A stretch of DNA of 32,902 bases, from assembly GCA_028823475.1 (NCBI GenBank), contig JAPKBI010000003.1, positions 1 to 32,902 of the forward strand, given 5' to 3'. The stretch's first letter is position 1. Every line of letters starts with the position of its first letter. Position numbers and translations under genes: made by a program. Below the pieces are notes generated by a model that saw nothing but the letters and a program-made list of their open reading frames with translations, had not been told where the DNA came from and did no database searches. This document shows positions 1 to 32,902 of the stretch, piece after piece. Origin of the DNA: Halioglobus sp. Lineage in GTDB: Bacteria; Pseudomonadota; Gammaproteobacteria; Pseudomonadales; Halieaceae.

Positions 1-1276
1 CTGCCGCGATCTCCACCACCGGCACGCCATATTCGTGCTGGTAATCCTGCACGAGCTTCCTGAAGAGCTCGAGATCTTCTGTATCCAGCGTTTCCGTGAT
101 GCGCTGTTTGAACTTTCCAACCCGCTTGTCCGTCACTTCCTCAATTGTCGGTAGTTCCATTTTATCTAAGGTATTGCCAGTGGCTTTTTCAATTGCACCC
201 AGCAACCGGCGCTCGCGACTAGCTGCAAATAAAATAGCATCGCCCTTGCGGCCAGCTCGACCTGTTCGCCCGATACGATGAATATAGGATTCTACATCCG
301 AAGGAATATCGTAATTGATGACGTGACTGATGCGCTGCACATCCAGCCCGCGCGCTGCCACGTCAGTAGCGACGACAATATCGAGTTTGCCGTTCTTAAG
401 ATTCTCTACGGTCTGCTCACGCTGCTTTTGCGGGATATCCCCATTCAAAGCTGCCACTGAGTAACCGCGCGCTGACAGTTTATCTGCCAGCTCCGCAGTC
501 AGTATTCGGGTGCGCACAAAGATCAGCATCCCGTCAAAATCTTCCACCTCCAGAATGCGGGTCAACGCATCGAGCTTATGCATCCCCGCCATCATCCAGA
601 CCCGCTGGCGAATTAAATTCGTGGTAACGGCCTTGACCTTGATCGCGACTTCTCGCGGATCACGCAGATGCCGCTTTGCAATACGACGGATGGCATCGGG
701 CATCGTGGCGGAGAACAGAGCAATCTGACGCTCCTGCGGCGTCTGCTCTAAGATCCACTGCACATCGTCGATAAAGCCCATGCGCAGCATTTCGTCGGCT
801 TCATCGAGCACCAGCGTTTTCAACGCGGACAAGTTTAGTGAGCCACGGCGCATATGATCCATTACCCGTCCGGGTGTGCCGACAACAACATGCACTCCGC
901 GCTTCAACTGACGCAACTGGCCGGTGTAATCAGAACCCCCGTAAATAGGTAGCACATGGAATCCCGGCATATGCCGTGCATACTTCTGAAATGCTTCAGC
1001 GACCTGTATAGCCAACTCTCGAGTTGGCGCCAATACCAATACCTGTGGCAATTTTAACGTGAGGTCCAGTAAAGCAAGAATAGGCAGCGCAAATGCTGCT
1101 GTTTTACCAGTCCCCGTCTGGGCCTGGCCCAGCACATCAACACTCTCGAGCATAAGTGGAATGATTCGAGCCTGAATCGGAGACGGTGTTTCGTATCCGA
1201 CATCAACCAGGGCTTGTTGCAGGGGAGCGGGCAATTCCAGTTCTGAAAAACTGGTTACCGCATCGGAAGAGGACAT
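1..1276 (-). CDS. deaD: DEAD-box ATP-dependent RNA helicase, DeaD/CsdA type (3' end outside window)
   Basis: Not in the ORF track because it runs off the left edge; read from the reverse complement it gives about 425 residues from an ATG, beginning MSSSDAVTSFSEL. All helicase motifs appear in order: Q motif (ETPSPIQ), Walker A (AQTGTGKT), PTRELA, TPGR, DEAD (motif II), SAT, ARGLDV and HRIGRTGRAG. The stretches around DEADEMLRMGFI and LFSATMPDAIRRI closely match the E. coli DeaD/CsdA class rather than RhlB, RhlE or SrmB. DeaD proteins unwind RNA duplexes in ribosome assembly and mRNA turnover, especially in the cold, and act in the cytoplasm. The family's C-terminal RNA-binding domain lies outside the window. 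A promoter-like sequence lies about 50 bp upstream. The motifs make the identity secure; the exact subtype rests on remembered sequence. Confidence 0.95.
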   Translation of the reverse strand, partial: MSSSDAVTSFSELELPAPLQQALVDVGYETPSPIQARIIPLMLESVDVLGQAQTGTGKTAAFALPILALLDLTLKLPQVLVLAPTRELAIQVAEAFQKYARHMPGFHVLPIYGGSDYTGQLRQLKRGVHVVVGTPGRVMDHMRRGSLNLSALKTLVLDEADEMLRMGFIDDVQWILEQTPQERQIALFSATMPDAIRRIAKRHLRDPREVAIKVKAVTTNLIRQRVWMMAGMHKLDALTRILEVEDFDGMLIFVRTRILTAELADKLSARGYSVAALNGDIPQKQREQTVENLKNGKLDIVVATDVAARGLDVQRISHVINYDIPSDVESYIHRIGRTGRAGRKGDAILFAASRERRLLGAIEKATGNTLDKMELPTIEEVTDKRVGKFKQRITETLDTEDLELFRKLVQDYQHEYGVPVVEIAA

Positions 1277-1325
1277 GATGAGTACCTTGAAGAGAGTAAG
1301 AGACCCACTGTAGAGGCGGCCGCAG

Positions 1326-1354
1326 AGTATACAGGGAAACGCGGCGGGTGTCGC
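1326..1354 (-). promoter_or_regulatory. Candidate sigma70 promoter for deaD
   Basis: On the minus strand GCGACA and TATACT are separated by exactly 17 bp, about 50 bp before the deaD ATG. The -10 is five of six to consensus; the -35 matches four of six. This gap separates deaD from the SnoaL-like gene and implies separate transcription. Inferred from sequence only. Confidence 0.45.
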
Positions 1355-1466
1355 TTAGCTCCGGGCTAGTCTGCGCAGTGCTCCACGAGGACAAGGGCCC
1401 GGCTCTTCAGACAGAAACGCTTTCCTCGGACAGCAAATACCTAAAAATCTGTCGTATTACCCTGCC

Positions 1467-1853
1467 CTATTTCCCCTGACTATGCTCCAGCATCGCCTGC
1501 ATCTTCGCGTGTAGCAGGTTAACTGCCTTGAGAGGGCGCACCATAACCTTAAACTCGATAATTTTCCCCGCGTCATCAAAAGTCATGATATCAACCCCGT
1601 TAACAATAATGCCATCCAGATCACAGACAAATTCTAGTACCGCATGTTGTGGTGTCACCACTTCTTTTACATAGCGGAAACTGTCATTGAACACACCGAA
1701 AGCGGCGGTTAGATACGCTCGAGTTAGCGCCCGTCCCTTTTGGGGTGTATGCACAACAGGTGACATAAATACACAATTCTCTGCCAGTAGCTCTTCCAGA
1801 CGATCCATATCTCGACTGCGCGCTATCTCATGCCACAACTCTACGGTATTCAT
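1467..1853 (-). CDS. SnoaL-like / NTF2-fold protein
   Basis: A 128-residue protein starting MNTVELWHEIARSRD. The pattern of N-terminal helices (LWHEIARSRDMDRLEELLAENCVFMSPV) followed by alternating beta strands ending in an acidic DIMTFDDAGKIIEFKVMVRP is typical of SnoaL-like/NTF2-fold proteins, which range from polyketide cyclases to steroid isomerases and non-enzymatic binders. No specific substrate can be read from the sequence. The ORF track starts at a GTG that lies inside the Shine-Dalgarno sequence. AAGGAG sits 8 nt before the ATG at 1853, so that ATG is taken as the start. It lies 30 bp downstream of the HTH-like gene on the same strand and may be cotranscribed with it. Confidence 0.8.
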   Translation of the reverse strand: MNTVELWHEIARSRDMDRLEELLAENCVFMSPVVHTPQKGRALTRAYLTAAFGVFNDSFRYVKEVVTPQHAVLEFVCDLDGIIVNGVDIMTFDDAGKIIEFKVMVRPLKAVNLLHAKMQAMLEHSQGK

Positions 1854-1883
1854 TGCATTCACTCCTTGCCAGACCTCCGGCGG

Positions 1884-2231
1884 CTAAATATCGATTTCCT
1901 GCACAAACTCTCGCTCGATTTGCTGCTGTAGCTCATAACGCGCAACGCCCTTACTGCGGCTCGATTCGCGCAGGCGCTGCCTGTATCGACCTGTGCGATA
2001 GTACTTAACCAGTTGAGGAAAACGCTCTGGCTCGATCTCGCCGGCAATCAGCTCCTCAATAAAGGCAATATCGATGCCTACACGGTAGGCAATTCGACTG
2101 GGCCTAATCTTGTGCGAGTGAAACTCAGCCACAATATGGATCTGCTGCTCTCGTGAATGCGTGCACGGCCGAGAATAGCCATAGGGTGGCGACGGAGTGC
2201 GGGTATCGTGGTGCGAGGTATCAGTGCTCAT
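1884..2231 (-). CDS. Small conserved-type hypothetical protein, possible HTH
   Basis: A 115-residue protein I do not recognise by name. After a polar, proline-rich N-terminus (about 25 residues) there is a helical stretch, QIHIVAEFHSHKIRPSRIAYRVGI, followed by an acidic helix (FIEELIAGE). The spacing resembles a helix-turn-helix of the 'search for a matching site' kind. The C-terminal half is basic (YYRTGRYRQRLRESSRSKG) and then strongly helical. A nucleic-acid-binding role is therefore possible but unproven. The ORF track begins at a TTG two codons earlier; the ATG at 2231 is preferred, although neither has a convincing ribosome-binding site. It is followed by the SnoaL-like gene on the same strand, 30 bp downstream. 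Confidence 0.6.
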   Translation of the reverse strand: MSTDTSHHDTRTPSPPYGYSRPCTHSREQQIHIVAEFHSHKIRPSRIAYRVGIDIAFIEELIAGEIEPERFPQLVKYYRTGRYRQRLRESSRSKGVARYELQQQIEREFVQEIDI

Positions 2232-2316
2232 CGGCAACTTTTACCATTTCATCACCAGAATGCCAAGCCCGAGCAAGCTTCAGTCCCTGTAAGTGCCAAA
2301 TAAGTGACTTTTCTGG

Positions 2317-2345
2317 TTAATTTTCGTACATCAGAGGTCTATACT
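2317..2345 (+). promoter_or_regulatory. Candidate promoter for the aldehyde dehydrogenase
   Basis: TATACT follows TTAATT with a 17-bp spacer, about 58 bp before the chosen ATG. The -10 is good and the -35 weak. If used, transcription would begin downstream of the GTG start in the ORF track, which supports the shorter protein. Confidence 0.35.
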
Positions 2346-2402
2346 TGCGCGCTATTACCGCATCCTCCAAGTGCACCGCAATCACATAGCGAGAAACAAA
2401 CC

Positions 2403-3863
2403 ATGAATGCAGAGCAGCAATTACCCACCCTAGGTGACTCAGAACAGAAAATGAATAGCACTCTTCAAATGCAGCGCGATGCCTACCTCAAGGAAGGTAT
2501 TGTCTCGGCCGAGACACGCATTGACCGGCTGCAGCGCGGCGTCGATGTTTTAATCAAGTACAACGAAAAAATAACGGATGCTCTGAATACCGATTTCACC
2601 TGCCGCCCCCGCGAGGTGACCCTACTGACTGACGTCGGGGCGGGGATAGCACCCATGAAGCACGCCATCAAGCATCTACGCTCTTGGATGAAACCGGAAA
2701 AGCGTCCCACCATGTTTCCCTTTAACCTGGTTGGCGGCCGCTCTCGCATCGAATACCAGCCCTTGGGCGTAGTCGGCATTATTGCGCCATGGAATTTCCC
2801 GGTCAATATGGTGTTCGCGCCTCTTGCCGGCGTCCTTGCTGCGGGTAACCGGGCCATGATCAAGCCATCGGAGTTTACCCCTGCCACTTCCGCGCTGATG
2901 GCAGAAATGATCGCCGAGGTCTACGACCCCGCGGAGATCGCGATATTCGATGGCGGCCCGGAAGTCGGCCAAGCATTTTCCAACCTGCCTTTTGACCACA
3001 TGATCTTTACCGGCGCTACTTCGATCGCCCGCCATATCCTCACTGCTGCAGCGCGTAATTTGGTACCGGTGACCCTGGAGCTAGGCGGGAAATCGCCAGT
3101 GGTGATTTCACGCAGCGCTGATATTGAGAAAAGCCTAGGGCGTATCATGACCGGCAAGACACTCAATGCAGGACAGATTTGCCTCGCGCCAGACTACCTT
3201 TTGGTTCCCGAAGAGAAGTTGCATGAAGTTATCGCCGCCGCGCAAAAAGCGGTCGCCCAGATGTATCCCAGAATCCTAGACAACCCGCAATACACCTCTG
3301 TTATCAACGAGCGTCATTTTCAGCGTCTCAATGGCTATCTCGCCGAAGCAAGCGAACGCGGCCAAAAAATCATTCCTATCAATCCCGCCAAAGAGGATTT
3401 TAGTGCGCAGCAGGGCACGCTGAAAATACCACCCACACTGATCCCCGAGCCTGCGGATGACCTAAAAATGATGGAGGAGGAATTGTTCGGGCCGCTGCTC
3501 CCCATTCGCACCTACAGCAATTTCGAAGAAACTATCAGCTACATCAATAGCAAGCCTCGCCCACTCGCTGCGTATTACTTCGGTGATGACAAGCAAGAAG
3601 AAACTGCTTTGATCAGTCGCACCACCTCCGGAGGAGTCTGCATCAATGATGTCGTTATGCAGGTCGCACAGGAGGACTTGCCGTTTGGTGGTGTCGGCCC
3701 TAGCGGGATGGGAGCCTACCATGGACTCAAAGGCTTTCAGACGTTCAGTCACGCCAAGTCCATCTACCGTCAGGCCAACATCAATATCGCCAAACTGGGC
3801 GGCATGCTGCCGCCGTATGGCAAGGCCACGGAGAGTACGATCAAAATGCAGCTAAAAAAGTAG
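2403..3863 (+). CDS. calB: Coniferyl aldehyde dehydrogenase-like NAD(P)-dependent aldehyde dehydrogenase
   Basis: A 486-residue aldehyde dehydrogenase. The general-base glutamate (LELGGKSP, E226) and nucleophilic cysteine (NAGQICLAPDY, C260) are 34 residues apart, as in the classical family. IIAPWNFPVNM and FTGATSIARHI mark the nucleotide-binding region, and EELFGPLLPI and LPFGGVGPSGMG the C-terminal part. The short length, the 'ICLAPDY' context after the cysteine and the C-terminal YGK fit the coniferyl aldehyde dehydrogenase group (CalB), which oxidises aromatic or fatty aldehydes to acids in the cytoplasm. The substrate cannot be settled from sequence. The ORF track starts 33 codons earlier at a GTG; the ATG at 2403 fits family length and the upstream promoter-like site, although its Shine-Dalgarno is weak. 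It stands alone, with neighbours on both sides in other units. Confidence 0.85.
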   Translation: MNAEQQLPTLGDSEQKMNSTLQMQRDAYLKEGIVSAETRIDRLQRGVDVLIKYNEKITDALNTDFTCRPREVTLLTDVGAGIAPMKHAIKHLRSWMKPEKRPTMFPFNLVGGRSRIEYQPLGVVGIIAPWNFPVNMVFAPLAGVLAAGNRAMIKPSEFTPATSALMAEMIAEVYDPAEIAIFDGGPEVGQAFSNLPFDHMIFTGATSIARHILTAAARNLVPVTLELGGKSPVVISRSADIEKSLGRIMTGKTLNAGQICLAPDYLLVPEEKLHEVIAAAQKAVAQMYPRILDNPQYTSVINERHFQRLNGYLAEASERGQKIIPINPAKEDFSAQQGTLKIPPTLIPEPADDLKMMEEELFGPLLPIRTYSNFEETISYINSKPRPLAAYYFGDDKQEETALISRTTSGGVCINDVVMQVAQEDLPFGGVGPSGMGAYHGLKGFQTFSHAKSIYRQANINIAKLGGMLPPYGKATESTIKMQLKK

Positions 3864-3999
3864 TTCTATTTCTTACAGCGTTCAAGCGGGCCATGAGACA
3901 GGTAATTAAGATTCTTTCAGGGCTCGCTCGAATGGTATATCTTCAGCCGGATTTCGACTACGTTGCCCAACCATGAACACCAAAACAGAGAATAATCTT

Positions 4000-4263
4000 A
4001 TGCTACGAACTCTTCTTATCAGCAGTATTTTTCTGCTCAGTGCGTGCAGTGTAGAACCCGGCACCGCAGAATGGTGCTCTAGCAAAAAGGAGCAAGCAAA
4101 GAGTGAATGGTCGGGGTCGGACGCGGCCACTTACGCCCAAAACTGTTTGTTCGATGGCTCTGCCGTGGGTTCTAAAAATTGGTGCGCAGATTTGTCGGCG
4201 AAAGCCAAAGGCGAATGGACTGCAAACGAAGCCGAAATTTACGCCAAGAACTGTCTTATGTAG
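4000..4263 (+). CDS. Small lipoprotein with two DUF3012-type repeats
   Basis: An 87-residue lipoprotein precursor. MLRTLLISSIFLLSAC is a short signal peptide ending in a lipobox (LSAC), so the mature protein would begin at cysteine 16 and be lipidated. The rest consists of two gapless 26-residue repeats with pattern WC...EW...YA.NCL, each with two cysteines, joined by a short glycine/serine linker. The pattern is that of DUF3012, a small gammaproteobacterial family of unknown function. The ORF track starts nine codons earlier at ATG 3973, but that would put a polar MNTKTENNL segment before the signal peptide; ATG 4000 is preferred. Its last 8 bp overlap the 3' end of the convergent VOC gene. 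Confidence 0.75.
   Translation: MLRTLLISSIFLLSACSVEPGTAEWCSSKKEQAKSEWSGSDAATYAQNCLFDGSAVGSKNWCADLSAKAKGEWTANEAEIYAKNCLM
4072..4257 (+). repeat. Tandem DUF3012-type protein repeat (2 units)
   Basis: Two encoded units of 26 residues (nt 4072-4149 and 4180-4257) align without gaps. W, C, K (of QAK/KAK), EW, YA and NCL are shared. The duplication is clearer in protein than in DNA, suggesting it is not recent. Confidence 0.8.
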
Positions 4264-4954
4264 CAGGCTGGATCAGCAGTGTGGGTATCCCAAGGCCATG
4301 GCTCTTAAGCGTCGCCACGAGGGTTCCGGGCTTTCTTCCTTCCCGGATGCTTGAGGCGGCGATGCCACGTGCATCAAGGTCGCTGACGACAGTCGCCAGA
4401 TCTGCACATTGATAAGCGAGGCCCCAAAAGGCGTTTTCGCTGGCGCCGCCCTTATCGGATTCGATCACTTCCAGTGTCAGTTTACCTGCGCGGAAAAACA
4501 GCATACGGCCACCCCATTCAGGCACCGTTTTATCCAGAGCCAAGCGAACGCCCAACTCATCGGAAAATAATTTAATACAGGCCTGGGCATCGCTGGTGCG
4601 CAAAACCACATGATCAACCGATAATCCCGCGTATTGTGCCTCGGCACGCTGCTGACGAAAATCGGCCGTTGAATGGCCCCCACAACTACGGACATCAAGT
4701 CCCATAACGTTAGGCACCGCATGGTCTAAAGGTCCGGCCTCGGGCAATCTCAACACCATACCCTGAACACAAGGCTGGCCCACAGTGCCTTGCACCATTT
4801 CTATCACCGTATTAGGCAAGCCCCATCTGGCTGTCGGCTGTCCTTGTGGTGATTCACCCATAAAAGGTGGTGTCGCAAATAGCCGCTGGTACTGCTCGGC
4901 TGCCGTACCCAGTTGCGGCACAGCAATAACTATCCTATCAAACGTTACGGCCAT
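4256..4954 (-). CDS. VOC (glyoxalase/bleomycin-resistance fold) family protein
   Basis: A 232-residue protein with two beta-alpha-beta-beta-beta halves typical of the vicinal oxygen chelate superfamily. The first half opens FDRIVIAVPQL; the second opens LSVDHVVLRTSDAQACIKLFSDELGVRLAL and ends LTLEVIESDK. The second half carries a His (DHVVL) and a Glu (LTLEVIE) at the usual metal-ligand positions. The first half lacks the His, so at most one metal site is likely. VOC enzymes include dioxygenases, isomerases and lyases; none can be singled out. The start at ATG 4954 was chosen because AGAGGA lies 6 nt upstream; the ORF track GTG at 4972 precedes that site. It overlaps the lipoprotein gene tail to tail by 8 bp, so no terminator fits between them. 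Confidence 0.8.
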   Translation of the reverse strand: MAVTFDRIVIAVPQLGTAAEQYQRLFATPPFMGESPQGQPTARWGLPNTVIEMVQGTVGQPCVQGMVLRLPEAGPLDHAVPNVMGLDVRSCGGHSTADFRQQRAEAQYAGLSVDHVVLRTSDAQACIKLFSDELGVRLALDKTVPEWGGRMLFFRAGKLTLEVIESDKGGASENAFWGLAYQCADLATVVSDLDARGIAASSIREGRKPGTLVATLKSHGLGIPTLLIQPAT

Positions 4955-5127
4955 CATCTGTCCTCTGAGCACCTTATCTATGCGATCTATAGTAAAAGAT
5001 TTTGGCTTAATGTGCTGATCAGAATTACACTTGGGCTGCCGGGTTATTTTCTGGCCGGCAATTGCGCTAGTCCGCCAGGGGCACTCAACTTGCCGCCACC
5101 GATTTGAAACTACGAGGGAAATCTTTA

Positions 5128-5937
5128 ATGTCTAAAACAATTGCAAGACTCATCCTGTCAGGCCTTGTTGCACTTGGGCTGGCCCTCCCTACCTATGCGC
5201 TGGCGGGTGATACGCTGCAGCGCGTAATCGACTTTAAGGTGCTGAGGGTTGGCATGTCAGGCAATCAGCCGCCCATGACGATGATCAGTCGCGATGGCGG
5301 CATGATGGGTTTTGACGTAGATCTTGCCAAGGCTCTAGCGATGGCAATGAAAGTCAAACTAGAAATCGAAGTGATGCCTTTTGGCGAGCTGATGCAGGCA
5401 CTGGAGAAAGACAAAATTGATATGATACTGTCAAACCTGTCAATCACACCGGAACGCACTGAACAGGTCTCTTTTGTCGGTCCTTATATGATGTCGGGAG
5501 TGTCTATACTGACCGGAAGCACTGCCCTAGGCAGCGCATCCTCAGTCGAAGAATTCAACCGCAAAGGCCTCAAACTACTCGCTCTGAGCAACTCAACACA
5601 GGACTCTTTTGTAAAATCCAATGCACCAGAGGCGACGCTCATCGAAGTGCCTAGCTACAACAAGGGTGTGGCAATGTTGATCGCCGGCCAGGCAGATGCC
5701 ATGGTCGCAGATATGACACAGTGCGTCTTAGCGACGCTGCGCTATCCCGACGCTGGCCTCACCACCTTGAGCAAGCCATTGACCGTAGAGCCTATTGGCA
5801 TTGCGGTCAGTAAAGATGACGCGCAGTTTTTCAATCTGGTTGATAACTACCTGCGCGCCTATGAGAAAACGGGCGTGCTGAACCAACTGCGACAAAAATG
5901 GTTTGAAGACAATACCTGGATAGCGTCCCTTCCCTGA
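5128..5937 (+). CDS. Periplasmic solute-binding protein, family 3 (orphan)
   Basis: A 269-residue exported binding protein. MSKTIARLILSGLVALGLALPTYALA is a signal peptide with likely cleavage before GD. The mature part has family 3 (SBP_bac_3) hallmarks: LRVGMSGNQPPM, GFDVDLAKALA, MILSNLSITPERTEQVSFVGPY, and a second lobe ending in LNQLRQKWF. Family members usually capture polar amino acids or small acids for ABC importers. No permease or ATPase gene is nearby, so it either serves a transporter encoded elsewhere or has a sensory or enzymatic role; the ligand is unknown. The start is ATG 5128, with GAGGGA 8 nt upstream; the ORF track TTG is rejected. Confidence 0.85.
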   Translation: MSKTIARLILSGLVALGLALPTYALAGDTLQRVIDFKVLRVGMSGNQPPMTMISRDGGMMGFDVDLAKALAMAMKVKLEIEVMPFGELMQALEKDKIDMILSNLSITPERTEQVSFVGPYMMSGVSILTGSTALGSASSVEEFNRKGLKLLALSNSTQDSFVKSNAPEATLIEVPSYNKGVAMLIAGQADAMVADMTQCVLATLRYPDAGLTTLSKPLTVEPIGIAVSKDDAQFFNLVDNYLRAYEKTGVLNQLRQKWFEDNTWIASLP

Positions 5938-6041
5938 GAACATCTTGTGGCCGCGGTTACGAACAAAGGTGCAGATAATCTATTCCGTCCTTTTTATTGC
6001 GCGTAGATATTCCATACTCGCCGTCGTATTGTAGATCCATT

Positions 6042-7016
6042 ATGAAGACATCCAGCCCAATCGTTATCGCGCATCGCGGAGCCAGCGGATACCTCCCTGA
6101 GCACACACTGGCGGCAAAAGCCATGGCGCATGCAATGGGAGCCGGCTTTATCGAGCAGGATGTGGTGCTAAGCAGGGATGGGGCCGCCATCGTGCTGCAT
6201 GACATCCACCTCGACAGCACTACAAATGTAGCGCAGTGCTTTCCCGATCGCGCCCGAACCGATGGGCGCTTTTATGCCATCGATTTTGACCTACAAGAGA
6301 TCAGGCAGTTGCGGGTACACGAACGGACTCACCTCGATGTCAAGCGCAACGGGCTAGCCGTATTTACCGAACGGTTCCCGGCCCAGCCTGCTTTGTTTCA
6401 GGTTCCCACACTCGCTGAGGAAATCGTTATGCTCGCTGGGCTTGACCGCAGCCGCGGGCAAAGCACCGGCCTGTATATCGAACTGAAGTCACCCAACTGG
6501 CACCGGCGCGAAGGGCTGGATCTGTCGGCCGCTATCGTTCAAGTGTTGAATGAGACGGGGTATTGGAATCGCCCTGAACAGGTTTTTCTACAGTGCTTCG
6601 ATGACCAAACCCTCCGCCAATTACGCCACGACCTAAAGGCACCCCTGCCGATGATTCAGCTTATTGGCGACAATAGCTGGGGCGAAGATAGCGAGGTGGA
6701 CTATGACTACCTCCGAACGCCGAAGGGGCTATCTTACGTGGCCAGTTATGCTCAGGGGATCGGCCCCTTTATACCCCACATTTACCTCGGCAAAACGGCA
6801 TCGGGCGACGTCCATCTCAGCGAATTGGTGGCACTGGCGCGGGCACGCGGGCTTCTGGTGCACCCCTACACATTACGTCGCGATGAGCTGCCTAAAGGCA
6901 TTGATAGTTTCACCGAGTTGCTGGATATCCTCATCCACCAAGCAGGTGTCGATGGCCTGTTCACTGATTTCCCCGATATTGTGGTCGATTTTCTGCGGAC
7001 AGGTAGGATCATTTGA
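6042..7016 (+). CDS. glpQ: Glycerophosphodiester phosphodiesterase, GlpQ-like, without signal peptide
   Basis: A 324-residue enzyme of the GDPD family, which hydrolyses glycerophosphodiesters to glycerol-3-phosphate and an alcohol. The catalytic signature HRGASGYLPEHT lies near residue 10. It is followed by EQD and the second histidine in LHDIHLD, the Ca-binding and acid-base residues of GlpQ, with IELKSP further on and DGLFTDFPD near the end. The length and the H-R-G-A-S-G-Y-L-P-E-H-T form resemble periplasmic E. coli GlpQ, but neither the ATG at 6042 nor the extended ORF (5997) supplies a signal peptide, so it is predicted cytoplasmic. Its stop overlaps the start of the YjbR-family gene (TGATG), implying translational coupling. 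Confidence 0.9.
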   Translation: MKTSSPIVIAHRGASGYLPEHTLAAKAMAHAMGAGFIEQDVVLSRDGAAIVLHDIHLDSTTNVAQCFPDRARTDGRFYAIDFDLQEIRQLRVHERTHLDVKRNGLAVFTERFPAQPALFQVPTLAEEIVMLAGLDRSRGQSTGLYIELKSPNWHRREGLDLSAAIVQVLNETGYWNRPEQVFLQCFDDQTLRQLRHDLKAPLPMIQLIGDNSWGEDSEVDYDYLRTPKGLSYVASYAQGIGPFIPHIYLGKTASGDVHLSELVALARARGLLVHPYTLRRDELPKGIDSFTELLDILIHQAGVDGLFTDFPDIVVDFLRTGRII

Positions 7017-7408
7017 TGACTTTTCATGAAATCAGGCATTACCTGCTTAGCAAACCGGAAGCGCAAGAAGACTTTCCTTTTCGCCTCCCGGTGGCCGTTA
7101 TGAAAATACAGTCAAAGATGTTTGCCACGCTGGCGGAAAATAATGGGGTTGTCAGTATGAACCTAAAATGCGACCCGCATGAGGCATTGATCCTGCGTGA
7201 CATTTTTCCGGCCGTAAAGCCCGGCTACCACATGAACAAACGACACTGGAATACAGTGGTATTCGATAGCAGTATTCCCAAGGGCGAGATTGAACGCATG
7301 GTCGATAATTCGTACGCCCTTGTCGTGCAGGGGCTGCGCAAGGCAGAGCGGTATGCTCTAGAAGTTCGCCATGGCCGGGTTGCGCTCTATCCAAACGCCG
7401 AAGTTTAA
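7016..7408 (+). CDS. MmcQ/YjbR family protein
   Basis: A 130-residue protein of the MmcQ/YjbR family, which adopts a CyaY-like DNA-binding fold of unclear function. Seen here are the N-terminal helix (LLSKPEAQEDFPF), the strand MKIQSKMFATL, the LKCDPHEALILRDIFPAVKPGYHMNKRHWNTV core and the C-terminal helix ending LVVQGLRKAERY. These match the usual length and motif order (GYHMNKRHW is characteristic). The ATG at 7016 overlaps the glpQ stop by one base; the ORF track TTG one codon earlier is not preferred. The coupled arrangement means the two proteins are made together, but no functional link is known to me. Confidence 0.9.
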   Translation: MTFHEIRHYLLSKPEAQEDFPFRLPVAVMKIQSKMFATLAENNGVVSMNLKCDPHEALILRDIFPAVKPGYHMNKRHWNTVVFDSSIPKGEIERMVDNSYALVVQGLRKAERYALEVRHGRVALYPNAEV

Positions 7409-7563
7409 CGATGCGCGCGCAGAAACCGCTGCCAGAATGCCTCAGGTACTAGCGTGCCGACGTCTAACAAGGCATTATCGTGGCTGTCTTGTTACCGCAC
7501 AATACAGAGCCTGCTTTTCAGCCGCGAGGTACTCGGGTTGAAGCGCCAACAACGGAAATCAAC

Positions 7564-9012
7564 GTGAACCCAAAGGTCATCAGACGAACTAAGATCGTCG
7601 CCACCGTCGGACCCGCCAGTGATTCGGACGACATCATCGCCAAGCTCATTAGAGCTGGCGTCAATGTATTCCGCCTCAATTTTAGCCATGGCACCACCGA
7701 GCAGCATACTCTTGTGGCGAGCCGAATTCGCAAGCAGGCCAGTATCGCCGGCCAATACGTCGGTATCATGGCGGATTTACAGGGTCCAAAAATTCGTATC
7801 CGAAGCTTCCGCAACGACTTTATTGAGCTTGCCGCTGGCGACCGCTTTCATCTCGACCTCGACCTTAGTGCTAATGAGGGCGATATTCGCGGCGTAGGGC
7901 TGGAGTATGAGCCGCTGTGTTCCAGTGTCGTGCGGGGCGATATTTTACTGTTGGATGACGGTCGCATTCGTTTGCGAGTAGACAACGTCGAGGCTAGAGC
8001 GGTCGAATGTAGCGTTCTGATCGGCGGCAAACTCGGTTCGCGTAAGGGGATCAACCGTCTCGGGGGCGGCCTGGCAGCGCCAGCCCTGACCGCAAAGGAC
8101 CTCACAGACATCGACAGCCTGAGCGCGATCAATCCGGATTTTGTCGCCGTGTCGTTTGTCTCCACGGCTGAAGACATCTTCCAAACCAGAGAACGATTGC
8201 TCCAGCATCACCTAAAACCCGCCATCATTGCCAAGATAGAACGCGCAGAGGTGGTTGCCGACGCAGGTCTGCTCAACAGTATCGTGATTGCCTCAGACGG
8301 CGTGATGGTGGCCCGCGGAGACCTCGGCGTTGAAGTCGGTGATGCGCAGTTGATCGGCATACAGAAGGAGCTCATCACCCTCGCACGCACCATGGATCGG
8401 GTCGTTATCACCGCCACCCAGATGATGGAATCGATGATCAGCAGTTCTATGCCGACTCGTGCCGAGGTATTTGACGTCGCCAACGCCGTACTCGATGGGA
8501 CGGACGCTGTCATGTTATCGGCAGAAACTGCTGTTGGTGACTATCCGGTCGAAGTCGTCGAGGCGATGGCAGATGCTGCGCTAGGCGCCGAGCGTCATCC
8601 AGTAGCCAGAAAATCCAAATACCGCCATGACGCTGAGTTTTCCACTGCTCAGGGCGCCATCGCCATGTCAGCGATATACGCTGCCAATCGTTACAGCAAT
8701 GTGCGCGGCATTGCCTGCCTTACCGAATCTGGCGCCACCCCACTGCTCATGTCACGCCTAAGCTCGGGCTTGCCTATTTTCGCACTCAGTCAACGCAGCG
8801 AGACGTTGCAGAAGCTCTCTCTGTGCCGCGGTGTCGTGCCACTGTTTTTCGATGCTGCTGCTTTTGAACACGATACTGTGGATGGCCGCGCTATTGAATT
8901 TTTGCTGGATGGCGGCTATTTGCAAAAAGGCGACTCCATTATCCTGACAAAAGGTTCGGTCATGGGAACTGCCGGCGCCACCAGTATCATGCAGATCCTG
9001 CCCGTATATTAA
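7564..9012 (+). CDS. pyk: Pyruvate kinase
   Basis: Catalyses phosphoenolpyruvate + ADP to pyruvate + ATP, the last step of glycolysis and of the Entner-Doudoroff route. Signatures: RRTKIVATVGPASD at the N-terminus, FRLNFSHG, ADLQGPKIR, the B domain, the catalytic-lysine region IIAKIERAE, VMVARGDLGVEVG, ITATQMMESM and DGTDAVMLSAETA. The C-terminal allosteric domain ends GATSIMQILPVY. From GTG 7564 (GGAA 6 nt upstream) the protein is 482 residues, the usual length for PykA. The ORF track starts at GTG 7480, which has AAGG 7 nt upstream and would add 28 residues of low-complexity sequence; I prefer the shorter form but cannot exclude the longer. Only 4 bp separate it from glk, so they form an operon. 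Confidence 0.93.
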   Translation: MNPKVIRRTKIVATVGPASDSDDIIAKLIRAGVNVFRLNFSHGTTEQHTLVASRIRKQASIAGQYVGIMADLQGPKIRIRSFRNDFIELAAGDRFHLDLDLSANEGDIRGVGLEYEPLCSSVVRGDILLLDDGRIRLRVDNVEARAVECSVLIGGKLGSRKGINRLGGGLAAPALTAKDLTDIDSLSAINPDFVAVSFVSTAEDIFQTRERLLQHHLKPAIIAKIERAEVVADAGLLNSIVIASDGVMVARGDLGVEVGDAQLIGIQKELITLARTMDRVVITATQMMESMISSSMPTRAEVFDVANAVLDGTDAVMLSAETAVGDYPVEVVEAMADAALGAERHPVARKSKYRHDAEFSTAQGAIAMSAIYAANRYSNVRGIACLTESGATPLLMSRLSSGLPIFALSQRSETLQKLSLCRGVVPLFFDAAAFEHDTVDGRAIEFLLDGGYLQKGDSIILTKGSVMGTAGATSIMQILPVY

Positions 9013-9016
9013 GCCT

Positions 9017-9979
9017 ATGCCATTGACAAAACCCAGCGTCAATCGGCTCGTCGCCGATATTGGTGGCACCAACACTCGCCTCGCTCTATTCGACCCATTG
9101 GCAAACGAATTACGCGCGCTGAGCCACTATGTGAATCGAGACCACGGTCAGCCTGAGGACATTATTCTCGCGTGGCTGGACGCATTATGCGAACCGCGGC
9201 CAACGGCTTGTTGCTTGGCCGTAGCGGCGCCACCCTTTGACGACCGGGTCACCATGCTCAATATCGACTGGTCATTCTCCTGCCGCGAGATGGCGGAGCG
9301 CTTCGAGTTCTCCGCGTTGCGCTGTATCAACGATTTTGAAGCTAACGCCCATGCACTACCCCACCTAGCGGACCACGACCTGACAACCCTGCATTGCGGG
9401 AAACGAAGCGCGAGCGGCAAGCTGGCAACGATCGGCGCTGGCACCGGGCTGGGCGGAGCGACACTGACCCTCACCGAGGGAGCGCCCATTGCGGGCGCAA
9501 GTGAGCCGGGATATATGGGGTTAGCTGCCGCCACCGACGTCGAACTGGAGCTGTTTCGCTACCTGCTAAAACAGTACGGGGAAATTTACGCTGAGCTGCT
9601 CTTGTCGGGGCCAGGCCTACAGCGCCTCTATCAATCACTGGCCGACATTCAAGGCCAGAACCCGCCACCACTGGCTCCAGAAGCGATATCTGCCCGCGCG
9701 CTCACAGGAGAGTGTGATCTGTGTAAACTCACTCTCAACACTTTTTGCAGCCTACTGGGCTCAATAAGCGGTGACTACGTGCTCGCCAATGGCGCCTATG
9801 GCGGCCTTTACCTCGCGGGAGGATTTCTGCCTGAGATGATCCCATTTTTGCAAAGGAGCACCTTTGTGCAGCGTTTTCAGAACAAAGGGAAAATGCGTGA
9901 TCATCTAGCGGATGTGCCGCTTTACTCTATTACCAGTGCCGTTACGGGGCTGCTCGGTGCCGCGCACGCACCCTTATAG
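9017..9979 (+). CDS. glk: Glucokinase, E. coli Glk type
   Basis: Phosphorylates glucose with ATP to glucose-6-phosphate in the cytoplasm. The 320-residue protein has VADIGGTNTRLAL (phosphate-1), CINDFEANAHALP with the catalytic Asp (N105-D106), IGAGTGLGGATL (phosphate-2), LLSGPGLQRLY and LAGGFLPEM. Compared with E. coli Glk, the sugar-contact residues keep a constant offset of six (N99/D100, E157, E187 correspond to N105/D106, E163, E193), but E. coli His160 corresponds to Tyr166 (SEPGYMGLA in place of GEGGHVDFA). Sugar binding may therefore differ. Translated just after pyk (4-bp gap), consistent with a small glycolytic operon. Family identity is secure; strict glucose specificity is less so. 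Confidence 0.88.
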   Translation: MPLTKPSVNRLVADIGGTNTRLALFDPLANELRALSHYVNRDHGQPEDIILAWLDALCEPRPTACCLAVAAPPFDDRVTMLNIDWSFSCREMAERFEFSALRCINDFEANAHALPHLADHDLTTLHCGKRSASGKLATIGAGTGLGGATLTLTEGAPIAGASEPGYMGLAAATDVELELFRYLLKQYGEIYAELLLSGPGLQRLYQSLADIQGQNPPPLAPEAISARALTGECDLCKLTLNTFCSLLGSISGDYVLANGAYGGLYLAGGFLPEMIPFLQRSTFVQRFQNKGKMRDHLADVPLYSITSAVTGLLGAAHAPL

Positions 9980-10059
9980 TGGCTGGTTCAAAGTCACAGC
10001 ATAGGGAAAATCGGGCCATTGCGGAGTATTATTGGCTGAAAATAGTTGTACAACAGCCC

Positions 10060-10087
10060 TGTAAATGGCCAATTATGGTGCTACACT
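10060..10087 (+). promoter_or_regulatory. Candidate promoter for cspA
   Basis: TGTAAA and TACACT lie 16 bp apart. Transcription from here would leave a 5' leader of roughly 130 nt before cspA, comparable with the long leaders of E. coli cold-shock genes. Weak evidence; other AT-rich sites nearby could serve. Confidence 0.3.
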
Positions 10088-10181
10088 CATTTTAGCTGAG
10101 TAAATTCAGCGGGGTTTATGCTCACGATCGAAGTTCCAGCATGGTCATCGGTACGTAAATCATAAATAAAAATAAATGAAA

Positions 10182-10202
10182 AGGCACCTGGACATGGTGC
10201 CT
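10182..10202 (+). promoter_or_regulatory. Stem-loop in the cspA leader
   Basis: AGGCACC and GGTGCCT form a perfect 7-bp stem around a 7-nt loop, ending 21 nt before the cspA start codon and about 10 nt before its Shine-Dalgarno-like CAGG. There is no U-run, so it is not an intrinsic terminator. A role in temperature-dependent translation is plausible but inferred. Confidence 0.5.
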
Positions 10203-10223
10203 CTCGTTATACAGGTAAATATG

Positions 10224-10430
10224 ATGTCTAAGACAAATGGTACAGTAAAGTGGTTTAACGAAACCAAAGGATTCGGCTTTATCGAGCGTGAAGATGGCCC
10301 CGATGTGTTCGTTCATTTCAGCGCTATTCAAGGCGATGGCTTTAAAACCTTGGCTGATGGCCAAAAGGTTGAGTTCGACGTCACGGATGGCCAGAAAGGT
10401 CCTCAGGCTGAGAACGTAGTCCCTATCTAA
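10224..10430 (+). CDS. cspA: Cold-shock protein, CspA family
   Basis: A 68-residue single cold-shock domain: [39 protein letters not shown]1 (KGFGFI) and RNP2 (VFVHF) are intact. These proteins bind single-stranded RNA and DNA and act as RNA chaperones or transcription antiterminators in the cytoplasm. The ORF track starts at ATG 10176, inside the leader and through the hairpin; that extension is not part of the domain. ATG 10224 is chosen over the adjacent ATG 10221 because of spacing to AGG (8 versus 5 nt) and family N-termini. A strong terminator follows the gene. The acidic variant ('[23 protein letters not shown]') is common in marine gammaproteobacteria and need not be cold-induced. Confidence 0.93.
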
Positions 10431-10448
10431 CACCGAAAGGTTGCAAAT

Positions 10449-10477
10449 AAAAAAAGGAGCCCTTGGGCTCCTTTTTT
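10449..10477. terminator. Bidirectional rho-independent terminator
   Basis: A-run, GGAGCCC, two-base centre, GGGCTCC, T-run: a near-perfect palindrome with a 7-bp GC-rich stem (about 13 bp including A:T pairs). It has U-tracts in both directions and lies between convergent cspA and the TPR gene, so it can end both transcripts, including the seven-gene TonB2-like operon. Confidence 0.9.
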
Positions 10478-10520
10478 ATCTATACCGTTAAGCGGTGATG
10501 TAAAGCGCGTAGAGGCGTTT

Positions 10521-11957
10521 TTAACCCTGATCGGGCACTTCAACTTCTTCGTCTTGCACAGGCTCTTCCTGCATTAATTCTGCCTGCAGCGCTGCCTTTT
10601 CTTCTTGCATCGCTACGTCTTCATCTTGCAGGGATTTTTCCCGTGCCAGTTCAGAGTCCATATAGGTGATCCACTGGTCGGCATAGGCAACTGAGCGCTC
10701 ATCGCGGCCTGCCGCGATGAAGGCTTCGCGCGCTTTTTCATATTGTTGGTTATTGAAATACGCCATACCCAGCACTAGCCGCGCCGTATCCGGCCGTTTC
10801 ACCCCGCCGCGAGACAAACCCTTATTAATGGCGGTTATCGCCTTTTTGAATTGATCATTATCCAGGTAGACATTGCCGAGGCGAACATAAAGCTCCCCCT
10901 TATTCGACTTAGCTGCGGCCTTCTCCATGGCAGGAATGGCCTTGCCGAGCTCTTGCGATTGACGCCAAGCATTGCCGGTTATCTCCCAATTTTTCGATTT
11001 ACCTTCAATCGAGCCATCGCGTAGCCCTTTGTCCATCACTCTGGCCGCTTTGTAAGGCACATCGGCGTTCAAGTAAAGGTAGGCCATTGTTACCTGCTCA
11101 TTGCCCTTATCCAGCATGTTTTGCACATACGCCGTTTCCATCGCGGCCAGCTGCTGAGACTCCTTATTCTGCTCGCCATACAGATGGGAAATCTGTACCC
11201 AGTACTCCTTCTTGGGGTAGTACTTCAGTAACTCTTCTAGCACGGCAACGGTATTGTTAGTGTCGTTCTTTTCGAAATACAGATAGCGGGCCAGGTTGTA
11301 CCACTGCTCTCTGGGTATCTTACCCGCCTCCTCACTCATGCTAATCGCTTTCTGCACATTGATAAGAGAGTTGTCATAGTCCTTGACCTGATAGTAACCC
11401 TGAGCCAACAGCACATAGGCATTCGCGTTGGGGGTATCGGTCATTTCAAACCATTTGATTAAGGCATTGATGCCTTTTTGCCACTGCTCCTGCACAAAAT
11501 ACAGCTGGGCAATAGTAAATCGGGTGTTGATTTCCATGGCCAGCGGGATGTCCGGCTGCGCCACCACTTGCTCATAGGATCTCAGCGCTCCGGCATAGTC
11601 TTCCCGAGAATACTGAATAAACGCGTACAGGTTGTAGACGTTGGCCAGCTCATAGCTGTTCAGAGACTTCTTGCCGTCAGTGGCGATCATCTCATCAAGA
11701 ATTCGCTTGGCCATAGGAAGGTCTTTGGCCTCCGCTGCAACTTGCGCTTCTGAAAGCTTCTCGTAAACACTGTTGCGCAGAGCCGGGGTTCGACGCGTCG
11801 CCTCTTGCGACTTCTCTTTCTTGTCCGCCGCGAACGCACTAGAAAGCGGCGATAGGCCGACATCAGTTTGCAGCTGCGTCACGGCGACTTGAGCGGCGAA
11901 TAGAGGGACCGCAAAAAGCGCAGCGCGTGTCCAGGTAGTGGCTTTAAACAACGTCAT
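10521..11957 (-). CDS. Exported TPR protein of the TonB2-like operon
   Basis: A 478-residue protein, last gene of the operon. The N-terminus (MTLFKATTWTRAALFAVPLFAAQVAV) is hydrophobic with a likely signal peptide; a cleavage site near SSAFA|AD (residue 43) is possible, so a periplasmic location is inferred. Most of the remainder is helical repeats of TPR/Sel1 character, for example YELANVYNLYAFIQYSREDYAGALRSYEQVV, AYVLLAQGYYQVKDYDNSLINVQKAI and LVLGMAYFNNQQYEKAREAFIAAG. The last 40 residues are very acidic and Gln/Glu-rich. TPR proteins recur in TonB2-type clusters of marine gammaproteobacteria and probably scaffold protein contacts there. It follows tonB by 17 bp and ends at the shared terminator. 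Confidence 0.85.
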   Translation of the reverse strand: MTLFKATTWTRAALFAVPLFAAQVAVTQLQTDVGLSPLSSAFAADKKEKSQEATRRTPALRNSVYEKLSEAQVAAEAKDLPMAKRILDEMIATDGKKSLNSYELANVYNLYAFIQYSREDYAGALRSYEQVVAQPDIPLAMEINTRFTIAQLYFVQEQWQKGINALIKWFEMTDTPNANAYVLLAQGYYQVKDYDNSLINVQKAISMSEEAGKIPREQWYNLARYLYFEKNDTNNTVAVLEELLKYYPKKEYWVQISHLYGEQNKESQQLAAMETAYVQNMLDKGNEQVTMAYLYLNADVPYKAARVMDKGLRDGSIEGKSKNWEITGNAWRQSQELGKAIPAMEKAAAKSNKGELYVRLGNVYLDNDQFKKAITAINKGLSRGGVKRPDTARLVLGMAYFNNQQYEKAREAFIAAGRDERSVAYADQWITYMDSELAREKSLQDEDVAMQEEKAALQAELMQEEPVQDEEVEVPDQG

Positions 11958-11974
11958 AACGCATTAACCGTTTA

Positions 11975-12577
11975 CTATTCCAACTCATAAGTGAACTTGT
12001 TTCGCACGCCTGCAACTTCGATAGGCTCGCCATCGACCACACGAGGCTTATACTTGAACTTCAACGAGGCCTTAACAGAAGCCTTGTCAAAGACGCCACT
12101 GGGCTGACAGTCTACTGCCCGTGGATCGCGAATAGCGCCAGAGGTGGTGACCGTGTACTCAACAATACAATAACCACTGATACCGCGAGTCTGTGCCCTT
12201 CTAGGATAAATGGGCGCCACTTTCACAATGGGCAAATATTCGCCATCACCCTGAGCCATGGTGCCGGTACCGATGGAGATGTTGATATTGGCCCGCGGTG
12301 CGACATTCTCGATGTCGACGTCCATGTTAACGTCGAGTTGCTCCATCTCCATGTCCGGCGGCGGCTCTTCCGGATCTTCCGCCTTGTCCGGTTTCGGCGT
12401 GGAATTCTGCAACTCAATGTCGTCGGGAAGCCGCACTAGCTCGGCAACCATGCGGTCATCCACCTCAGGGTTGACGAAATTACCATCGATAAGCGTGCGC
12501 ATGATCAAGAACAGCGCCACAACCATGACGATCGCCAGCAGTATCGAAATAGCCGTTCTAAATAGACTACTCTCCAT
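11975..12577 (-). CDS. tonB: TonB family energy transducer (TonB2-like)
   Basis: A 200-residue TonB. One N-terminal membrane anchor (AISILLAIVMVVALFLIMRTLI, about residues 9-30) leads to a short linker that is acidic and proline-containing (EDPEEPPPDMEMEQLDVNMDVDIE), unlike the long Pro-Lys region of E. coli TonB. The C-terminal domain (from about 120) has YPRRAQTRGISGYCIVEYTVTTSGAI ... KFKYKPRVVDGEPIEVAGVRNKFTYELE, the fold that touches the TonB box of outer-membrane receptors. It contains two cysteines that may pair. TonB proteins carry proton-motive energy from ExbB/ExbD to receptors. The short linker is typical of TonB2-type proteins, which depend on accessory TtpC-like proteins. Five bp separate it from the second exbD. 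Confidence 0.92.
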   Translation of the reverse strand: MESSLFRTAISILLAIVMVVALFLIMRTLIDGNFVNPEVDDRMVAELVRLPDDIELQNSTPKPDKAEDPEEPPPDMEMEQLDVNMDVDIENVAPRANINISIGTGTMAQGDGEYLPIVKVAPIYPRRAQTRGISGYCIVEYTVTTSGAIRDPRAVDCQPSGVFDKASVKASLKFKYKPRVVDGEPIEVAGVRNKFTYELE

Positions 12578-12582
12578 CTCGC

Positions 12583-13008
12583 CTACCCCTTCTCGTCAGT
12601 GGAGATGCACACGGTCGGGTCTAGCAAGTCCTTGATCTTATCCAACAACTCGCTGGTCGCAAGCGTACTCGCCTCCGCATCCACCTGTATCACAAAATTC
12701 GCCTTAGGGGCTTCTATCTTGGCAGCCTCTGCGGCACTCGCGACGCGAGCCAGCGGTATCTCCTTCTTGTCGTAGTGAATCTTACCTAAAGCGTCTACCG
12801 CAAATATAATGGTGCCTCGCAGACAACGATCAGCAGTAGCCGCCTCGATTCTCACGATTTCGGGGCCAGGTTCCTTCACAAAAGTCGACGTCACGATAAA
12901 AAAGATCAGCATGATAAACACGACGTCGAGCATCGGCGTCAAGTCAATGTCACCGTCACCGCCTCCATCCTGCGGTGCTAAAGGGCCCCTGGTTCTGCGC
13001 CGGCTCAC
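12583..13008 (-). CDS. exbD: ExbD-type biopolymer transport protein (second copy)
   Basis: A 141-residue ExbD/TolR protein. A cytoplasmic basic tail (SRRRTRGPLAPQDGGGDGD) precedes IDLTPMLDVVFIMLIFFIVTSTF, the single membrane helix with the proton-carrying aspartate (LTPMLDV). A periplasmic domain follows, with a TLATSELLDKIKDLLD helix. The ORF track starts at TTG 13029, but GTG 13008 overlaps the upstream exbD stop as GTGA, with GGAGAG 6 nt before it, so 13008 is taken as the start. Two different ExbD proteins in one operon suggest a hetero-oligomer or division of labour with the two ExbB proteins. Confidence 0.9.
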   Translation of the reverse strand: MSRRRTRGPLAPQDGGGDGDIDLTPMLDVVFIMLIFFIVTSTFVKEPGPEIVRIEAATADRCLRGTIIFAVDALGKIHYDKKEIPLARVASAAEAAKIEAPKANFVIQVDAEASTLATSELLDKIKDLLDPTVCISTDEKG

Positions 13009-13415
13009 TGCGTGCTCTCCGCCGGCCAATTTACCTGCTTTACGCCCGCCTCGCGGGCGCCATCTGCAACAGAGATAAGCGTTTTAGAAGACGCGCCAGC
13101 CTCCGTTATAATCGAAAAGCCCTGCTCCGGATCCGAGGCCAACCGCTGTGCTACGCTCGACCTAACAGCCTTAATATCGACAATCCGATCATCCATCCAG
13201 ATCTGGTCATTGCCCCTTATGGTAACAACGATACTGGTAGCATCAGACTCAGGGGGATCAATATTGGTATCGGGCCGGTTTATATCAACACCAATCTCCC
13301 GCAGGAAAGACGCCACTACGATAAAAAAGATCAGCATAATAAACACCACGTCCAGCATGGGTGTCAGGTCGATCTCGGCCTCATCGGCATCTGCGTTTCG
13401 GTTTGTTTTGCGCAT
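13005..13415 (-). CDS. exbD: ExbD-type biopolymer transport protein (first copy)
   Basis: A 136-residue ExbD/TolR protein starting MRKTNRNADADEAEIDLTPMLDVVFIMLIFFIVVASFL. The membrane segment is almost identical to that of the downstream copy, including the essential Asp, whereas the periplasmic domains differ clearly (this one is rich in Asp and hydroxyl residues: RPDTNIDPPESDATSIVVTI). In ExbB-ExbD motors the Asp is protonated and deprotonated to drive TonB. It lies 13 bp after the short exbB and overlaps the next exbD by 4 bp. Confidence 0.92.
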   Translation of the reverse strand: MRKTNRNADADEAEIDLTPMLDVVFIMLIFFIVVASFLREIGVDINRPDTNIDPPESDATSIVVTIRGNDQIWMDDRIVDIKAVRSSVAQRLASDPEQGFSIITEAGASSKTLISVADGAREAGVKQVNWPAESTQ

Positions 13416-13428
13416 CAGTGTAGCTCTA

Positions 13429-13947
13429 TCAGTGATCCGTTGTCAGGTTGTCCCACAAGAGCTTGCCCTCACGCTGGGCAATCCGGGTGACATAGGTATT
13501 GGCGAACACGCCGGACAAAGCCGCTACCATCCCTGCCATCGTGGGGATGGTGGCCTTCTGGACACCTTCGGCCATGGACTTGGCGTCACCACCGCCGGTT
13601 ACCGCCATGACATTGAACACTTCTATCATGCCCCACACTGTTCCCAGCAGTCCCAGCAACGGGCACAACGCCACCATCGCCTTAATCATGGGCATAAACT
13701 GATTAATCTGCATGCTGGCCTGAGAGAGCAGCATGCTGCGGATCTGCTTGGCTTCCCAGGACTTTCTCTCCGCGCGGCCCTCCCACTTGGCAATGACCTT
13801 GGTGGCATCTTGCTTCCAAGCAAACTTCAGGTACCACACGCGCTCGAAAATCAGGGTCCACATCACGAACAGCAGGGCAGCAATCAGCCAAAGGACCTCG
13901 CCACCCTGTTCCATGAAAGCGAGCAGCACCTGAGCTAAACCGTCCAT
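13429..13947 (-). CDS. exbB: ExbB/MotA/TolQ-family proton channel (short)
   Basis: A 172-residue ExbB-like protein with three membrane segments: VLWLIAALLFVMWTLIFE near the N-terminus, then MIKAMVALCPLLGLLGTVWGMIEVFNVM and MAEGVQKATIPTMAGMVAALSGVFANTYV. The MotA/TolQ/ExbB signature (PLLGLLGTVWGMI) and the conserved Thr-Pro/Gly segments of the last helix are present. It lacks the long N-terminal extension of its upstream neighbour and corresponds to ExbB2 of the Vibrio TonB2 system. Start at ATG 13947, one base after the stop of the long protein, so coupling is likely. With the two ExbD proteins it forms the proton-driven motor in the inner membrane. Confidence 0.92.
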   Translation of the reverse strand: MDGLAQVLLAFMEQGGEVLWLIAALLFVMWTLIFERVWYLKFAWKQDATKVIAKWEGRAERKSWEAKQIRSMLLSQASMQINQFMPMIKAMVALCPLLGLLGTVWGMIEVFNVMAVTGGGDAKSMAEGVQKATIPTMAGMVAALSGVFANTYVTRIAQREGKLLWDNLTTDH

Positions 13948-13948
13948 A

Positions 13949-15334
13949 TCAAGACCTCAGTTTAGCTTCAGTGTGCTCCGCAATCATACCCGTGGTCTGC
14001 TCGTCCAGGATGTGAATGATCCGCTGGGCGCGACCGTTCACAATGGTGAACATCAGTACGGTCGGAATCGCCACCAACAGGCCCAGCACGGTGGTGATCA
14101 AGGCGCTAGAAATACCCCCGGCCATAGCCTTGGGATCACCCGCACCAAAGATAGTAATGGCCTGGAAGGTCAGAATCATACCCGTCACCGTGCCCAGCAG
14201 CCCCATTAGCGGCGCAATGGCTGCGATAATCTTCAGAAGGGTAAGACCACTCTCCAGCTCCGGCGTTTCCTTTAGCACACCCTCGGACAGCTTCAGCTCC
14301 AGGGTCTCAGTGTCCATATTGGGATTGTCCTCGTGTATCTTTAGCACGCGACCCAAAGGATTATTGGTGTTCGCCTTGTCTGACCTAAGCTGAGCACTCA
14401 CCCTCCCGCCCACGGTGGTCAGTACGGAGAAGCGGTAGATGGCCAACAGAAAGGCAAAAATACCCAACGCGGTGATGGCATAGCCGACGTAACCGCCCTG
14501 ATGCCAGCGCTCTGCCAGTGTCGGCGTACCAATGATGGCCGCCAGATAAGAGCCGCCAGTAGGGCCGGTAGGATCCACGCCGAAGGGGTTCAGTCCGCCC
14601 GAAGCAGAGGCCAAGTCGGCCGCCCAACCGGTGTAGGGACCACTAGGTTGGCGCGCTAGCTCACTGAGCTTCCCGTTCTGAAAGCTGAGATAGTTGCCGT
14701 CCATATCGACGATATTGAAAGAGCCGACGCGCAGCACCTGGCGCTCAGTACTCGCCCCCCCGGGCGAGGACACATCCGCTGAGAACGTGGTTACCGCGCC
14801 GGTCTCGCGGATTTCGCGCAACAGCTCGTACCACACCCGCTCGATCTCCTCAATACTGGGCAGGCCAGTAGAATTGTTCATCCTCTCTACAAGCTCTTGC
14901 AGAAAGATTTCTCGGCCGGGATACTGAGCCGAGGCCAGCGAATAATTCTCGAAGTTGGTTATCAGATCTCCGGCAGCCGACGTGAGATGTCCAAACAGCT
15001 CCTTCAGAGTGCCGAGCTTCTCAGTCAATAATTCTTCCTTGGCAGCGATCAGAAGCTCGTTTTCTTCGAAGGCGTTTTCCAGTTCAGTAGAGAGCGCTTC
15101 TTGGCGAGCACGCTCGTCCTGCGCCCGTTTCAATTCTGCAGCTTGGCCGGCCTTGTCATTCGCAAAGCGCTGTTCCCGCTGTCGGTTTTCCCTGGCCTCC
15201 GTGGTCTGGCCCTGCTTGACAAAGCCCAACAACTCATCCAGAGATTTAGCCTGCTGCGCCAGGGCGGATCCACCTGAAACTGCCAGTGCGCCGCACAGTG
15301 CGAGGGCAGCACCTTTTACCCATTTAATGCTCAT
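13949..15334 (-). CDS. ttpC: TtpC-like long ExbB-family protein with periplasmic coiled-coil domain
   Basis: A 461-residue protein in two parts. Residues 1-26 are a signal peptide (GALAVSGGSALA|QQ). Residues about 28-280 are periplasmic: a long charged coiled coil (about 40-110), then a helical/beta domain. The ExbB channel part follows: membrane helices near 281-300, 365-388 and 405-432, with APLMGLLGTVTGMI as signature and GRAQRIIHILDEQTT at the cytoplasmic end. This architecture matches TtpC of Vibrio TonB2 systems, required for TonB2 but not TonB1 function. Residues about 181-223 (VTTFSADV...RQVLRVGSFNIVDMDGNYLSF) resemble residues 177-217 of the upstream DUF3450 protein (see findings). 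It overlaps that gene by one base (TGATG). Confidence 0.9.
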   Translation of the reverse strand: MSIKWVKGAALALCGALAVSGGSALAQQAKSLDELLGFVKQGQTTEARENRQREQRFANDKAGQAAELKRAQDERARQEALSTELENAFEENELLIAAKEELLTEKLGTLKELFGHLTSAAGDLITNFENYSLASAQYPGREIFLQELVERMNNSTGLPSIEEIERVWYELLREIRETGAVTTFSADVSSPGGASTERQVLRVGSFNIVDMDGNYLSFQNGKLSELARQPSGPYTGWAADLASASGGLNPFGVDPTGPTGGSYLAAIIGTPTLAERWHQGGYVGYAITALGIFAFLLAIYRFSVLTTVGGRVSAQLRSDKANTNNPLGRVLKIHEDNPNMDTETLELKLSEGVLKETPELESGLTLLKIIAAIAPLMGLLGTVTGMILTFQAITIFGAGDPKAMAGGISSALITTVLGLLVAIPTVLMFTIVNGRAQRIIHILDEQTTGMIAEHTEAKLRS

Positions 15335-16119
15335 CAGTTAGCCTCCGGTGCTGCTATGGGCATTTTCAACAAATCAGTTGTTGCCTGCTTGTTTACAATT
15401 GCAATGCCCTTTTTAATAGCGGCGTCGTAGTCGCTCGAAGGCAGTGTCACCCAGCTCCTGGAAGTATTATCCCAGGCGCCGTTCAATGCGCCATCCGATG
15501 ACCGATAGGCAAGTGCGATGCGGCCCACTTGCAGAAAATCTACTTCTCGCTCGCTGCCGTTGGTGTCAATCGGCCCCTTATAAGTACTGATTGTGCGACC
15601 GTACTGAAGCTCGATATTGTACGCTTCGAGTACCGCACGAAATATTTCTGCCGTGTCCAGGTTATCGCGATCAAGACTGCTGCGCAGCATCTGCACACGC
15701 GCTAAACGTTCTTTTTCTTCAAACGGTACATCCAATTTTATGAAAGCCTCGAGACCGTCTAGCATCCGGGGGACTAGCGGGGGTATCTGCCGGGCAATGA
15801 CCGTCGACTTATCGATATCTGCCTCAATCCCGGCAATGCGTGCGACTTGGTTATCAATTTGGCGCTGCAGGCGAGCGTTGTAAACCTTCAAGCCATCGAC
15901 CTGCTTAGTCACCGTCTTGTAGTCAGACAATAAATCACGGGTTTCATCGGCCAGCCGGTCAATTTTCACCTGCGAATTGCGCGCGGCATTGTTTTTGGAT
16001 TTACCCACCGCCAGGATCGAGTCCAATGTGGTGGCTTGCACCGCTGCCACAGAACCACCAAGGGTGCCTGCAGTAATCAGCGTGGCGATCAAGACTTCTT
16101 TCAATCGATGCTTAGTCAT
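15334..16119 (-). CDS. DUF3450 family exported coiled-coil protein
   Basis: A 261-residue protein, first gene of the TonB2-like operon. Residues 1-29 are a signal peptide (LITAGTLGGSVAAVQA|TT), giving a soluble periplasmic protein. Residues about 50-105 form a coiled coil (VKIDRLADETRDLLSDYKTVTKQVDGL...LQRQIDNQVARIAGIEADI). A helical part (PPLVPRMLDGLEAFIKLDVPFEEKERLARVQMLRSSLD) follows, then a beta-rich C-terminal domain (ISTYKGPI...VDFLQVGRIALAYRSSDGALNGAW). This is the DUF3450 pattern, known from genome neighbourhoods to accompany ExbB/ExbD/TonB genes but without an established function. ATG 16119 begins it; the stop overlaps the ttpC-like start. Confidence 0.88.
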   Translation of the reverse strand: MTKHRLKEVLIATLITAGTLGGSVAAVQATTLDSILAVGKSKNNAARNSQVKIDRLADETRDLLSDYKTVTKQVDGLKVYNARLQRQIDNQVARIAGIEADIDKSTVIARQIPPLVPRMLDGLEAFIKLDVPFEEKERLARVQMLRSSLDRDNLDTAEIFRAVLEAYNIELQYGRTISTYKGPIDTNGSEREVDFLQVGRIALAYRSSDGALNGAWDNTSRSWVTLPSSDYDAAIKKGIAIVNKQATTDLLKMPIAAPEAN

Positions 16120-16276
16120 GGGAATAGTGCTTCCTATAATCCAACAGAGTGATTCACAGCTAACGAGGATAGACCGGATTCATCTTCAGTGCCGAAGAAA
16201 AATCAGTCCCAACAAACCGAGGAGGTGAATTTAAACCAAGTCGGGGTGTGTTTTCAATCAATGTCCTAAAGCATTC

Positions 16277-16282
16277 ATTATA
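16277..16282 (-). promoter_or_regulatory. Candidate -10 of the TonB2-like operon promoter
   Basis: A perfect TATAAT on the minus strand, 157 bp before the DUF3450 start, in the AT-rich gap between folA and the operon. No good -35 hexamer is present at 17 bp, so an activator or another start may be needed. No clear Fur box was seen. Confidence 0.35.
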
Positions 16283-16341
16283 ATCCATGCGAGTGTGTAT
16301 TTTAGTTACACTTTTTAGGGCCGCTTTATTTTAAAGTAACA

Positions 16342-16878
16342 CTATCTGCGGGGCGGCGACTGCGAATCAACACCGACAGATTCATAGCACAAAAAGCTGT
16401 AATCATAAGGGTTGGGCGCCTCAGCTGCGCAATACTCCCGACTGACCTCGCGCCACCTAGCCCAGTCAATATCCGGCAGCACAACATCACCCTCGACGTT
16501 CGCGTGGACCTCTGTGATGTAAAGGCGGTCGGCGGCAGGAATCGCGGCCTGATAGATCTGCGCGCCGCCAATCACGACCGCCTCCTGCGCACCGTCAAGC
16601 AACGCGATACTCGCGGCCAGTTCCAGCGCCTCATCGAGGGAATACACCACTTTCACACCCTCAACCTGCAGCCTCGTATTGCGTGTAATCACAATATTAG
16701 TGCGCCCCGGCAGCGGCCTGCCGATAGACTCAAAGGTCTTGCGGCCCATGATGATGGGCTTGCCCATGGTGACACGCTTGAAATAGCGCAAGTCTTCTGG
16801 GAGATACCAGGGCAGAGCATTATTGTTGCCAATAACGCCGTTTTCAGCAGCGGCCACCATAACGGCCAGCCTGATCAC
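16342..16878 (-). CDS. folA: Dihydrofolate reductase
   Basis: Reduces dihydrofolate to tetrahydrofolate with NADPH, restoring the cofactor oxidised by thymidylate synthase. The 178-residue protein has MIRLAVMVAAAENGVIGNNNALPWYLPEDLRYFK, including the substrate-binding acidic residue (LPEDL), GKPIIMGRKTFESIGRPLPGR and VIGGAQIYQAAIPAADRLYITEVHA. The start is GTG 16878: a later ATG would remove the first beta strand needed by the fold. The C-terminus has a short polar tail beyond the family core. It follows thyA by 16 bp and is the last gene of the lgt-thyA-folA operon, the order seen in many gammaproteobacteria. Confidence 0.96.
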   Translation of the reverse strand: MIRLAVMVAAAENGVIGNNNALPWYLPEDLRYFKRVTMGKPIIMGRKTFESIGRPLPGRTNIVITRNTRLQVEGVKVVYSLDEALELAASIALLDGAQEAVVIGGAQIYQAAIPAADRLYITEVHANVEGDVVLPDIDWARWREVSREYCAAEAPNPYDYSFLCYESVGVDSQSPPRR

Positions 16879-16894
16879 GCCGCTAACCCAAACA

Positions 16895-17728
16895 TCACAC
16901 CGCTACCGGTGCTGCGATATGAGCGTGAGGGTTGTAGTCCTGTAAGTCGAAATCTTCGAATCGATAATCATAGATGCTGTCTGGTCGACGCAGAATATTC
17001 ATGCGAGGAAGCGGAAGCGGCTCTCGGGTCAACTGCTTTTGCACCTGCTCCAGATGATTATTGTAGATATGGGAGTCGCCGGTACAAATGATAATTTCTC
17101 CTGGCACCAGATCGCACTGCTGCGCCAACATCAGAGTGAGCAGCGCCAGGCTGGCAGTGTTATAAGGCAAGCCCAGAAAGGAGTCGCTGGAGCGAATCAT
17201 CAGCTGCGCAGACAGCCGTCCCTCTGCCACATAAAACTGATACAGCAGATGGCAGGGCGGCAGCGCCATACGACCGGCCTTCACATTCTCCTGCGGACTC
17301 ATGCGCTCATCGGGCAGGAATTCGACATTCCAAGCGTGAAACAGAATGCGACGACTGTCTGGATTATTGCGCAAGCAATCAATCACATAGTCGATTTGAT
17401 TAATTGTACCGCCATCACGAGTAGGCCACGCGGTCCATTGGGCGCCATAGATAGGCCCAAGCTCGCCTTCCTCGGTGGCCCACGCGTTCCAGATAGACAC
17501 GCCATTCTCTTTCAACCAATGGGTATTAGTATCCCCGCTCAGAAACCAAAGAAGCTCGTTAACAATACTTTTAAAGTGCAGTTTCTTAGTTGTTAGTAGA
17601 GGAAACCCGGTGGCCAGATCGTGGCGATACTGGCGTCCGAATACAGACAAAGTCCCGGTTCCTGTTCGATCTCCCTTGCGCACACCATGGTCGAGAATAT
17701 CCTGTAGCAGCTCCAGATACTGTTTCAT
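16895..17728 (-). CDS. thyA: Thymidylate synthase
   Basis: Methylates dUMP to dTMP using methylene-tetrahydrofolate, producing dihydrofolate for FolA. The 277-residue protein has [30 protein letters not shown], the catalytic cysteine in [13 protein letters not shown] (C159), [14 protein letters not shown] and [15 protein letters not shown]. It is 13 residues longer than E. coli ThyA because of an insertion before the active site. In the dUMP phosphate loop (E. coli YQRSCD) this protein has MIRSSD: the arginine is kept, but the preceding Gln is Ile. Its start overlaps the lgt stop by 4 bp (ATGA), so the two are translationally coupled. Confidence 0.96.
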
Positions 17729-18546
17729 TTAATGCCCTTTCTCCCAATCTTCGGTGCAGCCCCGTTCGCATTGCGATAAGCCATTGCAATCAGATAAAGC
17801 CCCAATGCCACCATGGGCAGTGAAAGCAGCTGCCCCCGGGTCATCCACCCCAGCGCTTGGAATCCAATGTGCCGGTCTGGCTCCCGAAAAAATTCGGCAA
17901 TAAATCGCAGGCAGCCGTAGCCTACGGCAAAGACACCAGCAACAGACCAGGTCGGCCTTTCACGCGACGAAAACCACAGCATGATGATAAACAGTAGCAC
18001 TCCCTCAAGGGCAAACTGATACAGCTGTGAGGGATGTCGAGCAAGTTGCAGCGGGTCACGCGGAAAAATCATTGCCCAGGGCGCATCAGTGGCCCGCCCC
18101 CATAGTTCCTGGCCAATAAAATTCCCCAGACGACCGAAGGCTAGGCCCACCGGCGCCAGCGGCGCGACAAAGTCCAACAGCGACCCAAACACTATTTTGT
18201 GGCGACGGGCAAACAGGTACATGGCAAACATCACACCGAGTAAACCGCCATGAAACGACATTCCACCCTGCCAAACCCGTAATACCCAGGTAGGGTCTTG
18301 CACCAGCTTTTCACCCCCGTAAAAGAGGGCGTAACCTATCCGACCGCCAAGGACGACACCCAGCGCGGCATAAAAAATAAGATCGTCGACCTGGTCGCGC
18401 TGAACAGCCGTCCAAGCGAGTCGGCTGCGCCGCGCAGCGAACCACCACGCAAAAGCTAGGCCTGCCAAATAGGTCAAGCCGTACCAATGCACTGTTAACG
18501 GCCCCAGGGAAAGGGCGACAGGGTCTAGTTCAGGATATGGCAGCAT
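17725..18546 (-). CDS. lgt: Prolipoprotein diacylglyceryl transferase
   Basis: Inner-membrane enzyme that transfers diacylglycerol from phosphatidylglycerol to the lipobox cysteine of prolipoproteins, the first step of lipoprotein maturation. The 273-residue protein has about seven hydrophobic helices and the Lgt signatures [20 protein letters not shown] (H99, equivalent to E. coli H103), [14 protein letters not shown] (R139, equivalent to R143) and RHPSQLYQ. Start at ATG 18546. It leads the lgt-thyA-folA operon. Its substrates would include the DUF3012-type lipoprotein in this window. Confidence 0.96.
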
Positions 18547-18682
18547 GGTTTCACTTCAATGAGTAGCCAACGAATAAGCCGGACAATCATCGCCCGCATG
18601 AGTAATCAAGATCGAAAAAACGTATTATCATCCAGCGCGTAGCGATTCACAATTATTTTGCCCCGACTAATGGTTACAATTT

Positions 18683-19456
18683 ATGTGCTTGTTGATTTTG
18701 GCCCACCAGATTTCATCAGACTACCCCCTTTTAGTGGCGGCCAACCGGGATGAGTTTCACGCTAGGCCTACCGCCGCATCTCATTTCTGGCCTGAGTACC
18801 CGGAACTGCTGGCTGGCCAGGACCTCCTGCAGGGCGGGACATGGATGGGCATGACCCGCAGCGGACGCTTTGCAGCCGTGACTAACTACCGCGACCCGTC
18901 ACACACACCCGAGGCTCCCCGCTCCCGCGGAGAACTCCCGCTGCAGTACCTGACGGGCTCGCAGACTCCCGAGGACTTCCTTAGCGACATTGCAGCGCAG
19001 GCGCAGGACTATGCGGGCTTTAATCTTCTGGTGGGCGATCGCAACAGCCTGTGGCATTACACCAACAGCGACACAAAGGGTGCGCAGAATCTGCCCCCCG
19101 GCGTCTATGGGCTCAGCAACGCCACCCTCGACACGCCCTGGCCTAAGGTAATGCTTGGCAAGGCCAAACTAATGGCGCTGCTAGAGACCGGCCCGATATC
19201 CCATCGCGCACTGGCCGACGTCGTTTCCAGCCAGCGCTTAGCGGACCAAAACAGCCTCATTGCGCAAGGCCTCGACAGCACCATGGAGTCCACGTTATCA
19301 CCTCAGTTTATTGTGACGGACACCTACGGCACGCGCTCCAGCACCACGTTGTGGTTCGATGCCCAGGACCAGGCCAGCTGGCTGGAGTTGAGCTTCAATG
19401 CACAGGGGGTATTGGGCGAGGTGCAACACAAAGAAATGCGTTTGAGCGTCAGCTAA
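18683..19456 (+). CDS. NRDE family protein (TANGO2-like)
   Basis: A 257-residue NRDE-domain protein. It begins MCLLILAHQISSDYPLLVAANRDEFHARPTA, with the NRDE signature and a cysteine at position 2, as in Ntn-hydrolase-like enzymes where Met removal would expose the nucleophile. Further family features are GGTWMGMTRSGRFAAVTNYRDP, FNLLVGDRNSLWHYTN, GVYGLSNATLDTPWPKV and a C-terminal STTLWFD. The bacterial function is unknown; the eukaryotic relative TANGO2 is linked to lipid and haem handling. Cys2 fixes the ATG at 18683, yet no Shine-Dalgarno is visible before it. It is divergent from lgt and convergent with ptsP. Confidence 0.9.
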   Translation: MCLLILAHQISSDYPLLVAANRDEFHARPTAASHFWPEYPELLAGQDLLQGGTWMGMTRSGRFAAVTNYRDPSHTPEAPRSRGELPLQYLTGSQTPEDFLSDIAAQAQDYAGFNLLVGDRNSLWHYTNSDTKGAQNLPPGVYGLSNATLDTPWPKVMLGKAKLMALLETGPISHRALADVVSSQRLADQNSLIAQGLDSTMESTLSPQFIVTDTYGTRSSTTLWFDAQDQASWLELSFNAQGVLGEVQHKEMRLSVS

Positions 19457-19502
19457 AACAGTGCCGGCAACAAAGCCGGGCAAGAATATTGGCAGTGCCG
19501 CA

Positions 19503-21767
19503 CTACTCCACCGGACTGTGAATGAACTTTTCCATTCCGTGCTCGGCAAGAAAGCGCTCTAGGCGACGGCTTATCTCATCGGCGTAATCCATTGTCATCA
19601 CTTCTTCCAGCAATTCGCGCGCCTCACTGCCTCGAATATGCCGCAGTGCATTCTTGACTTTAGGAAGACTTGTCGCGTTCATCGACAAAACGTCATACCC
19701 CATTGCCAGCAAGAGCACAGCCGCGCCCGGGTCGCCGGCCAACTCCCCGCAGATTCCAACAGGAACGTTCTCCGCCACGCCGGCCACCGCAACTTCTTGA
19801 AGCGCCTTTAATACGGCCGGGTGTAGAGAGTGATAAAGGCGTGCCACCCGCGCATTATTGCGATCCACTGCCAACAGATACTGAGTAAGATCGTTACTGC
19901 CAACCGACAAGAAATCGACGCGTTTGGCCATCGCCCGCGCCTGGTAAACCGCCGAAGGCACCTCAACCATGACGCCAATGGGCGGCAGCTTTCCTGCTAA
20001 ACCGCCTCGGCTGAGCTCACGGTGACAGCGCTTGATCAGATCGAGCGCCTCATCCAACTCCGGAATATTGCAGACCATGGGCAACATAATACGCAGATTG
20101 CCTAGGCCCTCATTGGCCTTGAGCATAGCGCGAACCTGGGCCAAGAATATCTCCGGGTGATCCAGTGTCACGCGAATCCCGCGCCAACCCAGAAAAGGGT
20201 TGTCTTCTTCGATAGGAAAATACGACAGCGCTTTGTCGCCGCCGATATCCAGCGTGCGCATGGTCACAGGCTTGGGCGCAAAGGCCTCTAACTGCTGGCG
20301 ATAGATTTGTCTCTGCTCCTCCTCACTGGGAAAACGATCCCTGAGCAGAAACGGCACCTCCGTGCGGTAAAGGCCGACACCCTCAGCACCTTGTTCCAGC
20401 GAGCGGGTGACATCCGCCATCAAACCGGTATTCACCCACAGCGGCATGCGATGGCCGTCGAGCGTCACACAGGGCTCGTCTCGCAGCGATTCGAGATCCC
20501 GCGAGAGTGCACTGTCTTCATCAACGATTTGCTGGAAGCGCTGCTTGATCTCGGGCAGGGGGTTGATATGCACCGTGCCGTTATAACCATCGATGATCAA
20601 CTCGCGGTCTTGCAGCCTGGCATAGGGCAAATCGATCGCACCCATAACCGTAGGCACCCCCATCGCTCGCGCGAGAATGGCAACATGTGAATTGCCTGAG
20701 CCACGCACGGATATCAGGCCCGCGAGCTTCTCGCGAGGAATCTCTCCGAGGGAGGTCGCCGTCAGCTCCTCACCCACAAGAATCGTCTGGCTCGGGTAGG
20801 TCTTCACTTCGTGACTGGCCGCCTGCAGGTAAGCGAGCACTCGCGTACCCAAATCCTTAACATCCACCGCACGTTCTTTCAGGTAACTGTGTTCCATACG
20901 CTCAAAATGACGAATGTGCTCTATCATCACTTGGCTCAGCGCGCCCTGCGCCCATTGTCCGGCTTTGATCAGGCCAACCACTTCCGCGCCAATGGTAGAG
21001 TCGTCCAGAATGCTGAGATAAACATCAAACAGCGCATGGTCCTCAGGGCTGAGCTCCGAACCCAGATTGTCAGCAACTCGCTGAATATCTTCCTGCACAC
21101 TCTGCAGAGCCTCACGGAAGGCACGAACTTCCTTGCGCCTATTTTGCGCCTGACGCGCTGGAACGGCGTAAAGGTCTGCGCCCGGGGACACCACCACAGC
21201 AATGCCAATTGCGATCCCCGCAGCACCGGGCACACCCACAATTTTGGCGGGGGCCGCACCGTCCAGAGCCTGCGATTCTACAACACCGGTGGCTTGAGCA
21301 TGCGCAATAACACCTGCCAGCTGTGCCGACAGCGTTACCAGAAAAGCTTCTTCACTCTCATCAAAACGACGGCGGTCAGCCTGTTGCACCACCAATACAC
21401 CCAGCAGACGCCGTTGGTGAATGATGGGCACACCCAAAAATGCGTGAAAGTGCTCTTCCCCAATACCGGGAAGGAATTGGAAGTTGGGGTGACTTTCGGC
21501 TTCTTCAAGGTTGACCGGCTCTCCTCGCTCCGCGACTAGACCAATCAGGCCCTCGCCCTCGGCAAGGCTGGCCATACCCACCAACTCTTGGTTCAGTCCT
21601 TGGGTCGCCTGAAACACATAGCGCCCGCCCGCCAAATCTCGCATGTACACACTGCACACCTGAGTATTCATGGCTTCACGCACACGACGCACAGTAATCT
21701 GGAGAGCCTCATTCAGCCCACGGGCTGCATTGACCTCCTGAACAATGTGGCGCAGAGTTTCGAGCAT
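19503..21767 (-). CDS. ptsP: Phosphoenolpyruvate-protein phosphotransferase of the nitrogen PTS (EI-Ntr)
   Basis: A 754-residue protein that starts the nitrogen phosphotransfer chain (PEP to EI-Ntr to NPr to EIIA-Ntr). Residues about 1-165 are a GAF sensor domain (LNEALQITVRRVREAMNTQVCSVYMRD...GVLVVQQADRRRF). The EI N-domain follows, with the phospho-accepting histidine in GSGNSHVAILARAMGVPTVMG (H361). The PEP-binding TIM barrel comes last, with GVGLYRTEVPFL, MRTLDIGGDKALSYF, GWRGIRV, GVMVEVPSA, VDFLSVGSNDLTQYLLAVDRNN and GICGELAGDP. The GAF domain and length distinguish PtsP from sugar-PTS PtsI. It lies 6 bp after rppH, a pairing also found in E. coli and Pseudomonas. Its output is regulatory (nitrogen, potassium and envelope responses in other bacteria). 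No terminator is apparent before the convergent NRDE gene. Confidence 0.96.
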   Translation of the reverse strand: MLETLRHIVQEVNAARGLNEALQITVRRVREAMNTQVCSVYMRDLAGGRYVFQATQGLNQELVGMASLAEGEGLIGLVAERGEPVNLEEAESHPNFQFLPGIGEEHFHAFLGVPIIHQRRLLGVLVVQQADRRRFDESEEAFLVTLSAQLAGVIAHAQATGVVESQALDGAAPAKIVGVPGAAGIAIGIAVVVSPGADLYAVPARQAQNRRKEVRAFREALQSVQEDIQRVADNLGSELSPEDHALFDVYLSILDDSTIGAEVVGLIKAGQWAQGALSQVMIEHIRHFERMEHSYLKERAVDVKDLGTRVLAYLQAASHEVKTYPSQTILVGEELTATSLGEIPREKLAGLISVRGSGNSHVAILARAMGVPTVMGAIDLPYARLQDRELIIDGYNGTVHINPLPEIKQRFQQIVDEDSALSRDLESLRDEPCVTLDGHRMPLWVNTGLMADVTRSLEQGAEGVGLYRTEVPFLLRDRFPSEEEQRQIYRQQLEAFAPKPVTMRTLDIGGDKALSYFPIEEDNPFLGWRGIRVTLDHPEIFLAQVRAMLKANEGLGNLRIMLPMVCNIPELDEALDLIKRCHRELSRGGLAGKLPPIGVMVEVPSAVYQARAMAKRVDFLSVGSNDLTQYLLAVDRNNARVARLYHSLHPAVLKALQEVAVAGVAENVPVGICGELAGDPGAAVLLLAMGYDVLSMNATSLPKVKNALRHIRGSEARELLEEVMTMDYADEISRRLERFLAEHGMEKFIHSPVE

Positions 21768-21773
21768 AGTGGC

Positions 21774-22274
21774 TTACACCCCCTCAAGCTTGTCAGTGTA
21801 ACGTCCCAATGGCAGGGCCAATTCTTTCATTGCCCTGCGATAAACCTCGCGCTTGAATGACACCACCTGATTCAGCGGATACCAATAGCTGACCCATTGC
21901 CAATGATCAAACTCAGGCTTGTCATCAAGATCCAGCTGCACCGCCGCGTCATCCTTCAGCAGGCGCAGTAAAAACCATTTTTGTTTCTGCCCGATGCATA
22001 AAGGCTTTTGGCCCTCACGAACGAATCGCCGCGGCAGCCGATAACGCAACCAGCCTTTGGTAATGCCTAAAACCTCCACCGCGTCGGGCGACAAGCCCAA
22101 CTCTTCATACAATTCGCGATACAGCGCCTGCTCCGGAGACTCTCCCTTGCTAATCCCCCCCTGGGGGAACTGCCAGTTATCCTGGCCACCAACCCGCCGG
22201 GCCCACAGCAGCTGGGCCTGCTCGTTGACCAGCATTATTCCAACATTCGGCCGAAAACCGTCTGAATCAATCAC
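21774..22274 (-). CDS. rppH: RNA pyrophosphohydrolase
   Basis: Removes pyrophosphate from the 5' triphosphate of mRNAs, triggering RNase E decay. The 166-residue protein starts [17 protein letters not shown], as in E. coli RppH, from a GTG. The Nudix box is complete ([22 protein letters not shown]). QFPQGG and the later [25 protein letters not shown] are further family marks. It is first in the rppH-ptsP operon and divergent from the HAD gene. Confidence 0.95.
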
Positions 22275-22391
22275 TTAAAAAATTCACCTATTAGTAGAGT
22301 AGGGCATTGTTCCACAATTTGCAGGCCCTGAGAAATTTACTATAGCTGACTCTCGGTCTATGATATTAATCCTTTTTTTGAGACCCCCACT

Positions 22392-23045
22392 GTGACACTG
22401 GCAATATTTGACCTCGACAACACCCTAATCGGCGGCGACAGCGACAATCTGTGGGGACAATTCCTCTGCGAACAGCAACTCGTAGAGACTACCGATTACG
22501 CCCAGCGCAATGATCAGTTCTATGCTGACTACCAGGCCGGCCAGCTAGATATAGACGCCTATCTTCGCTTCGCCCTCAGTGCCTTAAAGGGGCGTTCTCC
22601 GAGACAGCTTCAGGACTGGCATTTAGCCTTCATGGCCAGCAAAATCACACCCATCATGCTACCTAAAGCTGCGGCCCTCATTGACGACCACCGCCAGCGC
22701 GGACACGAATTGCTGGTCATTACCGCGACCAATCGCTTCATCACTGAACCTATTGTCGAATCACTGGGCATTCAAAACCTGATTGCCAGCGAAGGAGAAA
22801 TCATTGGCGGCCGCTATACTGGAGAGCCCAGCGGAGTGCCCTCCTACCACAAGGGCAAGGTCACCCGGCTTTATGAATGGCTGCATGAGCGCCAGACCAG
22901 CCTCGATGGGGCGTGGTTTTATAGTGATTCACGCAATGATCTGCCGCTGTTAGAGCTGATTGATAATCCGATAGCCGTTGACCCAGATGATGTCTTAAGG
23001 GCCAGGGCTATTGCGCTCGAGTGGCCAGTGATTTCGCTGCGCTGA
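22392..23045 (+). CDS. HAD-superfamily (IB) phosphatase
   Basis: A 217-residue HAD hydrolase of the SerB-like class. Motif I is FDLDNTLIGGDSD (D7, D9) at the extreme N-terminus, which fixes the GTG at 22392 as start. Motif II is in LLVITATNRF, the lysine in YHKGKVTRL, and motif IV is YSDSRNDLPLL. The helical cap between about residues 20 and 85 is of the C1 type. Such proteins dephosphorylate small metabolites; homologues beside rppH-ptsP in Pseudomonas are often annotated as phosphoserine or histidinol-phosphate phosphatases without proof. Substrate unknown. Divergent from rppH. Confidence 0.88.
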   Translation: MTLAIFDLDNTLIGGDSDNLWGQFLCEQQLVETTDYAQRNDQFYADYQAGQLDIDAYLRFALSALKGRSPRQLQDWHLAFMASKITPIMLPKAAALIDDHRQRGHELLVITATNRFITEPIVESLGIQNLIASEGEIIGGRYTGEPSGVPSYHKGKVTRLYEWLHERQTSLDGAWFYSDSRNDLPLLELIDNPIAVDPDDVLRARAIALEWPVISLR

Positions 23046-23114
23046 CACGTTTCGCCACGGCGTCGAGCTTTCGGTTCAGTCTGTAGAGGTCGCGCCGCAG
23101 TGCGAAAAAAAAAT

Positions 23115-24296
23115 CTACAACTTACGCGCAAATACCGCCTTCAGATACTCCGTTTCAGGGATTGCCGGATGAATCGGATGATCTGGCCCCTGAGCGCCCT
23201 GCTCAACCACGCGTATACCGCAACCGGCCCGCACCGCCGCCTGTTGCATTGCTGTTATCAAATCTGCGCGAGACAAATGCATAGAGCATGATGCGGAAAC
23301 CAACAGGCCGCCGGGTTGTAATAGCTGCAAGCCCAGGTCATTAATGCGGCGATAGGCCGCTATGCCTTTTTTAAGGTCTTTTTTACGTTGGATGAAGGCG
23401 GGCGGGTCGAGGATAACCACGTCAAATCGACTGCCCTGGGCAACCATCGCCGCCATAGTCTCAGGCGCAGAACCACGGCGAGTCACGACGCGGGACTCCA
23501 CTTGATTCAGGCGGGCATTGGCATCAACACCCTCCAGCGCCTGAGCGGAGCTATCCAGACAACATACCTCGGTTGCACCAAAAGCGGCAGCCTGAACACC
23601 CCATCCGCCAATATAACTGTAGGCATCCAGTACGCTTTTCTCTTTGACCCAGTTCGCTAGGCGCGCCCTAGACATGCGGTGGTCGTAAAACCAACCGGTC
23701 TTCTGGCCATCAAAGACCGGTGCTAGAAATTGCACACCATTCTCTTCTAGGGCAACATGCTGAGGCACTTCGCCATAAACGACCGCACTGTCAGTCGAAA
23801 GCCCCTGCTCCCGACGACTGCGGCTGTCGGCCCGCAACAAAATGCCTCGCGGTTGCAGCGTCGCAATCAGCGCCGCCAGTAATGGCTCGCGATAGCGCTC
23901 TAGGCCGCTATTGTTGAGCTGCATCACCAAATAGTCACCGAAACGGTCTATGATCATTCCAGGCAGCGTATCGCTATCGCCATAAACTAATCGGTAAAAG
24001 GGTTTTTCAAAAGCCGCCTGCCGCATGGCCAGAGCCGCCTCCAATCTCGACGTAAAGAAGGGGGTATCCATGGCACGCTGTTCGCCGGGCGCGTACATCC
24101 TGGCGCAAATAAGTGCGCTAGGTTCCATGTAGGCACTGCCGAGCAGCTTGCCATTGGCATTTCTGACCGCCACTAGATCGCCGGAAGAATAATCACTCAG
24201 GTGTGAGCGCTGGCTATCAACTTCATTGGAATAGACCCAAAGGTGACCGCCGCGCAAACGGTGATCGGCGCCTTTGCGCAAGAAAAGATCAATCAC
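23115..24296 (-). CDS. rlmI: Class I SAM-dependent rRNA methyltransferase, RlmI-like
   Basis: A 393-residue protein with an N-terminal PUA domain (LRKGADHRLRGGHLWVYSNEV...LGSAYMEPSALICARMY), a central domain (RLVYGDSDTLPGMIIDRFGDYLVMQ) and a C-terminal Rossmann methyltransferase. SAM-binding motifs are VLDAYSYIGGWGVQAAAFGA, VCCLDSS and the catalytic VVILDPPAF. SASCSMH carries the cysteine common to m5C enzymes. E. coli RlmI makes m5C1962 in 23S rRNA; this is the likely role. GTG 24296 starts it, giving the usual N-terminus although no Shine-Dalgarno is visible. It lies 27 bp after gcvH on the same strand, so cotranscription is possible. Confidence 0.9.
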   Translation of the reverse strand: MIDLFLRKGADHRLRGGHLWVYSNEVDSQRSHLSDYSSGDLVAVRNANGKLLGSAYMEPSALICARMYAPGEQRAMDTPFFTSRLEAALAMRQAAFEKPFYRLVYGDSDTLPGMIIDRFGDYLVMQLNNSGLERYREPLLAALIATLQPRGILLRADSRSRREQGLSTDSAVVYGEVPQHVALEENGVQFLAPVFDGQKTGWFYDHRMSRARLANWVKEKSVLDAYSYIGGWGVQAAAFGATEVCCLDSSAQALEGVDANARLNQVESRVVTRRGSAPETMAAMVAQGSRFDVVILDPPAFIQRKKDLKKGIAAYRRINDLGLQLLQPGGLLVSASCSMHLSRADLITAMQQAAVRAGCGIRVVEQGAQGPDHPIHPAIPETEYLKAVFARKL

Positions 24297-24323
24297 AGAG
24301 TAAGCCGATCGAGGCTTGAATAC

Positions 24324-24713
24324 CTATTCGTCTTCACATTGCTGCTGATAATCCTCGGCAGACAACAATGCATCCAGATCACTGGTGTCAGCAGGCTGCA
24401 ACTTATAGAACCAACCGTCATTATAAGGATCGGAGTTGACGGTCTCGGGCTCATCTTCAAGCATCGAGTTGATGGCAATCACCTCACCGCCAATAGGCGC
24501 GTAGACATCCGACGCCGCCTTCACCGACTCTACAACGCCAGCATCATCCGCTGCTGCAAAAACAGTTCCCACCTCGGGCAACTCCACAAACACGACATCA
24601 CCCAACGCTTCCTGGGCATGATCGGTGATGCCAATCGTCACCGTGCCATCCTCTTCGCGCCGGGCCCATTCGTGTGTAATAGCGTATCTGAGTTCACTTG
24701 GCGTCTGGCTCAT
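24324..24713 (-). CDS. gcvH: Glycine cleavage system H protein
   Basis: The 129-residue lipoyl carrier shuttles the aminomethyl group among the P, T and L proteins of the glycine cleavage system, feeding one-carbon units to tetrahydrofolate. The lipoylated lysine is K65 in [58 protein letters not shown] precedes it, as in the family. GAGGGA is placed well before ATG 24713. No gcvT or gcvP is present in the window on either side, so the rest of the system must lie elsewhere. No glycine-riboswitch-like leader was recognised in the 132 bp upstream. Confidence 0.95.
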
Positions 24714-24845
24714 AGTATTCCCTCTGAAAACATATATCCGGACTCAACGCTAGGCGCGACGATGAGCGATGCCATTATGGCGCTGTTAAGTGGCTTAGTT
24801 TAACGGCCCAGTGATGAAAAACAATATCCCTGAGTGACGAAAGCA

Positions 24846-26063
24846 TTACTCCAGTCCCATGGCATGGCGCAGCAGCTGCTGCTTAAGTGGCGGTATCTGG
24901 CCCACGACCCGCATACCGGCATTACGCAACCAGCGCAACGGCAATGACTGCTGTTCAAACAACCGCTTAAAACTGTCCATAGCTGTCATCATCAGCAGGT
25001 TGTCGCCCTTGCGACGGCGCTGATAGCGACGCAGCAGCTCCAACTGCCCTGAACTGACGCCGCGGGCGTGGCCGGCCAATATCTCCTCGGCCAAAACGGC
25101 AATATCCTGCAGCCCGAGGTTAATTCCCTGGCCGGCCAAGGGGTGAATAGTGTGCGCCGCATCTGCCACCAGCGCGACCCCCGGTTGCACATAGTCAACG
25201 GCATGACGCTGGCGCAGTGGAAACGCCACGCGCTCAGTGCTGCCTATTACCGCGCCAACCCGTCCTTCGATGGCACGCTCGAGTGCGGCGCAAAAAGGCT
25301 GATCCTCCAGCGCCAGCAAGTCATCAACCAGATGTTCCTGCAATGACCACACGATAGAACAGTAGTGGCGTCCGTCCTCGCTGGGCAGCGGTAGCAATGC
25401 CAGCGGCCCGGTGGGTAAAAAGCGTTGCCACGCTGTGTTTTCATGCGAGCGGGCAACTTCTACTGTGGCGACAATCGCGTGATGGCCGTAATCCCACTCT
25501 CGACTTTCAAACGCCATCATCGTCCTCACCCGTGACAGCGCCCCGTCGGCTGCCACCAATAAATCGGCCTCAAGCGTTCCTCCGCCTTCCAGCTCTAACA
25601 ACATGCGGGAGGAGCTCAGCCGCGTGCAGGTACTTAGCGCGACCGAATGTAATAGGCTGATGTCGGGGGCGGCCTGAACTCTGGCAAGTAACGCACGGGT
25701 GATCACGCGGTTTTCCACGATGTGTCCCAGCTCCGGCAGTTTAACCTCAGCACGGTCAAACTCAATTTCTCCGGTTCCCTGCGCATCCCATACGGTCATA
25801 TGGTGGTAAGCGCAGTAGCGGTAGTCAACGATCGACTGCCATGCCCCCAGTTGTTCCAACAATACGCGCGATCGCGGCGTCAAGGCACTCACACGCGGGT
25901 CAAAATTTTGTAAGCTACAGTCGGTCGGTAATGTAACCGTATCGAGCGGTTGCGCCTCGATCAGTGCAATAGACAAGCCCTCACCGCTGAGTGCAACTGC
26001 CAGAGAGGCCCCGGCGATACCCGCGCCGACGATCGCAATATCAAATTGTCGGGTCTCAGCCAC
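24846..26063 (-). CDS. ubiI: UbiH/UbiF/VisC-family FAD monooxygenase (UbiI-like)
   Basis: A 405-residue flavin hydroxylase of ubiquinone synthesis. The FAD-binding GxGxxG is IVGAGIAGASLAVAL; FDPRVSALTPRSRVLLEQLGAW follows; LLVAADGALSRVR is the DG motif; VALVADAAHTIHPLAGQGINLGLQD is the GD motif. The last has Ala where Gly is usual (ADAAH for GDAAH). It could catalyse C5 hydroxylation (UbiI/VisC) or another ring position (UbiF); position after ubiH, as in Pseudomonas and E. coli, favours UbiI/VisC. The GTG start at 26063 has GGAG about 9 nt upstream, and the gene follows ubiH by 4 bp. Confidence 0.85.
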   Translation of the reverse strand: MAETRQFDIAIVGAGIAGASLAVALSGEGLSIALIEAQPLDTVTLPTDCSLQNFDPRVSALTPRSRVLLEQLGAWQSIVDYRYCAYHHMTVWDAQGTGEIEFDRAEVKLPELGHIVENRVITRALLARVQAAPDISLLHSVALSTCTRLSSSRMLLELEGGGTLEADLLVAADGALSRVRTMMAFESREWDYGHHAIVATVEVARSHENTAWQRFLPTGPLALLPLPSEDGRHYCSIVWSLQEHLVDDLLALEDQPFCAALERAIEGRVGAVIGSTERVAFPLRQRHAVDYVQPGVALVADAAHTIHPLAGQGINLGLQDIAVLAEEILAGHARGVSSGQLELLRRYQRRRKGDNLLMMTAMDSFKRLFEQQSLPLRWLRNAGMRVVGQIPPLKQQLLRHAMGLE

Positions 26064-26067
26064 TCAC

Positions 26068-27309
26068 TTAACTCCCATTACCCGCTACACCTGCTGCATA
26101 ACGCACAAATTCTCGCTTGAGACTAGGCATGATGTCCAACCCTGCCAGCGCCAGATCTCGCCCCAAACCCAACACAGGGTCGGCATGCATGAACAAAGCG
26201 GGTATGCGATCACTGAATTGTATGGTTCTGTCCTGGTCAGTTTGTTGCCGCTGCTGATAGCGCTGTAGCATCTCCAGATCACCCGGCGCCAACCCGGCAG
26301 CAATGCCCTGGCTCAGCACACGGCCCAGTTCGGCCACATCTCGTAGCGCCAGATTGAAACCTTGCCCGGCCACAGGATGCAACGCATGGGCAGCATTACC
26401 CATGACGACTATACCTTGGCGTACCTGTTCACTGGACTGCACTAACGATAAGGGGTACGCGTGACGCTCGCCCACTTTTACCAAACGACCCAGTCGGTAG
26501 CCAAAACGTTCCTGAAGAACCTGCAAAAACTGCGCTTCGTCACAGTCCCGCAAATGTCGGGCTTGCTCAGCAGGCAAGGTCCAGACAAGCGCACTCCGAT
26601 TCTCTGTGCCGTCTGCCACAAGCAAGGGTAACAACGCCAAGGGTCCGGTATCGGTAAAACGCTCATAGGCACAACCGCCATGTGGCTCCGCGGAGGCGAT
26701 GTTCGCCACCAAGGCATGTTGCCGATAGGGCTTCTCATTAACGGCCATGCCCAGCTGATCGCGCAGCCGCGAATTGGCACCATCTGCGACCAACAATAGG
26801 CCTGCACTAAGACGACTCTTCGATCCCTCGCCCTCCAGTTCAAGGGTGACACTGTGCCCCTCAGGTCTGGCGCCAACCACCTTGGCCGGACAGCGCACCT
26901 CAACTCGACCCTGCTGGTATAACTGTTGAATCAGCGCGTTGCCGAGCCAGGCATTCTCCACCACATACCCCAGGGCAGGCCAACGGTAATCACTGGCCTG
27001 CAAAAGAGTGCTGCCAAATCGACCTCGACTAGAGACATGAATGCTTTCAATGGCGCACAGCCATTTGCGCAAACCTTCCCACACATTAATGTCGTCATAA
27101 ATCTGGCGGGAGCTATAGCTCAGAGCTGTAGAGCGCGCATCAAATGCCGGATGATAATCCGGCACGCCGCCCTCGACAGCCGCGGGAATCGGGACACCCT
27201 CTACCAACAGAATCGTCGTTTGTGCTGGCAACACAGCGCCCAACTGAAGTGCGAGGCTGATGCCTACCATGCCACCACCGGCAATAACAATGTCGAAATG
27301 ATCAGACAT
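26068..27309 (-). CDS. ubiH: 2-octaprenyl-6-methoxyphenol hydroxylase (UbiH)
   Basis: A 413-residue FAD monooxygenase hydroxylating the C1 position in ubiquinone synthesis. It has the FAD motif IAGGGMVGISLALQL, FDARSTALSYSSRQIYDDINVW, the DG motif LLVADGANSRLRDQLG and, diagnostically for UbiH, GNAAHALHPVAGQGFNLALRD (GNAA instead of GDAA). ATG 27309 is 3 bp after the pepP stop. The tight pepP-ubiH-ubiI order matches the arrangement in E. coli and Pseudomonas, and the two hydroxylases are probably cotranslated and part of the Ubi complex. Confidence 0.92.
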   Translation of the reverse strand: MSDHFDIVIAGGGMVGISLALQLGAVLPAQTTILLVEGVPIPAAVEGGVPDYHPAFDARSTALSYSSRQIYDDINVWEGLRKWLCAIESIHVSSRGRFGSTLLQASDYRWPALGYVVENAWLGNALIQQLYQQGRVEVRCPAKVVGARPEGHSVTLELEGEGSKSRLSAGLLLVADGANSRLRDQLGMAVNEKPYRQHALVANIASAEPHGGCAYERFTDTGPLALLPLLVADGTENRSALVWTLPAEQARHLRDCDEAQFLQVLQERFGYRLGRLVKVGERHAYPLSLVQSSEQVRQGIVVMGNAAHALHPVAGQGFNLALRDVAELGRVLSQGIAAGLAPGDLEMLQRYQQRQQTDQDRTIQFSDRIPALFMHADPVLGLGRDLALAGLDIMPSLKREFVRYAAGVAGNGS

Positions 27310-27312
27310 AGA

Positions 27313-28626
27313 TCAAGCGGCCATCAGGGCCTCTATCTCCTCTATCGTTTTCGGTACGCCCGCCGTGATGACGTCGCAGCCCTCTTCAGTCACTACCACA
27401 TCATCTTCTATTCGGATCCCTATACCGCGCCACTTCTTTGCCACGTTGGTATTGTTCGGAGAGATATACAGGCCTGGCTCAACGGTCATAACCATACCGG
27501 GCTCCAGCACGCGCCATTCCTCACCGATCCGATAGTCACCAACATCATGTACATCCAGCCCCAACCAGTGCCCCACACGGTGCATATAAAAGTCGCGGTA
27601 AGCGTTGCGCTTGATCAAGCTCGCGACACTGCCCTTGAGCAACCCAAGAGTCACCAAACCCTGAGTTAAAACCTTTACGCTGGCGTCATGCGGCTGGTTC
27701 CAGTGATTTCCCGGCATTATTTCAGCAATAGCCGCCAACTGCGCACGCAGTACTAGCTCGTAAAGCGCCCGCTGTTCAACACTAAATCGACCATTCACAG
27801 GAAAAGTGCGGGTCACGTCCGAAGCATAATATTCCAGCTCACAACCTGCATCGATTAATACCAGGTCGCCATCACGCATCTTGTCGCTGTTTTCGATGTA
27901 ATGCAGGACACACCCGTTGCGGCCACTGCCAACAATACTGGGGTAGGCAGGACATCGGGCGCCAGACGTCGCGAATTCATGTTGTATCTCCGCTTCTAAA
28001 TGATACTCATAAAGGCCACCTCGGCAGACATGCATGGCGCGGCGATGTGCGCGTGCAGTAATATCCGCAGCCTTGCGCATGAGCCGCAACTCGGCGGCGC
28101 TCTTGTATAAACGCAATTCATGCACCATATGATCCAGATCAGTAAATTCTCCAGGCGGAACTGCACCGGTAGATTCCTTGCTCCGAATCCTACTCACCCA
28201 ACCCATGATCTTGCCATCGAATTCGGCGCTACGCCCCATAGAGTAATAAACGCGTTCTCGCCCTTCAACCAGACCGGGGAGAATCTCGTCGATGTCTCCG
28301 ATGGGGAAGGCGTCATCTGCACCGTATTTTTCGCACACTCCCTCTGGCCCAGTACGATAGCCATGCCACAGCTCCAAAGCGGGGTCCCGCTCTCGACAAA
28401 AGACCACAAACTGACCATGCCGGCGGCCAGGCAATAACACCAGCACCGCATCTGGCTCGACGAACCCTGACAAATAAAAGAAATCACTGTCCTGACGAAA
28501 AGGAAACAGCGTGTCTCGACTGCGCACCTGTTCATCGGCCGAGGGAATGATCGCAATGCTATTGGGATCCATCAAAGCGATGAGGTTTTTTCGTCGACGC
28601 GCAAACTCAGTCTTACTAATGCTCAT
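27313..28626 (-). CDS. pepP: Xaa-Pro aminopeptidase P
   Basis: A 437-residue metallopeptidase releasing an N-terminal residue that precedes proline. The N-terminal creatinase-like domain starts MSISKTEFARRRKNLIALM and contains LFPFRQDSDFFYLSGF. The C-terminal pita-bread domain holds the two-metal ligands: two Asp in LIDAGCELEYYASDVTRTFP, a His in HRVGHWLGLDVHDVG, a Glu in MTVEPGLYI and a Glu in GIRIEDDVVV. The ORF track begins seven codons earlier at a GTG; ATG 28626 matches the E. coli N-terminus (MSEISRQEFQRRR). It heads the pepP-ubiH-ubiI unit and follows ygfB by 57 bp. Confidence 0.94.
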   Translation of the reverse strand: MSISKTEFARRRKNLIALMDPNSIAIIPSADEQVRSRDTLFPFRQDSDFFYLSGFVEPDAVLVLLPGRRHGQFVVFCRERDPALELWHGYRTGPEGVCEKYGADDAFPIGDIDEILPGLVEGRERVYYSMGRSAEFDGKIMGWVSRIRSKESTGAVPPGEFTDLDHMVHELRLYKSAAELRLMRKAADITARAHRRAMHVCRGGLYEYHLEAEIQHEFATSGARCPAYPSIVGSGRNGCVLHYIENSDKMRDGDLVLIDAGCELEYYASDVTRTFPVNGRFSVEQRALYELVLRAQLAAIAEIMPGNHWNQPHDASVKVLTQGLVTLGLLKGSVASLIKRNAYRDFYMHRVGHWLGLDVHDVGDYRIGEEWRVLEPGMVMTVEPGLYISPNNTNVAKKWRGIGIRIEDDVVVTEEGCDVITAGVPKTIEEIEALMAA

Positions 28627-28683
28627 GGCATCACTCGTCCGCACCACCGCGGCTATTAAATAGGGATGAAGAGACTACCATAC

Positions 28684-29286
28684 CTAGTGCAGTAGCCGTC
28701 CTGTTTCGGGCGACACATCGCCGTCCTCGGTAGTCGCGAGACTGTCTAGAAACACGTTCACCACCGCCGCCCGCAAATACTCCACCAGTTCTATATAGCT
28801 GTCCTCTGCATCTTCCTCGCTCTCATCGTCAGCATGCGCCTGAGCCATAGCGGCAATATCTTTGAGCACCTCCCCGGTATCTTGAGAAAGCGCGGCGGCG
28901 GTCTCCTCATTCCCAGCGATCACATAGGCAAAGCCTGACATAAATCCATCGCACCAACTGGCCAGGGCCGACGCTCTCAAACCGATTTCCTCGTCATCAT
29001 CAGGCAGCAGGGGCAGGAACGTGAACTCCTCATCTTTCAACGCCACTTCGGTAACGGTATACAGCTGCATGATGCGACTGGCCAGCTCTCCATGCATTAC
29101 GATATCGAGGGCCTGAGACAGCGCATCAAGACCATACTCCGCCTCCGTCGACGCGCCTGTACACAATATCCCGCAAAGGCAGCCGTGCAACTGGGAGGGC
29201 GACACCAACATCCCCTGATCCACCAGGTGATCGGCAAACTCATCGAAGTCAAAAACGCCGACTTCCTCCGCTAGATCTTCATGCAT
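28684..29286 (-). CDS. ygfB: UPF0149 / YgfB-YecA family protein
   Basis: A 200-residue acidic, all-helical protein of the UPF0149 family. Marks are FADHLVDQGMLVSPSQLHGCLCGILC, LPLLPDDDEEIGLRASALASWCDGFMSGFAYVIAG and the C-terminal SYIELVEYLRAAVVNVFLD. Family members in Pseudomonas affect alginate/antibiotic-resistance regulation, but no conserved biochemical function is established. GGAG precedes ATG 29286. The neighbourhood ygfB-pepP-ubiH, divergent from zapA-ssrS-ygfA, is conserved in gammaproteobacteria. Confidence 0.92.
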   Translation of the reverse strand: MHEDLAEEVGVFDFDEFADHLVDQGMLVSPSQLHGCLCGILCTGASTEAEYGLDALSQALDIVMHGELASRIMQLYTVTEVALKDEEFTFLPLLPDDDEEIGLRASALASWCDGFMSGFAYVIAGNEETAAALSQDTGEVLKDIAAMAQAHADDESEEDAEDSYIELVEYLRAAVVNVFLDSLATTEDGDVSPETGRLLH

Positions 29287-29390
29287 AGGGTATTCTCCGT
29301 GGGAGGTCGCACCCGGCTCGGTGCAGAGACGCCTCCACTGTTAACTGTAAAAGAGTTGGCAGGCTATTGATATGTAAAGATTTTGTGTCG

Positions 29391-29419
29391 TTGACCTCGA
29401 TGCCATGCACCACTATAGT
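29391..29419 (+). promoter_or_regulatory. Strong-looking sigma70 promoter for the TIGR02449-like gene and zapA
   Basis: TTGACC and TATAGT, 17 bp apart, each match five of six consensus bases. The start site would fall near 29426, leaving a leader of about 28 nt. The -10 lies inside the perfect palindrome CACTATAGTG (29411-29420), which could also act as a -10 on the opposite strand or as an operator. Confidence 0.7.
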
Positions 29420-29453
29420 GGAAGTCCAATAATATTCGTACCAGTATAGCCGC

Positions 29454-29663
29454 ATGCCTGTAAATCAACTCAAAGACCTTGAAAATAAGATCGACGAACT
29501 TATCGCCTTGTGTGAGGCGTTAAATCGTGAAAATAGTGCGCTCAAGTCAGATGTTGCTGGCTGGGATGATGAGCGAAAGGATCTTATCAACAAGAACGAA
29601 CTGGCCCGCTCTAAAGTAGAGACCATGATAGATCGCCTGCGCGCAATGGAGTCACAAGTGTGA
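29454..29663 (+). CDS. TIGR02449-like small coiled-coil protein (ZapB-like)
   Basis: A 69-residue coiled coil: LKDLENKIDELIALCEALNRENSALKSDVAGWDDERKDLINKNELARSKVETMIDRLRAME, with regular hydrophobic heptads. Small proteins of this kind (TIGR02449) lie directly before zapA in Pseudomonas-like bacteria and resemble the division factor ZapB in size and shape. A role with ZapA at the FtsZ ring is plausible but inferred. Its stop overlaps the zapA start by 4 bp (GTGA). Confidence 0.85.
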   Translation: MPVNQLKDLENKIDELIALCEALNRENSALKSDVAGWDDERKDLINKNELARSKVETMIDRLRAMESQV

Positions 29664-29971
29664 GCACACCCAACACTACGACCGTAAAGATTCTCGACAA
29701 AGACTATCAGGTGACATGCCCCGAAGATAAGGAAGCAGAGCTATTGGTCTCTGCAAAATATCTGGACAAGCAGATGCGCGGCATTCGTGACACTGGAAAG
29801 GTTATCGGGCTGGAGCGGATCGCAGTAATGGCGGCGCTCAACATCAGTCATGAACTGCTCCAACCCAATAGCGAGACGGATATAAACAACACTGCAGATG
29901 ATGCTGTCAAACGCCTCAGCAGCAAACTGAACAGTGCTCTGCAAGAGCTGCGACAACTCAAAATCAGCTAA
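29660..29971 (+). CDS. zapA: Cell division protein ZapA
   Basis: A 103-residue protein that bundles FtsZ protofilaments at midcell. The N-terminal part (TVKILDKDYQVTCPEDKEAELLVSAKYLDKQMRGIRDTGKVIGLERIAVMAALNISHELL) is the ZapA globular domain; the C-terminal part is a coiled coil (DDAVKRLSSKLNSALQELRQL). It starts at GTG, overlapping the preceding stop (GTGA), so it is translationally coupled to the coiled-coil partner. 6S RNA follows. Confidence 0.95.
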   Translation: MSTPNTTTVKILDKDYQVTCPEDKEAELLVSAKYLDKQMRGIRDTGKVIGLERIAVMAALNISHELLQPNSETDINNTADDAVKRLSSKLNSALQELRQLKIS

Positions 29972-30031
29972 CGTACAAAAATTCATTCGTTTATTTGTGG
30001 ATTATGTGCAGTGCATTATCCGTATCTGAGC

Positions 30032-30037
30032 TATACT
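30032..30037 (+). promoter_or_regulatory. -10 element of the 6S RNA promoter
   Basis: TATACT, seven bases before the expected 5' end of 6S RNA. No consensus -35 is evident at 16-18 bp. Confidence 0.55.
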
Positions 30038-30043
30038 AAAGGT

Positions 30044-30222
30044 TGGACCCTAGCTTACTCGCCAGACTTTCAGTCCTCGAGCCGATATAGTGTAACCGGG
30101 GGCTTCTCGTTACTGTTGGTGTGCATGTCCGGTTTTGGCCGGAAAGCCTTTTTCAGTGCAGGAGTCACCACCTTGAACCATCGGGTTCAAGGGCAGTTCT
30201 GTCAGCGGTAAGCCGGGAATCC
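30044..30222 (+). ncRNA. ssrS: 6S RNA
   Basis: Located between zapA and ygfA, the standard 6S site. It shares blocks with E. coli 6S RNA: GAGCCGATAT in the 5' half, GGTG(T/A)GCATG, and the perfect 9-bp hairpin CCTTGAACC-ATC-GGTTCAAGG. An apical stem TCCGG/CCGGA and outer pairing of GCTTAC with GTAAGC close the long interrupted helix. 6S RNA mimics an open promoter and sequesters sigma70 RNA polymerase in stationary phase. The 5' end is set by the -10 element and the 3' end by the outer stem; both are approximate by a few bases. It would be processed from a transcript continuing into ygfA. Confidence 0.93.
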
Positions 30223-30231
30223 TTTTTTACT

Positions 30232-30822
30232 ATGGCAGATGTTCAACGTAGAAAAACTCGACTCCGTAGCGATTTGCGCCAGCGCCGAAACAGCCTAAAC
30301 TCTGCCCAACAAGACACTGCAGCCCAAGCTTTAATTCACTCAGTTGTGACACTTCCAAACTGGGCAAGCGCCCAACGCATTGCCCTGTACTTGGCGACGG
30401 ATGGAGAAATCGATACCCGCGCCCTGGAAAACACAGCGCGAGGCCTGGCCAAAGAAATTTTTTTACCTCTTATCACTGACAACATTCTCTGCTTCGCTCA
30501 ATGGCATGAAGAGGTGTGCCTTGCTTCCAACCGCTATAACATTGCGGAACCGCCAGCGGACGCAGTTCGCTGCCCGGCATCAGATCTGGATATTATTTTT
30601 CTCCCCACTGTGGGATGGGACGGGCACGGCGGTCGCCTAGGAATGGGGGGCGGTTTCTATGATCGCACGTTATCTGGAATTTCCGGTCCGTTACTGGTTG
30701 GGCTCGCCCATGAAAACCAGCATGTAGACGAAATCCCGTTAGAACGCTGGGATGTTGCACTGGATTATGTGGCCACCGATGTTGGCCTGTATGCTTGCCA
30801 ACAAAGGGAGCGATGGCAGTAG
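30232..30822 (+). CDS. ygfA: 5-formyltetrahydrofolate cyclo-ligase
   Basis: Converts 5-formyl-tetrahydrofolate to methenyl-tetrahydrofolate using ATP, returning a storage folate to the active pool. The 196-residue protein begins MADVQRRKTRLRSDLRQRRNSL. It contains the signature LPTVGWDGHGGRLGMGGGFYDRTL and a preceding ALYLATDGEIDTR. The ORF track begins at ATG 30121 inside 6S RNA; the ATG at 30232 fits the family N-terminus. Transcribed together with 6S RNA, as in E. coli and Pseudomonas, where the pair is linked to persistence and stationary phase. No terminator is obvious before the convergent ilvA. Confidence 0.94.
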   Translation: MADVQRRKTRLRSDLRQRRNSLNSAQQDTAAQALIHSVVTLPNWASAQRIALYLATDGEIDTRALENTARGLAKEIFLPLITDNILCFAQWHEEVCLASNRYNIAEPPADAVRCPASDLDIIFLPTVGWDGHGGRLGMGGGFYDRTLSGISGPLLVGLAHENQHVDEIPLERWDVALDYVATDVGLYACQQRERWQ

Positions 30823-30869
30823 CACGTTCAGAGTAAAGAGGACCCCAGCACACGTTAAGAGGCTATGTT

Positions 30870-32399
30870 TTAGTCTTGACCACTGCCGAGATAGAGTTGA
30901 TATGCCGGATTATTTGTTTCCTCTGAATACTTGAAATTGATCCGATCCAATACCTGCTCGAATTGTTTCCGCTCAGATTTGCGCACCTGAACCCCAACAA
31001 AAATTCGGCCATAGGCGGCGCCATGATTGCGATAATGAAACATAGAAATATTCCAGCTCGATCCCAACCCCGATAGAAACTTGAGGAGAGCACCGGGACG
31101 CTCGGGAAATTCGATACGATAAACCCGTTCATCCTGCAATTGGGCTGAAGCATGCCCTCCCACCATATGACGGACATGCAACTTAGCCACCTCGTTATCG
31201 GTCAGATCCTCGGCGGTGTAACCGCGCTCCCGCAGATCGACTAGCAGTGTCGCCAAATCGTCTCCCCCTGGCGCAATTGAAAGACCCACAAAAACCTGGG
31301 CGGCGTTCGCGTCTGCGTAGCGATAATTGAACTCAGTAATACTTCGGCGCCCCAATGCGCTGCAAAACTTTTTAAAACTGCCGGGCCGTTCGGGTACAGT
31401 GACACTGATTATAGCCTCCCTTTGCTCGCCAATTTCGGTGCGCTCGGAGATGTAGCGCAAACGGTCGAAGTTGGTATTAGCGCCGCTGACAATGGCCAAT
31501 AAATCCTGCCCCTGCACGCCCGTTCGATGTACATACTTTTTTAAACCGGCCAGGGCTAACGCTCCGGCAGGCTCTGCGATACTGCGGGTATCTTCAAAAA
31601 TGTCCTTGATCGCTGCACACATTTCATCCGTAGATACCGTGATGACTTCCTCTACCGTTTTCCGGATGATGCGAAAAGGCTCCTTACCAATCTGCGCCAC
31701 AGCGCAGCCGTCGGCGAACAAACCCACCTCAGTAAGGGTGTCCCTGCGCCCACGCGATAAAGCCAGCTGCAAACAGGCGGCATCTTCTGGCTCGACACCA
31801 ATCATTCGCGTCTGTGGCCAGGCGGACTTCACATAAGCAGAAACACCCGCCAATAGGCCTCCTCCACCTACTGGCACGAACAGAGCGTCCAACGGGTTTG
31901 GGTGTTGCCGCACGATCTCCATGCCCACAGTGCCCTGCCCTGCGATCACATCCGGATCATCAAACGGGTGCACATACGTCATACCCTTGGCTTGCATAAG
32001 CTCCCGGGCCTGCAATGCCGCTTCGTCATAGGAGTCGCCATGTAGCAAAACCCGGGCACCAAGGCGGCGTACGGCCTCTATTTTAATCTGTGGTGTCGTC
32101 CGCGGCATGACAATAATCGCCTTCACTCGCAGCTTCTTCGCCGCCATGGCAACACCCTGCGCATGGTTTCCTGCCGAAGCGGCGATGACTCCGCGGCTGC
32201 GTTGCTCTGGGGTTAGACGGCTCATCTTGCAGTATGCGCCACGTAATTTGAACGAAAAAATCGGCTGTAAATCTTCACGCTTAAGCAACACTCGATTCCC
32301 CAGCCGGTCTGACATCAAGTCCGCTTCATGAATCGGTGTTTCCCGGGCAACATCATAAACCTGCGCGTCGAGAATACGTTTGACGTAGGACTGTGGCAT
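30870..32399 (-). CDS. ilvA: Threonine ammonia-lyase, biosynthetic
   Basis: Deaminates threonine to 2-oxobutanoate, the first step of isoleucine synthesis. The 509-residue protein has the PLP lysine in FSFKLRGAY (K51), SAGNHAQGVA, the phosphate-binding GGGGLLAG and EDTRSIAEPAGA. Two C-terminal ACT-like regulatory domains follow (REAIISVTVPERPGSFKKF... and RVYRIEFPERPGALLKF...), indicating allosteric control by isoleucine and valine. Length and domains match the biosynthetic (IlvA) rather than the catabolic (TdcB) form. GGAAG lies about 10 nt before ATG 32399. No leader peptide attenuator was recognised. Divergent from rpiA; the ilvA-rpiA neighbourhood is shared with Pseudomonas. Confidence 0.96.
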   Translation of the reverse strand: MPQSYVKRILDAQVYDVARETPIHEADLMSDRLGNRVLLKREDLQPIFSFKLRGAYCKMSRLTPEQRSRGVIAASAGNHAQGVAMAAKKLRVKAIIVMPRTTPQIKIEAVRRLGARVLLHGDSYDEAALQARELMQAKGMTYVHPFDDPDVIAGQGTVGMEIVRQHPNPLDALFVPVGGGGLLAGVSAYVKSAWPQTRMIGVEPEDAACLQLALSRGRRDTLTEVGLFADGCAVAQIGKEPFRIIRKTVEEVITVSTDEMCAAIKDIFEDTRSIAEPAGALALAGLKKYVHRTGVQGQDLLAIVSGANTNFDRLRYISERTEIGEQREAIISVTVPERPGSFKKFCSALGRRSITEFNYRYADANAAQVFVGLSIAPGGDDLATLLVDLRERGYTAEDLTDNEVAKLHVRHMVGGHASAQLQDERVYRIEFPERPGALLKFLSGLGSSWNISMFHYRNHGAAYGRIFVGVQVRKSERKQFEQVLDRINFKYSEETNNPAYQLYLGSGQD

Positions 32400-32521
32400 G
32401 AGGCATTAACTTCCAGTAGCAGCAGGTAGGTTAATCATCTTAATAGACCCCGCCGGGCATTTCAGCCGAAACCTCTGTAACGATTGCTGACTCTTTTCGT
32501 GATCACAGCAGTGGGGTACTC

Positions 32522-32527
32522 TATAAT
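32522..32527 (+). promoter_or_regulatory. -10 element of the rpiA promoter
   Basis: A perfect TATAAT 37 bp before the rpiA ATG; the -35 region (GTGATC at 17 bp) is poor. Confidence 0.5.
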
Positions 32528-32564
32528 GAAACATGCTTTACACCATTATGTCCAAGGACAAAAC

Positions 32565-32902
32565 ATGACTCAGGATGAATTGAAGCAAGCGGTGGCAGAC
32601 GCAGCACTTGCCTACATCCAACCCAGACTCGAAAGCGAAACGATCTTGGGTATCGGTACGGGCTCAACCGCCAACCTCTTTATCGACGCCCTCGCCAGGA
32701 TTAAGGGTCAGATCAATGGCACCGTCGCCAGCTCAGAGGCCTCGGCACAGCGACTAAAAAGCCACGGTATTCCAGTATATGAGCTCAATACCGTGGACCA
32801 GGTAGACTTTTATGTGGACGGGGCCGATGAGAGCAACCGTGCACTACAACTGATCAAGGGTGGCGGGGCCGCACTGACCCGTGAAAAAATCGTGTCGGCA
32901 GT
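32565..32902 (+). CDS. rpiA: Ribose-5-phosphate isomerase A (3' end outside window)
   Basis: Interconverts ribose-5-phosphate and ribulose-5-phosphate in the pentose phosphate pathway. The first 112 residues are present, starting [18 protein letters not shown]. Signatures are [57 protein letters not shown]. In E. coli RpiA the equivalent DGADE and K(G)GG(A)AL segments carry active-site residues, all seen here. AAGGAC precedes the ATG. It reads through the right edge of the window and is absent from the ORF track for that reason. Confidence 0.96.

Follow-up and report, generated by a model that had tools for sequence, protein, structure and literature searches.

We identified a domain shared by two proteins of a TonB2-type operon, TtpB and TtpC, and the covariation and charge patterns between them suggest that the two very probably zip together as a parallel, in-register, two-stranded coiled coil. 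TtpB, a DUF3450 protein, and the entire periplasmic part of TtpC share one ancestral domain, which in TtpC is fused to an ExbB/TolQ-type channel and in TtpB is a free copy. Both proteins are essential for TonB2 iron uptake in Vibrio, and the roles of both have been unexplained. Our results would unite both in a single assembly whose contact residues are predicted, give DUF3450 a testable function and suggest that some TonB motors contain a built-in periplasmic scaffold.

The window, by which we mean the whole analysed stretch of 32,902 nucleotides, comes from a Halieaceae genome, and its nearest named relatives are Halieaceae. Its minus strand carries seven consecutive genes of the TonB2 operon type, from the DUF3450 gene (15334-16119) to position 10521, in the order ttpB-ttpC-exbB-exbD-exbD-tonB-ttpD:

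15334-16119, minus strand: DUF3450 protein (TtpB), 261 aa, exported, without a channel domain; open reading frame; Pfam PF11932, E 4.4e-73
13949-15334, minus strand: TtpC-like protein, 461 aa; open reading frame; Pfam MotA_ExbB, E 4e-30; laid out as signal peptide, DUF3450-like periplasmic domain and ExbB/TolQ-type channel, with a model that fits TolQ/ExbB
14555-15253, minus strand: DUF3450-like domain in the periplasmic part of TtpC, approximate residues 28-260; aligned in register with DUF3450 by hhalign, E 6.2e-12
14003-14359, minus strand: MotA_ExbB channel domain of TtpC, residues 326-444; Pfam PF01618
13429-13947, minus strand: ExbB, 172 aa; Pfam MotA_ExbB, E 1e-20
13005-13415, minus strand: ExbD, 136 aa; Pfam ExbD, E 2e-20
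12583-13029, minus strand: second ExbD, 148 aa; Pfam ExbD, E 1e-15
11975-12577, minus strand: TonB, 200 aa; Pfam TonB_C, E 2e-14
10521-11957, minus strand: TPR protein in the TtpD position, 478 aa; Pfam TPR families; gene order as in PMC6957404

The DUF3450 protein scores 246 bits against PF11932 (curated cut-off 32.6) over profile positions 14-240 of 241, and the PF01618 cut-off of 22.9 is exceeded by both TtpC (104.6 bits) and ExbB (74.1 bits); the signal peptides of the DUF3450 protein and TtpC were assigned by eye only. The first-pass annotation had placed the first two genes at these coordinates and described a one-base overlap, and the junction, AACTGATGAGC, confirms that overlap (TGATG). 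The window shows the TonB2-type order ttpB-ttpC-exbB-exbD-tonB-ttpD with one extra exbD, and this order is also seen in a record of Vibrio campbellii and in an annotated one of Pseudoalteromonas. The tandem exbD copies (12583-13415) are two different genes overlapping by 25 bases; the exbD motif occurs twice in 8 of 81 scanned loci, mainly from Halieaceae, and most other loci have it once or, with the strict pattern used, not at all.

Compared by element order and residue numbers, the AlphaFold models of DUF3450 (mean pLDDT 80) and TtpC (83) from the window follow one plan: a helix of some 100 residues (30-129 in DUF3450, 32-130 in TtpC), two shorter helices (135-149 and 156-175 against 141-153 and 161-178), five strands (177-226 against 181-225) and then a further helix. 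The coils and beta segments lie at these positions:

15733-16032, minus strand: long coiled-coil helix of DUF3450, residues 30-129; AlphaFold
15442-15591, minus strand: five-stranded beta segment of DUF3450, residues 177-226; AlphaFold strands and profile match
14945-15241, minus strand: long coiled-coil helix of TtpC, residues 32-130; AlphaFold
14660-14794, minus strand: beta segment of TtpC, residues 181-225; AlphaFold strands and profile match

Hydropathy along the long helix has a period of 3.50 residues in DUF3450, a signal equalled in 0 of 500 permutations, and of 3.53 in TtpC (8 of 500). A fold search of the PDB with the DUF3450 model returned no solved relative, its best match being a spliceosome chain (E 0.0097), and PDB sequence searches gave no matches for the periplasmic domain. 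In the TtpC model, it is the channel that fits known structures, those of TolQ and ExbB.

To ask whether the two proteins touch, we applied mean-field direct coupling analysis (DCA) to concatenated DUF3450-TtpC pairs (351 pairs, Neff 263), labelling residues D for DUF3450 and T for TtpC in the numbering of the window. The seven strongest inter-protein couplings, D85-T81, D49-T54, D99-T99, D95-T99, D74-T71, D78-T74 and D192-T189, all lie near the register diagonal, and an offset of at most 6 from it is seen for 13 of the 20 strongest couplings and for 22 of the first 60, when 5.7% would be expected (about 1 of 20). Swapping partners among relatives left 1-4 of the top 20 near the diagonal and random pairing 0-2. 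The top couplings already ran along it with the first 221 pairs, and the 132 added, held-out pairs alone, few as these sequences are, placed 2 of 20 there; intra-protein couplings from the same run, our positive control, were consistent with the AlphaFold strands. An antiparallel arrangement was also considered and was weaker than the parallel one when the strongest couplings per register were averaged over all pairs. As expected of a heteromeric coil, in-register covariation stood above both swapped and shifted controls. Together with the charge patterns described below, it points to these predicted interface residues:

15823-15888, minus strand: DUF3450 residues D78 (K), D85 (Q) and D99 (E); covariation and charge
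15038-15115, minus strand: TtpC residues T74 (E), T81 (L) and T99 (K); covariation and charge

In the window itself, K at D78 is matched by E at T74, and E at D99 by K at T99.

Charge at these positions follows the same pattern. At D85-T81, which ranked near the top in the first 221 pairs, charges are opposite in 133 of 135 charged cases (+/- in 19, -/+ in 114, like in 2), with swaps in both directions; among pairs added after that discovery set of 221, they are opposite in 44 of 45. On the tree, nine independent lineage contrasts agree (p 0.004) and almost none go against. D78-T74 behaves similarly, with opposite charge in 131 of 148 cases (55 of 65 held out) and about ten agreeing contrasts (p about 0.001), again with almost none opposed. 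Hydropathy puts D78 and D85 at heptad position e and T74 and T81 at g, which, given the homologous register (T = D + 1), would make these pairs the g-e' salt bridges of a parallel in-register coil. Over the whole set of D-e/T-g pairs, opposite charge is raised to 1.37 times expectation and like charge lowered to 0.55 times, a signal that arises mainly from a few heptads (residues 66-99); on the D-g/T-e face, like charge falls to 0.77 of expectation, chiefly through D66-T72 and D73-T79. Homotypic pairs (D-D and T-T), in contrast, are flat (opposite charge at 0.98 and 1.06 of expectation), and one-heptad shifts give charge ratios near 1.0. The charge bias and its flat controls thus indicate a two-stranded TtpB:TtpC coil.

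Natural variants agree with this pairing in two cases, one fusion and one joint coil loss. The fusion lies on a single metagenome contig (L267, minus strand, 1815 to about 350), where the C terminus of DUF3450 runs in frame into a TtpC that has no coil and has lost its own signal peptide. The contig is cut inside DUF3450, and with the TtpC signal gone the fused protein must rely on the DUF3450 signal beyond the contig end. No second fusion turned up among 38 genomes of the same family. Long frames at three further DUF3450 matches (L143, L150 and L166) proved to be N-terminal read-through and not TtpC fusions. In the clade L252-L260, DUF3450 and TtpC both lack most of the long coil; the motor there would have to operate without long arms.

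Covariation reveals contact and not its duration, and TtpB might therefore be an assembly chaperone or plug that pairs with TtpC transiently, leaving a working motor that contains TtpC alone. The position of ttpB as first gene of the operon would suit this, as would the absence from TtpB of any membrane anchor besides its signal peptide, but we consider it unlikely: an in-frame fusion such as that of L267 would preclude release of TtpB in that genome.

The genes themselves form an obligate pair. A TtpC-type reading frame directly follows 231 of 244 DUF3450 reading frames; the remaining 13 comprise eight truncated where their contigs end, two whose partners the motif filter missed, one with a split reading frame and two true orphans. 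The soluble paralogue that the first-pass annotation had described next to ttpC in the window is thus the rule, with two exceptions once cut contigs and missed or split partners are counted. Independent searches of 276 gammaproteobacterial genomes found DUF3450 in 64, all of which also have TtpC; TtpC without DUF3450 occurred in a single genome, whose TtpC starts at the edge of a contig. The two orphan DUF3450 genes (L216 and L218, minus strand, with starts near 2618 and 2766 of the reverse complement) adjoin genes for ABC transporter ATPases and have no TtpC behind them. Three genomes (G048, G362 and G105) are among those with five or six DUF3450 matches, some of these being TtpC partners themselves, and likely carry several TonB2-type operons each.

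Two paralogues kept side by side could nonetheless act apart, with TtpC coils pairing with one another on the channel and TtpB working elsewhere, for instance with the TPR protein or at the outer membrane. The orphan genes just described would fit such a division, as would coil length, which varies independently in most genomes (rho -0.03 between TtpB and TtpC across the family); in two genomes the TtpB coil is shortened near its N terminus while TtpC is normal. Cross-species complementation also separates the two proteins: in V. vulnificus a foreign TtpC2 works and a foreign TtpB2 fails (PMC6957404), a result that a simple cognate TtpB:TtpC pair does not predict. A review states that TtpC of V. 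cholerae does not function in V. anguillarum (PMC5524678), which leaves the complementation record mixed. Set against these points are the in-register inter-protein covariation with its charge swaps, the flat homotypic charge signal, the natural fusion and the near-perfect co-occurrence of the two genes, and we regard separate action as improbable.

The common descent of the two domains is nearly invisible to pairwise comparison. BLASTP between the two window proteins gives E 0.004, confined to the end of the signal peptide, and the Pfam DUF3450 model matches the window TtpC below its cut-off (E 0.022, 14.5 bits) and only in the coil region. HMMER with narrow family models likewise gave few cross matches between DUF3450 and TtpC. 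Between the two families, by contrast, the similarity lies well above chance. With broad alignments built from 231 widely diverse pairs, hhalign aligns the full domain at E 6.2e-12 over 193 columns in the same register, and cropping leaves 4.4e-5 for the coil alone, 5.5e-8 for the post-coil part and 1.8e-5 for the beta segment. None of 20 column shuffles per crop fell below 0.022, and reversed controls gave 0.0068 for the full domain and at least 0.1 for the post-coil and beta crops. With narrower alignments the match was less strong (E 7.8e-9, 3.8e-5 and 0.0077), the last value coming from 100 closely related pairs, for which one shuffle of the post-coil crop reached 0.002.

Searches with single profiles lead to the same conclusion. 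In a scan of 24,736 Pfam families, DUF3450 is, besides the channel, the only one with many TtpC matches (14 of 27 and 15 of 59 proteins). Matches to TtpC of relatives are colinear over profile positions 4-191, and two exceed the DUF3450 cut-off (39.7 bits, in one genome, and 33.4 bits); the reverse search, from a TtpC profile to DUF3450 proteins, gave E 1.3e-10 and 1.2e-9. Because unrelated coils match Pfam DUF3450 by chance down to about 1e-4 to 1e-5 in the coil region only, the colinear match through the non-coil part is what counts. Judged by these profiles, the periplasmic part of the window TtpC belongs to a sister family homologous to DUF3450, and by score is not a Pfam member. The idea that coils merely look alike and that the beta-segment motif is a coincidence, to which the blank BLASTP result past the signal peptide and the chance coil matches might lend colour, is highly improbable in view of the post-coil and beta-segment matches (5.5e-8 and 1.8e-5, with shuffled or reversed controls at 0.022 or higher), the identical order of elements and the reciprocal profile matches that run through the non-coil part.

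The first-pass annotation had started from a short alignment of beta-rich segments, from residue 177 of DUF3450 and 181 of TtpC, and its starts were correct, as unsupervised hhalign pairs the same segments. Its reading of TtpC as a DUF3450-like domain joined to an ExbB channel holds more widely than it had claimed, with homology covering coil, helices and beta segment and not the beta segment alone. The coil, helices and beta-rich segment that it had assigned to both proteins are present in both models, with a coil periodicity of 3.5 residues. The follow-up that it had proposed, by profile comparison of the TtpC periplasmic part with DUF3450 (hhalign, as above), structure prediction of each protein (matching elements whose residue numbers almost coincide) and inspection of the pair in other genomes (TtpC in 64 of 64 with DUF3450), bears it out.

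The pairing is also present in a second, diverged operon class (L175-L183), in which the motif of TtpC, GTLIRVGNIAAYG, is similar to that of DUF3450, FLRVGRIALLYQ. These operons contain DUF3450, a TtpC-like protein, ExbB, one ExbD, a TonB-like protein, a TPR protein and, where visible, a further exported protein. A joint tree of both domains, made from an alignment merged from two separately built halves and in which long branches meet, splits cleanly into all free and all fused copies, which suggests that the domain was duplicated before the two operon classes diverged.

We propose that one ancestral domain was duplicated, probably before that split, and that the free copy (TtpB) and the fused copy (TtpC) then stayed together. 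TtpB and TtpC would zip through the parallel, in-register coil, and the helices and beta segment that follow would probably pack side by side. Given the order of elements along the TtpC chain, the beta segment would sit at the membrane and the coil would point away into the periplasm, reaching about 15 nm, judging by helix length, if it is straight. Were TtpC to assemble into a pentamer as ExbB does, ExbD and TonB2 could be ringed by as many as five TtpB:TtpC arms. Across the periplasm, such arms would most likely keep TonB2 in place or guide it, and might do so for the TPR protein TtpD as well, a guiding role that we put forward only tentatively. The first-pass annotation had suggested a paired or mixed coiled-coil assembly around the ExbB/ExbD/TonB motor; the pairing of TtpB with TtpC is supported by covariation and e-g' charge swaps, and its arrangement around the motor is one that we infer, as the evidence here covers the TtpB-TtpC contact only. 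More broadly, and with somewhat less than even confidence, we suggest that TonB2-type motors may bear a periplasmic superstructure, absent from classical TonB and Tol motors, of several arms of this length on an ExbB-type channel, holding TonB2 and reaching towards the outer membrane.

The closest known system is TonB2 of Vibrio, whose operon runs ttpB-ttpC-exbB2-exbD2-tonB2-ttpD and in which siderophore uptake needs all six proteins; TtpB2, a DUF3450 protein of 255 aa, is essential (PMC6957404). The gene order of that system (TtpB2-TtpC2-ExbB2-ExbD2-TonB2-TtpD2) is like that of the window, its TtpB2 is likewise a DUF3450 protein, and it differs from the window, which has two exbD genes in a row. 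The accessible part of the Vibrio literature notes a leucine zipper in TtpB2 only and treats TtpB2 and TtpC2 neither as paralogues nor as partners. A 2025 study of generic ion transporter A subunits, as far as its accessible text goes, describes DUF3450 as appended to the N terminus of non-flagellar MotA/ExbB-type subunits, the arrangement seen in TtpC, and in that text names the domain only, mentioning neither a soluble DUF3450 neighbour nor pairing (PMC12505986). The claim of the first-pass annotation that it knew of no published description accordingly stands in part: the architecture is partly on record (PMC12505986, PMC6957404), and for paralogy or pairing of TtpB and TtpC we found no description in a search that covered little of the subscription literature, where an earlier one may exist. 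Within the sources covered, then, this type of operon, the requirement for both TtpB and TtpC, and DUF3450 as an appendage are known, and the paralogy and pairing are unreported.

Among other motors, the TolQ/TolR/TolA and ExbB/ExbD/TonB systems of E. coli are related through the channel, where the TtpC model fits TolQ and ExbB structures. To our knowledge, E. coli ExbB and TolQ lack a signal peptide, have no long periplasmic domain preceding their first membrane helix and work without a partner such as TtpB. ZorA, of the Zorya defence system, is a MotA-like subunit with a long helical tail; that tail is cytoplasmic, whereas that of TtpC is periplasmic and is predicted to pair with a second protein.
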